From Companilactobacillus alimentarius DSM 20249 (GTDB lineage: Bacteria > Bacillota > Bacilli > Lactobacillales > Lactobacillaceae), in the NCBI RefSeq assembly GCF_002849895.1, contig NZ_CP018867.1:1054001-1118000 (forward strand): a stretch of DNA of 64,000 bases, in the 5' to 3' direction. How positions within the stretch are numbered: position 1 is the first letter of the stretch; each line of letters begins with the position of its first letter. The position numbers and the translations under genes are program-made. Of this stretch, positions 1-64,000 are shown one piece after another. The notes under the pieces are model-generated. The model made no database searches, was not told the DNA's origin, and saw nothing but the letters and a program-made list of their open reading frames with translations.

Positions 1-44
1 TCTCTTTTATCGCTTTCGACCCATCTTCTTAGCGGATTTGCCAT
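1..44 (-). CDS. secA: SecA preprotein translocase ATPase, first 14 codons only
   Basis: Reading leftwards from an ATG at 44, the peptide is MANPLRRWVESDKR, and the window ends inside the next codon. This matches the start of lactobacillar SecA proteins as I know them (MANxLRKWVESDKR). An AGGAGAG ribosome binding site lies about 10 bases upstream. The gene sits directly downstream of hpf on the same strand, which is the usual hpf-secA order in Lactobacillales. SecA is the ATPase that drives Sec-dependent protein export. Only the extreme N-terminus is visible, so the call rests on this short match and on synteny. Confidence 0.8.
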   Translation of the reverse strand, partial: MANPLRRWVESDKR

Positions 45-210
45 ATTTATATATCTCTCCTAAGTGTAATAAACATACTCTTAATAGTAGCATTAATTTT
101 TAAACTTTTAAACTCAATATCTTTGAAATAGACTTTTCAGGAATACAATGATACACCATTTTCTTATCTTATAGTATTAAGAATGCTTTACAAAGAAGAA
201 TTGACCACAA

Positions 211-243
211 AAAAAGCTGAAATCTTACTGATTTCAGCTTTTT
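211..243 (-). terminator. Terminator after hpf
   Basis: A 14-bp perfect stem (AAAAAGCTGAAATC with GATTTCAGCTTTTT) closes over a 5-base loop and ends in a T run. It lies about 20 bases past the hpf stop codon and separates hpf from secA. The symmetric A and T runs could make it work in both directions. Confidence 0.85.
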
Positions 244-263
244 AGAACTGTTATTCATTTATT

Positions 264-812
264 TTATTCATTAGTTTCAATCAAACCATATCTACCATCG
301 TTACGCTTGTATACGATGCTTGCTCCATTTGTTTCTGAATCTTCAAAAATAAAGAATTCATGACCAAGCATTTCCATTTGTAAAACGGCTTCTTCAGCAT
401 TCATTGGTTTCAATGACAAACGTTTTGTTCTTACGATTTGTGATTTATCTTCCTCAGTATCTTCAGATGTAACATCATTTAAAGGAATATCTCTAATGCT
501 GCCACCTTCACGGCTCTTACGATTTACACGTGTCTTAAACTTCTTGATTTGTCTTTCAAGCTTATCAATTACAAGATCAATTCCGGCATATAAATCATCG
601 TTTACTTCCTCAGCTCTCAATGTGATATATGGTAATGGAATAGTTACCTCAACCTTTGTACCTTTTGATGGATATGTTTTCAAATTTACATGAGCAATTG
701 GATTGCTGTCATCGCTGAAATATTTTTCCATCTTTGAAATTCTTTTTTCAACATATTCGCGAATTGATGAAGTTACCTCAATATTTTCACCACGTACATT
801 AATAGTTAACAT
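264..812 (-). CDS. hpf: Long-form ribosome hibernation promoting factor
   Basis: This 182-residue protein has the two-part layout of long HPF (YvyD type). The N-terminal S30AE domain (about residues 1-105) binds the 30S subunit. A basic linker follows, and the C-terminal domain (about 125-180) carries the conserved NAEEAVLQMEMLGHEFF stretch, which in this family mediates dimerisation into 100S ribosomes. It acts in the cytoplasm when growth slows. The ATG at 812 is preceded by GGAAGGAGAG. It lies between comFC and secA and has its own promoter, so it is probably expressed separately from the competence genes. The length is typical of Firmicute long HPF. Confidence 0.96.
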   Translation of the reverse strand: MLTINVRGENIEVTSSIREYVEKRISKMEKYFSDDSNPIAHVNLKTYPSKGTKVEVTIPLPYITLRAEEVNDDLYAGIDLVIDKLERQIKKFKTRVNRKSREGGSIRDIPLNDVTSEDTEEDKSQIVRTKRLSLKPMNAEEAVLQMEMLGHEFFIFEDSETNGASIVYKRNDGRYGLIETNE

Positions 813-840
813 AATAATCTCTCCTTCCGACGAGTAGGAA

Positions 841-901
841 ATTAAAGAGCATCTTTACATCTCTTTAATGCAATTATAATATTCTTATGCCTTGTTGACA
901 A
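841..901 (-). promoter_or_regulatory. hpf promoter and leader hairpin
   Basis: On the minus strand TTGTCA (896-901) and TATAAT (873-878) are separated by exactly 17 bases. Just downstream, ATTAAAGAG (861-869) and CTCTTTAAT (841-849) can pair into a 9-bp stem with an 11-base loop. This places a hairpin in the 5' leader shortly before the ribosome binding site. The promoter match is strong; a role for the hairpin in mRNA stability or translation is inference. Confidence 0.7.
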
Positions 902-909
902 CGTTTACA

Positions 910-1590
910 CTATCTTGATAATGAAAACGTTGAAATATTTTGAAATCCTTGCTCTGAAAATATATCATGAGCATACATCAACGTACGCCCCGTCGTATAA
1001 ATATCATCCAATATTAAGATTCTCTGATTCCTTGGTATAAGATTGATTTCAGGCAAACCCAAAAAGGTTTGAGGCGTTCTCATTCTCTCTAAACGATTCT
1101 TCTGAGCTTGTGGCTTATCAGCATCAACTTTTACTAAAAGCTTTTTCAAATCAAAAATATCAGCATACAATTCATAAACGGGGTCAAAACCACGTTGCTG
1201 AAAGTGACCTCGACTAGCAGGAATATAAGTAATCACATCAAATTGATTTTTCAAAGACCAACTCTTAATATCTTGATAAAACAACTTTGCTAACAAGACA
1301 TCTCCATATCGTTTATACAGCTTGAAATAGCTGTGTATGAACTGATTATACTCAAACAAAGCTTGATGACAATTAATTTCTTGATATTTTTGCTCCCAAA
1401 TTTGACAATCAGAACAAATTTCAAAACTATCTGGCTTAAAACAATGAGGACAATTATTTCGACCTGCCAACGGCGACAGCTGTTCTCGACATAAATTACA
1501 AATATAGTTAGGGATTATTTCTTTAAATGAGAAAATTTCAGTTATTTTTAAATTATTTATTATCTCCATTCCGCAATTAAGACACCGCAT
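910..1590 (-). CDS. comFC: ComFC family phosphoribosyltransferase-like competence protein
   Basis: The protein has about 226 residues. The N-terminal part carries paired cysteines (CLNCG, CNLC, CPHC, CSDC) that suggest zinc binding. The C-terminal part is a phosphoribosyltransferase-like domain with the PRPP-loop motif ILILDDIYTTGRT. In competent Gram-positive bacteria ComFC works with ComFA in uptake of single-stranded DNA. The ATG at 1590 overlaps the comFA stop codon (TGATG), implying translational coupling; a GTG one codon earlier (1593) is possible. No frameshift or key loss is visible, so the gene looks intact even if natural competence is untested in this organism. Confidence 0.92.
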   Translation of the reverse strand: MRCLNCGMEIINNLKITEIFSFKEIIPNYICNLCREQLSPLAGRNNCPHCFKPDSFEICSDCQIWEQKYQEINCHQALFEYNQFIHSYFKLYKRYGDVLLAKLFYQDIKSWSLKNQFDVITYIPASRGHFQQRGFDPVYELYADIFDLKKLLVKVDADKPQAQKNRLERMRTPQTFLGLPEINLIPRNQRILILDDIYTTGRTLMYAHDIFSEQGFQNISTFSLSR

Positions 1591-2894
1591 CACTTCACCT
1601 GCCGATTCAAATATGATATTTCCGCACAGGCTAAACGAATTTGCTGATTATAGTACTGATAATAAAAATGAACCTCATCGTCGAAGGAATCTTTGGCCCT
1701 TCCAGCTCGGCCAGCAATTTGAATTAAAGAGGTTTTGGAAAATTCTTTAGCATCAGCATTCAAAACTATAACCATAATCTTTTTAAAGGTTACTCCACGT
1801 TCCAGAATTGTTGTCGTCAAAATTGCTTGTACCTTGCGCTCACGAAACAGTTGAACTTTTTCTAGCCGTTGTTTATCCTGTGAACTCACCGATACAAAAC
1901 TCAATTGTGGATAAAACTTCTCTAATTTTTTAGCAAATGATCTCATCACAGGAATCGAAGGAAAGAAAATCATTACACGAACATTATTTTTTAAAATTTG
2001 CTCCAACTTAAGACGTATCCGTGGATTCAAATTGAGAAAATCGATCTTCTTAAACAGTAAATGACAATGAGGTTCCGGCAAAGGATGACCGTGAAATCTT
2101 TGATATAATTGGGATAATGTTATTTGTTTACTTTTAACTTTTTTCAATAACTGTTTCGGTGGTGTAGCGGACAAAAAGACTGTCATACCAGTTTTTTTAC
2201 GAGATTTTTTGATAGCCTTATGCAACATTAAATTTCCAGCCAAAGGATAAGAGTCAACCTCATCAATGATCAAGAGATCAAAAGCTCGTTCAAACCTTAT
2301 TAATTGATGGACCGTCATAACGGCAATCTGAGTCAAATGATATTTTTCTAAACTTTTACCATGAAATAGACCAATTGAAGTTGTCGGAAAGACTTTTTGT
2401 ATTCGTGGAAATAATTCAACGCATACATCTACTCGAGGTGAACAGATAGCAATTCTTTGACGCTGTTTCAAAGCCTGTTCAATCAAGGGAAAGATCATTT
2501 CCGTTTTACCTGCACCGGTTACCGCCCATACTAAGTGATCTTGATGGTGCTTAAAAGCATTTAAAAGCTCTGTAACGCCTTTTTTCTGATTTGCTGTTAA
2601 TTCACCGTCCCACTGTAAATATTGGCCTTGCTGTGGAAATAAGATGTCTGTGCCCGTAATTACCAATTGGTCGGTCCTTCTAATCTTCCCTAGATTGATA
2701 CAATTGCGACAATAGTCACATTTAGTTGTGATTTTTATTGGCATCAAACAACGATAACAAACTATTGTCCCCGCCTCATTTTTAGTTGCTTTGACCTTCT
2801 TTCCACCTTGGGAAAGTAAATTCTTTTGGATATCAGAATCCAAATCACGCACATTGATAATTCGCCCACCGAGATATTCATTTAAATTATTCAT
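1590..2894 (-). CDS. comFA: ComFA DNA translocation helicase
   Basis: This DEAD-box-like ATPase of about 434 residues is thought to power DNA import during transformation. It has a four-cysteine zinc finger near residues 45-70 (CYRC and CDYCRNC), a Walker A motif (AVTGAGKTE), a DEVD box in place of DEAD (LLIIDEVDSY), an SAT-type motif (FLSATPP) and a C-terminal helicase domain with QIAGRAGR. I chose the ATG at 2894 because the product then starts MNNLNEYLGGR, as in homologues; an in-frame start at 2921 exists, but neither has a clear ribosome binding site. It is transcribed with comFC and diverges from yigZ. Confidence 0.92.
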   Translation of the reverse strand: MNNLNEYLGGRIINVRDLDSDIQKNLLSQGGKKVKATKNEAGTIVCYRCLMPIKITTKCDYCRNCINLGKIRRTDQLVITGTDILFPQQGQYLQWDGELTANQKKGVTELLNAFKHHQDHLVWAVTGAGKTEMIFPLIEQALKQRQRIAICSPRVDVCVELFPRIQKVFPTTSIGLFHGKSLEKYHLTQIAVMTVHQLIRFERAFDLLIIDEVDSYPLAGNLMLHKAIKKSRKKTGMTVFLSATPPKQLLKKVKSKQITLSQLYQRFHGHPLPEPHCHLLFKKIDFLNLNPRIRLKLEQILKNNVRVMIFFPSIPVMRSFAKKLEKFYPQLSFVSVSSQDKQRLEKVQLFRERKVQAILTTTILERGVTFKKIMVIVLNADAKEFSKTSLIQIAGRAGRAKDSFDDEVHFYYQYYNQQIRLACAEISYLNRQVK

Positions 2895-2923
2895 GATTAA
2901 AATTACGTAAAAGGAGAACATCT

Positions 2924-3562
2924 TTGCAAAATTACAAAACTATTGCTCAAACGGGCAGTCACGAAAAAGATATAAAGAAATCACGCTTTATTGCTCATAT
3001 TGCTCAAACTAATTCAGAGGCTGAAGCCAAGGAATTTATTCAAAAAATTCGAACGCAGGAATCAGGTGCGACTCATAATTGTACTGCTTACGTCGTTATG
3101 GAAAACATCAAAACTGAACGCATGTCAGACGATGGCGAACCCAGTGGTACCGCTGGATCACCTATTCTCAATGTCTTACAGCAACAAGACCTTTTGAACG
3201 TTACCGTAGTTGTAACCCGTTATTTTGGCGGTATAAAACTTGGAGCCGGAGGTCTCATTAGAGCTTACTCTTCAACTACCGCCGAGGCCGTTAAAGAAAT
3301 TGGCTTAGTAGAAAATCGAATTCAACAAGGTTTTGAATTAACTATTCCTTATCATTTATTTGATAAATTTGAAAATTATAGCAAAAATGAAAAAATTAAA
3401 CTTGAAAACAAACAATTTGCGGCTGATATCAAGTGTGAAATCTATTTAGATTTAGGAAATGTAGATACAGCTGTTCAAAATATTAAAGATCTTTTCCAAA
3501 ATCAAATCTCTTTGAAAAAAACTGAAAAAACTTTTAAACAAGTACCTGTAGAAGCAAACTAA
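2924..3562 (+). CDS. yigZ: YigZ/IMPACT family protein
   Basis: The 212-residue protein has the UPF0029/IMPACT N-terminal domain (about 1-120), with the typical ATHNCTAYV and DDGEPSGTAG segments, and a C-terminal DUF1949-type ferredoxin-like domain. The TTG at 2924 follows a strong AAAGGAG site, which decides the start. Family members have been linked to translation control and stress, but the biochemical role in bacteria is not settled. It is the only plus-strand gene in the first 18 kb and is divergent from comFA, an arrangement common in Lactobacillales. Confidence 0.93.
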   Translation: MQNYKTIAQTGSHEKDIKKSRFIAHIAQTNSEAEAKEFIQKIRTQESGATHNCTAYVVMENIKTERMSDDGEPSGTAGSPILNVLQQQDLLNVTVVVTRYFGGIKLGAGGLIRAYSSTTAEAVKEIGLVENRIQQGFELTIPYHLFDKFENYSKNEKIKLENKQFAADIKCEIYLDLGNVDTAVQNIKDLFQNQISLKKTEKTFKQVPVEAN

Positions 3563-3564
3563 AA

Positions 3565-3607
3565 ATGGGTCCAGTAATCAAATCATGATTACTAGACCTA
3601 TTTTTTT
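3565..3607. terminator. Bidirectional terminator between yigZ and the XRE gene
   Basis: A stem of about 16 bp (ATGGGTCCAGTAATCA against TGATTACTAGACCTAT) is followed by a T run on the plus strand. On the minus strand the A run becomes a T run. It serves yigZ and the convergent regulator gene. Confidence 0.88.
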
Positions 3608-3615
3608 ATCCCTCT

Positions 3616-4368
3616 TTAATATTTACCCGTCTGAACCGTAAATATTGCTGAATCGTTTCCTTTACTCTTACTTTCCCTCCACATCTGGTACATATCACGG
3701 TATTCTGAATAATCTTTATACATATTGTTTCGAATCGATCTAGGAATTGTTTCCCAATCAATAAAATTTATTCTAGAAACATAAATGCCACGATGCTTTA
3801 CCATAGCATATGACTTATTCTTGGGCGATAAGCCACCATAAAATGATAAAAACATCGAATCTCCCCAGGCGTTATCGGTCACAACCATATTTTTGTAAGG
3901 GGAACCCAAGACCTTTTTAGTTTTGTTTTTACCAAGAGATACTTTAGTATAATCCGATTCACTAGCTGACTCTTCTGTTGGTATAGTTGCATAACCAATC
4001 TTTTCTTGCAGCAACGGATTAAATCGATCAACTAAAACATTTTTATACTGGTAAGTTGAAAGAAAAATAAATCCTCCAAATACCATAGTCATAAAAATGA
4101 CAGCTACTATCAGCCACTTTTTATAAACAATTTTCAACTTCAAATCTTTATCAATTTTATTCACCGTTTTAATATCTCCCTTTAAAAACTCATCTAAGGA
4201 AACTTTCAAAATGGAACTAAGATTGATCAACAAAGAAATATCGGGATATGTTCGTCCTGTTTCCCAACTAGAGACAGTCTTATCAGAGACATTTAATTTT
4301 TGGGCTAAATCCTTCTGCGTTAAATTGTTTTGCTTACGATACCTTCTTAATTGTTCATTCAATTCCAT
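3616..4368 (-). CDS. Membrane-anchored XRE-family transcriptional regulator
   Basis: The first 60 residues are a helix-turn-helix of the Cro/CI type (LTQKDLAQKLNVSDKTVSSWETGRTYPD). A short linker leads to one predicted membrane helix at about residues 84-104. The remaining roughly 145 residues carry no motif I recognise and would face outside. This layout suggests that an extracellular or membrane signal is passed to a DNA-binding domain. The target genes are unknown; it may autoregulate. It is a single-gene unit between yigZ and tagO and is bounded by terminators on both sides. Confidence 0.8.
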   Translation of the reverse strand: MELNEQLRRYRKQNNLTQKDLAQKLNVSDKTVSSWETGRTYPDISLLINLSSILKVSLDEFLKGDIKTVNKIDKDLKLKIVYKKWLIVAVIFMTMVFGGFIFLSTYQYKNVLVDRFNPLLQEKIGYATIPTEESASESDYTKVSLGKNKTKKVLGSPYKNMVVTDNAWGDSMFLSFYGGLSPKNKSYAMVKHRGIYVSRINFIDWETIPRSIRNNMYKDYSEYRDMYQMWRESKSKGNDSAIFTVQTGKY

Positions 4369-4480
4369 TTTAATTTCTCCTCAATATCAATTTAACGGGG
4401 ACTAGTTTATTTAACTACCTACATACGATAGAATTCAATAATATCTATATCTGACTTTTGTGGAATAAACTCTAACAACA

Positions 4481-4508
4481 AAAAAGCAGGCGCTATAACG
4501 ACGTCTGC
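4481..4508 (-). terminator. Terminator after tagO
   Basis: On the minus strand GCAGACG and CGCCTGC form a 7-bp stem with one G-T pair, followed by six T. It lies about 10 bases past the tagO stop codon. Confidence 0.8.
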
Positions 4509-4518
4509 CATAATATTT

Positions 4519-5628
4519 TTAATTTTTCTTCTCTAAACGTTTTACAAATTTTTGAATCGCCTTTAACAAAGGTTGTCGATTATCGCCTAACAACCCAATT
4601 GATTCAATAAATAATTCCAAACCAATCAATACACCGACCGTCAACAATACGCTTCCCCAAAGTGTTGACAATGGATACAACAGTGAAATAAAGGCAAACA
4701 CTAGGGACAAGCCATAAATAACTAAAACAGTTTGACGATGCGACAAGCCCAATTGCATCAAACGATGGTGCAAATGATGCTTATCAGCTTGCATGATCGG
4801 TTTCTTATTCAATAATCTTCTTAAAATTGCATAAACAGTATCAGTTATTGGCACTCCCATGATAACCACTGGCATCAATAGAGTAATAAACGTAACGTTT
4901 TTTAAACCTTTAAGTGAGAAAACAGCCATCATGAAACCAATAAATAATGAACCTGTGTCACCCAAAAAGATACTAGCTGGATGAAAATTATGCGGTAAGA
5001 ATCCAACTAAAGCTGAAACCATAGCAAATATCCAAATAGCAACGTAAACGTTAGTGAAATTCAAAAAGAAGTACGCCATCACTCCCATTGTGAATAAGGC
5101 TATGATTGAAACTCCAGTAGCTAAACCATCAAGCCCATCAATTAGATTTACCGCATTGGTAATCGCAATTATCCAAATGATAGTAATTGGGAAACTCCAC
5201 CAACCTAAATTAAAGGATCCAATGATCGGCAGCGTTACCTCGTTCATTCGAATCCCAGCCAAGAAATAAATAACCAATGAAGCCGCGAAGATTCCAGCTA
5301 ATTTAGCCTTAGGCGACAACTCACGAATATCATCAATAATACCTGTCAAAACAATAATACATTCCGCTAAAAATACACTGAACAATTCATGGGTTGGAAA
5401 TTGTTCTCGCAATAAGGCAAATGTGGCGAAGTTAAATGCAATAAAAATAGCCAGACCACCCATAGTTGGCATTGGTTTAATATTTACCCGCCGAGCATTA
5501 GGTTTATCGACAGCACCCAAAATATAAGCCAATTTCACCACAAAAGGAGTTATCACGGCCGAAAGAATCATCGTTAAAAATAATTTTACTATTACACTAA
5601 ACATACCCGACATTTTTGAAAAACTCAC
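4519..5628 (-). CDS. tagO: Undecaprenyl-phosphate N-acetylglucosaminyl 1-phosphate transferase
   Basis: This 369-residue polytopic membrane protein belongs to the MraY/WecA family (glycosyltransferase 4 superfamily). It moves GlcNAc-1-phosphate from UDP-GlcNAc onto undecaprenyl phosphate, the first step of wall teichoic acid and some polysaccharide pathways. Visible signatures are PNARRVN near the N-terminus, the NLIDGLDGLA motif with catalytic aspartates, FLGDTGS, and the histidine-rich DKHHLHHRL loop that separates WecA/TagO enzymes from MraY. Start choice is between the GTG at 5628 and an ATG at 5613; GGAAAG lies just upstream. It has its own terminator, so it is probably monocistronic. 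Confidence 0.93.
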   Translation of the reverse strand: MSFSKMSGMFSVIVKLFLTMILSAVITPFVVKLAYILGAVDKPNARRVNIKPMPTMGGLAIFIAFNFATFALLREQFPTHELFSVFLAECIIVLTGIIDDIRELSPKAKLAGIFAASLVIYFLAGIRMNEVTLPIIGSFNLGWWSFPITIIWIIAITNAVNLIDGLDGLATGVSIIALFTMGVMAYFFLNFTNVYVAIWIFAMVSALVGFLPHNFHPASIFLGDTGSLFIGFMMAVFSLKGLKNVTFITLLMPVVIMGVPITDTVYAILRRLLNKKPIMQADKHHLHHRLMQLGLSHRQTVLVIYGLSLVFAFISLLYPLSTLWGSVLLTVGVLIGLELFIESIGLLGDNRQPLLKAIQKFVKRLEKKN

Positions 5629-5680
5629 TTTCCATTAATAGAACAATTATACAATACCTAAGTCTTAAACAAAAAGAAAA

Positions 5681-5713
5681 TTAAAAAAAGAGCGTATCAA
5701 CGATACACCCCTC
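5681..5713 (-). terminator. Terminator after rny
   Basis: On the minus strand GTGTATC-GTT-GATACGC forms a tight hairpin with one wobble pair and is followed by a T-rich tract of seven T. It sits about 10 bases downstream of the rny stop. Confidence 0.85.
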
Positions 5714-5723
5714 TAAAAACTAT

Positions 5724-7289
5724 TTACTTAGCTAATTCTACTTTTCTAACTTCACGAACCACAGTAACTTTGATATGACCAGGATACTCAAGATTCTGTT
5801 CAATCTCCCCTTTTATATCACGAGCTAGAATTGCGGCTTTATCATCGGAAATTTCCTCCGGTTTAACCATGACTCTAATTTCATGGCCAGCCTGAATTGC
5901 ATAACTATGATCAACACCATCATGCTTATTGGCAATTTCTTCCAGTTTCTCAAGTCGATGGATGTAATTTTCCATCGATTCAGATCTTGCACCAGGACGC
6001 GCTGCCGAAATAGCATCAGCGGTTGCGACAATTGTTGCAATAAATGATGTTGGTTCAACATCCCCATGATGCGAGGCAATTGTATTAATAACTACCTCTG
6101 GTTCCTTATACTTAGTGGCGATATCAACACCTATTTCTACGTGTGAACCGTCAACTTCACGATCGATAGCTTTACCGATATCGTGTAATAAACCTGCTCG
6201 TTTTGCTAACATAACATTTTCACCCATTTCAGCAGCCATTATAGCGGATAATTTAGCTACCTCGATTGAATGATTCAAAACATTTTGACCGTAACTTGTA
6301 CGATATTGCATACGTCCGATGATCTTAATTAGATCTGGATTGATCGAAGTGATGCCCAAACTATAAATAGTTTGTTCACCAATTTCACGAATATGATCAT
6401 CCATTTCTTTTCTAGCTTTATCAACCATCTCTTCAATACGAGCTGGATGAATTCGACCATCTTCAATTAGTTTCTCCAAAGCGATTCGAGCAATCTCTCT
6501 TCTGACAGGATCAAATCCGCTCAAAGCGACAGCTTCTGGAGTATCGTCAATAATTAAATCAACTCCAGTAAGGGATTCAATTGTTCGAATATTTCTACCT
6601 TCACGTCCAATGATTCTTCCCTTCATATCCTCATTAGGCAACGTTACAGTAGTTACAGTCGATTCCGATACAGTATCGGCTGCACTTCTTTGAATGGCAG
6701 AGACGATCAATTCCTTAGCGTCTTTTTCAACACGTTGTTTGGCTTGCTCGTCACTTTCCTTTATCATTTTGGCACGTTCATGTACCAATTCTTTGTTCAA
6801 CTTACCAAGAATAATTTTTCTTGCTTGTTCACGAGTTAAGTTACTTACTCTTACCAGCTCCGCTTGCTGTTCATTAAGAGTTTCAGTCAATTGTTTATCT
6901 TTTTCACTAAGTTTATGTTGTCGTGCTGAAATATCATTCTCATTATTTTCGATATTTTCCTCACGCTTTTCAAGCGATTGGTCTTTTTTATCCAAAATGT
7001 CTTGTCGTTCGAGAATTCTATTTTCTTGTTTCTGAATGTCCTTACGACGTTCCTTCAATTCATCTTCCTGTTTCTCACGGTATTGATGAATCTCATCTTT
7101 AGCTTCAAGCATTGTCTCCTTTTTCAAGGATTTGGCAGCTTTCTTTGCATTTGAAACAATATCTGCAGCAGTTTGTTTAGCTTGTGAAAGTTTCTTTTCG
7201 TAGGCATCTTTACAGAGAGCATATCCGAATAGGATACCCACAATCAATGTTACTAGAGCGAAAGAGAAGGTTATGATAGCTGGATACAT
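5724..7289 (-). CDS. rny: Ribonuclease Y
   Basis: The 521-residue protein has the full RNase Y architecture. An N-terminal membrane helix (about 5-24) is followed by a long charged coiled coil (about 30-200), a KH RNA-binding domain with [12 protein letters not shown] and an HD hydrolase domain with the metal-binding HDIGKAID motif. In Firmicutes this membrane-bound endonuclease starts decay of many mRNAs. It lies downstream of recA on the same strand, as in many Bacilli, but each gene has its own terminator. Nothing is missing or unusual. Confidence 0.97.
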
Positions 7290-7407
7290 GCTACCACCTC
7301 CATATTTGCTTTTTTAAAAGATTTGTTTGTAAAAGTAATTGTTACAAATTATTTACATACAACTTAATATTATAGAATAAATATGACCTGTCAACCAAGT
7401 AAAAAGA

Positions 7408-7438
7408 AAAAAAAGAGACTTATTCAGTCTCTTTTTTA
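7408..7438 (-). terminator. Terminator overlapping the recA stop codon
   Basis: The stem AAAAGAGACT / AGTCTCTTTT encloses GAATA and ends in a T run. Part of the left arm is the last coding stretch of recA (Glu-Thr-Glu-stop), so the coding region runs into the hairpin. Confidence 0.88.
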
Positions 7439-8571
7439 TTAGAATCAGGAATTAAATCAATACTTGACGCCTTTTTCACGGAATCTTTTGGATCTTTTTT
7501 ATTTTTAGAATCTTTTGAATCTTCTTTGGAATCTTTGGAATCTTTAGAGTCTTTTGAATCATCATCTGATTTTTTGGCTCCATCCATTCCATAAGCTTCA
7601 CGAACTTTCTTTCGAATCTCATCCATCTTTTCAGGATTCTCAGACAAGTAGGTCTTCGCATTTTCTCGACCTTGGCCGATTCTTTCATCTCCATATGAAT
7701 ACCATGAACCACTCTTGTCGATGATATCTTTTTCGACAGCCATATCAACCAATTCACCGGTTTGAGAAATTCCCTTACCATACATGATATCTACCAAAGC
7801 AACCTTAAATGGTGGAGCCACCTTGTTTTTAACAACTTTAATCTTAGTACGGTTACCAATAACATCTGAGCCATCTTTAATCTGTTCAGCACGGCGTACT
7901 TCAAGTCTGATCGTAGCGTAGAATTTCAAAGCACGACCACCAGGAGTTGTTTCTGGATTACCAAACATAATACCGACTTTTTCACGAATTTGATTAATAA
8001 ACAGTGCAATTGTCTTAGTTTTATTGATAGTACCAGATAATTTACGCAATGCTTGTGACATCAATCTAGCTTGTAGACCAACATGAGCATCACCCATTTC
8101 GCCTTCAATTTCGGCACGTGGAACTAAAGCGGCAACTGAATCAACAACAACAATATCCACAGCACCACTAGTCACTAACGCATCAGCAATCTCTAAACCT
8201 TGTTCACCTGTATCAGGTTGGGATAGCAATAAATCATCAATATTAACACCTAATGCTTTGGCATACTCTGGATCCATCGCATTCTCGGCATCAATATAAG
8301 CGGCAGTTCCACCTTGCTTTTGTACCTGAGCAACGGCATGCAAAGCTACAGTAGTTTTACCAGAACTTTCTGGGCCATAGATTTCAACAATTCTTCCACG
8401 TGGAAATCCACCCACACCTAGAGCGTTGTCTAGGGCTAATGAACCTGTAGATACAGTTGAAATTTGAGTGTTTAAATCATCACCCATTCTCATAATGGCA
8501 CCTTTACCAAAATCCTTTTCAATCTTTTTTAAGGCTACATCTAAAGCCTTTTGTCGTTCATCTTTAGCCAA
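7420..8571 (-). CDS. recA: RecA recombinase with an extended KDS-repeat tail
   Basis: RecA forms filaments on single-stranded DNA, carries out homologous strand exchange and triggers LexA self-cleavage. The core is canonical, with the P-loop GPESSGKTT near residue 65 and the VVVDSVAAL Walker B segment. The TTG start at 8571 is set by AGGAGGAAA eight bases upstream. The protein has 383 residues, longer than the usual roughly 350. The surplus is in the C-terminal tail, which consists of repeated Lys-Asp-Ser units encoded by an imperfect 9-base repeat at about 7481-7570. The RecA tail is normally acidic and modulates filament formation; here it has nearly balanced charge. The function of the expansion is unknown. 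Confidence 0.98.
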
Positions 8572-8641
8572 ATTGCTTTCCTCCTAATGCATTCATCACT
8601 AAGTATATTATTAGTAATCCACTAAAAAAGCAAGAAAAAAG

Positions 8642-8659
8642 CGAACAAATGTTTGTTCG
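8642..8659. promoter_or_regulatory. Palindrome upstream of recA: cinA terminator and possible DinR/LexA box
   Basis: CGAACAAATGTTTGTTCG is an inverted repeat with 8-base arms. The first 14 bases fit the Gram-positive SOS consensus CGAACRNRYGTTYC at 13 of 14 positions. On the minus strand the same palindrome follows the cinA stop and runs into C and six T, so it also looks like an intrinsic terminator. A likely recA promoter (TTGCTT, 17 bases, TAATAT) begins about 8 bases downstream. Both readings are supported by sequence; repressor binding is inference. Confidence 0.55.
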
Positions 8660-9199
8660 TTATATTATTTTCCAAATGAGAGCAAATCCACACAAAACTG
8701 ACTTCAAGCGAATTGCTTGTCTAGTACCTTCAAAATGAAATTCTTTAACTATTTCTTCATTATTTTGGCGATTCCAAACGCCAATAAAGACTGTTCCTAC
8801 GGGATTGCCTTCCAATGGATCTGGACCCGCCACACCTGTGAAGCCCAGTCCAATATCAGCATTCAAATTCTGTGCCGATAATTCAGCCATTGCTTTAGCA
8901 ACAGGATTGCTGACCACTGTATAACGATCAATCAATCCTGGATCCATGCCTAATAACTGAACTTTTATATTATCTGCATAAGTGACAAAGCCACCATCAA
9001 ATATATTTGAGGCACCAGGTACTGATGCAACTGTAGCTTGAAATAGACCAGCGGTTAAACTTTCCGCAGCTGTTACTTTTAAAGATTTCTCTTTCAAAAG
9101 ATTTACTGTCTCTTCAGCAAAATTAGCCCAAGCTTCAGGCGTTCCCTTTTCAAAATCAGTTTTTTCAACACTTTCTAAAATCTCTGCTGCTTTGTTCAT
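8660..9199 (-). CDS. cinA: CinA C-terminal domain protein (PncC-type nicotinamide-nucleotide amidohydrolase family)
   Basis: The product has about 179 residues and contains only the CinA C-terminal domain, which in this family deamidates nicotinamide mononucleotide. Typical stretches are TAAESLTAGL, GGFVTYA and GFTGVAGPDP. Full-length CinA in Bacilli is about 410 residues and carries an extra N-terminal molybdopterin-binding-like domain, which is absent here. The position between pgsA and recA matches full-length cinA of relatives, so the N-terminal half was probably lost. Start choice is the ATG at 9199, giving MNKAAEIL; an in-frame TTG at 9214 is possible. Whether it still has a competence-related role cannot be said. 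Confidence 0.88.
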   Translation of the reverse strand: MNKAAEILESVEKTDFEKGTPEAWANFAEETVNLLKEKSLKVTAAESLTAGLFQATVASVPGASNIFDGGFVTYADNIKVQLLGMDPGLIDRYTVVSNPVAKAMAELSAQNLNADIGLGFTGVAGPDPLEGNPVGTVFIGVWNRQNNEEIVKEFHFEGTRQAIRLKSVLCGFALIWKII

Positions 9200-9223
9200 T
9201 GCTCTCTCTTTCAAATTACGTAT

Positions 9224-9808
9224 TTATCTCTTAAAAATATCTCTTGCTTGATAGAAATAATCTCCACCTGAATAAAGTGTAAAGATCAAACAAATATATA
9301 AGAATATTTGACCAATAGGTATATTAATTGCGGAGAAGAAGATATTATTCATCAATAAGAAAATAATTGCAACCATTTGAGTCGTTGTCTTGATCTTACC
9401 AGGCATTTGAGCAGCCATAACTTTGCCGCCCTCTTCAAGAACAATTGTTCTTAGACCAGTAACAGCTAGTTCACGGCAAACAATGATTGCTACAACCCAA
9501 GCTGGAGCCATTTTGAAACTTACTAGAAAAATAAACGCTGTCATAACTAGCATTTTATCTGCTAAAGTATCAGCAAATTTCCCAAAATTTGTTACTAAGT
9601 GACGTTTACGAGCTATTTTCCCATCTGCTAAATCTGTTAATGATGCTACGACAAAGACTATTGTGGCGAAAACTCGATTCATCGGAATTAAATTGCCGAG
9701 AACAAATAAATCTCCCCAATCAGACCAGTTAAAAGCTAATAAAATAATGAATACCGGAATTAAGATAATCCGAATCATTGTTAGTTTATTTGGTAAATTC
9801 CAAACCAT
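9224..9808 (-). CDS. pgsA: CDP-diacylglycerol-glycerol-3-phosphate 3-phosphatidyltransferase
   Basis: This integral membrane enzyme of about 194 residues makes phosphatidylglycerol phosphate, the committed step to phosphatidylglycerol and cardiolipin. The CDP-alcohol phosphatidyltransferase signature is complete: DLADGKIAR followed by GKFADTLAD supplies the conserved aspartates. The start at 9808 (MVWNLPNK) is fixed by TTGGAGGA at the right distance; a longer in-frame reading to 9841 lacks a site. It sits between rodZ and cinA in the common Firmicute order. Confidence 0.95.
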   Translation of the reverse strand: MVWNLPNKLTMIRIILIPVFIILLAFNWSDWGDLFVLGNLIPMNRVFATIVFVVASLTDLADGKIARKRHLVTNFGKFADTLADKMLVMTAFIFLVSFKMAPAWVVAIIVCRELAVTGLRTIVLEEGGKVMAAQMPGKIKTTTQMVAIIFLLMNNIFFSAINIPIGQIFLYICLIFTLYSGGDYFYQARDIFKR

Positions 9809-9845
9809 TAAAATATCCTCCAAAATAATAATATTTGTCATCTAA

Positions 9846-9890
9846 AACAGACAAGCGCAGTAATCAAAGTAGGATTACCACGCTTGTCTA
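9846..9890 (-). terminator. Hairpin between rodZ and pgsA
   Basis: A long stem (AGACAAGCG...GGTAATC against GATTACT...CGCTTGTCT) is followed on the minus strand by only GTTTT. The stem is strong but the T tract is short, so termination after rodZ may be partial. Confidence 0.7.
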
Positions 9891-9923
9891 TCTAAATAAC
9901 ACATGTACCGTATTCCCACTACT

Positions 9924-10772
9924 TTATTTTTCAATATTAAACGTAAGCGTTTTGACGATTGAGCTACTACTATCAACAGTACCTAAATCAAGCTTCTTAC
10001 CATCAATTGTAATCTCTGTATTATTAACGTTACCTGTTTGAATCTTGAAACTTGTCGTATCAGCGGGAACCGTAGTTTCTTTTTTCTCATCTGCACTCAA
10101 GGCTTGTTGCCAAGTCGTATTGGAGCCTTCCGTAAATTGAATCCAAGCTTGACCACCTTTTCCTGTCACAACAACTTTTAAACCAGAAGAAGGAACGTTT
10201 TTAACGGTATAAGTGTCATCTGTATCACTCGCCTTAACACTGACTGATTTTGTATCAGCTTTTTTAGCTGTCTTCTTGGTTTTCGTTGTTTTTTTGGTTT
10301 TCTTACTTGTAGATTTCTTAGTTACCTTAGTTGTATTGTCCTTAGGAATCGTGACGCTGGAAGCATTTTGACTACGATGAATCATTCCAAAGGCAATCAC
10401 AGCAATAATAACAATAACAACAATACCAACTACTATTTGAGGAATATAGTTACCTAAACTAGAAAAGAATGAATTTGACTCTTCTTTAATTGAGCGGGTT
10501 TTATTCTCCTGTGGAGCTTCTTCTTGAGCAGGTTGAGAATTAGGGATGTCTGCTTTATATTCTTCTAAGACATCATCACCAGAAATTCCAACCGCATCAG
10601 AGTACTGTTTGATAAATGCTCTTACATAAAAATCACCAGGAAGATGATCAAATTGACCCTCTTCAATCGCAATTAAATAGCGTTTTTGAATTTTTGTGAT
10701 TTGTTGCAAATCATCAATTGTATAACCTTTTTTAATACGTGCATTTCTTAACTTTTGGCCAATTTCGTCCAT
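9924..10772 (-). CDS. rodZ: RodZ-like cytoskeletal regulator (YmfM type)
   Basis: This 282-residue protein has an N-terminal helix-turn-helix of the HTH_25 type (about 5-70). A linker leads to one membrane helix (about 112-132), then a Thr/Lys-rich spacer rich in KKTKKTTKT-type sequence and a C-terminal DUF4115 beta domain. RodZ links the MreB/cell-wall elongation machinery to the membrane in other bacteria. The position upstream of pgsA and downstream of ymfI is the standard ymfFHIM-pgsA order. The low-complexity basic linker on the outside probably spans part of the wall. Confidence 0.92.
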   Translation of the reverse strand: MDEIGQKLRNARIKKGYTIDDLQQITKIQKRYLIAIEEGQFDHLPGDFYVRAFIKQYSDAVGISGDDVLEEYKADIPNSQPAQEEAPQENKTRSIKEESNSFFSSLGNYIPQIVVGIVVIVIIAVIAFGMIHRSQNASSVTIPKDNTTKVTKKSTSKKTKKTTKTKKTAKKADTKSVSVKASDTDDTYTVKNVPSSGLKVVVTGKGGQAWIQFTEGSNTTWQQALSADEKKETTVPADTTSFKIQTGNVNNTEITIDGKKLDLGTVDSSSSIVKTLTFNIEK

Positions 10773-10837
10773 TATTTACCACCGATTAACTAATTTTTCT
10801 AAGTATAACATAAACCATTATCTAACTACTAGCGACC

Positions 10838-11560
10838 TTATAACAGCCACCCTCCAGCAAAATAAATTGTTTGCCCAGTTAAATAATTTGATTCAATATT
10901 GACTAGGTAGCTGACTAGGTCGGCTATCTCATCTGGATTAGCCAGTCTATCAGCTGGTATTTCCTCTTTAACGTTCTCTAAATCTTCACTACTAAACTCT
11001 TGAGTATTCATTTTTGTATTTACGGCACCTGGCGCTACCACATTGACAGAAATACCTAATGAAGCAACTTCTTTGGCATACGCATCAGCAAATGACGACA
11101 TTGCACCTTTTACTGTACTATAAACCACTTCCATAGCCGAACCAATTTTTCCGTAAATTGAACCTATGAAAACAATTCTTCCATGGTGCGTCTTAGCCAA
11201 TTTATCCTGCAATTGCTTCAAAATCAGAATTGGCAATTTAACATGAATATTCCACAAGGCATCAATTTCTTTCTCAGAAATATCAACTAACAATTTATAA
11301 TATGTATTTCCCTGTGCAAAAACGATTGCATCTAAAGCAAATATTTGTTTTGTCAAAGATTCGACTGCTTCGTTTCTCATATCAAACTTAATTGGAATGA
11401 AGTCTTGTTTCGGATATTTTCGCACTAATTGTTGGCGTAATTTATCAGTCCGTTCGTAATTTTTATTGTAATGCAAGTAAAGCGACCAACCTTTTTTTGC
11501 CAACGTTTTAGCAGTACTGGTTCCAATATCGCCTGAACTTCCCATGATCAATGCATACAT
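10838..11560 (-). CDS. ymfI: Short-chain dehydrogenase/reductase YmfI
   Basis: This SDR-fold protein of 240 residues resembles FabG. The nucleotide-binding glycine motif is GSSGDIGT at the N-terminus, and the catalytic YSTVK (Tyr-x-x-x-Lys) and preceding serine (FIGS) are present. The physiological substrate of YmfI is not known. It is encoded between ymfH and rodZ on the same strand, 3 bases after ymfH, so translation is probably coupled. The conserved neighbourhood is the main reason to call it YmfI rather than a generic SDR. Confidence 0.88.
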   Translation of the reverse strand: MYALIMGSSGDIGTSTAKTLAKKGWSLYLHYNKNYERTDKLRQQLVRKYPKQDFIPIKFDMRNEAVESLTKQIFALDAIVFAQGNTYYKLLVDISEKEIDALWNIHVKLPILILKQLQDKLAKTHHGRIVFIGSIYGKIGSAMEVVYSTVKGAMSSFADAYAKEVASLGISVNVVAPGAVNTKMNTQEFSSEDLENVKEEIPADRLANPDEIADLVSYLVNIESNYLTGQTIYFAGGWLL

Positions 11561-11563
11561 AAT

Positions 11564-12802
11564 TTACTTCCTATTTGGTAATAAGTTATAGTAAGTACTA
11601 TTTTCATCTTTTAAAAATTGTTCTGAAACGTCTAACAGATCTGATTTACTAATTGAATTGATCATCCGAATTAATTCTAAATAGTCAACATCATAAAAAT
11701 ACAATTCCGCCATCTGGTTAGCAATAGCTTCAGGTGAGTTTTGAGCAAACAAATAAGACCCAATAGCATCGCGTTTGATCCGCTCAAATTTATCATCACT
11801 CAAAACCTTTTTCAGAAACTCATAAGAAAGATGTGTTCGCAAATATTCTTGAAATCTTTGAACATTATTAGTAGCTCCACTAATAATGATAAAACAATAG
11901 TTGTTTTCTGCAACCACATTGTAAGAAAAACTATCATCAATTAGACCTAATTTACTCATTTCTTGATAATTATCAGAGGATTCACCAATTAAGGTTTCCA
12001 TGACCATATTCATAACATATTGACGTCTAACTAAATCATATCCCGTTAAATTAGTGTCAATTCTAATACCATAGGCTGACCGTGATTGGGTGATATCCAT
12101 TTCTTCTTGACCACCTCGACCAATTGGAATTAATTTTTCAAAAGTTTTATCGACACGAGGCCCTTGAGTTTGAAAATTAGAATTTTCAACAATATTTTCA
12201 ACTTTTTCAGGATCAACATCACCCACAATGACCAAATTCATATTGCTAGGACGGTAATTAATCTGATAAGTCTCTAATAGATTTTGATTATTAATTGTTT
12301 GTAGGGATTCACTGGATCCGGCGATATCTTCAGCAATTGGGTCATTGGGATAAAGTTGACCCAAGATTCTTTGTTCCAATACAAATTCTGGCATATCCAG
12401 ATACATCTGAATTTCTTGGTCAATGATTCCCCGTTCAGAGGCAACATTCTTTTCGGTGAAATAAGGGTTTTGTACTAAATCTAAAAGAACTTTTAAATTC
12501 TCATATGGTTTTTCCAATGTCTGAAATAAATAAGCCGTCTTCGTATAACTGGTATAGGCGTTAGAATTAGCTCCGTATTTAGCAAATTTCTCAGATGAAT
12601 CATAAGTTGGCTTAGCGAATAACTTGTGCTCAATAAAATGGGCAATACCTGCAGGTAAAACTTTTTCCCCTTGTTTAGTATCGACTGAACCAAAATTAGT
12701 CATCATCACGCCATAAACTTGATTAAAACCGCTTAAAGGGACAATTTCAATTTGTAACCCATTAGCCAGTTTTTTTACGTGTCTTTCTAGTTTATCTGTC
12801 AT
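11564..12802 (-). CDS. ymfH: M16-family peptidase YmfH (zinc-motif subunit)
   Basis: The protein has about 412 residues and belongs to the insulinase-like M16 family. The inverted zinc motif HxxEH is present as HFIEH (about residues 55-59), so this is the catalytic partner of the YmfF-YmfH pair. The start at 12802 (MTDKLERHVKKL) follows TTGGAG; the in-frame extension to 12910 overlaps ymfF and lacks homology to the family start. Its substrate in lactobacilli is unknown; related proteins process small peptides. Confidence 0.92.
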   Translation of the reverse strand: MTDKLERHVKKLANGLQIEIVPLSGFNQVYGVMMTNFGSVDTKQGEKVLPAGIAHFIEHKLFAKPTYDSSEKFAKYGANSNAYTSYTKTAYLFQTLEKPYENLKVLLDLVQNPYFTEKNVASERGIIDQEIQMYLDMPEFVLEQRILGQLYPNDPIAEDIAGSSESLQTINNQNLLETYQINYRPSNMNLVIVGDVDPEKVENIVENSNFQTQGPRVDKTFEKLIPIGRGGQEEMDITQSRSAYGIRIDTNLTGYDLVRRQYVMNMVMETLIGESSDNYQEMSKLGLIDDSFSYNVVAENNYCFIIISGATNNVQRFQEYLRTHLSYEFLKKVLSDDKFERIKRDAIGSYLFAQNSPEAIANQMAELYFYDVDYLELIRMINSISKSDLLDVSEQFLKDENSTYYNLLPNRK

Positions 12803-12803
12803 T

Positions 12804-14078
12804 CTAATCTCCAACCAATTGATATTGAGCAATCGCATGCATATGTTCAGCAACTCCGGAAATTTGCTTTTTATCCAATTGTGCCAATTTTTCTTCAAAT
12901 TGTTGATCATTCAAAAGAGTACTTGGATAAACCGTCTGCCAAATACTACGCATAATATAATGCTGAATTGAATCACTAGAAATTTTCCGTTGAGTCAACA
13001 TAACCTTTTGTGCATGCTCTATTTGTGCATCAGACATTTTTCCTTGTCTGATATAGGAAATTTGGTCATTGATCAACTTCAAAGTTTTATCAACCGAGTT
13101 TGCATCCAAGCCGGCTTGAATTATTACCAAATGGCTAATCGGTTGATAAGAACTTGAGACAGAATAAGCTAGGCTATTTTTCTCTCGAACTTGTAAAAAG
13201 AGTTGCGATTGATCATCGCCACCTAAGATCAAGTTCATAACTTGTGGGGCTAAACGATTGAAATCTTTTGAAACTCTTTCAGTTGAATATGCCAAACCAA
13301 TTCGACTCTGATTAAGATGCTTATGCTCAATTTGTGTATTTGGGTGCTTTATCAAGTCATCGAACTTACTAAAAGAAATCTGTAAATCTCCCCGATCATT
13401 TTGTAGTTTATCAACAAAAATACTTTCGTTTAAGTAATTGAGAAATTCAGTCTCAGACACATTTCCAACCACATTGATAATTACAGTATCATTCTTTATC
13501 ACATCGCGATAGACTTCTAATAACTTCTCATTAGTGAGTTCCTTTAATTGCTCGATACTTCCCAAAATTGGAATTTGCCGATTAGGATCATTTTGATAAA
13601 TTAACTTAATCAAGCCTAGAGAACTAACTAAATCTTGATTGTCTTGAATCGAGATTAAATTCGACATCAAATTACGCTTTTCCGTTTCAAAGGATATTTG
13701 ATCGAACTTATTTTGTTCCAAGTTAGGTTGGAAAATAATTTCTCCTAATAAATCCAGATTCTCTTTAAGTTGATTTTTTCCATCAATTAAAAAATTAGGA
13801 TCAGCGAATTCAACACTAAAGGCTAAATCATTAAAATTCAATAAATTACGTGTAAAAACATTGATTTCAGATCCGTAGAGTTCCATTTCACGATCATTTA
13901 TCGCTTGAAAACTAGGATAATTTTCAGTTGAATTGGACAGTACATTTGCCAGTAACCGACGACTTGTATTTTCTTCTTTATTCAAGGGGCGCAAAAAATC
14001 CACTTGAATTTTAATTGTCCGGAATTTTTTGATTGGATCAATGTTCAAAAAAACATTTTTTGCTAGCTTTTTTCTCAA
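12804..14078 (-). CDS. ymfF: M16-family peptidase-like protein YmfF (inactive-type partner)
   Basis: This 424-residue M16-fold protein lacks an HxxEH motif; the corresponding region reads LLANVLSNSTENYPS. That is typical of the non-catalytic partner in two-subunit M16 proteases. The TTG at 14078 overlaps the TGA of ftsK (TTGA), and its stop lies one base before the ymfH start, so ftsK-ymfF-ymfH-ymfI are tightly coupled. A C-terminal stretch with SLAYSVSSSY and QAGLDANSVDKT fits the second M16 domain. Confidence 0.9.
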   Translation of the reverse strand: MRKKLAKNVFLNIDPIKKFRTIKIQVDFLRPLNKEENTSRRLLANVLSNSTENYPSFQAINDREMELYGSEINVFTRNLLNFNDLAFSVEFADPNFLIDGKNQLKENLDLLGEIIFQPNLEQNKFDQISFETEKRNLMSNLISIQDNQDLVSSLGLIKLIYQNDPNRQIPILGSIEQLKELTNEKLLEVYRDVIKNDTVIINVVGNVSETEFLNYLNESIFVDKLQNDRGDLQISFSKFDDLIKHPNTQIEHKHLNQSRIGLAYSTERVSKDFNRLAPQVMNLILGGDDQSQLFLQVREKNSLAYSVSSSYQPISHLVIIQAGLDANSVDKTLKLINDQISYIRQGKMSDAQIEHAQKVMLTQRKISSDSIQHYIMRSIWQTVYPSTLLNDQQFEEKLAQLDKKQISGVAEHMHAIAQYQLVGD

Positions 14079-16477
14079 TTTTTCACCTGATTTTTTCTAA
14101 TTGTTTCTAATTGCTCCTCAGTAATCAAAACTTTTCTCGGTTTACTACCTTCTGATGGACCAACGATTCCCTTATCTTCCATTTCATCAACCATTCTGGC
14201 TGCTCGATTATAACCAATTTGAAATCTTCTTTGCAACATAGAAACACTGGCTGACTGTTGTTTTACTATCAAATCGACTGCATCATCCCAGTACTCATCA
14301 TTTGGTTTGTCACCGCTTGAAGTGGAACCATCATCCACATCAGTAGGGATCATATCTTCATCATACTCTGCAGCCTGTTGGTTGCTGACAAAATTGACCA
14401 CATTTTCCACTTCCGACTCAGAAATATAAGCCCCTTGTAATCTAACTGGTTTACTCTTACCAATTGGCTGAAAAAGCATATCACCACGTCCTAAAAGCTT
14501 TTCAGCTCCTACAGAATCCAAGATGGTCCGTGAATCAACCCCACTAGAAACAGCAAAAGCTATTCTTGAAGGAATATTAGCTTTGATCAATCCAGTAATA
14601 ACATCAACTGAAGGACGCTGTGTGGCAATGATAATATGCAATCCAGCAGCACGAGCCATCTGTGCCAGTCTAACAATAGCTGCTTCTACTTCATGTCCTG
14701 CAACCATCATCAAATCAGATAATTCATCAACTATAACGACGATATATGGAAGGCGCTCCATCTTTTGATCATCCTCAGCCGTTTTATTGAACTTATCGAC
14801 ATCAGCATTATATTCGCCAATATTACGATGACTAGTTTCAGCAAACAGTTTGTAACGCCGCTCCATCTCTTTAACAGCTTTTTGTAAAGCCCCAGCGGCC
14901 TTACGTGCATCCGTTACAACTGGAATCAATAGATGTGGGATGCCGTTATAAACATTCAACTCTACCATCTTCGGATCAATCAAAATCAATTTGACTTCAC
15001 TTGGCTTAGCCTTCATCAAAATTCCTGTAATAATTGTATTGATTGCTACAGATTTACCACTACCAGTTGAACCCGCAATTAACAAATGCGGCATCTTAGT
15101 GATATCAGCTTCGATGATATTTCCAGAAACTTCTTTTCCTAGTGGCACAATCAGAGGATGTGTCTTATCCTTTTGATTTTCAGTAATGTCTCTAAATGAA
15201 ACCGTTGAAATCGTTCGATTAGGAACTTCAATCCCTACAAACGACTTACCAGGAATCGGAGCTTCAATTCTAATATCCTTAGCTGCCAGTGCTAAAGCCA
15301 AATCATCAGCCAAATTAACTATTTTGCTTACTTTGACACCAACTGCTGGCTGAATCTCATATTTGGTAATAGTTGGTCCAAGACTAGCTTTTTTAACTTC
15401 AACATCTACACCAAAACTTTTGAATGTTTGTTTTAATTTATCCTTATTTTCATCAATCAATTGAACTTCGGCACTCTGATCAGTTTGTGGAACTTGTTTT
15501 AATAAGTCTGGACCAGGAAGCTGGTAATCACTGTCATCTGTCTCTGATACTTTCGTACTAACAGGATCTGGTAGATCTTTATCCTTAGTGCCATCAATTC
15601 CGTAAGGTTTAGAAACAATCTCTGCCTTACTTTGTGAATCAGCTTCAGTCAAATTCGGTGTCTTATCGGAAGTACTAGGCATATCAATATGAAAATCTGA
15701 ATCATCAGTTTTCTCCTGAACTGCCTTTTTAGCAAAACTATTCACGTCTTTAAATTTAGCTTCATCACGCTCAATTGCTGGTGATGACGTCATTGTAGGA
15801 GCATTAGTTTTCTTTTCTTTTTCAACTGCTCGTTGATCTACATAATCACTATATTTCCCAGTAATAGCATCTTTTATTTTGATAGTTAAATGTTTGAAAT
15901 AAACTAAAACATTCGTTGTAACGATAGATACCTGTTTCATCGTTACATTCAATAACATTAAAATACCAATAAAAATAATCAATCCCGTTACAAAATAAGT
16001 TCCCACAGTTGAAAACATTGGCATAAAGAAGCTATATAAATAAGAGCCAATCATTCCTCCACCAACAGATTCGCTAACTGAAACTTGAGTAATATTAGCT
16101 GCTAAGGTATTCCATGTCACTAAATTATAATTATGATACAACGACATATTGGAAAAAAATATGCCATGCAAAATTATCAGTGTCCCCAAATATACAAACA
16201 GTAACCCGAAATTTCTTTTAGGCGTCATAACGGGTATTCGTCCAGTTGCAATCACAAATGCTGCAACAAAAATACTGATGATCAATAAGACCGGATAACT
16301 ATCTCCAACGAAGATTCGATAAATATTATCAAAAGTTTTTCCCACGATTCCAAACTTGAATAAACCTAAAATCGACAGAATTATCCATACAAGACTAATC
16401 AGTGATTTGATCAGACGTGAATTATTGGTCGTTTTTTTTCTCTTTCTAGGCTTTGAAGTTGCCTTTTTTCTTGCCAT
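14075..16477 (-). CDS. ftsK: DNA translocase FtsK/SpoIIIE
   Basis: The 800-residue protein has an N-terminal membrane domain with about four helices (residues 25-180) and a Ser/Asp/Lys-rich linker. A RecA-like motor follows, with Walker A AGSTGSGKS and Walker B VVIVDELSDLMM. A C-terminal winged-helix gamma domain contains LQRRFQIGYNRAARMVDEME. It pumps chromosomal DNA through the closing septum and coordinates dimer resolution. It heads the ymfF-ymfH-ymfI group. Length and motifs are normal for SpoIIIE-type proteins of lactobacilli. Confidence 0.97.
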   Translation of the reverse strand: MARKKATSKPRKRKKTTNNSRLIKSLISLVWIILSILGLFKFGIVGKTFDNIYRIFVGDSYPVLLIISIFVAAFVIATGRIPVMTPKRNFGLLFVYLGTLIILHGIFFSNMSLYHNYNLVTWNTLAANITQVSVSESVGGGMIGSYLYSFFMPMFSTVGTYFVTGLIIFIGILMLLNVTMKQVSIVTTNVLVYFKHLTIKIKDAITGKYSDYVDQRAVEKEKKTNAPTMTSSPAIERDEAKFKDVNSFAKKAVQEKTDDSDFHIDMPSTSDKTPNLTEADSQSKAEIVSKPYGIDGTKDKDLPDPVSTKVSETDDSDYQLPGPDLLKQVPQTDQSAEVQLIDENKDKLKQTFKSFGVDVEVKKASLGPTITKYEIQPAVGVKVSKIVNLADDLALALAAKDIRIEAPIPGKSFVGIEVPNRTISTVSFRDITENQKDKTHPLIVPLGKEVSGNIIEADITKMPHLLIAGSTGSGKSVAINTIITGILMKAKPSEVKLILIDPKMVELNVYNGIPHLLIPVVTDARKAAGALQKAVKEMERRYKLFAETSHRNIGEYNADVDKFNKTAEDDQKMERLPYIVVIVDELSDLMMVAGHEVEAAIVRLAQMARAAGLHIIIATQRPSVDVITGLIKANIPSRIAFAVSSGVDSRTILDSVGAEKLLGRGDMLFQPIGKSKPVRLQGAYISESEVENVVNFVSNQQAAEYDEDMIPTDVDDGSTSSGDKPNDEYWDDAVDLIVKQQSASVSMLQRRFQIGYNRAARMVDEMEDKGIVGPSEGSKPRKVLITEEQLETIRKNQVKN

Positions 16478-16532
16478 AAATACCTCACACGTTTCTAAAA
16501 GTAATCATCTAAAATTATACCTTTTTTAGACC

Positions 16533-16560
16533 TTAAAAAAAACAGTCCAACAGGACTGTT
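16533..16560 (-). terminator. Terminator after the DUF1149 gene
   Basis: AACAGTCC and GGACTGTT form an 8-bp stem with a 4-base loop, followed on the minus strand by eight T. It begins at the stop codon of the gene and separates it from ftsK. Confidence 0.9.
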
Positions 16561-17015
16561 TATTTATCTGAATTCTTCTTCTCTTTAGCTTTTAGTTCCT
16601 TTAAAGCCTCATTAGGTTCAATCTTTATATTTTTATTAAAATTCAATGAGAAACCACGATTCAAGGCCACACTAGTAATTTGATACGTCATAGTCTCAAT
16701 GTATTCAACTACTGGACGAGACAATTGTTGAATATCTTTTGGTTCAAGATCTTGAACTTCACCTTGAAAACCAACTGGTTGAACGATTTGTCCTACTAAT
16801 CCTGACACTTTAAAGGGAGCGTTCTCAGGATGAATCTCAAATGGTACAACTACTTGAAGAATCTTTCCTTCTTTTTCACTTAAAGGCTGCCCATTCTCAT
16901 CTTTAAAGTCTGGGTGCTCTACACTGATGTTTAGTTCAGTTTTAACATCAGCACTGCTTGATTCAACGTCGTAATGAAAAGCCTGAACATTTACTGCACC
17001 TTTATTGATTTTCAT
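16560..17015 (-). CDS. DUF1149 family protein
   Basis: This 151-residue acidic soluble protein resembles the DUF1149 family of lactobacilli and streptococci, which has a SecB-like fold by family knowledge. Supporting stretches are NVQAFHYDV near the N-terminus, VSGLVGQIVQ in the middle and LSRPVVEYIETMTYQITSVAL near the C-terminus. No catalytic motif is visible. It follows trmL by 14 bases and shares its transcript, ending in a strong terminator. The function is unknown; a chaperone-like role would be speculation. Confidence 0.8.
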   Translation of the reverse strand: MKINKGAVNVQAFHYDVESSSADVKTELNISVEHPDFKDENGQPLSEKEGKILQVVVPFEIHPENAPFKVSGLVGQIVQPVGFQGEVQDLEPKDIQQLSRPVVEYIETMTYQITSVALNRGFSLNFNKNIKIEPNEALKELKAKEKKNSDK

Positions 17016-17029
17016 TATAAATTTTACCT

Positions 17030-17539
17030 CTAATCTAATTTATCATTTTCGTAATGATGACTTAATTCCAATCCCTCAAAATGCTGTTGACGAACAGCCT
17101 CATAGATTACCAAGGCCGCACTGTTGGACAAATTAAGTGCTCGAATATTATCACTCATAGGGATTCGAAGACATTTTTCTGGATTCCGACGCATGAAATC
17201 CTCTGGCAGTCCAGTCGTTTCCTTGCCAAATAGAAAATAATGATCTTTTGAAGTATCGGTAAAGTCTTGATCACTATAAATTTTATTGGAAAACTTAGTG
17301 ATCAAATACAAATACTTATCATCTGGAATGGAATCTAAAAAATCATTTAAATTATCATGATAAGTAATATCGACCTTATCCCAATAATCTAACCCTGCTC
17401 TTTTCATATGAGCATCGTCAGTATTAAAACCCAAAGGGCGAATCAAATGTAATTTAGTATTAGTACCAGCACAAGTTCTAGCAATATTACCAGTATTAGC
17501 CGGCATTAAGGGTTCATATAGTGCAATATGATTAGTCAT
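17030..17539 (-). CDS. trmL: tRNA (cytidine/uridine-34-2'-O)-methyltransferase TrmL
   Basis: This SPOUT-class methyltransferase of 169 residues methylates the ribose of the wobble base in some leucine tRNAs. Family stretches include [42 protein letters not shown], which build the trefoil-knot SAM site. The start at 17539 is set by AAAGGAG; a longer frame to 17599 would begin inside a terminator-like hairpin and is rejected. The gene has an unusual structured leader of about 120 bases with its own promoter. It is followed by the DUF1149 gene in the same unit. Confidence 0.94.
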
Positions 17540-17559
17540 TTTTATCTCCTTTATTAACG

Positions 17560-17675
17560 AAAAAGCGCATACCCTCGGTGAAAACCACAGCAAGGACATG
17601 CGCTAGTAAAAGCCTTATGTTTACTTGCTTTTGTCAAAATTACTTCTGAGAAAAACAAATAACAGTAAACTCATC
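17560..17675 (-). ncRNA. Structured trmL leader or candidate small RNA ending in an intrinsic terminator
   Basis: A promoter at 17682-17710 would start a transcript near 17675. Within it GTTTACT can pair with AGTAAAC, enclosing an inner stem TTATTT/AAGTAA. A second hairpin, 17564-17604, pairs AGCGCATGTCC with GGGTATGCGCT and ends in five T. The trmL ribosome binding site begins only about 12 bases after this T run. The element could be a small RNA of roughly 115 bases, or an attenuator that controls trmL. I do not recognise it as a specific riboswitch class. Confidence 0.45.
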
Positions 17676-17681
17676 TCACTT

Positions 17682-17710
17682 ATTATATACAATATATCAG
17701 GTCTAGACAA
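17682..17710 (-). promoter_or_regulatory. Promoter for the trmL leader
   Basis: TTGTCT (17705-17710) and TATAAT (17682-17687) on the minus strand are separated by exactly 17 bases. It lies just after the stop of the upstream permease gene, which has no terminator of its own before this point. Confidence 0.75.
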
Positions 17711-17722
17711 TAAGAAAATGAA

Positions 17723-18922
17723 TTATTTATGAATATCCTCAGTTTTTTTTGTATCTTTTTCAACCGTTTTTTCTGGTAAGTCATCATCGTCATACCAATT
17801 AGAATTTCGCTTGAACCAATTGAAGAAACGAAGACAAATAATTTTTAAAATAGCAAATATTGGAATACCAGCTATCATCCCAATCAAACCATACATTCCA
17901 GCTGAAACCAATAATACCAAAATGGTTGTCACCGGATGCATCTGCATTTTATTACCCACGATAATTGGTGAAATCACTCGAGTTTCGACTGTCTGTTCAA
18001 CTATAAAGACGATTAAAACCTTTAACACCATCGAAGGCGCAATAAAAGACGCAATTACTAATGATGGGATCAATGCTAAAGTAGATCCAATATAAGGAAT
18101 TAAATTTAAAATTCCTGCCACGATTCCTAAAACTAATGCATATCTTTGGCCAATGATTAGATAGCCAACAAAAAACATCACAGCTACCCAAAAAGCTACG
18201 GTTAATTGCCCTGTTATGTAAGAACTCAATGATTGACTGATTTCAGAAAGCATATCGCCAACGGATTTCTTAACACGATTAGGCATAAATTTAACGATTG
18301 AATCTTTAAATTTCTTATCGTCCTTTAACATAAAGAAAAGAATGAACGGTGCAGTCATGATGATAACAACTACGTTAGTTAGCACACCAACTGCTGAACC
18401 AATATTATTCACAGTCTGTGGTAAAATTTGATCCATTGATTTCTCAAAGCTCTTAGTTACACTAGCGTTCGTTTGAATTAGGCGCTCTTTGATCATATGT
18501 AATTTAGGATCAGAAAACATATTCTGTAGGCTCTTATTCATCGAGTTCCAATATTGTGGCCAATTTTTAACCAAAGAATCAATTTGTTCTTGCACAAAGG
18601 GAATCAGTGACATAACACCCCATATCAATAAAGCCAATATGATAATAAAGACAAAGGTTATTGATATGATTCGTTTAACATGAAACTTACTTTCTAAGAC
18701 ATTGATCAAAGGATTAATCAAATAGTACAGTACCAACGCCAAAATAACTGGTGGCATCGTTATACCTAAGATTTGACTGAGTGGGTCGAAAACGAAGCTT
18801 ATCTTAGAAAAAAGATATATTATTAAAAATACCAAAAAGACATTAATCAAAATTACTGTTAATTGGTTATTCAAAAACCACTGATAAAACCAACTTTTTC
18901 TTTTTTCTGGCGTTTCTTTCAT
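17723..18922 (-). CDS. AI-2E family transporter (PerM/YtvI-like)
   Basis: The 399-residue membrane protein has about eight predicted helices, grouped as several N-terminal helices, a soluble segment (about 95-175) and a C-terminal bundle that contains the conserved PYIGSTLALIPSLVIA stretch. That pattern defines the AI-2E/UPF0118 exporter family. Members have been linked to autoinducer-2 export, sodium/proton antiport or other small-molecule export, so the substrate cannot be named. The C-terminus is a charged cytoplasmic tail. It is divergent from the lactonase-like gene and shares a short intergenic region with it. Confidence 0.85.
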   Translation of the reverse strand: MKETPEKRKSWFYQWFLNNQLTVILINVFLVFLIIYLFSKISFVFDPLSQILGITMPPVILALVLYYLINPLINVLESKFHVKRIISITFVFIIILALLIWGVMSLIPFVQEQIDSLVKNWPQYWNSMNKSLQNMFSDPKLHMIKERLIQTNASVTKSFEKSMDQILPQTVNNIGSAVGVLTNVVVIIMTAPFILFFMLKDDKKFKDSIVKFMPNRVKKSVGDMLSEISQSLSSYITGQLTVAFWVAVMFFVGYLIIGQRYALVLGIVAGILNLIPYIGSTLALIPSLVIASFIAPSMVLKVLIVFIVEQTVETRVISPIIVGNKMQMHPVTTILVLLVSAGMYGLIGMIAGIPIFAILKIICLRFFNWFKRNSNWYDDDDLPEKTVEKDTKKTEDIHK

Positions 18923-18990
18923 AAAGTACTCCCCAAAAATTTTCTATTAAGAATATACTATATACTATACAATGTTTGGAGGTTTTTGTA

Positions 18991-20010
18991 ATGTTTGAAA
19001 AGGTTCTCTTTAGTGGTTACACAAATAAATCTGGTAAGGGCGTCTATTCAGCCGAATTAAATTCTGACAATGGCGAATTATCAACGCCAAAAGTCCTAGT
19101 TGAATTGAACAGTCCTACGTATATTGATGTAACTAATGATATGAAATTGATTGCTCTAGCTAAAAAAGACGATCGTGGTGGTATTGTTGTCTATGACATC
19201 AGTGGTGATGAACCAAAATTATTAGATGAAGATTATTCTGAACAGACTTCACCATCTTATGTTAAATTTGATGCCAGTCGTAATTTAACTTTTAGTGCAT
19301 ATTTCCATTTAAGTAAGGTAAAGATCGACCATTTAACTGATGATGGTAAAATCGAACACTATTCTGAGGTTAAATTTGAGGGACATGGTCCCCGAGTTGA
19401 ACAGGATCAATCAAAGCCACACTTTAGTGCCTTAACTCCTGATGGTAAATTGATTATCTGTGATTATGGTGCTGACCGTATTTATATTTACGATTTAAGT
19501 GATCCAAAAAATCCAAAATTAATGAATAACTACATTGCTCCTGCTGGCTATGCTCCAAGGCACTTAGTTTTCAATCCAACTAAGCCTTATGTTTATGTTG
19601 CTTGTGAATTATCATCCAAGGTCCTTGTTATGGAATATAATGCAGAAACCGCAGGTCTAACATTAGTTGACGAAGTTGATGCTGCTAAGGATGAACAAAA
19701 GAATACTACTGCTGCCATTAGAATTACTAAAGACGGTAAATTCTTATATGCTTCAACTCGTGGTGCTGATACGATTGCACTGTTCTCCGTTAATGAAAAG
19801 GGCGACCGTCTTAAGAAAATCAATACTACTTCTAGCGATGGCAAAGGTCCTAGAGATTTTGAGCTTGACCCATCAGAGAAGTATTTAGTTGCTGCTAACC
19901 AAGATTCCGACAATGTTACTATTTTCAAGAGAAATATGAAAAAGGGAATTTTGACTAGTTTGGAAAATAATATTTCCATTCCTGAGTGTGTATGTGTACA
20001 CTTTATTTAG
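18991..20010 (+). CDS. Lactonase family beta-propeller protein (6-phosphogluconolactonase-like)
   Basis: The 339-residue protein belongs to the YbhE/YkgB-type lactonase family with a seven-bladed propeller. Repeated blade segments such as PKLLDEDYSEQTSPSYVKF, GYAPRHLVFNP and GKGPRDFELDPSEKYLVAANQDSDNVTIF are visible. The start at 18991 follows TTTGGAGG at the right spacing; a TTG/GTG extension to 18976 is not needed. The family includes cytoplasmic 6-phosphogluconolactonases, but many members have no proven substrate. Its neighbours (a permease and uppP) give no pathway hint. Confidence 0.85.
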   Translation: MFEKVLFSGYTNKSGKGVYSAELNSDNGELSTPKVLVELNSPTYIDVTNDMKLIALAKKDDRGGIVVYDISGDEPKLLDEDYSEQTSPSYVKFDASRNLTFSAYFHLSKVKIDHLTDDGKIEHYSEVKFEGHGPRVEQDQSKPHFSALTPDGKLIICDYGADRIYIYDLSDPKNPKLMNNYIAPAGYAPRHLVFNPTKPYVYVACELSSKVLVMEYNAETAGLTLVDEVDAAKDEQKNTTAAIRITKDGKFLYASTRGADTIALFSVNEKGDRLKKINTTSSDGKGPRDFELDPSEKYLVAANQDSDNVTIFKRNMKKGILTSLENNISIPECVCVHFI

Positions 20011-20043
20011 TTTCAAATTTAATCAGGAGAATAATTAATTATT

Positions 20044-20883
20044 ATGTTCATTGAAATCATTAAGACCATTATCCTTGGAATAATCGAAGGTTTCACTGAA
20101 TTTCTACCAATTAGTTCTACTGGACATTTATATTTAGCTGATGAATTTATTAAATTAAAAGAATCAACTGCTTTTATAAATATGTTTATGGTAGTTATTC
20201 AATTTGGAGCAATTTTAGCGGTTATCCTTATTTACTTCCACAAGTTAAATCCTTTCTCGCCCAAGAAGAATCAACATGAAAAGAAGCAAACTTGGAGTAT
20301 TTGGTTCAAAGTTATCTTAGCCATTATCCCATCTGTCGTAATTGGGCTTCCATTAAATGACTGGATGGATGCTCACTTAACAAGTTGGCAAGTTATTTCA
20401 GCTACATTGTTGATTTACGGTATTTTATTCATTGTCGTTGAAAACTGGCTTAAGAATAAGCAACCACAAACTGCTGAACTTGAAGATCTCTCATACAAAA
20501 CAGCCTTTCAAATTGGACTCTTCCAAGTACTTTCACTAGTACCTGGTACATCACGTTCTGGAGCAACCATTTTGGGTGGTATGACTGTAGGTACTTCAAG
20601 ATTCGTCGCTACAGAATTTTCTTTCTTCTTAGCTATCCCTACTATGTTTGGTGCTAGTTTATTGAAGATTTTAAAATTCTTTGCTCATGGAAATACTTTC
20701 TCAGGAGATCAAATTATTATTCTTCTGATTGGTACATTTGTTTCATTCATCGTGGCTTATGCTTCAATTAAATTCTTACTTGACTATATCAAACGCAATG
20801 ACTTCAAGGCCTTTGGTTGGTATAGAATCATCTTAGCTATTATTGTAGTTGCCTACTTCGGCATCAAAGCAATGGTCGCTTAA
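20044..20883 (+). CDS. uppP: Undecaprenyl-diphosphatase (bacitracin resistance)
   Basis: This 279-residue polytopic membrane enzyme dephosphorylates undecaprenyl pyrophosphate to recycle the lipid carrier for wall synthesis. The two catalytic signatures of the BacA/UppP family are intact: [14 protein letters not shown] near the N-terminus and [10 protein letters not shown] in the middle. The ATG at 20044 follows CAGGAGAA. It lies 33 bases after the lactonase-like gene and is closed by a strong terminator, so the two may form one transcript. Raised levels of this enzyme confer bacitracin tolerance in other species, which fits the BceAB module further on. Confidence 0.96.
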
Positions 20884-20887
20884 TAAT

Positions 20888-20953
20888 AAAAGCGGGACAA
20901 AACATGGCTTTCTCCTAATTGGAGTAAGTTAATCATGTTTTGCCCCGCTTTCT
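20888..20953 (+). terminator. Strong terminator after uppP
   Basis: A near-perfect 18-bp stem (AAAGCGGGACAAAACATG against CATGTTTTGCCCCGCTTT) closes over a loop of about 28 bases. The loop itself contains the short inverted pair CTCC/GGAG. Confidence 0.88.
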
Positions 20954-20990
20954 GTTAGAATGTATTTATCAAATATTAAAAAAGAGGTTG

Positions 20991-21641
20991 ATGATTATTT
21001 TTAAAGAAGTCGCTGTCGAAAATTTCACTAATATTCCCTTGGCCGTCTCTAAGGGTGCTAATCGAATTGAGTTAAATGATAATTTAGCTGTTGGAGGTAC
21101 AACTGTCAGCCTAGGAGTTCTCCAAGAAACAACTAAGTATCTTCAAGAAAAGTCCATTCCCGTCGTTGAAATGATTCGTCCTCGTGGAGGAAATTTTGTC
21201 TACAACGACCTAGAAATCAAAATGATGGAGGCTGACCTCTTCCAAGCTCAAAAATTAGGCGTTGACGCTGTCGCCTTTGGTGCTTTAACAAATGATGGCG
21301 CTATTGATGAAGACGCTATGGAACAACTGATTGCTGCTTCTTCAGGAATGCAAGTCGTCTTCCATATGGCTTTCGACGCCCTGGCAGAGGAGAATAAAAA
21401 AGGTACAATAGATTGGCTAATAGATCACGATGTCGATCGTATTCTAACTCATGGTGGGCCCTTAACCACTCCAATCAATGAAACACTCGACAATATTAAA
21501 AAATATATCGATTATGCTGATGACAGAATTACAATTTTACCCGGTGGCGGTATCAATTACCAAAATTGTGATATGATTGCCGAAAAATTGAACATTAAAG
21601 AAGTTCACGGTACAAAAGTTATTCAAGGTATCAACGATTAA
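20991..21641 (+). CDS. cutC: CutC family protein
   Basis: The 216-residue TIM-barrel protein belongs to the CutC family. Typical stretches are KEVAVENF at the start, GANRIELNDNLAVGGTT, VVEMIRPRGGNFVYND, VVFHMAFDA, DRILTHGG and ILPGGGIN. The ATG at 20991 follows AGAGGTTG; the longer frame to 20940 begins inside the uppP terminator and is rejected. CutC was named for copper tolerance in E. coli, but that role is doubtful and the true activity is unclear. The copper genes copYB of this window lie 15 kb away and are not linked. Confidence 0.9.
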   Translation: MIIFKEVAVENFTNIPLAVSKGANRIELNDNLAVGGTTVSLGVLQETTKYLQEKSIPVVEMIRPRGGNFVYNDLEIKMMEADLFQAQKLGVDAVAFGALTNDGAIDEDAMEQLIAASSGMQVVFHMAFDALAEENKKGTIDWLIDHDVDRILTHGGPLTTPINETLDNIKKYIDYADDRITILPGGGINYQNCDMIAEKLNIKEVHGTKVIQGIND

Positions 21642-21646
21642 TAAAA

Positions 21647-21706
21647 TAAAAATGCACGATAGATTCAGTTTTGAAATCGAGACTGATATCTATCGTGCAT
21701 TTTTTC
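21647..21706. terminator. Bidirectional terminator between cutC and mgtE
   Basis: AAAATGCACGATAGAT pairs with ATCTATCGTGCATTTT in a 16-bp stem, with an inner inverted pair in the loop and a T run on the plus strand. The genes on both sides are convergent and end within 25 bases. Confidence 0.92.
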
Positions 21707-21726
21707 TTATAATTTTCATTTATTAT

Positions 21727-23100
21727 TCAAGCTTTTACAAAATATTGCATAAAGATTCCAGCAATACTGAAATAAATCAAGACACTCGTTAAATCACTCA
21801 ACGTCGAAATAAAGGGACCACTTGCCACAGCTGGATCGAAGCCAAAGCTAGACATCAACATTGGAATCAAACTTCCAGCTAAATTAGCGACAGTTATCGC
21901 AGCACACATAGCCATCCCAATCACCATTCCTAAAACAAAATTATGTTTCCAAATACCAACTAATAAGAATACAGAAATTCCTGTAACCAAACCAGTTACA
22001 AACCCAGTAATCAATTCTTTACCAACTAGCTTTACAAATTCGTGGCGATTGATTTCTTCTACCGCTAAACGTCTAACAGCCACGGCCAAACTCTGCGTTC
22101 CTGCATTTCCGGCTGTACCAGTAATAGTAGAAATAAAGACCGCCAAAATACTGGCCTCAGCTAAAAGATTTTCATAATGATTAATCAGAGTCGCCGTAAT
22201 CATACTCAATAACAACAATGTGATTAACCAAGGCAACCGCTTAGAAGCAGCTTTGAAAGGACCATCGTTATTAGTTTCATCCATACTAACACCGGCCAAA
22301 CCAGAATAATCTTGTTGAGCTTCGTCATCAATAACTTCAATAACGTCATCAACCGTAACGATACCGACCAACTTATTAGCATGATCTACGACTGGCACAG
22401 CTAAAAATTCATAATCTCTAAAAATTTGGGCAACTTCTGCCTGTTCAGCATCAACATTGACCGTTATAACGTCACTATTCATCTTAGCACCTAACGTATC
22501 ATTGTCATCTAACATGATTAAATCACGTAACGACATAACCCCAACCAAGTCATCATGACTGTCCAAAACATAAAGATAATAAATTGTCTCCGCTGTTTGA
22601 GCGAACTTCTTTAAAGCCCTGATTGCCGTTTTTGCAGTCTCTTCTTCATGAAATTGAACATAATCGGTGGTCATAATACCACCAGCCGTTTCAGTATCAT
22701 AATGCAATAACCCTCGTAAATTATTAGCATCGTTACGTGGCATTTGTTCTAAGAAACGATCAACGTCAACCTTATCAAGATGTTCCAATACATCAGCTGC
22801 GTTATCGTCGTACATATCGTTGAGCATTTTAGCAGCATACTGTAAATCCATTTCCTTCAATAATTCAGGAATAGCTGGATTATCATCTTCAATAGTATCA
22901 AACATGTCACCCATTTCATCTGGTTCTAGAATCGAGTATAGTGTGATCCGCTCTTCTTTGTTTAAAGTGAGGTAGAACGTACTTTGATCATAAAAATGCA
23001 TATCAAGATAGGTTTTTCGAAATCGTTTCTTATCATCCCTATCAAGGTACTCTTTTAACTGTTCAAATTTTTCTTGCAGTCTTTTTTCATTTTCATCCAT
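21727..23100 (-). CDS. mgtE: MgtE-type magnesium transporter
   Basis: The protein of about 457 residues has the MgtE order of domains. An acidic helical N domain (about 1-130) comes first, then two CBS domains (about 135-255, with GVMSLRDL and GIVTVDDV) that sense cytoplasmic magnesium, and a channel domain of five helices with the GTAGNAGTQSLAV signature. It admits magnesium and in some species cobalt. The start at 23100 (MDENEK) follows AAGGGGTGAG inside the end of rluD; the two genes overlap by 8 bases. It is the last gene of the relQ-ppnK-rluD-mgtE unit. Confidence 0.95.
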   Translation of the reverse strand: MDENEKRLQEKFEQLKEYLDRDDKKRFRKTYLDMHFYDQSTFYLTLNKEERITLYSILEPDEMGDMFDTIEDDNPAIPELLKEMDLQYAAKMLNDMYDDNAADVLEHLDKVDVDRFLEQMPRNDANNLRGLLHYDTETAGGIMTTDYVQFHEEETAKTAIRALKKFAQTAETIYYLYVLDSHDDLVGVMSLRDLIMLDDNDTLGAKMNSDVITVNVDAEQAEVAQIFRDYEFLAVPVVDHANKLVGIVTVDDVIEVIDDEAQQDYSGLAGVSMDETNNDGPFKAASKRLPWLITLLLLSMITATLINHYENLLAEASILAVFISTITGTAGNAGTQSLAVAVRRLAVEEINRHEFVKLVGKELITGFVTGLVTGISVFLLVGIWKHNFVLGMVIGMAMCAAITVANLAGSLIPMLMSSFGFDPAVASGPFISTLSDLTSVLIYFSIAGIFMQYFVKA

Positions 23101-24013
23101 TTCTCTCACCCCTTAGCACACCCTTTAAGATTACCATATCTTTGGGTAAAGGAGCCTTTAAATTTAATAACTCTTTAGTAACGGGATGAACAATTCTCAA
23201 ATTATAACAATGTAAAGCTTGACGAGAGATTCTTTGATCTTTTTTACCGCTATACATGTCATCTCCAATTATGGGATAGCCGATTGCTGACAAATGCACC
23301 CTTATCTGATGCGTTCGACCCGTCAGCAACTTTAATTCCAGCAAGCTAGCTTTTGGATAATGTGCAACTGTTTTATAGAGTGTTTTTGATTCTTTGCCAT
23401 TTTTATAATCAATCACACGTCTGTAAAAAGCTTGAGGATCAATTCCAATAGGTAAATCAATCAATCCCTGCTTAGGATTTATCTGACCATCAATCATTGC
23501 CAAATAAAACTTCTGAAAATCTTCCGTATGTAAGATTTGATCCAATAAGGAATGTGCATAGGAGGTTTTTGCAAAAACCATCAATCCAGAAGTATCACGA
23601 TCTAATCGCGTTACCAAATGAATGGAACTATTTTCATTTTTAGCAATCAAATAGGCTTTGACTAGGTTAGCCATTGTTTTACCATCACGCGCTTTAGCAG
23701 GTAAACTAGCAATCCCTGGAGGTTTATTTATAACCAATAAGTAATCGTCCTCAAAAATGACATCAACAGGTCCACGCATTGGTTCAATCAAGTCTGATGG
23801 CTTTTCATTGCTCAAGACAACCAATACTTCGTCTCCTGTTTTTAATCCAAAATTAAAATGACGTTGGCGATGATTAACGAAAATCTGTCCACCTTTATTT
23901 TTTAAATTGTGCAACTGACTAGAGGAAAATTTATGTTGCACTAAAAAGCGACGAACGGTCCTTTTATCATTATCATTGATGACGAATTTCAGAAAACGAT
24001 TATTCTTTTTCAT
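23093..24013 (-). CDS. RluA/RluD family 23S rRNA pseudouridine synthase
   Basis: The 306-residue enzyme has an N-terminal S4-like region followed by a pseudouridine synthase domain with the catalytic aspartate in VTRLDRDTSGLMVFAK and the later GRTHQIRVHL motif. It is the YjbO type, normally located next to ppnK and relQ in Bacilli. The ATG at 24013 overlaps the end of ppnK by 14 bases, showing operon structure. The exact rRNA position modified is not deducible from sequence alone, so I give no symbol. Confidence 0.93.
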   Translation of the reverse strand: MKKNNRFLKFVINDNDKRTVRRFLVQHKFSSSQLHNLKNKGGQIFVNHRQRHFNFGLKTGDEVLVVLSNEKPSDLIEPMRGPVDVIFEDDYLLVINKPPGIASLPAKARDGKTMANLVKAYLIAKNENSSIHLVTRLDRDTSGLMVFAKTSYAHSLLDQILHTEDFQKFYLAMIDGQINPKQGLIDLPIGIDPQAFYRRVIDYKNGKESKTLYKTVAHYPKASLLELKLLTGRTHQIRVHLSAIGYPIIGDDMYSGKKDQRISRQALHCYNLRIVHPVTKELLNLKAPLPKDMVILKGVLRGERNG

Positions 24014-24812
24014 GTTGTGCTAAGAAGGCAGTTTCTACTCTAGTCCAGAAATGACGATGACGATATTGAGCAAATTGAGCTCGTTGATGATTTAATTTGA
24101 TTGTTATTTTCTTCACATTTCTTAATTTAGTTGTTATTCCATCACAACTGATCACATAATCATCCGCCGTTTGTGGATAAAGATCTACTTGCTGATTATG
24201 AGGAATAATTATTGGCGAAGATATTGTTCGATAAACTCGATTATTAATTGATGCAATCTCAATCATTTGAAAGACACTAATTTTAGGATGGATCAATGCT
24301 CCACCAACTGACTTAGAGTAAGCTGTTGACCCTGTAGGTGTTGAAAAGCAAAGTCCGTCCCCTCTAAAGCTTTCAAAAAATTCTTTGTCCAAGTCAACCC
24401 GGGTCTTCATTGTCAAAGAAGAAAGACGTCTGACCACTGTTTCATTGATAGCAATACCATGAAATATCGAACCTTCTTTATTTTCAACAGCAACATCCAA
24501 TACCGGATAACTGGTTGATGGAATATTATCTTGGCAATCAATAATTCTCTTTGCTAACTCATCAATTTCCGTATCCATCCAATCGGAATAAAAGCCGAGA
24601 TGTCCTGTGTGCAAAGCCAAAAATCTTACACTATCTAGATGTGCTGCATAGGCATGAAAAGTACTTAAAAGCGTTCCATCTCCGCCGACACTGATAACTA
24701 ATTGCGGATTGCGACGGTCTAAAATCAATCCAGCTTCTAATAAACGGCTACGTAATTTATTCGCAGCTGCCACTGACTGTTCTTTATTATTATTATTAAT
24801 CCATAATTTCAT
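24000..24812 (-). CDS. ppnK: NAD kinase
   Basis: The 270-residue enzyme phosphorylates NAD to NADP with ATP or polyphosphate. The family motifs are complete: GGDGTLL near residue 44, NETVVRR, and the glycine-rich STPTGSTAYSKS region that binds NAD. The start overlaps the relQ stop by four bases (ATGA), so the genes are translationally coupled. Length is normal for lactobacilli (about 265-270). Confidence 0.96.
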   Translation of the reverse strand: MKLWINNNNKEQSVAAANKLRSRLLEAGLILDRRNPQLVISVGGDGTLLSTFHAYAAHLDSVRFLALHTGHLGFYSDWMDTEIDELAKRIIDCQDNIPSTSYPVLDVAVENKEGSIFHGIAINETVVRRLSSLTMKTRVDLDKEFFESFRGDGLCFSTPTGSTAYSKSVGGALIHPKISVFQMIEIASINNRVYRTISSPIIIPHNQQVDLYPQTADDYVISCDGITTKLRNVKKITIKLNHQRAQFAQYRHRHFWTRVETAFLAQHEKE

Positions 24813-25465
24813 TTTTTATCTTGCTCCGTTGGGCTATTTAGATCTCGTTTTCGATCTGTAAAATATTGTTGTGCATCTTGAATTTCTTCACGAATTTTTG
24901 ACATTTCTTCATCCAACATAAAGGAAGCTTCCGCCGCCCGTTTTAAACGTTCGTTGATTTCGTCTGGAAAATCTCCCTTATATTTATAATTAAGAGAATG
25001 CTCAATTGTCGACCAGAAGTTCATTGCTAAAGTTCGAATCTGAATTTCCGCTAGAATATTGATCTGACCATTTGCCGTTTGAATAGGATATTCAATCACC
25101 ACATGGTAAGAACGATATCCACTCGGTTTACTATTAGCGATATAATCACGTTCTTCAACTACTCTCATGTCCTCTCTAATATGGAGTAGTTTGGCCACAT
25201 CGTAAATATCTTCAACAAATTGACATTGAATCCTAATCCCAGCAATATCTTGCATATCCTGTTCCAAAAGTTCTTTAGAAATAAATCTTCGACGCATTTT
25301 TTCCTTAATACTATCAACAGTTTTCACACGTCCAGTGACAAACTCAATTGGTGAATGTTCGTTCTTTTCTAGAAACTCCTTACGTAAATTTCTAAATTTG
25401 ATCTTTAATTCGTCAACTGCTTGTGAATATGGTATCAAGAATTCATTCCATTTTATTTCTGACAT
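24809..25465 (-). CDS. relQ: Small alarmone synthetase RelQ (GTP pyrophosphokinase)
   Basis: This 218-residue protein contains only the RelA/SpoT synthetase domain, with no hydrolase or regulatory domains. Key stretches are GRVKTVDSIKEKMRRR, DIAGIRIQC, SGYRSYHVVIEYP and EIQIRTLAMNFWSTIEHSLNYK. RelQ makes (p)ppGpp, linking envelope or metabolic stress to growth control. It opens the relQ-ppnK-rluD-mgtE operon and is divergent from spxH, as in B. subtilis yjbM-yjbH. GAGG precedes the ATG. Confidence 0.95.
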   Translation of the reverse strand: MSEIKWNEFLIPYSQAVDELKIKFRNLRKEFLEKNEHSPIEFVTGRVKTVDSIKEKMRRRFISKELLEQDMQDIAGIRIQCQFVEDIYDVAKLLHIREDMRVVEERDYIANSKPSGYRSYHVVIEYPIQTANGQINILAEIQIRTLAMNFWSTIEHSLNYKYKGDFPDEINERLKRAAEASFMLDEEMSKIREEIQDAQQYFTDRKRDLNSPTEQDKK

Positions 25466-25609
25466 AGTAACCTCGCTTTAATATAAATATATCGTAAATT
25501 TATGAAAGTTTCATCTAATACAAATAATACAACCCTCAGAGTTTAAAATTTTACCTTTTTGAAAAATGTTGGTAGAATGACAATGCAATAGAGATGGAGG
25601 AAAAACATA

Positions 25610-26263
25610 ATGTGGGAAGTATTTATATATATCAATCCCTTATGTTCGTACTGTTTACGAGTGGAACAATCGATTATCGATTTTACCAGAAAACATAATA
25701 TCGACACACAATATCATTTTGTCACGAACTGTAATATGGCAACAATTAATGATTATCTACAACAAAAGGGCTATAAGATTTCAAATATTGAGGAACGCAA
25801 TAATGCATCCAAAGAAGTAATTGAAGCTGCAAAGCTGTACAAAGCTGCCTCATGTCAGGGCAACAAGAAAGCTCGCAATTTCTTAATGAATCTTCAAGAA
25901 CAAGTCAATGTCTTAAACAATCCCTTTGATAATACCACTATCAGACGCGCAGTTAACAATAGTGGCCTTGATTACAAAGCTATTATGACAGATAAAGACA
26001 GCCAATGCGTCGTCCAAGGATTGAAACGAGATCAACAGTTATCTATGGAAATGAGTGTTCAAAAAGCACCAACAGCTGTGATCTTTGATTGTGAAGATGA
26101 ACAAAAACCCGGTGTCATGATTAATGATTTTGGTAACGCCGCTTCCCAAGATGATATTAGTAAGAATATTAATCTAATGCTAGAACGAGAACTACCTAAA
26201 AATGAAACTAGTCGTTTTGTTGAGTCCGGAACAGTTGTCAGTCTAGATAAATTTAGAAGATAA
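25610..26263 (+). CDS. spxH: SpxH/YjbH-like adaptor protein of the DsbA family
   Basis: The 217-residue protein has a thioredoxin-like fold with an N-terminal CSYC motif (INPLCSYCLRVEQSI). In Bacilli SpxH (YjbH) delivers the redox regulator Spx to ClpXP for degradation; the cysteines are thought to bind zinc or sense oxidation. The identification rests on the fold and on the location next to relQ and near mecA and spx. GGAGG precedes the ATG. Oxidative or cell-wall stress would be expected to inactivate it and stabilise Spx. Confidence 0.88.
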   Translation: MWEVFIYINPLCSYCLRVEQSIIDFTRKHNIDTQYHFVTNCNMATINDYLQQKGYKISNIEERNNASKEVIEAAKLYKAASCQGNKKARNFLMNLQEQVNVLNNPFDNTTIRRAVNNSGLDYKAIMTDKDSQCVVQGLKRDQQLSMEMSVQKAPTAVIFDCEDEQKPGVMINDFGNAASQDDISKNINLMLERELPKNETSRFVESGTVVSLDKFRR

Positions 26264-26292
26264 TTATTTGTAAACAATTGAGCATGAGCACT

Positions 26293-26325
26293 AAAAAATC
26301 CTTCATCATTGATGAGGGATTTTTT
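26293..26325. terminator. Bidirectional terminator formed with the 3' end of coiA
   Basis: AAAAATCCTTCATC and GATGAGGGATTTTT pair across a short loop, with T runs on both strands. The last five codons and the stop of coiA (minus strand) lie inside the hairpin, so coding sequence and terminator are shared. Confidence 0.85.
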
Positions 26326-27181
26326 GATAACGATATTTAATCAATGGTTGGTCTAAAAATATATTTTTTTGACCACATTGACGTTGCCAAGCTGGAGTCT
26401 TATAAATCGGTGCCTCAGGTTTAAAGAAACGTCCTTTTAAATATTCCTCAAGAGGACGATTATGTTTTAAATAAAAATTCAATTTAATTTCTTTAGTTAC
26501 GATATCATTTTGGCGGCGAATCCTTTCCAAAAAATAATCGTCTAATAAAAGATCTTTTAAAATTCTCCCAGAGAATTCCGTACGAAACATCTTTTCGAAC
26601 TTATCAGAAGAAAAAGTTTCCTTTTGATATATTAAACGATTAAATGGTCCTAAAAAATTAATGTGATGAAATAATCTAAAACATTTTTGTTGTGAGTCAA
26701 GCATTAAAATATAATATTTAAAATTATCATTATAATCAATAAATTTTAAATGTTCTCTTTTCAATTTATTGCTTAGGTAGTGCCCACCTAAAATCCAAAT
26801 ATTTTTCATATTTGCCTTGTGATACCCTATAACACGTTTCTTCAAAACTTCTACATCCAAATTGGCACACTGATATTCGAAAGCTATCCGCTGATCCACT
26901 AAAATATCAGGACGCTGTTTAATTTTTTTCAAATAAACTTCTGTTTCCAAGGTATGAGGTTTAAGTTTACCAATTTCTGTTTTAATTATTTTTTTACCCA
27001 GTAAATGTATCTCACGTTCATTTAAATCATTATCTTTTTTGTTCTCATGTCGAAAATATTTTCTGTTATTTGTCGATATTAACTTAACTCTTTTTTGGCA
27101 TTTACAACAAAAGTATTCGTTTCTCTCCAAAGCATCACAAGCATTTATTAACAAACCGGTTTTATCTAAAGCTGCATACAT
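26306..27181 (-). CDS. coiA: Competence protein CoiA
   Basis: CoiA family protein of about 291 residues. It has an N-terminal zinc-finger-like segment (FCCKCQKRV, then RKYFRHE) and a central nuclease-like core with RPDILVDQRIAFEYQC, in which the Asp and the Glu-x-Gln fit a restriction-enzyme-like active site. In streptococci CoiA promotes recombination of imported DNA. The start is taken at 27181 (MYAALDK), since AGAGGTG lies just before it; a GTG at 27190 overlaps that site. It sits between mecA and spxH. In many relatives a pepF gene lies between coiA and spxH; none is present here. Confidence 0.9.
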   Translation of the reverse strand: MYAALDKTGLLINACDALERNEYFCCKCQKRVKLISTNNRKYFRHENKKDNDLNEREIHLLGKKIIKTEIGKLKPHTLETEVYLKKIKQRPDILVDQRIAFEYQCANLDVEVLKKRVIGYHKANMKNIWILGGHYLSNKLKREHLKFIDYNDNFKYYILMLDSQQKCFRLFHHINFLGPFNRLIYQKETFSSDKFEKMFRTEFSGRILKDLLLDDYFLERIRRQNDIVTKEIKLNFYLKHNRPLEEYLKGRFFKPEAPIYKTPAWQRQCGQKNIFLDQPLIKYRYQKIPHQ

Positions 27182-27205
27182 TTCAATCACCTCTGATTGA
27201 AATTA

Positions 27206-27246
27206 CGAAAAAAAAGATCGATTCATTACGAACCGATCTACTTTTT
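27206..27246 (-). terminator. Terminator after mecA
   Basis: AGATCGGTTC and GAATCGATCT form a stem with a G/T mismatch, followed on the minus strand by eight T. It lies directly after the mecA stop codon and before coiA. Confidence 0.87.
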
Positions 27247-27248
27247 AT

Positions 27249-27914
27249 TTATTTAACAAAATAATATCTAGTTAATTCCAAAGCCGTCTTCGACATGATT
27301 TCTTTACCATACTCAGATAAGACAGCCGCTGTAACCTTAGTTTTAAAACTATACTCACTAAGCAAAGCTACGACATCACTATAAGTCATCTCGTGCATTT
27401 CATCTGTAAACAGAATTAATTGCAAATAGTATTTGTTATTATATTCCCAAAGATTAGAAATGCCACTTTCTAAGTGTAATAAATCAGCCAATTGGACGTA
27501 GTCCTCAAAGTCCTTAAATTCAACAATAATTGTCTTTGTAGGTGTATCTGGGTCGTTCAAATATGGGGCTGTATCACTGTCATATTCTTCAGTACCTATT
27601 TTTGAATCATCATTATTATTAACGACTGAACCCTGTAGCCCATTTAATGGCAATGAATCTGTACTCTCAGAATCATCACTCTTACTAATTAATAGTTCCA
27701 AACCTTCTTTGTTTGGCATTATTTGGAAAGTAACTGGTTCATTGTTTGTAAAGACATGATCCTTATCAACTTCATCCAAAATACTGTAGAAGAATGATTC
27801 AATTTGTTTTTTATTACCCAACAAATCCAGAACGGTAACTCCACGTTCCTTTAAATCATCTGTACTAAGAATGACTCTGATTGTATTATCATTAAGTCGA
27901 TCCATTTCCATCAT
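27249..27914 (-). CDS. mecA: ClpC adaptor protein MecA
   Basis: MecA has an N-terminal substrate-binding domain beginning MMEMDRLNDNTIRVILSTDDLKERG and a C-terminal ClpC-binding domain (about 135-221). An acidic Ser/Asn-rich linker lies between. It hands proteins such as ComK or ComX-type regulators to ClpCP for degradation and helps ClpC assemble. The ATG at 27914 follows GAGGTGAC; the frame to 27953 has no ribosome binding site. It is one gene after spx in the conserved spx-mecA-coiA order, but with a long repeat-filled gap between. Confidence 0.94.
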   Translation of the reverse strand: MMEMDRLNDNTIRVILSTDDLKERGVTVLDLLGNKKQIESFFYSILDEVDKDHVFTNNEPVTFQIMPNKEGLELLISKSDDSESTDSLPLNGLQGSVVNNNDDSKIGTEEYDSDTAPYLNDPDTPTKTIIVEFKDFEDYVQLADLLHLESGISNLWEYNNKYYLQLILFTDEMHEMTYSDVVALLSEYSFKTKVTAAVLSEYGKEIMSKTALELTRYYFVK

Positions 27915-27998
27915 AGTCACCTCAATTCTGTATCTATATTCTAACAGTCTCAAAAACTATTTAAACTATCATATACCGATAAATCTAGCCATTGAATT

Positions 27999-28027
27999 AA
28001 TATACTAAATACAGAAAAACTAGTCAA
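27999..28027 (-). promoter_or_regulatory. mecA promoter
   Basis: TTGACT (28022-28027) and TATATT (27999-28004) on the minus strand have a 17-base spacer. It lies about 85 bases before the mecA start and downstream of the repeat array, so mecA need not depend on spx transcription. Confidence 0.75.
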
Positions 28028-28100
28028 AGAAAGTGACTCTCAATTTTAATCGAATTCATATTTAATTAAGTATTTGCATAATGCTTTCTACGACCTTATT

Positions 28101-28363
28101 TGGTTTACGGACGTCTCTGACGTCCCCATAACACTCCCTAGAAAACGGCTTTGCCGTTTAAATGCATGGTCTACGGACGTCTCTGACATCCCCATAACAC
28201 TCCCTAAAAACGGCTTCGCCTTTAAATGCATGGTTTACGGACGTCTCTGACGTCCCCATAACACTCCCTAAAAACGGCTTCGCCTTTAAATGCATGGTCT
28301 ACGGACGTCTCTGACGTCCCCATAACACTCCCTAAAAACGGCTTCGCCGTTTAAGGGAGTGTA
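28101..28363. repeat. Four tandem hairpin-rich repeats of 64-66 bp between mecA and spx
   Basis: Unit starts are at 28101, 28167, 28231 and 28295. Each unit begins TGGTYTACGGACGTC. It contains the palindrome GGACGTC-TCT-GACGTCC (GGACGTCTCTGACATCC in unit 2), then CATAACACTCCCT, and then a hairpin AAACGGC-TTC-GCCGTTT, which has a UUCG loop in RNA. Units 2 and 3 have lost two bases in the last arm. The fourth unit ends in GGGAGTGT, which pairs with ACACTCCC to make a long cruciform. No open reading frame runs through. The array fills most of the gap between the mecA promoter and the spx terminator; 28028-28100 holds nothing I recognise. Confidence 0.9.
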
Positions 28364-28396
28364 AAAAAAAGGATCACTTCCCAAGGAAAGTGATCT
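28362..28396 (-). terminator. Terminator after spx
   Basis: GATCACTT and AAGTGATC form an 8-bp stem with an 8-base loop, followed on the minus strand by CC and eight T. It is located just after the spx stop codon and directly before the repeat array. Confidence 0.9.
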
Positions 28397-28405
28397 ACTT
28401 ATATT

Positions 28406-28804
28406 TTATAATCCAGCCATTAATTGAGCCTTTTGAAGTTCCATTGTTCTGACACTTCTTGGCAAGAATCTTCTGATTTCGTCTTCATTGAAGCCGACTT
28501 GAAGACGTTTATCATCCATGATGATAGGACGCTTCAATAAACCAGGATTTGTTTGAACTAAGTTTAACAATTGATCAATTGTTAAATCGTCCAAATTAAC
28601 CTTAAGATTTTGAAATGCCTTTGAACGTGTTGAAATAATTTCTTCTGTTCCGTTCTCAGTCATTTGTAAAACTTGTTTGATTTCTCGCTTATTTAAAGGT
28701 TCTGAGTAAATGTTTCTTTCTTTGTAAGGAATGTCATGTTGTTCAAGCCAAGCCTTGGCCTTCCGACATGATGTGCAACTTGGAGATGTATAAATGGTAA
28801 CCAT
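28406..28804 (-). CDS. spx: Transcriptional regulator Spx
   Basis: Spx (132 residues) is an ArsC-like protein that binds the alpha subunit of RNA polymerase and activates thiol-stress genes. The redox CxxC switch is at residues 10-13 ([11 protein letters not shown]), and the conserved [24 protein letters not shown] segment is present. GGAAAGGAGAG precedes the ATG. The nearby genes spxH and mecA encode adaptors of the Clp system, so synthesis and turnover factors for the stress regulators lie close together. Confidence 0.96.
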
Positions 28805-29035
28805 ATATAATCTCTCCTTTCCTGTGTAGTATCAAACTCTTTAAACACTTTATTATTATAACTTATTACAAGTATAAAATCTATACTTTTTCAATAAAAA
28901 GTTACGAATATTTGTTCGAGATTTGTTCTATTGTGAAAAAAATTACCCACTATAATGCTGTTTACATAAATCGTTCACAAATTATATCAGTTTTAACTTA
29001 TTTGTTCCATTAGTAATAATTGCTATTCTTTTCAA

Positions 29036-29049
29036 TGTAAGCGCTAACT
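29036..29049. promoter_or_regulatory. cre-like site upstream of spx
   Basis: TGTAAGCGCTAACT fits the catabolite-responsive element consensus TGWNANCGNTNWCA except at the last base. It lies 232 bases before the spx start and 10 bases past the end of the MBL hydrolase gene. The rest of 28805-29035 is AT-rich and should hold the spx promoter; I could not choose a single one. CcpA binding is inference. Confidence 0.5.
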
Positions 29050-29059
29050 ATAAGCTTCT

Positions 29060-29785
29060 TTAGATTTCCATTTCCAGACCTTGAAATGCGTTAACTACTG
29101 GAATCTGTTCAGCATATTTTTGTGTTTGACTTAACATTGTCTCAACGTCAACGGTTTGAGGAAGATGACTGATCATCAGACGCTTTACATTAGCATCTTT
29201 AGCTAAGGTTCCAGCTTCCTTAGTATTCAAATGCCATTTACGACCTGTGACATCTTCTGGAAAATTAGTATCAGCAATTAATAAATCTGCATCTTTACTA
29301 AAATCAACTAAACCGTCAAAATAAGTTGTATCAGCGGTATAAACGATAACCTTACCAGTCTTATCAGTGATTCGCATTGCATACGCTGGCACTGGATGAA
29401 CTGTTCTGAGAAATTCGAATTTCAAAGTTCCAATCTCAGTTGGTTCATAATCATTATAAGCAATACCCTTGGTTGCATTAGGTTCTGTCAATTGCGCAAA
29501 GTTGACAAAATCTTGAGTATGACCATAAATAGGTAGTGGGCTTTCCTTTTTAGCAGCGAGCCAATTGTATTGTAAAACCCCAACATCTGCCGTGTGATCA
29601 TGGTGATAATGAGAAAGAATTACAGCGTCTAAATCTGTCGGTTGCATGTAATTAGATAAAGCGTTTAATACTCCACTACCACAATCAATCAACATGTTCT
29701 TGCCGTCGTTTTGCAACAAATATCCTGATGTACCAATACCCTTATAGGGATATCCACCGTAAAAACCTAAAACTGTAACTAACAT
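29060..29785 (-). CDS. MBL-fold metallohydrolase (RNase Z-like, YhfI type)
   Basis: The 241-residue protein has a metallo-beta-lactamase fold with the metal motif HYHHDH (about residues 59-64, LSHYHHDHTADVG). Further ligands appear as a histidine in FLRTVHPVP and an aspartate in YTADTTYF. It lacks the flexible arm of true RNase Z and is best described as a YhfI-like hydrolase of unknown substrate. The gene is divergent from the unknown gene at 29828, and a cre-like element lies just past its 3' end. Confidence 0.87.
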   Translation of the reverse strand: MLVTVLGFYGGYPYKGIGTSGYLLQNDGKNMLIDCGSGVLNALSNYMQPTDLDAVILSHYHHDHTADVGVLQYNWLAAKKESPLPIYGHTQDFVNFAQLTEPNATKGIAYNDYEPTEIGTLKFEFLRTVHPVPAYAMRITDKTGKVIVYTADTTYFDGLVDFSKDADLLIADTNFPEDVTGRKWHLNTKEAGTLAKDANVKRLMISHLPQTVDVETMLSQTQKYAEQIPVVNAFQGLEMEI

Positions 29786-29827
29786 AGAAAACCTCCAAAA
29801 ATTTTAATTGAAAGGATTTCAATAATT

Positions 29828-30280
29828 ATGAACATAACATTAAAGCTAGGCACATATTTTTTTCTAAAGAGTCAGCTAACTTCTGCTGATACTTTATTAA
29901 AACCCTTATTAAGTACTAATGCAGACCATCTTTTGATAAAAAAATTATCCACTTTTGCACAATATCGCAGTATCAATGGATCTTACGAGTCATCCAATAA
30001 GTTGTATTCCTTGACATATTTAAAATTAAATCCTGATCAAGCTAAACTTTTTGAGGACAAACTATTCAGTACCCATCCCTACTCCTTTAATTCTACCTCA
30101 ACCGCAGTCTTTCAAAAAAGGGATAGTCCTAGAGAATATTTAATTATTAAAACATTTACTAGTCCTATTGAAGTCAAAAAATGGGGAAAAAAATTACAAC
30201 TAGAAATTCAAAATCAAATCCAAGGTGGCAATGAAGAGGATTTTGGTTTCTTTACAAAAAGTTATTCCATCACAGACTAA
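29828..30280 (+). CDS. Protein of unknown function (150 residues)
   Basis: I do not recognise this protein. It has no signal peptide, no long membrane helix and no cysteine, and it is rich in Lys, Ser and Leu (about 10 % Lys), which suggests a soluble cytoplasmic protein. A clear AAAGGA site sits before the ATG at 29828, so the gene is probably real. It is convergent with bceB, and the two coding regions overlap by 11 bases at 30270-30280. No terminator separates them, so expression of one may interfere with the other. Confidence 0.7.
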   Translation: MNITLKLGTYFFLKSQLTSADTLLKPLLSTNADHLLIKKLSTFAQYRSINGSYESSNKLYSLTYLKLNPDQAKLFEDKLFSTHPYSFNSTSTAVFQKRDSPREYLIIKTFTSPIEVKKWGKKLQLEIQNQIQGGNEEDFGFFTKSYSITD

Positions 30281-32267
30281 ATTTTTGTTTAATTCCATGC
30301 CAAGAAATTTGATAACTTACAAAGCCAAACAATCCATAAAAGATCACATAGCCACCATAAATCAAGATAATATTTCTCGATTTTCCTGCTGTATTTGACA
30401 TTGCAATTGAAGTCACCGCCTGCATCAAAGCAAAAATCAACGGTATTAAAAAAGTCAATGTATTCTCTCGACGAACAATTCGTTTGATTTCATTTTCCTC
30501 CACGCCAATTTTTTGAAGTGTTCGTAATTGTCTGGATTGATAATCATCACGCAAAAGTATTCTCAACGTTAAAACACTGCCTAAAGCAATTAATAACGCT
30601 ACACTAAATAGTGACACAATAAAGAGATAGAAGCCACCTCCTTGGACAAATTCCTTTTTTAAGCTTCCTTGACGAATAAATCCTGCTTGTGTATAGATTG
30701 AAGGCGCATATTTAACAGGTTCCTTCTTCAAAACTTCAATAGTTGAATTAGATAATGACGATTTAAAGTTGACCTTCATGTAATAAGAATTACGAAAACC
30801 ATCTAGTCGATTCAATTGCTTGGCACTTAAACGATCTCCCTTTTTAAAATCCCAGCCGTAAAAAGTATCTTCAACTTCAGCTGGCATTTTCTGATAATAA
30901 TCATCTGGAACAATCATCATTGGTCCAAAATGCATTGAACTTCCATAAGGAAAAGAACTACCGGTTTCAACGGTGGAGATCAACGGAGCATCTTTTACTT
31001 CGATATCATGCTCTTTAAAATGATGTGAATCAAAAATTGACCCATTATAATCAATTTTTAAAAATTGATGCGAATCAATCTTGCTATTCCATTTTCGCAT
31101 TCTTCTGGGCAAACTCATGTAATCGGTGTAAGACATGAACGTCATCGGCTGACGCACAAAATCTCGATCATCCTTTTTATAATAAGAAACTAAATTTACT
31201 TTCACTGGGGTTTTGTATTCACCCTTGATCTTTGCCTTGCTGTTTCCTAATTCTTTTTTGATAACTGCAACCGTATTTTTATCAGCGGCTAATTCAAAAG
31301 GGTAAGCCCCATTGTAGTTACGATGAACCGCTTGGTAGCCAAAGTAGCAAAAGGTCAGTAGCATTAAAGCCAATGCTGAAAGTTCTGTCACGAACCACAG
31401 TGTCGAAATATTTTGAAACAGTCGTTCCTTCAAATATTTAAAAGAAAACATATTGATTCCAGAATATGAAACAGACCGTATTCCTTGTAAAACATTCAGT
31501 ATCGTTGGCAAAAAGCCAAAATAGACTAAATAAGTTCCAAAAACATCAGCCAGCATTACAAAGAATATTTCCGTGAGCGGTTTTGCCGAATAACTAATTG
31601 TATGCATATCATAAAATAATGAAACCGTGCATAATTGTGCCAACAGTAACAACAGTAAACCAAAAATTCCCGCTGGAATTCTCAACCACCACCGGGTCTT
31701 TTTTGTTCGTTTAGCCTTGCTTTTTTGTAAAATTCGTATTGTTTTAATAGAATTGACAATGCTTAAAATCAATGTGGAGAAGAAAAATAGTTTTGCCAGT
31801 AGGAAAATATCATTCCAACTGATATGCATTAAAAAATTGAATCTTAAACGCATCAGAAAAAATAACATCATCCCCATAAATTTTTGAAAAATCAACGTAG
31901 CTAATAAACCTATAAACCACGCGAGCGTTTGGACAAGTGCCGTTTGAATAAAGCTTATTCCGACGATTATACTTCGCTGCATACCTAATTTTTTAAAAGT
32001 AATAAACTCATTTCGCTGCTGTTGAATAAAAAAGCCTCCAACGTAGATCATGTAGACGAACGCACAGAAGGCAAATAAACCACTCATCATTATCGTTATT
32101 TCTGAAATAAAAGAATTCCACGACCGCAATGATGCTCTTACAGAGGGATTGTCACCTAATGAAATTAAGATTCCAAAGACACCAATGGCAAAGCTGCACG
32201 CTAAAATGTAAATCAAATAACTGTCACGCATGTTATATAGACTGCGCTTAATAATCTTTCGATACAT
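30270..32267 (-). CDS. bceB: BceB-type ABC transporter permease
   Basis: The 665-residue permease has the layout of peptide-antibiotic transporters of the BceAB group. An N-terminal helix and FtsX-like helices are followed by more helices, a large extracellular domain of about 200 residues (roughly 310-520) and a C-terminal FtsX-like trio. The extracellular domain is characteristic of BceB and detects lipid II-cycle antibiotics. The ATG at 32267 (MYRKIIKRS) follows GGAGGAGG; the start overlaps the bceA stop. The specific drug cannot be deduced from sequence. Confidence 0.9.
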   Translation of the reverse strand: MYRKIIKRSLYNMRDSYLIYILACSFAIGVFGILISLGDNPSVRASLRSWNSFISEITIMMSGLFAFCAFVYMIYVGGFFIQQQRNEFITFKKLGMQRSIIVGISFIQTALVQTLAWFIGLLATLIFQKFMGMMLFFLMRLRFNFLMHISWNDIFLLAKLFFFSTLILSIVNSIKTIRILQKSKAKRTKKTRWWLRIPAGIFGLLLLLLAQLCTVSLFYDMHTISYSAKPLTEIFFVMLADVFGTYLVYFGFLPTILNVLQGIRSVSYSGINMFSFKYLKERLFQNISTLWFVTELSALALMLLTFCYFGYQAVHRNYNGAYPFELAADKNTVAVIKKELGNSKAKIKGEYKTPVKVNLVSYYKKDDRDFVRQPMTFMSYTDYMSLPRRMRKWNSKIDSHQFLKIDYNGSIFDSHHFKEHDIEVKDAPLISTVETGSSFPYGSSMHFGPMMIVPDDYYQKMPAEVEDTFYGWDFKKGDRLSAKQLNRLDGFRNSYYMKVNFKSSLSNSTIEVLKKEPVKYAPSIYTQAGFIRQGSLKKEFVQGGGFYLFIVSLFSVALLIALGSVLTLRILLRDDYQSRQLRTLQKIGVEENEIKRIVRRENTLTFLIPLIFALMQAVTSIAMSNTAGKSRNIILIYGGYVIFYGLFGFVSYQISWHGIKQKFSL

Positions 32268-33018
32268 TAAAGTAATTTCCTCCTCCAATTGTTCTTTGCA
32301 TATTAATTATCTGTTCAAAAAACTTATCACGATTGCCCGGATTGACGATCTCTGAAAAAACTACTCCATCCTTGATAAAAACTACTCGGCTACAATAACT
32401 AGCTGTAAATGCATCGTGGGTAGCCATCAGAATAGTCGTCTTTTCACGTTTATTCACCAGTTGCATATAATTCAACAAAATCGTAGCCGATTTAGAATCA
32501 AGGCTTCCTGTAGGTTCATCTGCAAATAATATTTCCGGATTATTGATCAAAGCCCTTGCTGCAGCTACAATCTGTCTTTGTCCGAGTGACAGTTCATCAA
32601 TATTTCTCTTACTTAATTTCTCAATATTGAGTAAATTCATCATATAATTGAACCGTTCCTCAATCAGTTTTTTGTTAGAACGGTTCAAGGCTAAGGGCAA
32701 GATGACGTTCTCCTTAACATTCAATGAATCCAATAACTCGAAGCTTTGATAAATAAAGCCCATCTTATTTCGGCGATATTTAGTCTGCTCACGATCGTGC
32801 AATTGCGTTAAGTCTAATCCATCGACAATAATTTGACCGTGATCTGGTCGTTCATTGGTCGAGATCATATTCAAAAGTGTTGTCTTGCCTGCACCTGAAG
32901 GTCCCATAATACCCAAAAATTCGCCATGCTCGACTTTTATGCTTATGTCCTTGATGGCGTGAACTGCATTCTTTTTTCTACCAAAATCTTTTGATATATT
33001 CTTTACTACTATTTGCAC
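32248..33018 (-). CDS. bceA: BceA-type ABC transporter ATP-binding protein
   Basis: This 256-residue ATPase of the MacB/LolD class carries Walker A GPSGAGKTT, the signature LSLGQRQ, Walker B ILFADEPTGSLD and the switch histidine (MATHD). It uses a GTG start at 33018 preceded by ATGGAG. With BceB it forms an exporter or target-protection transporter against peptide antibiotics such as bacitracin or lantibiotics. Its promoter region (33019-33096) is shared with the divergent bceR. Confidence 0.93.
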   Translation of the reverse strand: MQIVVKNISKDFGRKKNAVHAIKDISIKVEHGEFLGIMGPSGAGKTTLLNMISTNERPDHGQIIVDGLDLTQLHDREQTKYRRNKMGFIYQSFELLDSLNVKENVILPLALNRSNKKLIEERFNYMMNLLNIEKLSKRNIDELSLGQRQIVAAARALINNPEILFADEPTGSLDSKSATILLNYMQLVNKREKTTILMATHDAFTASYCSRVVFIKDGVVFSEIVNPGNRDKFFEQIINMQRTIGGGNYFNVSKDY

Positions 33019-33096
33019 AGTAATTTCTCCATAATTAAATAATTATTGTTATCATATTACATAGTGTCTTCATTCTAGCACGGAGGGAATTTTAAT

Positions 33097-33771
33097 ATGG
33101 CTAAAATTATGATTATTGAAGATGATCGATCCATCTCCAAATTAATCAGTGAAAATCTTGCCAAATGGCAAATCAATTCTTATATCACTGAGGATTTTAA
33201 TAATATCATTGATCAATTTAATGCTTACAAACCAGATTTAGTTTTACTCGATATCAATTTACCAGTTTACGATGGTTATTACTGGAACCAAGAAATTCGT
33301 AAAATTTCTAAAATTCCCATCATTATTATTTCGTCTCGTAATTCTAATATGGACCAAATCATGGCAATGAATATGGGAGCCGACGATTTTGTAGAAAAAC
33401 CTTTTTCAATTGATATTCTGGTTGCTAAAATCAATGCTCTTTTACGTCGAACCTACGATTTCACCAAGAACAGCAGTGACGTAATCGAACACAATGGACT
33501 GAAATTGAATCTTTCCAGTGGCTCTGTTGAAATTGCCGACAACAAAATTGACTTATCCAAAAACGAATATAAATTATTACAACGCCTACTAAAAGATCAA
33601 GGTAAAATCGTCACTCGTGAGCAATTATTGAATTTTATGTGGGATGATGAACGCTTTGTCGACGACAATACTCTTACGGTCAATATCAACCGTTTGCGTG
33701 GAAAAATCGAGAAGTATGGATTAAAAAGCTATATTGTCACAAAAGTTGGCCAAGGCTACATCATTCCCTAA
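33097..33771 (+). CDS. bceR: BceR-type response regulator
   Basis: This OmpR/PhoB-type regulator of 224 residues has an N-terminal receiver domain with phosphorylated Asp in LVLLDINLP (about residue 51) and lysine in EKPFS, and a C-terminal winged helix with LTVNINRLRGKIE. It is paired with the sensor 11 bases downstream and faces the transporter genes, which are its expected targets. A GGAGGG site precedes the ATG. Confidence 0.93.
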   Translation: MAKIMIIEDDRSISKLISENLAKWQINSYITEDFNNIIDQFNAYKPDLVLLDINLPVYDGYYWNQEIRKISKIPIIIISSRNSNMDQIMAMNMGADDFVEKPFSIDILVAKINALLRRTYDFTKNSSDVIEHNGLKLNLSSGSVEIADNKIDLSKNEYKLLQRLLKDQGKIVTREQLLNFMWDDERFVDDNTLTVNINRLRGKIEKYGLKSYIVTKVGQGYIIP

Positions 33772-33782
33772 TGAGGTAAATT

Positions 33783-34775
33783 ATGACATTTTTTAAATAC
33801 TTAAAAGATCACATTTATTCAATTCTAGTCGTCTTAATTGGTGTAACCTTTATTGAGATTGTTTTGTTTCTCGATCCTAATGTTAATTTTCATCCGGGAA
33901 CATTGGTTTACACTTGGATCTTGGCAATGATTTTTTTAACCGTTAATCTGGTCATCTCTTATAATCACAAAAAAAATTGGTACAAACAATTAGCAAATTA
34001 TCAAGAGGATCTCTCAAAAGAACTAGTCGGTGCCAATAACAATGAACAAGATTATATTCAGAATAAAATCAATAATATTTCTTTGGAATATCGAAATGAA
34101 TTGACAAAACTCTATCAGAATCAAAAGGATCAGCGTGAATACACTGAATCCTGGGTCCATGATATTAAAGTACCTTTGGCCGCTTTAAAATTGTCTCAGG
34201 ACGATAATTTAGATCCAGAACTGATTGCAGAGGAATTAGACCAAATTGACTATTTAGTAGATCAGGCACTCTATTTTGCACGATTGAATAATTTTTCAAA
34301 CGATTATCTAATTCAAGAACAGAATTTAAACAATATCGTTAAAGCTGCTATCCGCACTAACAAACGCCTCTTTATTAACAAACGAATTGGAATAACTTTA
34401 AATATTACTGATAAAAAAATTCTAACTGATGAAAAATGGCTCAGTTTTATTATCAATCAAATTATTTCCAATAGTTTAAAATATACGCAACAAAACGGCA
34501 AAATCTCTGTCTTCACAACTTCTGATAATAATAACGTTGAACTTCATATCAAAGACAATGGTATCGGAATCGCTGATCAAGATATTAGTCGAATCTATAA
34601 TAAAGGATTTACTGGTTCGAATGGAAGAAGATCCGGCAGTAAATCTACTGGGATGGGACTCTACCTTGTCAAAAAAATGATTGATAAATTAGGACATACA
34701 ATTACTGTTAAATCACGAGAAAATCAAGGTACTGAATTCATCATTACCTTTCTAGATTTACCATACTATAAATAA
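33783..34775 (+). CDS. bceS: BceS-type intramembrane-sensing histidine kinase
   Basis: The 330-residue kinase has two membrane helices close together (about 10-30 and 40-60) with almost no extracellular loop, the mark of BceS-like kinases that sense through their ABC partner. The H-box is SWVHDIKVPLAALK. The catalytic domain has IISNSLKYT, DNGIGI and GTGMGL-type motifs (the last as STGMGLYLVKKM). It is transcribed with bceR and ends in a strong terminator. Confidence 0.93.
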   Translation: MTFFKYLKDHIYSILVVLIGVTFIEIVLFLDPNVNFHPGTLVYTWILAMIFLTVNLVISYNHKKNWYKQLANYQEDLSKELVGANNNEQDYIQNKINNISLEYRNELTKLYQNQKDQREYTESWVHDIKVPLAALKLSQDDNLDPELIAEELDQIDYLVDQALYFARLNNFSNDYLIQEQNLNNIVKAAIRTNKRLFINKRIGITLNITDKKILTDEKWLSFIINQIISNSLKYTQQNGKISVFTTSDNNNVELHIKDNGIGIADQDISRIYNKGFTGSNGRRSGSKSTGMGLYLVKKMIDKLGHTITVKSRENQGTEFIITFLDLPYYK

Positions 34776-34823
34776 AAATAGGCTCTTACTTAAATATTGA
34801 CATTTGAGTAAGAGCCTATTTTT
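34774..34823. terminator. Bidirectional terminator between bceS and the M20 peptidase
   Basis: AAAATAGGCTCTTACTTAAAT pairs in a stem of about 20 bp with ATTTGAGTAAGAGCCTATTTT, with one mismatch and T runs on both strands. Confidence 0.93.
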
Positions 34824-34839
34824 AGTATGAAAACTTTTT

Positions 34840-36183
34840 CTATTGATTCAATAATTCATAGCTGATTCTAATTCCATTGTAAAAATTACGTATTGTTAGA
34901 TTTTCATCAATATCATGATTGTGTTCATCTGAATTAGCGTAAGGGATAGTAAATACTGGCACTTTTAGAATATCTTTCCAAACATAATTTGGAACAGATC
35001 CTGGCATAACTGGCTCAATATAGGCTTTACCAGTTGCTTTTTTGATAGCCTGATAAATCCAATCTATTTGTTCAGGAGTCGTTTCTGTTTTCTCAGGTGG
35101 CAGTTTGCCCAATACATTTACAGTTAGATTTCCTGTGGCAATTTCTTTTTTGAATACCGTCAAGAGATCTTTTTCAATAACGGGAATACTTTGTGTTCCC
35201 ACTAAACGACAGTCAACTTTTAAACTAGCTACATGGGGAATACTGGTTTTAACGCCGGGACCCATATAACCGGATTTAATACTAAAAATATTGAATGTTG
35301 GTTCAAACATCAGTTTCTGATAATAAGTTTCCTTATCCATTGACAATTGCTTAATTCCCGCCTGATCAATAATCTGAGTCTTATCAAACGGCAATTTTTC
35401 AATCCAAATTTTCTCTTGGTCAGTCGGAGATACCACGCCATCGTAAAAATGTGGCAACTTGACTTTACCAGTCTGTGCATCATAAATCTTAGACAAATAA
35501 TTTAACAACAAAGTTACGGGATTAGCCATAATATTACCGAAACTACCAGAATGATTATCATGTGTACCTGTTTTAGTAACAAGCTCAAATGAAAAGACTC
35601 CACGATTTCCTAATCGTATGACATTAGTCCCATCAGGATTAGCAGAGCCATCAACGACAATGACCTTATCAATGCTTTGTAATTTATTCTGAGCCAATTT
35701 TTGAACCGTAGGAGCTAAATTAGGACTCCCCTGTTCCTCCTCACCTTCAATAAATAAAGTTACGTTAAACGGCAAAGAATCGTGCGTCTCCAGATAGGTA
35801 TACATCCCAAATATTTGTGCTAATAATTGCCCTTTATTGTCACCTACTCCACGACCAAAAAAACGCTTTGAACGTTTCGAAAGGACAAACGGATCTTCCT
35901 TCCACAAACTTATATCACCTGCTGACATGACATCATAGTGACCATAGAATAGAACATGCTCTTTACTTTGACCTGACAAATTAGCAATAATTATGGGATG
36001 CCCAGCAGTTTGTATAATTTCCACTTGTGCATGCAATAAATCTTTTAACAATTTCACTAGAAAATCTATTGCCGTCTGAATTCCTTCATTGGTGACACTC
36101 AAACTTTTAATGGAAATGAATTTTTTCAATATCTCCTCAAACTGTACTTGATGTTTTTTAATGAACTCGTCTCTTTGGTTCAA
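34840..36183 (-). CDS. M20-family metallopeptidase (dipeptidase-like)
   Basis: The 447-residue protein belongs to the M20 zinc peptidases. Metal and catalytic residues appear in FYGHYDVMSAGD, GRGVGDNKGQLLAQ and EGEEEQGSPNL, with a dimerisation domain inserted (about 190-320) and a C-terminal GSVPNYVWKD...SDEHNHDIDE region that supplies the last metal ligand. Relatives cleave dipeptides or deacylate amino acids. Lactobacilli use such enzymes in peptide catabolism. There is no signal peptide, so it is cytoplasmic. The closest subgroup cannot be fixed without a search. Confidence 0.9.
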   Translation of the reverse strand: MNQRDEFIKKHQVQFEEILKKFISIKSLSVTNEGIQTAIDFLVKLLKDLLHAQVEIIQTAGHPIIIANLSGQSKEHVLFYGHYDVMSAGDISLWKEDPFVLSKRSKRFFGRGVGDNKGQLLAQIFGMYTYLETHDSLPFNVTLFIEGEEEQGSPNLAPTVQKLAQNKLQSIDKVIVVDGSANPDGTNVIRLGNRGVFSFELVTKTGTHDNHSGSFGNIMANPVTLLLNYLSKIYDAQTGKVKLPHFYDGVVSPTDQEKIWIEKLPFDKTQIIDQAGIKQLSMDKETYYQKLMFEPTFNIFSIKSGYMGPGVKTSIPHVASLKVDCRLVGTQSIPVIEKDLLTVFKKEIATGNLTVNVLGKLPPEKTETTPEQIDWIYQAIKKATGKAYIEPVMPGSVPNYVWKDILKVPVFTIPYANSDEHNHDIDENLTIRNFYNGIRISYELLNQ

Positions 36184-36231
36184 ATTATCGCTTCCTATTT
36201 TTCGATTACAATGATAATAACATTAATAAAA

Positions 36232-36286
36232 AAGACGTAAAATACCCCGCAATCGTTATTAACATCTAACGACTACGAGGTATCTG
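36232..36286 (-). terminator. Terminator after the RelB-like gene
   Basis: ATACCTCGTAGTCGTTAG and TAACGATTGCGGGGTAT form an imperfect long stem on the minus strand, followed by TTT, ACG and a run of T. It separates the RelB-like gene from the peptidase gene. Confidence 0.75.
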
Positions 36287-36309
36287 ATTATCTTAACTCG
36301 TTTCATATT

Positions 36310-36543
36310 CTATTGATAATACTGATCCATAGCTTGTTTAACTTCACTTAAAGTAATATCTTTAGGATCGTCATTTTTTGATTCCGCCATGGCCTGTTCA
36401 TAAAGCTTCGAATCCATTTCATCTTCAATCTTCTCGACCACTGCAGTCAGAAGAAGCGATGAGACACTCATATTTTTAGATTTGGCATAATTTTTAATCA
36501 GTTTTTCATCACAATCATCCAAATGGAAAGAAATATTTGCCAT
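36310..36543 (-). CDS. RelB/DUF6290-type antitoxin-like protein, no toxin beside it
   Basis: This 77-residue protein has an N-terminal ribbon-helix-helix-like segment (ISFHLDDCDEKLIKNYAKSKNMSVSSLLL) and an acidic C-terminal tail, as in RelB/TraY-like antitoxins. The usual toxin partner would follow within a few bases. Here the gene is followed by a terminator and then the M20 peptidase, so it is an orphan. It may be a remnant of a toxin-antitoxin pair or a small transcription factor. The ATG follows CAGGTGATG at a somewhat long spacing. Confidence 0.78.
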   Translation of the reverse strand: MANISFHLDDCDEKLIKNYAKSKNMSVSSLLLTAVVEKIEDEMDSKLYEQAMAESKNDDPKDITLSEVKQAMDQYYQ

Positions 36544-36631
36544 TTTTCAACATCACCTGCTTTATATCAATCGTAATATCTCAATGAATGAATCTATCTC
36601 GACGCTCATCATTCACAATTCAATATTATAT

Positions 36632-36660
36632 AAAAAATATTCTTTAATTTGAATATTTTT
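36632..36660 (-). terminator. Terminator after copB
   Basis: AAAATATTC and GAATATTTT form a stem on the minus strand over an 8-base loop and end in a T run. It lies about 25 bases past the copB stop. Confidence 0.75.
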
Positions 36661-36685
36661 GTGAAAGATATTTAAGACATGATGT

Positions 36686-38731
36686 CTACATTTTCAATGT
36701 TAAGGCGTTGATTGCCACAACAACAGTAGAAAGCGACATAATGACAGCTCCAACAGCAGGACTTAATACGAAACCAATCCCCGCTAAAATCCCGGCTGCT
36801 AGTGGAATGGCAATGATGTTATAACCAGCACCCCACCAGAGGTTTTCAACTGTCTTACGATAAGTTTTACGTGACAATTTCAAGAATTTGATGATATCGC
36901 TAGGGTCACTGTTGTACAAAATAACATCAGCAGAGTCAATAGCTACATCAGTTCCTGCACCAATAGCAACACCAATTGTAGCTGCAGCTAAACTTGGAGC
37001 ATCATTGATACCATCACCAACCATCATGACGTGATGGCCATCATTTTCTAACTTCTGAATAACTTTATTCTTATCTTCTGGTAATAGCTCGGCACGGAAT
37101 TCATCAATTCCCATTTGCTTAGCCATAGTGGCTGCAGCATTCTTATTATCACCGGTTAACATAATCGGTGTAATATTTTGAGCTTTCAATTCTTTGATAA
37201 ATTCAATTGTATTTTTCTTGATTCGATCACCTAAGGCAACAAATCCTAATACGTGATTATCATTTACCAAGTAACTAATTGTATTTCCTTTATCCAAATA
37301 AGTTTGAACCTTTTGATCATCTATCGAGATATTTTCTTTCTTCAAATACTTCATATTGACTAGATAATACTTTTGACCGTCAAGTTGTCCACTCATACCA
37401 TAACCTTTAATAGCTTGGACATCGTCAAAATTAGTTGCTTTAACTTTCTTATCTTTAGCATATTGAACGATACTTTGAGCAATTGGATGACTTGAGCCAT
37501 TTTCCAAACCAGTAACTAATGACAACAGTTTTTCATTATCAATTGATTCATCTAATCTATTCAAGCCATTGACCGTAAACTTACCCTCAGTTAAAGTTCC
37601 AGTCTTATCCATAGCGATGTAATCAATCTTACGACTGTTTTCCATTGCTTGATTGTCACGGATGATCAAACCATTAGTAGCTGCAATTGAAGTACTACGT
37701 GACATAACTAAGGGAATTGCTAAACCTAGTGCATGTGGACAAGCGATGACTAAGACCGCAACCAAACGATTCAAGGCTGTATTCATATCACCTACGACCA
37801 GCCAGTAAACAAAGGCAATAATTCCGACTGACAAAGCGGCATAGAATAACCAACTTGAAACTTTATCGGCCAATTTTTGTGTCTTAGAACGATTATTCTG
37901 TGCATCAGAAACTAATTTACTAATTTGTGACAAGTAACCTTCGTTAGCGGCTTTTTCAACTTTTACTCTGATAGTTCCCTCACCATTGATCGAACCACCA
38001 ACTACTTTACTTCCTTGCTCTTTCTTAACGGCTTTGGATTCACCTGTTATCAATGATTCATTGACATAAGTTGATCCGCTAACTATCTGACCATCAAGGG
38101 GAACTGATTCACCAGCTCTAATTTCAATTAAGTCGTTGTCTTTAACCATCGAAATATCATGATCCATAGTTTCATCACCGTGAACCATATGAACTTTATC
38201 AGGTACTAATGAGGCAATTTTTTGTAAAGCATTACCCGCACTCATAGTGGATTTCATTTCAATCCAGTGTCCTAATAACATGATTACGATCAACGATGCT
38301 AATTCCCAAAAGAAATCCATAATATGACTCGATGATTGAACAAAATTGTTCATCACGAAAGCATATAAACTATAAATATATGCAACACTGATACCCATAG
38401 TAATCAAGGTCATCATAGCTGGTTGCTTAGACTTTAATTCGCCTTTGGCTCCACTAATAAAAGGTTTTCCACCATAAAAATATAGAATTGTTGCTAAAAC
38501 CAAAACGATCCAATCTGATCCTGGAAATTGCACTTGAAATGGTAGATTTAAGCCCATGAATGGAGAAAGGATAAACACTGGTATTGCTAAAACAAGCGAA
38601 ATCCAAAACTTTTGCTTCAAGTCCCCCATATCCATCATGTGACCACCATGCATCATCATATGATCGTCGGACATATCCATTTTTGAATGGTCCATATTCT
38701 TCATATCCATTTTTTCATCCATGTCTTTCAT
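36686..38731 (-). CDS. copB: Copper-exporting P-type ATPase CopB
   Basis: The 681-residue P1B-ATPase has a Met/His/Asp-rich N-terminal tail (about 35 residues) instead of a ferredoxin-like CxxC domain. The ion-binding motif is CPH (VIACPHALGLAIPLV), characteristic of CopB-type pumps. The phosphorylation site DKTGTLTEG, TGDN and GDGINDAPSL motifs are complete, with about eight helices. It probably exports copper or silver. The ATG at 38731 follows TTTGGAGG and overlaps the copY stop. The tail is unusually rich in methionine, which fits Cu(I) binding. Confidence 0.95.
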   Translation of the reverse strand: MKDMDEKMDMKNMDHSKMDMSDDHMMMHGGHMMDMGDLKQKFWISLVLAIPVFILSPFMGLNLPFQVQFPGSDWIVLVLATILYFYGGKPFISGAKGELKSKQPAMMTLITMGISVAYIYSLYAFVMNNFVQSSSHIMDFFWELASLIVIMLLGHWIEMKSTMSAGNALQKIASLVPDKVHMVHGDETMDHDISMVKDNDLIEIRAGESVPLDGQIVSGSTYVNESLITGESKAVKKEQGSKVVGGSINGEGTIRVKVEKAANEGYLSQISKLVSDAQNNRSKTQKLADKVSSWLFYAALSVGIIAFVYWLVVGDMNTALNRLVAVLVIACPHALGLAIPLVMSRSTSIAATNGLIIRDNQAMENSRKIDYIAMDKTGTLTEGKFTVNGLNRLDESIDNEKLLSLVTGLENGSSHPIAQSIVQYAKDKKVKATNFDDVQAIKGYGMSGQLDGQKYYLVNMKYLKKENISIDDQKVQTYLDKGNTISYLVNDNHVLGFVALGDRIKKNTIEFIKELKAQNITPIMLTGDNKNAAATMAKQMGIDEFRAELLPEDKNKVIQKLENDGHHVMMVGDGINDAPSLAAATIGVAIGAGTDVAIDSADVILYNSDPSDIIKFLKLSRKTYRKTVENLWWGAGYNIIAIPLAAGILAGIGFVLSPAVGAVIMSLSTVVVAINALTLKM

Positions 38732-39150
38732 TTCAAATCTGCCTCCAAACAATTACAGTCTACTTTTTTGGGTGCTGTCTCTGCTTTCTCTTGTAAAGCT
38801 TGAATTATTCCTGAAATATCACTTTGAGAAATTTCTGAACTATTAACTAAATCTTTAATTGCCTCACCCTTTTTCATACAACAAAGATTATCAAACAAAT
38901 TATTTACACTCTGGTGAATTGCCATATCTTCCTCTATCAATGGCCGATATATATACGGACGTCTTGATTCATCAGCTCGCAAGAAATTTTTCTTTTGCAA
39001 GCGGATAATCAAAGTTTTAATCGTGGCAGGTTTCCAATCCGTTTTTCGTTCCAGAATATCAATCACTTGTTTACTTGTTACCTGACCAAGTGTCCAAATA
39101 ATCCTCATTACTTGCCATTCGGACTTACTCATTGTTTCTATTTCTGTCAT
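38728..39150 (-). CDS. copY: CopY-type copper-responsive repressor
   Basis: This 140-residue protein of the BlaI/MecI/CopY family has an N-terminal winged helix (EWQVMRIIWTLGQVTSKQVIDIL). Classical CopY binds metal through a C-terminal CxCxxxxCxC hook. Here only one CxC (DCNC) remains near the end, followed by LEADLK, plus an isolated CC pair (LCCMKKGE) about 45 residues earlier. Metal release may therefore work differently. It precedes copB in one operon, and cop boxes lie in its promoter, so autoregulation is very likely. Confidence 0.92.
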   Translation of the reverse strand: MTEIETMSKSEWQVMRIIWTLGQVTSKQVIDILERKTDWKPATIKTLIIRLQKKNFLRADESRRPYIYRPLIEEDMAIHQSVNNLFDNLCCMKKGEAIKDLVNSSEISQSDISGIIQALQEKAETAPKKVDCNCLEADLK

Positions 39151-39171
39151 AAACTTTGGCTCCTTTTAGTT

Positions 39172-39220
39172 TACATTCGTAGTCTTCCTTATCAACAGTA
39201 CAAAGTTTACATCTGTAAAC
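39172..39220. promoter_or_regulatory. CopY operators (two cop boxes) over the copYB promoter
   Basis: A perfect TACANNTGTA box lies at 39208-39217 within the palindrome GTTTACATCTGTAAAC (39205-39220). A second box with one mismatch, TACATTCGTA, is at 39172-39181. A likely promoter on the minus strand (TTTACA, 17 bases, TAAACT) overlaps the perfect box. Repression by CopY is established for this box type; its use here is inference. Confidence 0.85.
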
Positions 39221-39332
39221 ATACGATGTAAAGCTTTTTGACTTTTAATTTTAACCATTCACATCATCCATACTTTCTATTTAGCATTATATCCAAAATG
39301 TAATCGTTAGCATACTTTTTTGCATATTACGC

Positions 39333-39378
39333 AAAAAAGAGTTCTAAGTAATGACAATTCATCACTTAGAACTCTTAA
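39333..39378 (-). terminator. Terminator after nrdJ
   Basis: AAGAGTTCTAAGT and ACTTAGAACTCTT form a 13-bp stem with a 14-base loop, followed on the minus strand by six T. It starts about 10 bases after the stop codon. Confidence 0.9.
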
Positions 39379-39388
39379 TTTTAAATAA

Positions 39389-41629
39389 TTATCTAATTGG
39401 ACAAGCTCCACCAGCACAATCTGACTGATCGACCAATTCAATATCTTTTTTATCATGATTATCATTTTGTTCAGCGAATACTTGAGCAACGTTTTCGTTT
39501 ACTTCTGATTCACGTTCTTGATAAACTTTCTTGGCGATTGGTTCTTTAGGTGCCTGTTTGAAACCTGAACCAGTGTATGGCAATAGAGATGTTGATTTTG
39601 TCACATTTCTATACTGATACATCAATCCGGCAATTTGATCGGCTTCCTTAGGTTGGAAAGTAATGGTACAACTAACCGCATTATCAGACCAATAAGTTTG
39701 TAAGAAAGCTTGTGTAGCGAATTGTTCAGCGATAGAGACAGAACCTGCTGAGGCAAAATTAGGATCATCAGCATTAGCTGCTCTAACTGGAAATTCCACA
39801 CACATTGTATGTTTTGTATAGACATCAGGTTCGATTTTATATCCACAAGCCTTAAGGGCAGGCAATAATGGGTCACTATCTTGGAATCTGATCCTTTGAA
39901 TTAAGTAACCTGAATAATGGAAATGCATACCTTCGGATACACCAGCAAGTTTTGCTACAGTACCAGATGGCTTAACAGTCGTATGTTTTACTGAAGCCTT
40001 GCATCCTAATTCCTTTGAGTACTCCTTGTCAGCTATTACAACTGAATGATATAGGTCGTCAAATTTATCAGCGACTCTTTGGTCATAAATTGGCTTTTGA
40101 ATAGTATCCCCTGTTTCAGGATCTGTGACAGATTCAAAACCAGTTACAACACGATTACCAAAAGTCGTCAAAATCCAATCTTGGATACCGGACATTGACA
40201 CACCGATACGACGATTCTTTTGAATAACCTTACGAGAAATTTCCCAATCGTAATTACTAAAAGTAACACGTTTAGTATATCTAGCAGCAAGTTTGAAAGC
40301 ATCCTCTAGTGACCAGCCTTGTTCTTGAGCAATCAAAGGAAATACTTCAAACAAGTTACATGGCTCACCATTGCTTAAAGAGATCTCACCACAAGGGTTA
40401 GTTCCTTCAACCCCATCATCAATTCCTGGTTGGTAGCCATCAATGGCACGTCCATAGTTACGAGACAATTCCAAATTAACGATTCCTGGTTCACCATTAT
40501 GAGCAATCGAATCTGCAATTGGTGCATATTTATTGAATTTAGAATCAACCGCAACACTATTATTAGAAGCCCAACGGTGATGGTAAAGTTTCTTTTGATC
40601 TTGCTTCATTGTGATAAAGTCCTCATCAGTAGCACCACCTAAAGCCAATTCTGCTGAACGACGGACATTACCAGCAACAACCGTTTTACCAATCAAATTA
40701 CCCATATCGGTACAATCGACAGAAGTTAATTTTTTACCCACAGCGTTGTTCAAAACTTCGTTAATATCAAAGAACATTTCAATCAAAGGAACAGGACCAG
40801 AAGCAGTTCCACCAAAGCCCTTGATCTTTTCACCCTTAGCACGAATCTTAGTAATATCTAAGACAACATCCTTTAGGCCATCATTAGTATCATTGAAATG
40901 AGTATCGATCATATTGGCATTGGCAATCACCCAACCCTCACGAGTATCAGGAAGAATGTAATTACGCGTATTTTCAAGACTGTGAGACTTTTTCCACTCA
41001 TCGCGATCAATTGCACCTGCTGCAATAGAATCTTCATATGAGGCGCTCTCTTTACCAATTAGAACGGTTAAATTGACCTTGTTGTCAACTATTGGCATAA
41101 GTTTCATATTACTTGGAACGACAGAGAAACCAACGCCACCACCCTTCATTAATTGATCAAACATGAATGAAAATGGCATTGAAACAGCTAATTGATCTTG
41201 CTTCAAGTATGAGGGAACAATATGACTATCTCCATACTTCTGTGGTCTGACGGCAACAAACCAACAATTATTTAAGGCATCACCATTACGATGTTGATAT
41301 TCTGTACCAGAAATCCAAAGATTTCTACCAGATGGTGTAGCTGCAAGTCCATAAACTAACTTATAAAGATTTTGTGCTTCATCAACTAATCCGGCATATT
41401 GTTCATCAGTTAAATCATCACTCTTTAATCGTGGATCAAGATTAATATTTCCTTCAATTACTCGTTTAACAGTTTCAGACCAATTTTCAGTCCGTCCAAG
41501 TTCTGGAATCCAGCGGGCATAAGTTCTTTTATAAGTGACCCAGCCCAATTCGCCCCAGTGGGGTTTAATTGTTTTTTTAACTTCATCGACAAAGTCGTTT
41601 GATAAAATAATTTTATTAATAGTCTTCAT
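39389..41629 (-). CDS. nrdJ: Adenosylcobalamin-dependent ribonucleoside-triphosphate reductase (class II)
   Basis: The 746-residue enzyme is close in length and sequence style to the monomeric L. leichmannii RTPR (gene also called rtpR). It reduces NTPs to dNTPs with coenzyme B12. Visible active-site parts are NNCWFVAV (first cysteine), NPCGEISL (radical cysteine with the catalytic glutamate close by) and the C-terminal redox pair in CAGGACPIR. It depends on B12, which lactobacilli usually import or make by special pathways. Its leader carries paired NrdR boxes and no recognisable cobalamin riboswitch. Confidence 0.97.
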   Translation of the reverse strand: MKTINKIILSNDFVDEVKKTIKPHWGELGWVTYKRTYARWIPELGRTENWSETVKRVIEGNINLDPRLKSDDLTDEQYAGLVDEAQNLYKLVYGLAATPSGRNLWISGTEYQHRNGDALNNCWFVAVRPQKYGDSHIVPSYLKQDQLAVSMPFSFMFDQLMKGGGVGFSVVPSNMKLMPIVDNKVNLTVLIGKESASYEDSIAAGAIDRDEWKKSHSLENTRNYILPDTREGWVIANANMIDTHFNDTNDGLKDVVLDITKIRAKGEKIKGFGGTASGPVPLIEMFFDINEVLNNAVGKKLTSVDCTDMGNLIGKTVVAGNVRRSAELALGGATDEDFITMKQDQKKLYHHRWASNNSVAVDSKFNKYAPIADSIAHNGEPGIVNLELSRNYGRAIDGYQPGIDDGVEGTNPCGEISLSNGEPCNLFEVFPLIAQEQGWSLEDAFKLAARYTKRVTFSNYDWEISRKVIQKNRRIGVSMSGIQDWILTTFGNRVVTGFESVTDPETGDTIQKPIYDQRVADKFDDLYHSVVIADKEYSKELGCKASVKHTTVKPSGTVAKLAGVSEGMHFHYSGYLIQRIRFQDSDPLLPALKACGYKIEPDVYTKHTMCVEFPVRAANADDPNFASAGSVSIAEQFATQAFLQTYWSDNAVSCTITFQPKEADQIAGLMYQYRNVTKSTSLLPYTGSGFKQAPKEPIAKKVYQERESEVNENVAQVFAEQNDNHDKKDIELVDQSDCAGGACPIR

Positions 41630-41656
41630 TAATATTCACTCCACACATTTGAGATA

Positions 41657-41704
41657 ACACAATATATAGTACCTTTATCCTTAATTAATAACAACATATA
41701 GTGT
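41657..41704. promoter_or_regulatory. Pair of NrdR boxes upstream of nrdJ
   Basis: ACACAATATATAGTAC (41657-41672) and TAACAACATATAGTGT (41689-41704) both fit the NrdR consensus ACACWATATATWGTGT with few mismatches. They are 32 bases apart centre to centre, close to three helical turns, which is the usual arrangement. A possible promoter (TGTCAA, 17 bases, TATATG) on the minus strand has its -10 element in the distal box. Repression by NrdR with dATP/ATP is established for this class of sites. Confidence 0.82.
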
Positions 41705-42046
41705 AAAAGTATTTATATTGACATTTGAAAAGAATTTTTGCGTATTGATATTTCGGCAATTTACTTCTAAAAAAATTTATTTTTGATTTTAACCAATTCG
41801 TAAAAATTCAAAGTCGCAATTACTATTCTAATATCTCTTAAGATGGCTTAGCAATGATTTTTTCAATTTAAGTTCTAGCCCAAATTGCAAGTAGGATAAC
41901 GTAAATTTTTTCCTTGACTTGCTCAATTCATTGTCAGATAAACGATTGCTGGACAAATTTTTTTATAACGAAAAATTTCAGTTTTATGCCATTATTGTCT
42001 AAACAAGTCAGTTAATCCTTGTTAGAACAAGTGTTCTTCAAGATAA
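41705..42046. other. AT-rich non-coding stretch between nrdJ and the membrane-protein gene
   Basis: No open reading frame with a ribosome binding site and no RNA motif that I recognise is visible on either strand. A few TTGACA/TTGACT-like hexamers occur but without convincing -10 partners. It may be a decayed gene or an unrecognised regulatory RNA region. Confidence 0.4.
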
Positions 42047-42090
42047 ATAAAAACTAGACCAATTTTTAAAAATTAGTCTAGTTTTTATTT
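42047..42090 (-). terminator. Terminator after the interrupted membrane-protein gene
   Basis: AAAAACTAGACTAATTTTT and AAAATTGGTCTAGTTTTT form a stem of about 18 bp on the minus strand with T runs on both sides. Confidence 0.88.
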
Positions 42091-43523
42091 TTTATAAATT
42101 TTTTTCGTTACAACTCGATATAATCCGACGGCTGCTAAAATCGCAATTATCGGCAAAAATTCAATCCGATATCTTCCCTGCACTTCAATTAGAAGTTGCG
42201 CAGATACAAAAGCCAACAATGGTAATAAAAGTAAATACAAATTATTATTGAACTTCATTTTAAATAAGTCTATTGAGCCAATCCAAGAAAAGACTATCAA
42301 AATTATTGAACCTAGATAAGCCAAATAGTCGACTCGCTGGACCGTTTTAGGAGAGTGATTCTGACTATAACCAGTAAAATTAGTTGCCATTGTTCGAGAT
42401 GACCACAGAACTTGTATTTTATTTATAAACAAACTTATCCACTTTTTGTTCTTATCAAGATAATTTATTTCTTGATGTAAAGCTGCATATTCCTTTTTAG
42501 CCATAACTTTACGTGGCTTGCTGGCATCAATTAAACGGTCCAGATCAGGAGAATAAGTTCCATTCGATTGTTTATCAAGCCCGGTCACAAACTTCCATTC
42601 AGGGTCATAATTTGACAATCCGTATGAATTTACCGATGCCTTAATTCCCCACCCGGCTAATGAGAAGAGTACCAAATAAATTGCTAGAGCTAAGAGGATC
42701 CTTAGAGGCTTTTGATAGTGTACCCCCCCCCTCCGAGTTTAAACACTAAATAAACAATCGTAAAGGCGACAATACCAGCTATGATGACTGGTCCAATGGG
42801 GCGAATCAAACAACCAACTGTTAAGGTAATACCTGACAAAATATAACTCCAAAGTTTATCCTGCATAATCAAATAAAATGTAATTAAATAAAATAATGAT
42901 CCAAGATATTGATTACTTGCTTGACTATTCAAAGCAAACCAATCAAGATCAATCATTAAAAGTAAAACTGCTAATCGAGCAATTTTAATATTATTAAAAA
43001 TTTTTACGACCAACAAATATGTAAATAATAAAATAAGTGCTTGATAAATAACATTCAAAAATTGAATTGCAAAAATATGATAGCCAAAAATCTTTACAAC
43101 TGCTAAAACATAAACCATATATCCTGATTGATAGGCAAATCTGGAGAAATAATCGTTATCGGTTTGGTAAAGTTTATCACCATTAAAAAACCCAGGAACA
43201 CGCGTCCAAAAATTTCCGAAATCACTTATCTGAGTCTTTGGTACCACTAATACCCAAGCAGTGGCAGCAATTATGAAAATTAAGAGCATTCCAAAAAGAA
43301 TCGACCAATTAACTTTTTTACTTGAATCGTCGATTTTGACCAAGCCATAACCCACAGCTATTACTAAAACAAAAGCAATGATTAAAGTACTCCAATTAAA
43401 AGCGCGATTCACCATCGCATAATTCTCATAATAGAAAAGTGTCATTGTAATCAAAACTAAACTAGTGAAAATTGCTAAAACGCCTAATATGAATTTACTA
43501 ATACCATTTTGTATCTTTAAAAT
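42085..43523 (-). pseudogene. GT-C-like polytopic membrane protein (possible glycosyltransferase), interrupted at a G9 tract
   Basis: Two frames make one protein. The upstream frame (to 42702) has about eight membrane helices with a QISDFGNFWTRVPGF loop, resembling GT-C type glycosyltransferases such as the GT39/PMT group. The downstream frame (42085-42675 and upstream of it) continues with more helices (YLVLFSLAGWGIKA..., then IILIVFSWIGSIDLF and LLPLLAFVSAQLLIEVQGRYRIEFLPI). They are out of register at nine G (42723-42731); ten or seven G would join them into about 479 residues. The first conventional start is TTG at 43454, but the frame is open to 43542 with AAGGA near 43535, so translation may begin at a non-AUG codon (43529 or 43523). 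Could be a phase-variable gene, a true pseudogene or a sequencing error. Confidence 0.7.
42723..42731. repeat. Homopolymer of nine C (G on the coding strand)
   Basis: The longest G/C homopolymer noticed in this AT-rich window. It lies inside the membrane-protein gene exactly at the point where its two halves go out of frame. Such tracts are classic sites of slipped-strand mispairing. Confidence 0.95.
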
Positions 43524-43628
43524 AAATATCCCCGTCCTTAATGTTTATTCTTGTACCCTAACAATTCCTAATTTTAGCATTTCTAATTAGATTGGTTACT
43601 ATTTTATAAGACTTTTTCCATAAATAAG

Positions 43629-43964
43629 CTACTTGCTATTTTCACCCTTCTTAAATTGTGAACCGATAAAATAAGTAATAACCGACATAAAAATGGCCAC
43701 TGCGGCAAATATTACTAAAGAAGTCCAATTATAATAGCCACCTGTTAGAAGCATGAAAACAAAAAATACTACAAAATATATTCCAAAGACCTGTTTTCGA
43801 TTAATTTTAGTGGTCACCTGAATCAAAGATAATAAAAAGATCAACAAAACTTCCCATGGAAAATTGTCCAAAATCCCCCGTTGATGTATAAGATTACTTC
43901 CGATTACTATCACCAACCAAAATCCAATAAAAACTAAAAAATTTCTAATAACTTTATTCTTCAT
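43629..43964 (-). CDS. Small membrane protein of unknown function (111 residues)
   Basis: Four predicted membrane helices cover most of the protein (about 8-25, 35-50, 60-75 and 83-103), with a Lys-rich C-terminus (SQFKKGENSK). The ATG at 43964 follows AAAGGGGG and is preferred to the in-frame start at 43982. I do not recognise the family with certainty; DUF3021-like small membrane proteins have a similar layout. It lies between the interrupted membrane-protein gene and a lipoprotein on the same strand, with about 45 bases to the latter. Confidence 0.72.
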   Translation of the reverse strand: MKNKVIRNFLVFIGFWLVIVIGSNLIHQRGILDNFPWEVLLIFLLSLIQVTTKINRKQVFGIYFVVFFVFMLLTGGYYNWTSLVIFAAVAIFMSVITYFIGSQFKKGENSK

Positions 43965-44009
43965 AAAACCCCCTTTAAACAAATAATTATTTACTAGCGT
44001 AACATATTT

Positions 44010-44759
44010 TTAAATTCTATTTTGATTAAATCTATTTGTTAATTTATAAATATTTTTGAATTTATATTGAGATTTTTCTTGATAAAAAGCTGGATTATTT
44101 AATTTATATTTATGATGAGATTTAACCCAGAAAGTTGTTTCTGGATTATTGATTGTATAAAAATTATTAGTATTTAAATTGAATCTTTTATACAACTTCT
44201 TTTGTCCAATATTTTCAGGACGAAATTTTTTTATTCCCATGATGACCTGTGTTCCAATCTTAGGAATGGGGAAAGTTTCACTAGGATAATAAACAACTTC
44301 TTGAGGATTATTAATTCCAAAACTACTATATAAATCCCTTACACGAGCAAATCCACCTGCAAATACTGTCTTGATAGTTTTATTCTCTAATGATTTATCA
44401 CCACTAATAATCTTTTCAATATAAATCGTTGCTTTAGTTTCTGGAGCCAAAGGCCTTCCTATCATCGAATTAAGATTGACAATTTGTCCTTTAACAACAA
44501 ATTGATTAGCATTTTTTAGACTTTGTAAGCTCATACTCTCGTCATCATACCCATTAGGAACAGTCGTGAAGGCCTTTTTAAAATTAGGCTGGTCAATTAC
44601 TTTAACTTTCTCTAAACGTCCTTGCCAGCGCTTCTGATTAACTTTTATCTCACTTTTTCTCTGGCCCTGTTGTGCGATTGAATCGTGACTTATTGGTTTA
44701 TTACATCCTGAGAGCAATATCAAACTTAATATTGTTATCATTAATAATTTAAATTTCAT
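44010..44759 (-). CDS. Predicted lipoprotein of unknown function
   Basis: The protein has a signal peptide with lipobox LLSGC, so the mature protein begins at about Cys-19 and is anchored to the outer face of the membrane. The ATG at 44759 follows AAAGGGTG; the longer frame to 44828 has no site. The mature part of about 230 residues is basic and contains no motif I recognise. A central beta-rich segment (TIYIEKIISGDKSLENKTIKTVFAGG) is plausible. It could be co-transcribed with the small membrane protein that follows. Confidence 0.8.
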   Translation of the reverse strand: MKFKLLMITILSLILLSGCNKPISHDSIAQQGQRKSEIKVNQKRWQGRLEKVKVIDQPNFKKAFTTVPNGYDDESMSLQSLKNANQFVVKGQIVNLNSMIGRPLAPETKATIYIEKIISGDKSLENKTIKTVFAGGFARVRDLYSSFGINNPQEVVYYPSETFPIPKIGTQVIMGIKKFRPENIGQKKLYKRFNLNTNNFYTINNPETTFWVKSHHKYKLNNPAFYQEKSQYKFKNIYKLTNRFNQNRI

Positions 44760-44826
44760 TTTCGACACCCTTTTTTGAATTATCAAAAGTGTATCACTGC
44801 TTTCGAGAAGATATATTATATTGCAC

Positions 44827-44865
44827 AAAAAATATCCCTAACTTATTTAAAAGTCAGGGATATTT
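44827..44865 (-). terminator. Terminator after ptsI
   Basis: AAATATCCCTGACTT and AAGTTAGGGATATTT form a stem of about 15 bp with a short loop and end in a run of six T on the minus strand. Confidence 0.9.
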
Positions 44866-44879
44866 ATGCCTTAAAAGAA

Positions 44880-46604
44880 TTACTTATTCAAGTATTCTTC
44901 AACAAGCTTCTTATTATCTTCATTAGTAATTGATTCATTAACAGCACGATCTGCTAGTGTAGCAAGATCCTTTGTGCTTAATTTCTTCATTAAACTTCTT
45001 ACACGAAGAACTGATGTGGCACTCATTGAATACTCATCAAGACCCATGCTCAAAAGCAATGGAAGCATTGTGTTGTCACCAGCAGCTTCTCCACACATGC
45101 CGGCCCACTTGCCTTCCTTATGAGCTGATTCAATAACATGTTTGATCAATCTCAAAATTGAAGGGTTGTATGGTTGATAGAGGTATGAAACATGTTCATT
45201 ACCACGATCAGCGGCCATTGTATATTGAATCAAGTCGTTAGTACCAATACTAAAGAAATCAACTTCCTTAGCAAATTGGTCAGCCAATACAGCTGCGGCA
45301 GGAACTTCCATCATCATTCCTAATTGAATGTCGTCGGAAACCTTTACACCGTCTTTAACTAACTTAGATTTTTCTTCTTCAAAGACCTTCTTAGCATCTC
45401 TGAACTCTTGTAAAGTACCGATCATTGGGAACATGATACGTAGATTACCAAAAGCAGAAGCACGGAGCAACGCTCTTAATTGAGTTCTAAAGATTTCTTG
45501 TCTGTCCAAACTGATACGGATAGCACGATAACCTAAGAATGGGTTCATTTCTTCTGGAAGTGGTAGGTATGGCAAGTGCTTATCACCACCGATATCCATT
45601 GTACGGACAACGACTGCCTTACCATTCATTCCTTCTAGAACTTTCTTATAAGCTTTGAATTGATCTTCTTCAGTTGGAAGACTATCTGATTGCATGTACA
45701 AGAATTCTGTACGATACAAGCCAATACCTTCGGCACCATTATCAATAACACCCTTTAAGTCATCAGGTGTACCAATATTAGCAGCGATATCAAAGTGCTT
45801 GCCATCAGCTGTAACTGAAGGTTCGTCCTTTAACTTCTCCCATTCAGCTTTTTCTTCTGCGAAGTCTTTAGCTTTTTGAGTATAGCTCTTAATATCTTCA
45901 TCAGATGGATCAACGATAGCAGCACCGTTTAGTCCATCAACAATAACAGTGTCTCCAACCTTAACATCCTTAGTAATTGTGTCAGTACCAACAACAGCAG
46001 GCAATTCAAGTGAACGTGCCATAATAGCTGAGTGGGCTGTACGACCACCGATATCAGTTACAAAGCCTTTAACATACTTCTTATTCAATTGAGCTGTATC
46101 ACTAGGTGTCAAATCATGAGCTATAATTACCACTTCATGATCGATCAAAGCTGGATTTGGTAATTCAACTCCTAATAAATGAGCCATGACACGTTTTGTA
46201 ACGTCACGAACATCAGCAGCTCTCTCTTGCATGTATGGATTATCTGTCATACCTTCGAAGATTGAAATAAAGTTTTCCGAAACATCATGCAATGCTTGTT
46301 CAGCATTAACACTCTTATCAGAAACTTCTTTTTCAACTGCGCCTGTAAATTCTGGATCAGCCAAAATCATCTTGTGGGCATCAAAAACTTGAGCTTCCTC
46401 TTCACCTAGAGATTCCTTAGCGGTATCTCTGATTTTTGTAAGCTCATCATCTGATGTTGAAATAGCATCCTTAAGACGACTGATTTCTGCATCAGCATCT
46501 GAAATACTTTTCTTAGTGAAAGACAAATCTGGTTGAACTAAAAGGTATGCTTCAGCAGTAGCGATACCATCACTAGCTGCAATTCCCTTAATAGTTTTAA
46601 CCAT
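44880..46604 (-). CDS. ptsI: PTS enzyme I (phosphoenolpyruvate-protein phosphotransferase)
   Basis: The 574-residue enzyme takes phosphate from PEP and passes it to HPr, driving all PTS sugar uptake. The phosphohistidine region [21 protein letters not shown] (around residue 190) is intact, as are the PEP-binding RTEFLYM, the substrate loop and the catalytic cysteine region GMCGEAAGD. The start codon overlaps the ptsH stop (TAATG), so the pair is translationally coupled. Length is normal. Confidence 0.97.
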
Positions 46605-46870
46605 TATTCTGCCAATCCTTCCTTTGTCATTGTTTCTCCAATAGCAGCAACTGCATCACTAGCATCGTCACCATCAGCTGTAATTGTAACGTCAGCACCT
46701 TGGCCAACACCGAGTGACATAACACCCATGATTGACTTCAAGTTTACTGATTTGCCTGAGAATTCAATGTTAATGTCTGAGCTAAATTTGCTAGCTGTTT
46801 GTACCAACATAGTAGCTGGACGTGCATGGATACCTGTTTCTGCAATAATGTGAAAATCTTTCTTTTCCAT
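46604..46870 (-). CDS. ptsH: Phosphocarrier protein HPr
   Basis: HPr (88 residues) carries the active-site histidine in GIHARPA (His-16 by count) and the regulatory serine in [10 protein letters not shown]. Phosphorylation at this serine makes HPr a co-repressor for CcpA, so it is the sensor for the cre sites in this window. The ATG at 46870 follows GGTGAGG. It is the first gene of the ptsHI operon. Confidence 0.97.
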
Positions 46871-47029
46871 AATTAATACCTCACCATATAATATAAAATT
46901 CTGTAGTTACACTACAAATATTCACTAATTAATTTACCATTATCTTCAATTTTTCACAAGGGGTTTGCATAAAAAATAGCGATATAACACAGTCATGATA
47001 AGACGTTTAACGCTTACAACCCCTGTCGC

Positions 47030-47043
47030 TGAAAGCGTTTATA
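47030..47043. promoter_or_regulatory. cre-like site at the ptsH promoter
   Basis: TGAAAGCGTTTATA matches the cre consensus except at the penultimate base. A -10 hexamer TATAAT for ptsH (minus strand) lies at 47043-47048, touching the site. A -35-like TTCAAT is found 17 bases further. A 12-bp inverted repeat (47048-47079) covers the spacer and -35 region. The position suggests catabolite control of ptsHI, by inference. The rest of 46871-47121 is leader and spacer without an open frame. Confidence 0.5.
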
Positions 47044-47121
47044 TTATAAAACTTTTTCAGTGCTTATTGAAAAAGTTTTCCTAATAATCATTAAATAAAT
47101 AAAAATTTAAATTTTCAAGAC

Positions 47122-47157
47122 TTAGCACTTGCATTAGTCGAGTGCTAATTATATACT
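47122..47157 (+). promoter_or_regulatory. CIRCE element and promoter of clpE
   Basis: TTAGCACTT-N9-GAGTGCTAA (47122-47148) is the CIRCE operator of HrcA with one mismatch (T for C at the end of the left arm). A promoter TTGCAT (47129-47134), 17 bases, TATACT (47152-47157) is interleaved with it. HrcA binding would therefore block RNA polymerase at 37 degrees and release on heat stress. No CtsR direct repeat (GGTCAAA type) is visible, although CtsR controls clpE in many relatives. Confidence 0.9.
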
Positions 47158-47195
47158 ACCGTTGTATCCTGAGCAAAAGGAAAGGTGGGGTGCGT

Positions 47196-49397
47196 ATGCT
47201 TTGTCAGAATTGTCATAAAAATGAAGCGACAATTCATTTATATACAAGTGTTAATGGTCAACGAACAGAAATCAATCTCTGTCAGGACTGTTATCAAAAA
47301 TTAAGAAATCAAACTAATGAAGGTATGAATAATATGGCACAAAATCCATCAGGTGGATTTTCTAGTTTTGAAGACTTGTTTAACGCCTTAAATGGTGCAC
47401 AACAACCTAATGCTTTTGAACAACAACAAGGTCCCCAAACTCAAGCTGGCGGTGGAAATGGAAATTCCCGTCGTCCTCGAGGTAATGGAGTCTTAGACCA
47501 ATATGGAGTTGATTTGACTGCTTTGGCTAAAAAAGGCCAAATTGATCCTGTTATCGGTCGTGACAAGGAAATAAACCGTGTAATCGAAATATTAAATAGA
47601 AGAACTAAGAATAACCCTGTTCTAATTGGTGAAGCAGGTGTTGGTAAAACTGCCGTCGTCGAAGGCCTAGCACAAAAAATTGTTGACGGTGACGTACCTG
47701 AAAAATTACAGAATAAACGCGTTGTTCGCTTAGATGTAGTTTCACTAGTTCAAGGTACTGGTGTACGTGGTCAATTCGAACAAAGAATGCAACAATTGAT
47801 CAATGAATTGCAAAAGAATAAGGAAATCATCTTATTCATCGATGAAATTCACGAAATCGTTGGTGCTGGTAATGCTGAAGGTGGTATGGATGCAGGAAAT
47901 GTCTTGAAACCTGCCCTAGCTCGTGGCGATCTACAACTAGTCGGTGCAACCACTCTAAATGAATATCGGACAATCGAAAAAGATTCCGCTTTGGAACGTC
48001 GTCTTCAACCTGTCCAGGTTAACGAACCTAGCATTGATGAAACGGTCCAAATTTTAAAAGGTATTCAACCAAAATATGAGGATTATCATCATGTAAAATT
48101 CTCAAATGAAGCTATCAAATCTGCGGCTGAACTATCAGCACGTTACATTCAGGATCGTTTCTTGCCAGATAAGGCAATCGATTTAATTGATGAAGCCGGT
48201 TCTAAAAAGAACTTACAAATCAATCATGTTGATATGGCTGATTTAGACAATAAGATTTCTGACGCTGAAGTTCAAAAACAAGCTGCTCTTCGTAATGAAG
48301 ATTATGAAAAAGCTGCTTACTATCGTGATCAAGTAACCAAATTCCAGCAAATGAAAGATGGCGCTAAGAGCGAGCCTGCTGACAAGAGTATTGTTACTGA
48401 AAAAGATATTCAAAAAATTGTTGAAGAAAAAACCAACATTCCCGTTGGCGAATTACAATCTAATGAACAGGCTCAATTGAAAGATCTTGAACCTGATTTG
48501 AAAGCTCATATTATAGGACAAGATAAAGCTGTCGGTGATGTGGCTCGTGCTATTCGCCGTAACAGAGTTGGTTTTAACAAATCTGGTCGTCCTATCGGAT
48601 CATTCCTATTTGTAGGACCTACTGGTGTTGGTAAAACCGAATTAGCTAAACAACTTGCTCGTGAGTTATTCGGTTCAGAAGATTCAATGATCAGATTCGA
48701 TATGTCTGAATATATGGAAAAACATTCAATTTCTAAGTTGATCGGTTCACCTCCAGGGTACGTTGGTTACGAAGAAGCTGGCCAATTGACTGAAAAGGTT
48801 CGTCGTAATCCATACAGTCTTATCCTATTAGATGAGATTGAAAAAGCCCATCCTGATGTTATGCACATGTTCTTGCAAATCCTCGATGATGGACGTTTAA
48901 CTGATTCTCAAGGTAGAACCGTTAGTTTTAAGGATACTATCATTATTATGACTTCTAATGCCGGTCAAGGCATGCAAGAAGCTAATGTAGGATTTGGTGC
49001 TGAAGCATCCGGTACGACTAATTCAATTATGAATCGTCTATCTGAATACTTTAAACCTGAATTCTTGAACAGATTTGATGGGATCGTTGAATTCAACTCC
49101 TTAACTAAGAATAACTTGCTTAAGATTGTTGATTTAATGTTAACTGATACTAACAATATGATCGCAGATCAAGGATTAAGCATTCATGTTACTAAAGATG
49201 CTAAAGATAAATTAGTCGATTTAGGATACAATCCTAAGATGGGTGCTCGTCCACTTCGTCGTGTGATTGAAGAACAAATTGAAGACAAAGTTGCTGATTA
49301 TTATCTAGATCATGCCAAAGATAAAGAATTACAAGCAAGTATTGTCAAAGGTGAAATTAAAATTTCTAAGTATAGTGCACCTGATACCGAAGAATAA
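47196..49397 (+). CDS. clpE: ATP-dependent Clp ATPase ClpE
   Basis: The 733-residue HSP100 protein has the ClpE layout. An N-terminal zinc finger ([14 protein letters not shown], then CQDCYQKL) is followed by a low-complexity Gln/Asn/Gly linker, AAA+ domain 1 ([11 protein letters not shown]), a short UVR-like coiled coil (about 380-400), AAA+ domain 2 ([15 protein letters not shown]) and a C-terminal domain. It unfolds damaged proteins for ClpP. The ATG at 47196 follows AAAGGTGGGG; the frame to 47142 begins inside the CIRCE element. An intrinsic terminator follows. Confidence 0.96.
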
Positions 49398-49408
49398 TGG
49401 TGGTGCTT

Positions 49409-49443
49409 TAAGTGTGGATCAATTGTGATTCACACTTTTTTTT
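49409..49443 (+). terminator. Terminator after clpE
   Basis: AAGTGTGGATC and GATTCACACTT form a stem with one mismatch around a 6-base loop, followed by eight T. Confidence 0.9.
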
Positions 49444-49449
49444 GTACAA

Positions 49450-49501
49450 AAAAATGATGAGTGCAGTAACTAATATATAGTTATCACGCTCACCATTTTC
49501 T
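49450..49501 (-). terminator. Terminator after the PepSY lipoprotein gene
   Basis: AATGGTGAGCGTGATAACT and AGTTACTGCACTCATCATT form a long imperfect stem and are followed by seven T on the minus strand. Convergent with the clpE terminator. Confidence 0.85.
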
Positions 49502-49507
49502 ATATCA

Positions 49508-50077
49508 CTAATCATTTTCAACCTGTAAAACTTTCCCATTGTTTGCATTGATCTTAATATTTTTTTCTTGCGATCCCTTTTTAACAGTGACATCCCAATA
49601 TGTAGTTCCTAAATCCTTATCCAAGCTAAATTCTGTACTCTTACCACCCTTAACCTTCTTTTCAGCAATTCTAGCGGCTTTTTTCACACTAATTAAATTA
49701 CTCAAATCAAGGGTATCCGCTTTACGATCAGATTCATTTTGATCATCTTCATCCAACTCTTCTTGAGAATTTTGTAGGATCTTTTTATTTTTTGCGTTGA
49801 TATTAACTTGATATTCTTTTTGATCATCTATTCCTTCTACTTTATAGACAGGACCACGCAAAGATTTTTCCAATTCTAACGACGTTACAGAAGTATCAGG
49901 ATAAGTTTTTTGATAGACCTTTATAGCCTCATTAGCACTGACCTTAGTTTTACTAATTAATGTTTTTGAAGATTTTACACTACTACTCTCAGCATTATTA
50001 GCTTTATTAGAACATCCCCCAAGCAAAATAGATATGAATATTGCGACACCAAATCCGATTACACGTTTTTTCATCAT
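49508..50077 (-). CDS. PepSY-domain lipoprotein
   Basis: This 189-residue protein has a signal peptide with lipobox LLGGC (about Cys-22) and two PepSY domains (about 47-95 and 122-187), recognisable from SANEAIKVYQKTYPD...YKVEG...YQVNINAKNKKIL and SVKKAARIAEKKV...YWDVTVKKG...IKINANNGKVL. PepSY proteins are thought to inhibit extracellular proteases or sense the envelope. The acidic spacer (DEDDQNESDRK) sits between the domains. It lies after yesN with a 111-base gap and its own terminator, so it is probably independent of the glycan locus. Confidence 0.9.
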   Translation of the reverse strand: MMKKRVIGFGVAIFISILLGGCSNKANNAESSSVKSSKTLISKTKVSANEAIKVYQKTYPDTSVTSLELEKSLRGPVYKVEGIDDQKEYQVNINAKNKKILQNSQEELDEDDQNESDRKADTLDLSNLISVKKAARIAEKKVKGGKSTEFSLDKDLGTTYWDVTVKKGSQEKNIKINANNGKVLQVEND

Positions 50078-50188
50078 CGTATCCTCACTTATTCTATTAA
50101 TTACTATAGTTTAATTATACTGAAATGAGGGCATTCTTAGCAATTTAAAACTCGTGATATGAAATAATATGACATTTTTGAAAACCAT

Positions 50189-51661
50189 TTAAACATATTT
50201 CTTTCGATATTCTTTAGGTGAGATACCACAAATTATTTTAAAATTACGATAGAAATACGCTGTTGTCATATAACCTACTTTACTTGAAATCTCAGAAACA
50301 CTTTGTTTGGTTTCTTTCAATAAATACTGTGCTTGCTCAATTCGATATTCATTCAGGTACTTGGAAAAACTCATTTTTAATTCCTTTTTAAACAATTGTC
50401 CTAAATAATCAGAGTTTAAATGCAAACAATCTGAAACGTAACGTAGATTCAAGTCGTCTTGATAATTCTTCTTAATAATCTCTATTACTCGTCGTATGTT
50501 TTCTGAATAATCCTTATTTAAAGGATCACCGACGGAAACTTTTTCCAATACCTCTTTCAAAATATTTATAATATCTTGTAAATTTTCTGAATTATTAATT
50601 CTCATGACATAACCCTGATAATCATCATTATTGTGACCAATCTTGGCGTTAATTTCAGAATAGATCAAGAAGGCAATCTGTCTCACGTAAGATGGACTAG
50701 CTCCTTGTTTTGATAGTTCACTAAAAATTTGTAAAAATTCCTTATCTAGTTCTTCACAATCGTCCAAGGCAATCGCCTGCTTAACTTTGACTAAAGAAAT
50801 CTTAGGTAGAGTGGCTTGTTTTAGCCAATCAACTCGTAATTTGTTACTGCTAAATTCATTACTCTTCTCATAAAATTTATATATCGTCGACAATCTAACA
50901 GCTTGTTCATAGCTTTGACTAATATTATTCCAATCATAGACCGTTTCTCCAACAGTAATAAATGATTCTCCCGTAATTATCTGTCGGTCTTCCAGCTCAC
51001 GAACAAATTTTAAGAGTTTCCCTCGTCCACCAATAAAACCAATATCAATTACACGTCCCTGGCTAAATTTCAAGACTTGACCATATTCATCACAGAGATG
51101 ATCAATCCTTTCCGTATCGTCAACACGATTACAAGCAATCACAGTTAAACCATGTCCAATCAACTCAGGATTAATTCTCAATTGATGAAAAAGAGCCACG
51201 ATTTGATTTTTATCTAAATCATTTTCAAATAATTTTTTAATTTGCAAATTAAGAGAGGTTCTCGAATCTTGTCGCATAACAATTTGAGAATCTAATTTAT
51301 GTTTGACTTTCTTCAATGCCTCAACTAGTGCATTTGCATCAATTGGTTTCAAAATATAATCAACTGCTCCTAATTTTAATCCAGTTCGAACATAGTCAAA
51401 TTCCTGATATCCCGAAAGAATCATGAATTCAAATTGATGTCCTTGTTCCTTAGCAATTTTGACAAACTCCAGACCATTGATTTTCGGCATATTAACGTCG
51501 GTAATAATCAAATTGATTTCATTGGTACTCAAATATTCTAAAGCTTGCTTTGCGTTTCGAGCTGATTTGACTACTTCAAATCCATAATCTGACCACTTGA
51601 TTATTTTTTCTAATCCTTTCAAAATCATATATTCATCATCAATTATTAAAACTGAATACAT
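50189..51661 (-). CDS. YesN-type response regulator with AraC DNA-binding domain
   Basis: The 490-residue regulator has a receiver domain (about 1-120, phospho-Asp in LIITDVNMPKINGLEF) and a middle region of about 250 residues without clear motifs. A C-terminal AraC/XylS helix-turn-helix pair (about 390-490; LGQLFKKELKMSFSKYLNEYR and YMTTAYFYRNFKIICGISPKEYRKK) completes it. It pairs with the sensor kinase gene immediately upstream. Such systems usually activate the adjacent sugar ABC transporter. GGAGGAATA precedes the ATG, within the end of the kinase gene. Confidence 0.92.
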   Translation of the reverse strand: MYSVLIIDDEYMILKGLEKIIKWSDYGFEVVKSARNAKQALEYLSTNEINLIITDVNMPKINGLEFVKIAKEQGHQFEFMILSGYQEFDYVRTGLKLGAVDYILKPIDANALVEALKKVKHKLDSQIVMRQDSRTSLNLQIKKLFENDLDKNQIVALFHQLRINPELIGHGLTVIACNRVDDTERIDHLCDEYGQVLKFSQGRVIDIGFIGGRGKLLKFVRELEDRQIITGESFITVGETVYDWNNISQSYEQAVRLSTIYKFYEKSNEFSSNKLRVDWLKQATLPKISLVKVKQAIALDDCEELDKEFLQIFSELSKQGASPSYVRQIAFLIYSEINAKIGHNNDDYQGYVMRINNSENLQDIINILKEVLEKVSVGDPLNKDYSENIRRVIEIIKKNYQDDLNLRYVSDCLHLNSDYLGQLFKKELKMSFSKYLNEYRIEQAQYLLKETKQSVSEISSKVGYMTTAYFYRNFKIICGISPKEYRKKYV

Positions 51662-51664
51662 ATA

Positions 51665-53365
51665 TTATTCCTCCAAAAAGATTTGCATTTTGACAGTTAC
51701 TCCGTTAAATCGATTATTGGTAATAAACATTTTAAAGTCATGTCCAAATGCCCCCATCATTCGTGCCTTAACATTCATTAATCCAATAGATCGATTGCCA
51801 TTAATTGATTTCACTTCTTGTGAAGCTAATTTATCATTCAAATCTTTCAATTGTTCTTCAGTCAACGGCGTCCCATTATCAGCTATCGAGATCTCCACCA
51901 TATTCTTTAATTTATCTGCCCTAATATGAACCGCATTGTCAAATCTTTCCAAATCTATTCCATGTCCAAAATAATTTTCAATTAATGGCTGGATAATAAA
52001 TTTAGGAACTTTCATTTTTTTTAATTTCTCATCTAAATTTAATTGATATCCAATTTGATCAGGAAAACGCATTTGATACAAATAAATGTATTTTTCTGCA
52101 AATTCAAATTCTTTATCCAATGTCACCGTTGATTCTTGACTAATATTATTTCTTAATAAATTAGCAAAACTAAATACAACATCCGCCAACTCCTTTTGGC
52201 CCTCGTTAATGGCATACATCCGAATGTATTCCAAAGTATTATAGAGAAAATGTGGATTTATTTGTGATTGGAGGGCCTTCATATTAGCATCTTTTTGTTC
52301 CAATTGAAGCTGATATATTTGTAAAACATATTGATCAATCGCATCCAACATATCATTTATTCCTGTCGCTAAAGTGTTTAACTCACCTTCCTGGGTTGGT
52401 ACCGGCACACGGGTTTTTAAATTTCCATTTGAAATTGCATCTAAAGAATCTGTCATGGCTTTTAGGTGTATACGATAATTATGAAAAATATATTTCAAAC
52501 TCCACCATAAAAATCCATCAATTACAATTGCACCTACTAGAAATATCAACAAATTAAAGGCTATACGTCGATAAATTATCACTTTAGGAACTAATCCAAT
52601 TATTAGATCACCATTACCGGCTACTTGTTTTTTCAAGAAATATTTCTTCTTCAATACATTTAACAATATATCTTCTTGATTAGGATTCTGTGTTAATACT
52701 TTATTTGCATAACCAGACAATTGAGAATTAAAACTATATCTTATCCTCCCCAAATTAGACATTACAAAAACTTGTAAATCCGATTTATTGGGAGAATACG
52801 ATAAATTATCATCAAGATTCTTTATTGGAAAATTAACAATAACCGAGCCAAAGGATTGAAAAGTAGCATCGTTAATTAAAGGAACACCATAATATAATCC
52901 CTCGGATGTCAACTTCTTGGCGTCGACTCTCACTCCACCTGGATTGTCTGGTGTTAAAATAATTCCCTGACTTTCTTGATTCAAAGTAAATGCAATTCTA
53001 TTAGAATTATTATTTTGCATAAAATCAGCTGCTTGATTAGGTAAAAAATAAAAGTCCTCTTCATTAGAGTGATTTTGACTATAGGTTAAATAATCGGCTG
53101 AATTTAATTGAAAAAAGTTTTGTAAGTTCTTCACTTTAGATGGCGTTTGAATAATATTCTTAGCAAACTGATTAGCTTCAGCCTGCTCAACATTAATCAC
53201 TAATGAAGTTCGATTAACTCCGGACATCAGGGTTTGATTCATGCTTCCAAAAATATCATGTATTTTAAAAATAGCCATTATAACCGCAAATAAGGTAATG
53301 GTAGTCACCATTACCTTAATATAGAATGTCATTAACTTTTGTAAATTATAACGATTCCTTAACAT
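51665..53365 (-). CDS. YesM-type sensor histidine kinase
   Basis: The 566-residue kinase has two membrane helices (about 10-35 and 270-293) that bracket an extracellular sensing domain of about 230 residues. A HAMP segment follows, then the His-kinase region of the LytS/YesM class (SQINPHFLYNTLEYIR) and an ATPase domain (DNGTPL, SIGLMNVKARM). The ligand is likely a sugar or binding protein complex related to the linked transporter. The stop is four bases from the yesN start. The ribosome binding site is weak. Confidence 0.92.
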   Translation of the reverse strand: MLRNRYNLQKLMTFYIKVMVTTITLFAVIMAIFKIHDIFGSMNQTLMSGVNRTSLVINVEQAEANQFAKNIIQTPSKVKNLQNFFQLNSADYLTYSQNHSNEEDFYFLPNQAADFMQNNNSNRIAFTLNQESQGIILTPDNPGGVRVDAKKLTSEGLYYGVPLINDATFQSFGSVIVNFPIKNLDDNLSYSPNKSDLQVFVMSNLGRIRYSFNSQLSGYANKVLTQNPNQEDILLNVLKKKYFLKKQVAGNGDLIIGLVPKVIIYRRIAFNLLIFLVGAIVIDGFLWWSLKYIFHNYRIHLKAMTDSLDAISNGNLKTRVPVPTQEGELNTLATGINDMLDAIDQYVLQIYQLQLEQKDANMKALQSQINPHFLYNTLEYIRMYAINEGQKELADVVFSFANLLRNNISQESTVTLDKEFEFAEKYIYLYQMRFPDQIGYQLNLDEKLKKMKVPKFIIQPLIENYFGHGIDLERFDNAVHIRADKLKNMVEISIADNGTPLTEEQLKDLNDKLASQEVKSINGNRSIGLMNVKARMMGAFGHDFKMFITNNRFNGVTVKMQIFLEE

Positions 53366-53378
53366 TTTTAAGCCCCGA

Positions 53379-53981
53379 TCAATTTAACTCCTCAACGTGC
53401 ATATGCCAATTTCTGCCTACATATTGAGTATAAATTATCATTAAACTAACTGTAGCAAATAAGATTAATCCGGAAAACTTATAGGTAACTCCAATAACAA
53501 CAGCTAATCCAATAATCTCTTTTATATTATCAAAAAAATTAAAAAAGAAATGCGCACAGGCAAGTTTGAAACCATTAATAATGTTAATTTCAAATCCAGC
53601 TTTGATGCTTAAAACGTATGCATAAATACAAATTGTCGAAAGTAAAACTATACCAATAATAAAATCAGTTACGATAAAAGATAGACCACGCAATTGCACA
53701 GACAAAAACAAACTATAACTTAAAACAACTGTTACAACAGCAAAGCTATAAAATAATTCATTACCAGCTGTGAAATTTTCTTTAAATAATTTCCAAGCAA
53801 TTTTCCAAGACACTTGGCCGTATTGAAATCCGTAGTCATAATATAATTCATTAACTACTAATAATGCTGGGCCAACTCCTAAGATTATTCCTCCACAAAA
53901 ACTTAGTCCCCAGAAAAATAAATTTAATTTAATTATCGTATATACTTTAATAAAAATTTGCTGTACCGCACGGGAAACCAT
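53379..53981 (-). CDS. DUF624 (YesL) family membrane protein
   Basis: The 200-residue protein has about five membrane helices and matches DUF624 (YesL), proteins commonly placed beside YesMN sensors and LplABC transporters. Its function is unknown; it has been suggested to assist the transporter or sensor. It is 13 bases upstream of the kinase gene, so the three are co-transcribed. GAGGTAAAG precedes the ATG at 53981. Confidence 0.85.
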   Translation of the reverse strand: MVSRAVQQIFIKVYTIIKLNLFFWGLSFCGGIILGVGPALLVVNELYYDYGFQYGQVSWKIAWKLFKENFTAGNELFYSFAVVTVVLSYSLFLSVQLRGLSFIVTDFIIGIVLLSTICIYAYVLSIKAGFEINIINGFKLACAHFFFNFFDNIKEIIGLAVVIGVTYKFSGLILFATVSLMIIYTQYVGRNWHMHVEELN

Positions 53982-54023
53982 ATCTTTACCTCTTTTCGAA
54001 GATCAAATCTTTAAAATTAGCAC

Positions 54024-54056
54024 AAAAGGAGGTTAGACTTTCTCCCTCCTTTTACG
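54024..54056 (-). terminator. Partial terminator between the binding-protein and yesL genes
   Basis: AAAAGGAGG and CCTCCTTTT form a 9-bp stem around a 12-base loop, with a short T tract. It likely reduces, rather than stops, read-through from the transporter genes into yesL-yesM-yesN. Confidence 0.7.
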
Positions 54057-54081
54057 CGTAAAGATTATTTATTATAATGAA

Positions 54082-55542
54082 TTACTTATTATTTCCATTT
54101 TTTTGAAATTCATCATATTGTTTTTGCATTTCTTTTTGAACTTTATCATAGCCAGCTTTCTTAAGTTCTTTATTCATCTTAGGAATTGTAGTGTCTGGAT
54201 CGGAAGTACCGGTCTGTAATCCAGCAAGATATTTGTTCATAACATTAGAAATATTTGTCATTTCTGTCTTGACATTCTTTGTATTAAATTGGAAGCCAAG
54301 AATTGGTGAATCAATTGATTTAGAAATATTATCTTTACGTTCTTGAATCATAGTGCTAGTAACGTCTGTTGTAGGTGTAATTTTATTGTTGTCACCTGTT
54401 TGCCATGGTGCTGAATGATATTTTTCCTTATAGCCTTTAAGTAATTTGACACGTTTCTTATTGTCAACATACTTCCATGCCTTGCCTTTTTCACCATAAA
54501 CTAAACCATTCAAGAGTTCAGGATCATTGTTGATGACACCAAGTACTTTAACTGCTTTAACTTTATTCTTCGAGTTATTACTTACAACATAATTGTACAT
54601 ACCAGCCTGAGCTGTCGTTTTAACAGCTGGACTCATTGGACGAGAAACAATTTCTTGACCAGCTGTCTGGGATAATTGATGATCTCCGTAATCGAAGGGG
54701 CCTTGTGTCTCTTGACGAGCAAACCATGTATCACCGCTTAATGGACGATCAGTATTATCAGTAGCTGCATCTTTTTGAATATAACCTTTCTTATAATAAT
54801 CGTGCATTGTTCTCAAAGTTTCTTTGTACTGAGTATTATTATAAGGATTGATAATCTTTTTACCCTTATTAACGGCGTCAACTGCAAATGGATAATCTTG
54901 ATCAATAACAAAGTCTAGATTTGAGCCAATACGGAAAGTAGGACCAGTAGAGAATGTCAAAACCTTCTTATTCTCTGAATGGAATTTGGCAAATACATCT
55001 TCCAAATCTTTATATGAGTTTATTTTGCTTACATCAATGTTATATTTATCCAAATATTTTTTATTAAACGATACAACTTGTTGTGCATATACGTTTCCGT
55101 TGATAGGCATAGTATAAAGTTTTCCATCAACCTTATTACCTTTAATATAAGCAGAGTTTAAATCCTTATATGCTGAAGGAGCGTATTTAGGAAGCATCTT
55201 AGTCAGATCTGTATAAGCACCTTTTTGTGCATTGACAGCGTAGTTATCGGCCTTAGCGATATCATATTTTTCACCTGATGAAACGATAACTGACATTTTC
55301 TGTGTATAATCACCCCAACCAATATATTGAATTTTGATTTTAGCTTTAGTTTTTTTCTCTAAAATCTTATTTGTCTTAGAAATCAAAGTATCATAATTCT
55401 TTGGTTTATCACCAATTTGATACATTAATAAGGTTGGTACATCACTGTCACTAGCCGATTTACTAGAACCACAAGCTGTCAATCCCACAGCTGTCATTGC
55501 TAATAATGCTGCGCCCATTGAACGTTTAACCCATTTCTTCAT
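54082..55542 (-). CDS. LplA-type extracellular solute-binding lipoprotein
   Basis: This 486-residue substrate-binding protein has a signal peptide with lipobox (VGLTACGS, Cys about 24) and a type I periplasmic-binding-protein fold (family 1, LplA/YtcQ-like). It delivers a carbohydrate to the LplBC permeases. The ATG at 55542 follows AGGGGG. The class commonly binds oligosaccharides or complex glycans. It lacks a dedicated ATPase beside it; MsmK further upstream fits that role. Confidence 0.9.
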   Translation of the reverse strand: MKKWVKRSMGAALLAMTAVGLTACGSSKSASDSDVPTLLMYQIGDKPKNYDTLISKTNKILEKKTKAKIKIQYIGWGDYTQKMSVIVSSGEKYDIAKADNYAVNAQKGAYTDLTKMLPKYAPSAYKDLNSAYIKGNKVDGKLYTMPINGNVYAQQVVSFNKKYLDKYNIDVSKINSYKDLEDVFAKFHSENKKVLTFSTGPTFRIGSNLDFVIDQDYPFAVDAVNKGKKIINPYNNTQYKETLRTMHDYYKKGYIQKDAATDNTDRPLSGDTWFARQETQGPFDYGDHQLSQTAGQEIVSRPMSPAVKTTAQAGMYNYVVSNNSKNKVKAVKVLGVINNDPELLNGLVYGEKGKAWKYVDNKKRVKLLKGYKEKYHSAPWQTGDNNKITPTTDVTSTMIQERKDNISKSIDSPILGFQFNTKNVKTEMTNISNVMNKYLAGLQTGTSDPDTTIPKMNKELKKAGYDKVQKEMQKQYDEFQKNGNNK

Positions 55543-55580
55543 GAACAAAACCCCCTATAATCTAGATATTTCTTCTATTT

Positions 55581-56501
55581 TTATTCTTTAACGCCACCAA
55601 TAGTTAAACCACGAACAAAATATTTCTGGAAGAATGGATAACTACATGCAATTGGCAATGTAGCTATAACAACCATAGCCATTCTTGTCGCTTCTTTAGG
55701 AATTGCCATCAAACTTCCACCAAACTGGGTTCCCGCTGAAGCATTTTGCGACAACATTTCAATATTAGATTGAATCTTCATCAATAAATATTGTAATGGA
55801 ATTAAATTGTCACTTTGAATATATAGCAAGGCATTAAACCAATCATTCCAATAACCTAAAGCGGCAAACAAACTTATTGTTGCAATACCTGGAACAGCTA
55901 ACGGAATAACAATTTGTGTAAAAATCCTCATTTCGCTGGCACCATCAATTCTGGCCGATTCAATGATTGATTCAGAAACCTGACGCTTGAAGAAAGTTCT
56001 CATAACAATGATATTAAAAGGACTTACGGCCATGGGTAAAATCAAGGCCCACAGTGTATCTTTTAAATGAAGCATATTTGTTACAACAATATAGTTAGCA
56101 ACCATACCTGGAGAAAATAACATTGTGATCAAACAGAAAACAGTAAAAAATTTTCTATATTTGAAATTACTCCTTGAAATTGCATAAGCATAAGTTGAAG
56201 TAAAAGTTGAATTAATTACAGTTCCAACCACTGTTACTAAAACTGAAATCCAAAGTGAATTCAATAATTCTCCCCCCATTGTTGCCAGATACTTATAGCC
56301 AGCGAAACTCCATACCTTTGGCCAGAGACGATAACCATATGTAGCTAGCGCATTCTCATCAGTTAAAGAAATAACAACAACGAAGAATAGTGGTAGTAAA
56401 CAGGATAAAGCAAATATTGCCACCACTATGTTGAAGAACAAATCTGCTCCTCGATTGAAGGAGTGAACTGAGACACTATCTATTTTTTTCTTTTTTTTCA
56501 A
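55581..56501 (-). CDS. LplC-type ABC transporter permease
   Basis: The 306-residue permease has six helices and the EAA-like loop ESARIDGASEMRIFTQIVIPLAVPGIATISLF that docks the ATPase. It belongs to the CUT1 family (LplC, YtcP). The TTG start at 56501 (MKKKKKID) is preceded by GAGGGGAG, which overlaps the end of lplB. It is intact, unlike its partner. Confidence 0.92.
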   Translation of the reverse strand: MKKKKKIDSVSVHSFNRGADLFFNIVVAIFALSCLLPLFFVVVISLTDENALATYGYRLWPKVWSFAGYKYLATMGGELLNSLWISVLVTVVGTVINSTFTSTYAYAISRSNFKYRKFFTVFCLITMLFSPGMVANYIVVTNMLHLKDTLWALILPMAVSPFNIIVMRTFFKRQVSESIIESARIDGASEMRIFTQIVIPLAVPGIATISLFAALGYWNDWFNALLYIQSDNLIPLQYLLMKIQSNIEMLSQNASAGTQFGGSLMAIPKEATRMAMVVIATLPIACSYPFFQKYFVRGLTIGGVKE

Positions 56502-56517
56502 AGTTCAAATCTCCCCT

Positions 56518-57497
56518 CTAGAATAGTGCTGAATCACTATCTAATCTTCTTACAATTGCATTTGTAACCAGAAGCATAATACAGCCAACAACCGATTGAT
56601 AAAGACTGGCTGCACTAGACATACCAATATCACCAGTTGAAGTTAAGCCATTATAAATATATGTATCTAGAACCGAGGTTACATTATATAGAGCCCCCGA
56701 ATTTTGTGGTACTGTGTAAAATAGTCCAAAATCAGCACGGAATATATTACCAACGGCTAAGATTGACATTAACGTCATTAATGGTACTAATTGTGGAAGC
56801 GTAACATTCTTTATTTGTTGCCATTTATTGGCGCCATCAACTGTAGCAGCTTCATAATATGTTGGATCAATTCCCATAACAGTTGCAAAATACAAAATAC
56901 TGTTATAGCCGATTCCCTTCCAAGTACCAATAAATAGTAAGATAAATGGCCAATATTTTGGTTCAGCATACCAATTAATATCAGTATGTAACATTGTGTT
57001 TAAAAGTCCTTTATCGGGATTTAGAAATGCCATTACAAAGTAACCAATAAAATAACCCATGATAAGAAGTAAGGTAAAAGCATTGACGTTTGATATACTT
57101 TAACCAATCTCTTATGACGTAACTCGCTCATTACAATAGCGAAAAATACTGAGATAACTAGGTTTAAAGTAATAAATCCTAAGTTATACAAAAGTGTATT
57201 CTTAGTGATCAACCAAGCCGCATCAGAGGTAAATAGGAATTTGAAGTTTTGAAAACCAACCCACTTACTCTGCGCTAAACTGGCCAAAAATCCATCTGGC
57301 GAAAATTGAAATTCCTTAAATGCCACAACATTAGCAAAAACAGGAATATAGAAGAAAAATATCATCCAGATAGCACCTGGTAGTGCAAAAAGAATAAAGG
57401 GGCCATTGTGAATAATGTTGTACCAAAAGCCTTCTTTTTTCTTAGCTGCAGCAGCAATCTCTTCAGGACTTTTTTGAATTTTATTATTGTCTTCCAT
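56518..57497 (-). pseudogene. LplB-type ABC transporter permease with a one-base frameshift
   Basis: The N-terminal half (57033-57497) ends after LLPYFLSWVILLVTL-stop, and the C-terminal half (56518-57060) resumes with GYFIGYFVMAFLNPDKGLLN. Joined with one extra base, apparently a T in the run near 57044-57050, they give a 326-residue CUT1 permease of the LplB class with its EAA loop (AATVDGANKWQQIKNVTLPQLVPLMTLMSIL). No standard -1 slippery heptamer is seen. The most likely causes are a recent mutation or a sequencing error in a T homopolymer. If real, the importer would be inactive. Confidence 0.85.
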
Positions 57498-57543
57498 TGT
57501 TTTCCTCCTCCCTTAAAAATATTTATTTAACTTACAGGAAGAA

Positions 57544-57557
57544 TTATAGCGCTTACA
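57544..57557. promoter_or_regulatory. cre site at the lplBCA promoter
   Basis: On the minus strand TGTAAGCGCTATAA fits the cre core very well except for the last two bases. The TATAAT -10 hexamer of the likely lpl promoter overlaps its end. CcpA bound here would block transcription; established for such positions, inferred here. The -35 element is weak, as often in activator-dependent promoters. Confidence 0.75.
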
Positions 57558-57612
57558 TTGTTGACTAAATAAGTTACAAACTAGAGATTTGGTATACATA
57601 TTCTAGTTCTTA

Positions 57613-57658
57613 TCAAAAAAGCCTCTCAAATGATATATCATTTGAGAGGCTTTTTTTG
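57613..57658. terminator. Terminator after the GH84 gene
   Basis: AAAAAAGCCTCTCAAATGAT is followed by its exact reverse complement, a nearly 20-bp perfect palindrome with T runs on both strands. It lies directly after the GH84 stop and before the lpl promoter. Confidence 0.93.
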
Positions 57659-57662
57659 ATTT

Positions 57663-59438
57663 CTATTTATTCGCTATTGTTAGAATTCTCTTTAAAAATG
57701 GGGCCAGACTCTGTGAACCAAATTCAGCCCTCTTAACTTCCTTAAGATAATTAAAAGTATGCGTTTTTGATTCCTGATAAATCTCTTCAGCACTATTAAG
57801 AAATTCACGATTATTAGTTATCAAATAATCACAAACTAATTCCAATGACTGCATTTGATCAATTGCATTATCTATCCACGGTAACATTTCGTTACGAAGA
57901 TTAGTTTGACCATAGTTTTTAAAATATAAAGCATCGTACTTAATTTTACTAAATTCAGACTTAAGCTTTAATATTTCTTCTCTTGTAGTCGTCTGTTCAT
58001 CAAAGTTTTTAAGAAATTCTTGTAGTTTAGGATCTAATTTTGGTGATTCAAGATTTAAATCGGGCATAGCCCCATTAAATTGCATATGTTGTGATAGATT
58101 CTCTAAGGCTTTAGAACCTTTGGATGATTCAAATGTATGATTTTCAACAAAATTAAAAGCATTATGTTCAACGATACTTCTTATACGATCATTATTCCAA
58201 AGGTGCCATGAATAAGCGGCATTAACAAAAATAGCTGTTTTAGATGCTTCAGCATGCATCATAGGGTTTAACATAATACCGTATATTTTATGACTATCAA
58301 CATTATTCTTCAAATAATGCTTAGCACCACCCATAATTAAATTATTACGCGATCCATCATTGACTGGCCAATTAATCCACATTTGCACTGAATGGTACTC
58401 TGAACCCTTCAAAGTAAGATTTTCTTTTAAAGTATCTAAAAACTCATTTGAAACAACACCAAAAGTTTTTCCACCAGTAACAACTAAATGAACATTATTT
58501 GGTAAACCATGATTTAACTCCTGTAAATCATAATGCCCACCATCCTCATCACCATTAGAATAATAATAATAAGGGACGAAAATCATATCTGTAGTTATAT
58601 CAGGATAATTCTTTTTACGTTTCTTTAAAAAATTTGAAAGATCTTTCATCAATTTAATATAATCATTATCTCCGTGTTCAGGCCAAGGAGCATCATCAGC
58701 TAGAATCCCAAACTCCCTAACTCCAATCAACATTAATTGATCAAACTTCTTTTCAATAATCCTCAAATCACTAATGTAATTCCGATCGAATCTGATTGGA
58801 TCGTGCATAAAGGGATGAATCGTCCAAACAAATTTTGTTTTGGTTTCATTTCCCACTCTAGCTAACTTCTCAATGTCTGTTAAACGATTCTTAGGGTATA
58901 ACTCACGCCATTTCTCATTATGATATGGATCATCTTTCGGAGCAAAAACATATTGATTCATTTTCAACTCACTACCAAACCGCATTAAGTCAATTCTTTC
59001 TTCATCTGTCCATGGATTACCATAATATCCTTCGATAAAACCACGTCTCTTAACATCTGAAAAATCTTGAATAACTAATTGATGCACACACAGTTTTTCC
59101 GACTGACTTAAGATCTGCTCAAGTGTCGCCAAACCATAAAAAACAGCATTTGTATCATCGCCCAATAATTGAATCTTAGATTCAGTAATAATTAATCTAT
59201 AACCATCATAATGTTTTGATGGATGCTTGGATATTTTGACAATCAGATTACTCATTTCAACACTAATCTGAGTATTATCGACGTAATTAATTTCAAATTT
59301 CTTAAGAAGATTCATTATTCGATTTTTAGTATACCGATCTAAATTTTTATCAATTATTAAATTGACCTGAGGCAATAAGGAAATAGTCCCTTCGTCATAA
59401 ATTATATCTTGTGGAATTGGGAATAATTTATACTCCAT
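57663..59438 (-). CDS. GH84 family beta-N-acetylglucosaminidase
   Basis: The 591-residue enzyme has an N-terminal domain resembling GH20b (about 1-125) and a GH84 catalytic barrel that begins RRGFIEGYYGNPW, the family hallmark. The catalytic aspartate pair is in GILADDAPW (about residues 248-249), used in substrate-assisted catalysis via the N-acetyl group. A helical C-terminal region follows. There is no signal peptide, so it is probably intracellular and removes terminal beta-GlcNAc from imported glycans. It lies 17 bases after a strong terminator, which puts a hairpin in its leader. The precise linkage is not deducible. Confidence 0.9.
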   Translation of the reverse strand: MEYKLFPIPQDIIYDEGTISLLPQVNLIIDKNLDRYTKNRIMNLLKKFEINYVDNTQISVEMSNLIVKISKHPSKHYDGYRLIITESKIQLLGDDTNAVFYGLATLEQILSQSEKLCVHQLVIQDFSDVKRRGFIEGYYGNPWTDEERIDLMRFGSELKMNQYVFAPKDDPYHNEKWRELYPKNRLTDIEKLARVGNETKTKFVWTIHPFMHDPIRFDRNYISDLRIIEKKFDQLMLIGVREFGILADDAPWPEHGDNDYIKLMKDLSNFLKKRKKNYPDITTDMIFVPYYYYSNGDEDGGHYDLQELNHGLPNNVHLVVTGGKTFGVVSNEFLDTLKENLTLKGSEYHSVQMWINWPVNDGSRNNLIMGGAKHYLKNNVDSHKIYGIMLNPMMHAEASKTAIFVNAAYSWHLWNNDRIRSIVEHNAFNFVENHTFESSKGSKALENLSQHMQFNGAMPDLNLESPKLDPKLQEFLKNFDEQTTTREEILKLKSEFSKIKYDALYFKNYGQTNLRNEMLPWIDNAIDQMQSLELVCDYLITNNREFLNSAEEIYQESKTHTFNYLKEVKRAEFGSQSLAPFLKRILTIANK

Positions 59439-59454
59439 TTTTCATTTCTCCCTC

Positions 59455-59493
59455 AAAAAAGGTTGGACAAAACTGTTTGTTTTGACCAACCTT
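59455..59493 (-). terminator. Terminator or attenuator between the PucR-like and GH84 genes
   Basis: AAGGTTGGTCAAAAC and GTTTTGTCCAACCTT form a stem of about 15 bp, followed by TTTTTT and then directly the GAGGGAG site of the GH84 gene. There is no room for a promoter between them. Confidence 0.88.
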
Positions 59494-59499
59494 CACTTT

Positions 59500-60357
59500 T
59501 TACTTAAGTAATAAGAAACATAGAACTAAATCATTACGATCTTTCAAATCAAAATCGGTCTGCTCATGAAATTTCTCCATGCGATACAGCAACGTATTTC
59601 GATGTAAAAATAATTCTTTCGACGTTTTTGCTAAATTGGAATCACATTTATAAAGCATATTAATCATCTGAGTTGTCTTTGCATCAATATTTATCCTTTT
59701 TTTGAGTGATTTGAACATATCTGTATTTTTTAAATTCTGTTCAATTAAGAAATCCAGAATAACGGTAGACAAATTATTAACATTATCTTTCATTTCTAAA
59801 GATTTATGAAATAATTGTCGTTCCATATCAAATATATTAGGAAGTTTCGCATCCACCGGCCAAAACTGTCCCACATAAACGTGACTCTTAGTATAGAAAT
59901 CAGAATCGATTAATTGGATCATTCTCTGGACTTCGAGCTTGTCCATATTACTTTTAGTTTCCTTTTCAATCAATATTCCAGTATATTTATTAATCCAAAA
60001 ACTATCCACTACATCATCAAATGTATCTTTGAATACATTCAACCATTCATTTGCTCGATTATCGGATTCTAATTTTTGAACCTCAAACTGAATAACACGT
60101 ACGTTTATTTTTTCGTTCGGAACCTTATCATTCTCATGTATTAAAAAACTCCACCAAGGATTACTAACGGATTTATTGTCATTTTTTTGACTAATTAATG
60201 ACAAAAGAAATTTTTCTTTACTACTTAATTGATCCTTACGAATCACAATCCATTGTCCTGATATCAAAAAATTATAATCATTGGGGTCAGAACTGGGTTC
60301 AAAGGCTTCTTGCGCGTCTGGGTACAATTCTAATAATTTAGCAATACTTCCAAGCAT
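59500..60357 (-). CDS. PucR/CdaR-like transcriptional regulator
   Basis: The 285-residue protein has a C-terminal PucR-type helix-turn-helix (about 232-285; MLYKCDSNLAKTSKELFLHRNTLLYRMEKF), which in the family often binds DNA together with a sensory N-terminal domain. The N-terminal 220 residues carry no motif I recognise. It follows msmK by 16 bases, so the two are co-transcribed. It is a candidate local regulator of the glycan genes, possibly in parallel with YesMN. The ATG at 60357 follows AGGTGG. Confidence 0.85.
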   Translation of the reverse strand: MLGSIAKLLELYPDAQEAFEPSSDPNDYNFLISGQWIVIRKDQLSSKEKFLLSLISQKNDNKSVSNPWWSFLIHENDKVPNEKINVRVIQFEVQKLESDNRANEWLNVFKDTFDDVVDSFWINKYTGILIEKETKSNMDKLEVQRMIQLIDSDFYTKSHVYVGQFWPVDAKLPNIFDMERQLFHKSLEMKDNVNNLSTVILDFLIEQNLKNTDMFKSLKKRINIDAKTTQMINMLYKCDSNLAKTSKELFLHRNTLLYRMEKFHEQTDFDLKDRNDLVLCFLLLK

Positions 60358-60373
60358 ACTTCAACCACCTATT

Positions 60374-61483
60374 TTAACGAATTGCGTTTGTAGTCTTTTC
60401 ATCGAAGAAATGTGCTTTGTTTAAATCAAATGTCAAATGAACTGTATCACCTGGTTTGTGATAGTCACGAGCATCAACAATTGCAACAAACTCTGTACCA
60501 TCAACCTTAGAATAAAGCATTGATGTAGCACCTAACAATTCAGAAACCACAACCTTACTTTCAACTGTTGCTTCTGGGAAGGTCTCTTCCATGGCACCTT
60601 CAGCATGAATATCTTCTGGACGAACACCCAAGGTAACATCCTTATCATCATAACCAGCATCATCAAGAACCTTTGAACGACCTTCTGGAAGTTTAAGTTT
60701 TAGTCCTTCTCTATCTGTTACAATACCATCTTTATAATGAACATCAAAGAAGTTCATTGAAGGTGATCCAATAAATCCAGCGACAAATCTGTTCTTTGGT
60801 GATTCATAGACTTCTTTAGGAGTCCCAATTTGTTGAACTTCACCCATTGACATAACGACAATTCTATCAGCCATTGTCATTGCTTCAGTTTGATCATGGG
60901 TTACATAAATTGTTGTCGTATGTAACTCTTGATGCAATCTTGCAATTTCAGCACGCATGCTAACACGAAGTTTAGCATCCAAGTTTGATAGAGGTTCATC
61001 CATTAAGAAAATAGGAGCATCACGAACGATAGCTCTTCCTAAAGCAACACGTTGTCTTTGACCACCTGACAATGCAGCAGGTTTTCTATCAAGATAATCA
61101 GTCAAACCTAAAACTTTAGCAGCATAGTCAACCTTCTCTTTGATTTTATCCTTATCATACTTACGTAATTTCAATCCAAAGGCCATATTGTCAAATACTG
61201 TCATATGTGGATACAAAGCATAATTTTGGAAAACCATGGCAATATTACGATCTTTAGGCGCTGTATCATTTTCATATTTACCATCAATAATTAACTCACC
61301 TTTAGTAATATCCTCTAGTCCAGCAATCATACGCAAAGTTGTTGATTTACCACAACCTGAAGGCCCAACGAAAACGATAAATTCCTTATCCTTTACATGT
61401 AAGTCAAAATCGGATACAGCATAATTATCCTCTTCAGCATTAGCATATCTTTTATAAATGTGATTTAAATCAATTTCTACCAT
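60374..61483 (-). CDS. msmK: Multi-sugar ABC transporter ATPase (MsmK/UgpC type)
   Basis: The 369-residue ATPase has Walker [10 protein letters not shown], signature [14 protein letters not shown], Walker [17 protein letters not shown], and a C-terminal TOBE-containing regulatory domain (about 245-369). Such proteins power several CUT1 sugar importers, and it is the probable motor for the LplABC system here. The gene has its own promoter with a cre site in the spacer. The ATG at 61483 is not preceded by a perfect site; GAGAGG is about 8 bases off. Confidence 0.93.
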
Positions 61484-61545
61484 AATTAAAACCTCTCAAA
61501 CATTTAGTTATTAGTCTATCCTTACTTGATGTACTCATTGTATTT

Positions 61546-61559
61546 TAAAAGCGCTTACA
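61546..61559. promoter_or_regulatory. cre site at the msmK promoter
   Basis: TGTAAGCGCTTTTA on the minus strand matches the cre consensus at nearly all positions. It falls between a TTTCAA -35-like and a TACAAT -10-like hexamer of the msmK gene. Repression by CcpA is a strong inference. Confidence 0.8.
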
Positions 61560-61608
61560 TTGAAATTACAAAATAACTAAAAACCACCATCATTTTTGTA
61601 CACTTTTA

Positions 61609-64000
61609 CTAAAAACTAAATTTATAGGTTTTAATTTCAGCAGGCTCTAACATATTCAAACTTTTAGTTGGATAATCTTCCTCAATAAAATTAACGGTTT
61701 TAGCTTTACTCAAAATATTACTATCAACAGAAGATTCATTCTGAGTTAAATTATAGCCTCGCAAAATATTACCACTACTATTTTCAGCCTGCTTCAAACT
61801 AGTCACAGCAAAACTATCCGATTTAAGCGTCATAAATGCAGATTCTGGCTTTCTTTTACCAGTATGAATACTTGTTTGAATACTTTGAATAGACACTTGG
61901 TTTGTTTTGGCCTGCTGATAAGTTTCAGTTTGACTCATAATTGATTGGTCATGAAAGGCAATACTATATTCAAAAGTAAATTTACCAAGACATTGAGCAT
62001 CTGGTGTTCCAAAATAACCCCAGTCCCCCATTTCTCCAACACTACAAAGCAATGTAAGAGCAATTGTATTATTATCTGGCAATATCTCATATTCATTCAA
62101 ACCAAGATTACCGATCGTAACACCACCCTGATCATCACAAATATTAACGAAATTTTGTTGATGTTGTGGATTCGTTGGATTTTTCCATGAGTCACTAACA
62201 TGATTAGAACGTTTAACCGTTTCAAAAATAGAATCTGCTGAATTGTAATTGCTCTTCAAATTAGTTCTAAATAGGACTCGCATCCGATGATCCTTCATCT
62301 GATTATTAAAGCTGGTCTTAAACTTCAATTGATCTGCATTCTTGGACAAAGTGATTACCGTTGTTATTGTCAATGGAACTAATTTATCAGAACGTTTAGC
62401 TTTTCTTTGAGTTATATCGATTACGGCTTGACGTTCATATTCTAGGCGAGCATCAGCAGATTCAGGAAGCATCATTGTTTGTTGTATTTGAATTTTAGCC
62501 CCTAAAAAGTTGTTTTGTAAAACTTTGATTTTAGCCTGAATATCTGATGACAAAACAGTTTTCTGATCTACTGATTGACGATAAATATATTCATTTCCAA
62601 TATCACCTGTATCTTCAAAAATTAACTGATTATCGTATTCTCGATTGGTTTTCTTATCTAAAATATTTAAACTACCATTATCTTTAATAGAAACCCTGAG
62701 CCAATTGTTCTCTAAAATGCGTTCATCAGCATCATAGTATTGTTTTACTTCCGGCTTTCTAATTTGATTCGTCTTGCTCAAAGCTAGAACCTTCCATGAA
62801 AATGCAGGCATAGCTGTAAGATTTAATTGAATAGTAATATATAGAGCCATGTAAGGGATTCTAAATTTATCTTTTGGCAAATCATATCCAAATCGAACAT
62901 CAGAACTGACAAAATCAAATGGTACTTCTCGTCCAGTTTGATCAATTACTTTAAATTCTGATAAATCATTTTGAGCTTGTTTCATAGCCTCATATTGATC
63001 TTCTGGTTTACCATCGGCAAATAGAGCTCTTTCCCATTCAATCTCAACAGTCTTCATTTCAGTTTTTTCATGACCATTAGTATTGACCAAAATAAAAGGC
63101 TTACTATCTTGAGGAAATTTAGATGTATTAATCTGATTTGCTAAAGTAGCAATAGCATCTCTAGCCACAAATTTACCAACCTCTTTGGCCTTAGCAAAAC
63201 GTGTCATCATTTCACGATGAACATCATCAACTGAACAGCCACAAATACTATCATGCGGATTATTCTGTAAAAGCATTTTCCAAGCATAACGCAATTGATC
63301 ATGTGGATAATCCGTTGTTCCGTTATAGGCCATAGTTGACAATGGCTCGGCAATATTTTCTAATTCTCTTTCTACTTTGGTATTTTCCTGCTTCAAGTAA
63401 ACTCTAGAAGATGAAGTATTAGCCAAAGTATACCAACCATCGGTTTCTTGACTCGTCAATTCACCATTTATTTTTCCTAAATCTTTAGGAATACTCTTTG
63501 AAACTGCTTGTAAGTAATCATCAAAGTTAGAATGAATAAATTCATAATCTGGGTAAAGTTCTTGGGCAACATCTAAAGCTTGAATTACATTCTTTTGTAC
63601 TGGTTGATGGTCGACACCATTCATCATTAACAAATTATCGGTCGAAGCATATTTCTCAGCATCAGCTAGCTTTTCATCCCAAAATTTCTTAGCCTCAGCT
63701 TTATCAATTGGAATTTCATTACCATTGCTATACCAATTAGCAAATAACACACTTAATACTTTAGAATTGTCCGGTCCTTGCCACCACATTTCTGAATATT
63801 GTGAAGTATATTTTTCATTATCAAAGACCTGATTATTCAAGCCTGTCGGTTTTACCCCACGTCCAAAGGCCGCATACTTCAAATCTGCTAATTTCAACAT
63901 TTGAGGGGTTTGACCCATATTTCCAAAAGTATCGGGGAAATATCCTAGATTAACACGATTTCCCCATTTCTTTGACTCCTGATTTCCAATCAACATATCT
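61609..64000 (-). CDS. GH38 alpha-mannosidase, C-terminal part (5' end beyond window)
   Basis: At least 796 residues are visible. The frame is open to the right edge, and a complete enzyme of this kind has about 870-900 residues, so roughly 80-100 residues are missing. The segment GYFPDTFGNMGQTPQML carries the catalytic Asp and is typical of bacterial GH38. NPHDSICGCSVDDVH provides another active-site histidine and aspartate. The C-terminal part is a set of beta domains. The Met at 63996 is an internal codon, not the start. It releases alpha-linked mannose from N-glycan-type or mannan-type structures. Confidence 0.92.
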   Translation of the reverse strand, partial: DMLIGNQESKKWGNRVNLGYFPDTFGNMGQTPQMLKLADLKYAAFGRGVKPTGLNNQVFDNEKYTSQYSEMWWQGPDNSKVLSVLFANWYSNGNEIPIDKAEAKKFWDEKLADAEKYASTDNLLMMNGVDHQPVQKNVIQALDVAQELYPDYEFIHSNFDDYLQAVSKSIPKDLGKINGELTSQETDGWYTLANTSSSRVYLKQENTKVERELENIAEPLSTMAYNGTTDYPHDQLRYAWKMLLQNNPHDSICGCSVDDVHREMMTRFAKAKEVGKFVARDAIATLANQINTSKFPQDSKPFILVNTNGHEKTEMKTVEIEWERALFADGKPEDQYEAMKQAQNDLSEFKVIDQTGREVPFDFVSSDVRFGYDLPKDKFRIPYMALYITIQLNLTAMPAFSWKVLALSKTNQIRKPEVKQYYDADERILENNWLRVSIKDNGSLNILDKKTNREYDNQLIFEDTGDIGNEYIYRQSVDQKTVLSSDIQAKIKVLQNNFLGAKIQIQQTMMLPESADARLEYERQAVIDITQRKAKRSDKLVPLTITTVITLSKNADQLKFKTSFNNQMKDHRMRVLFRTNLKSNYNSADSIFETVKRSNHVSDSWKNPTNPQHQQNFVNICDDQGGVTIGNLGLNEYEILPDNNTIALTLLCSVGEMGDWGYFGTPDAQCLGKFTFEYSIAFHDQSIMSQTETYQQAKTNQVSIQSIQTSIHTGKRKPESAFMTLKSDSFAVTSLKQAENSSGNILRGYNLTQNESSVDSNILSKAKTVNFIEEDYPTKSLNMLEPAEIKTYKFSF

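What the first reader, a model, noticed from the sequence alone, without database searches (positions are those of the whole stretch)
42723..42731. Poly-G tract that can switch a membrane protein on or off
Nine G make the upstream frame end 12 codons later at 42702. Ten or seven G restore one open frame of about 479 residues with continuous membrane helices. A tract of nine G in a 35-percent-GC genome is a typical phase-variation site, and GT-C proteins often alter cell-surface polymers that vary in this way.
Basis: partly seen in the sequence, partly recalled or inferred. Interest (0 to 1): 0.7.

Follow-up and report, generated by a model that had tools for sequence, protein, structure and literature searches.

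The report
Poly-G switch in a sugar-transferase gene
A food-type Lactobacillus relative carries a run of nine G inside a gene for a membrane sugar-transferring enzyme, and because such runs easily gain or lose a letter during copying, the gene is probably switched on and off to vary the cell surface.

Summary

Both halves look constrained (pN/pS 0.157-0.198 upstream, 0.165-0.184 downstream, against four near relatives), but the downstream half has changed somewhat faster on this lineage than the upstream half: mild relaxation. It is the only split among 47 compared ORFs. Across 36 genus genomes, 6 of 39 G/C runs of eight or more lie, by my reading, in gene bodies, all six in surface-glycan-type enzymes; the three of nine or more are frame-off.

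Slipped-strand phase variation of an extracytoplasmic glycosyltransferase, caught OFF, is the best reading (0.55). Reads and other strains were unavailable, so length variation is not shown; a fixed knock-out (0.28) or a miscount remain possible. It is a new member of a known kind; my searches found no poly-G switch reported in lactobacilli.

The parts
42723..42731 (-). G9 tract (C9 on +), in a loop between two predicted helices of the gene product
   Evidence: loop position from the model of the intact relative L032
42732..43529 (-). upstream half of the GT-C gene (266 codons from the SD-adjacent Ile codon to the tract)
42702..42704 (-). TAA that ends the upstream frame 6 codons after the tract
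42085..42722 (-). downstream half of the same gene in another frame; open to the TAA at 42085-42087
43530..43539 (-). Shine-Dalgarno-like AAGGACGGGG, followed directly by ATA TTT ATT; no in-frame ATG/GTG/TTG from the upstream stop to codon 20 of the aligned protein
43571..43579 (-). candidate extended -10 promoter element TGCTAAAAT; TGNTARAAT also in L032, L033 and L050
   Evidence: seen by eye in the alignment; coordinates; the consensus scan did not list it

Best explanation
A simple-sequence contingency locus. The G9 tract, in the loop that aligns between helices 244-259 and 269-295 of the L032 model, gains or loses bases by slipped-strand mispairing at replication. In the sequenced state the frame is broken, so only a truncated GT-C protein is made (OFF). 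Cells with a tract length of another frame class would make the full polytopic GT-C glycosyltransferase (ON), which would move a sugar from an undecaprenyl-phosphate carrier onto a cell-surface polymer outside the membrane. Shown: tract, frame break, open relatives, GT-C fold of a relative, constraint on both halves with mild relaxation downstream. Inferred: slippage, reversibility, ON/OFF mixture, sugar donor and acceptor polymer. The odds were lowered from my first 0.6 after the relative-rate test.
Against: No length variant seen. The tract is absent from the five aligned relatives, and none of the other 35 genomes has a run of eight or more in a matched gene of this family. Relative-rate counts: window against L050, changes N-half 9:15, 13:14, 4:14 and C-half 12:6, 16:7, 17:6 with outgroups L035, L036, L041 (p 0.12, 0.16, 0.002); against L033 p 0.13, 0.03, 0.06; control pair L033 against L050 p 1.0, 0.44, 0.59. 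In relatives the C-half is the more conserved one, in the window it is not. This also fits a fixed break. dS is near saturation. The three in-frame G8 cases may reflect Gly codons only, and tract classes were set by eye after the fact.
Confidence: 0.55

Rival explanations
1. Fixed loss: the frameshift is a permanent knock-out of modest age, and the G run is a by-product of local indels in a loop that tolerates length change.
For: The downstream half has changed faster on this lineage than the upstream half (single tests p 0.002-0.16, not independent of each other). The locus differs in length from relatives at exactly this variable loop. G003 carries an unrelated in-frame stop in its copy. The genome has an open paralog, G000:C1:1240244-1240948. 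YfhO-like relatives are crossed by stops in 4 of the 29 genomes with a match, this one included.
Against: Downstream pN/pS is still only 0.165-0.184. The break coincides with the longest G run of the genome. Two other genus members have G9 and G11 frame breaks, also in glycan-type enzymes.
Confidence: 0.28
2. Tract length miscounted in the assembly: the sequenced strain is in fact in frame.
For: Homopolymers are the usual error of long-read assemblies (general knowledge); the read type is not known here.
Against: Only 1 of 47 compared ORFs over about 48 kb is split, so this stretch is not rich in indels; completeness 99.88%. Faster change downstream fits an always-intact gene less well. A long G tract in a conserved gene would still be slippage-prone.
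Confidence: 0.12
3. Transcriptional slippage or ribosomal frameshifting at the tract makes some full-length protein from the frame-off gene.
For: RNA-polymerase slippage at poly-A tracts that rescues frameshifted genes in Buchnera is told in PMC2831843 (passages seen).
Against: No frameshift stimulator was sought; relatives do without any tract.
Confidence: 0.05

Closest known systems
Bifidobacterium breve UCC2003 sortase-pilus poly-G switches (PMC9187656, passages seen)
   Same: Intragenic G tract in a Gram-positive commensal, replication slippage, surface structure
   Different: Pilus genes of another phylum; there slippage was followed by deep sequencing, here length variation is not shown
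Neisseria O-glycosylation transferase and acetylase genes with intragenic G tracts (as told in the introduction of PMC9187656)
   Same: The same two enzyme types, glycosyltransferase and acyl/acetyltransferase, carry tracts in Companilactobacillus
   Different: Gram-negative; no sequence relation tested here
Mycoplasma agalactiae gsmA G-tract switch, needed for a beta-1,6-glucan (as told in PMC9187656)
   Same: G tract in the coding sequence of a cell-surface polysaccharide gene
   Different: Other gene and polymer; homology not tested
ArnT, GT-C aminoarabinose transferase (PDB 5f15, 5ezm)
   Different: 11% identity; no PDB sequence match at E up to 1; substrate unknown
Lactiplantibacillus plantarum msa promoter inversion (PMC8493755, passages seen)
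   Same: Switchable surface phenotype in Lactobacillaceae
   Different: Works by DNA inversion, not by a homopolymer

Membership tests
GT-C fold glycosyltransferase | GT-C transmembrane fold | tested here: met
GT-C fold glycosyltransferase | acidic catalytic residue in the first outer loop | tested here: inconclusive
   S-D (D101) is invariant in 22 of 22 aligned sequences; its place in the loop and catalytic role are inferred
GT-C fold glycosyltransferase | recognised Pfam or NCBIfam family | tested here: not met
   No Pfam match for the halves (E up to 1) or for the intact relative (E up to 0.1), and only sub-cut-off NCBIfam matches; the family is not described in those libraries, which does not speak against the fold
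Simple-sequence contingency (phase-variable) locus | long simple repeat inside the reading frame, improbable by chance | tested here: met
   only run of eight or more; expected 0.009-0.62 runs of nine by the better models, so improbable, not excluded
Simple-sequence contingency (phase-variable) locus | repeat length decides the reading frame | tested here: met
   frames of the two halves
Simple-sequence contingency (phase-variable) locus | coding sequence beyond the repeat still under selection | tested here: inconclusive
   pN/pS 0.165-0.184, but faster change than the upstream half on this lineage
Simple-sequence contingency (phase-variable) locus | repeat length varies among cells or strains | not testable with these tools
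Simple-sequence contingency (phase-variable) locus | reversible phenotype | not testable with these tools
   needs the bench

The most novel reading that the evidence does not exclude
Companilactobacillus, and other Lactobacillaceae in their own surface genes, run a so far unreported set of poly-G contingency loci aimed at outer-surface glycan decoration: GT-C and YfhO-like transferases and O-acyltransferases acquired G tracts independently in different species, so cell-surface sugar patterns of food and gut lactobacilli vary clonally, for instance to escape phage.
Probability: 0.38. Interest if true: 0.72.

Novelty: new member of a known kind. Interest (0 to 1): 0.48.

Why it matters
Poly-G switches are best known from mucosal pathogens. 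If lactobacilli use them on surface-glycan genes, clonal starter and probiotic cultures would be mixed for phage adsorption and host contact, and single assemblies would misreport such genes as dead. The list given here (window, L115, L122, L132 and others) makes this directly testable by tract-length sequencing.

Tried and rejected
Plasmid origin: no near (megablast) match of 42000-43600 among 72,556 plasmids. Pfam and NCBIfam names: none above cut-off for the GT-C protein. PDB by sequence: none at E up to 1. Papers: nine searches (listings and starts of abstracts only) showed no report of a poly-G phase-variable gene in a Lactobacillus-type genus; this is an open-licence library only. PMC2246268 and PMC6607858, opened for 'contingency loci', hold the words only in references. 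PMC12355684 (passages) speaks of phase-variable glycans in general; its only 'poly-G' is a reference title.

Chance by composition: the order-1 Markov model would allow about 1.3 such runs but overstates six-mers threefold (184 against 61); orders 2-4 give 0.16-0.62. Chance alone is unlikely rather than impossible.

'No decay downstream': my first reading; weakened by the relative-rate counts, and the odds were changed for it.

Family-wide scan (37 of 251 genomes with G10 or longer): I read 50 fetched loci; the place list was cut for some genomes, so not all tracts were seen. Many are intergenic, in repeats, in phage-like genes or next to N stretches. By my reading 13, in 5 genomes, lie in about the first 100 residues of large surface-type ORFs (L173-L177, L178, L179, L190-L193, L206, L208). 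Used as context only.

Full report
What is there. The window belongs to an unnamed Companilactobacillus. Its genus-mates G028, G031, G018 and G027 have contigs of the same lengths as named records of Candidatus C. pullicola, C. suantsaicola, C. kimchii and C. paralimentarius. On the minus strand a membrane-protein gene runs from about 43529 to 42085, with a G9 run at 42731-42723. Upstream of the tract the frame matches relatives; six codons after it comes TAA (42704-42702); homology resumes at once in another frame and continues to the TAA at 42087-42085.

Chance. The genome (2,401,923 bases) has 53 G/C runs of exactly six, two of exactly seven, none of exactly eight and one of nine. The ladder gives 0.009 expected runs of nine or more, 0.14 at the upper limit. 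Window-trained Markov models give 0.16, 0.62 and 0.17 at orders 2, 3 and 4, and 1.3 at order 1, which predicts three times too many six-mers. Length alone is unusual but not decisive. Its coincidence with the only split among 47 ORFs is stronger. Those 47 are the ORFs of 110 or more codons in about 80 kb of G018 whose best match in the window reached 55% identity; weaker or absent matches were dropped, and a short shifted tail would be missed. Stops in three of the other alignments lie before the start codons.

Selection. pN/pS (Nei-Gojobori counts) of the window against the four near relatives is 0.157-0.198 for the upstream half and 0.165-0.184 for the downstream half; against the more distant L035 it is 0.279 and 0.323. 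Among the four relatives themselves the downstream half is the more conserved one in all six pairs (0.036-0.151 against 0.104-0.214). A relative-rate count agrees: the window changed no more than L050 in the upstream half (9:15, 13:14, 4:14 with outgroups L035, L036, L041) but more in the downstream half (12:6, 16:7, 17:6). Fisher p is 0.12, 0.16 and 0.002; for the window against L033 0.13, 0.03 and 0.06; for the control pair L033 against L050 1.0, 0.44 and 0.59. At sites invariant in five relatives the window differs at 3 of 140 upstream and 8 of 121 downstream (p 0.12). So the downstream half is still constrained but mildly relaxed. That fits a half that is silent part of the time, and it fits a permanent break of modest age. 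I lowered the switch from 0.6 to 0.55 and raised fixed loss for this.

Genus pattern. One search found 39 distinct G/C runs of eight or more in 19 of 36 genomes; I fetched all 38 outside the window and read them. By my reading 6 lie in gene bodies: the window gene; L115 (G11, membrane protein in G013; a likely TTG start with seven codons before the tract lies in another frame than the body); L122 (G9, Acyl_transf_3 in G021, one Pfam domain in two frames, the short first piece scoring below the cut-off); L132 (G8, Acyl_transf_3 in frame, in G029, next to a gene of our GT-C family); L127 (G8 in frame, YfhO-like with a Pfam score below the cut-off; similar to L115, E 1e-27); L136 (G8 in frame, Branch glycosyltransferase, in a metagenome-assembled genome). 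All six are surface-glycan-type enzymes. The three of nine or more among them are frame-off; ten further runs of nine or more lie outside recognised gene bodies, one of them (L121) beside N and not classifiable. Eight runs sit in Shine-Dalgarno position before a start codon; the rest are intergenic, in repeats, or near N. Caveats: classification by eye, after the fact, and in-frame G8 can be ordinary Gly-Gly coding. None of the other genomes has a run of eight or more in a matched gene of this GT-C family, so the tract is species- or strain-specific.

Family pattern. 37 of 251 Lactobacillaceae genomes have G10 or longer. Among the 50 loci read, 13 tracts in five genomes lie in about the first 100 residues of large surface-type ORFs (Pfam DUF285 or YSIRK signal in three of the four that I scanned). 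L209 carries G13 in an Rgg-type regulator (Pfam), and L210 looks the same with G15 (by eye). Poly-G tracts in surface genes are thus not foreign to the family.

Mechanism and verdict. The best reading is a slipped-strand contingency locus caught OFF (0.55). A fixed knock-out (0.28), a miscount in the assembly (0.12) and transcriptional slippage (0.05) remain. The decisive datum, tract length in many cells, was not available. The kind is known: intragenic G tracts switch pili in Bifidobacterium breve, glycosyltransferase and acetylase genes in Neisseria and gsmA in Mycoplasma agalactiae (all as told in PMC9187656, passages seen). In Lactobacillaceae I found only a promoter inversion (PMC8493755, passages). 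Nine searches listed no poly-G switch in that family, within an open-licence library.

Noticed in passing
window 43523-43539 and L032, L033, L035, L036, L037, L040, L041, L042, L050, L058: The GT-C ortholog group seems to start at a non-AUG codon: the Shine-Dalgarno is followed by ATT/ATC/ATA (often two Ile codons). In the window there is no in-frame ATG/GTG/TTG from the upstream stop to codon 20 of the aligned protein (TTG at 21). Relatives are similar, though L032, L037 and L050 have GTG or TTG upstream of the SD, L040 has TTG at 10 and L058 TTG at 4 and ATG at 7. L038, L039 and the paralog group use ATG.
   Followed up: partly
L122 (G021) and L196: Acyl_transf_3 gene split by a G9 tract; 11 of 36 genus genomes have the family at E 1e-30 or better.
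   Followed up: partly
L115/L197 (G013): YfhO-like membrane protein with G11 after seven codons from a likely TTG start, frame-off.
   Followed up: partly
G000:C1:2054295-2055890 (L245): The genome's YfhO-like homolog is crossed by one TAA.
   Followed up: no
L173-L177 (G156), L190-L193 (G079): Five and four large surface-type ORFs of one genome each with G10-G12 near the N-terminal end.
   Followed up: partly
L209, L210: Rgg-type regulators with G13 and G15 near the C-terminal end, frames differ on the two sides (Pfam for L209 only).
   Followed up: no
L106, L112, L118, L119, L124, L128, L130, L131: Runs of eight or nine G in Shine-Dalgarno position: tract length could tune translation (by eye).
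   Followed up: no
L133 (G029:C1:2541839-2546846): Two identical G8 about 1 kb apart inside a repeat array (repeated peptide in translation), perhaps CRISPR-like.
   Followed up: no
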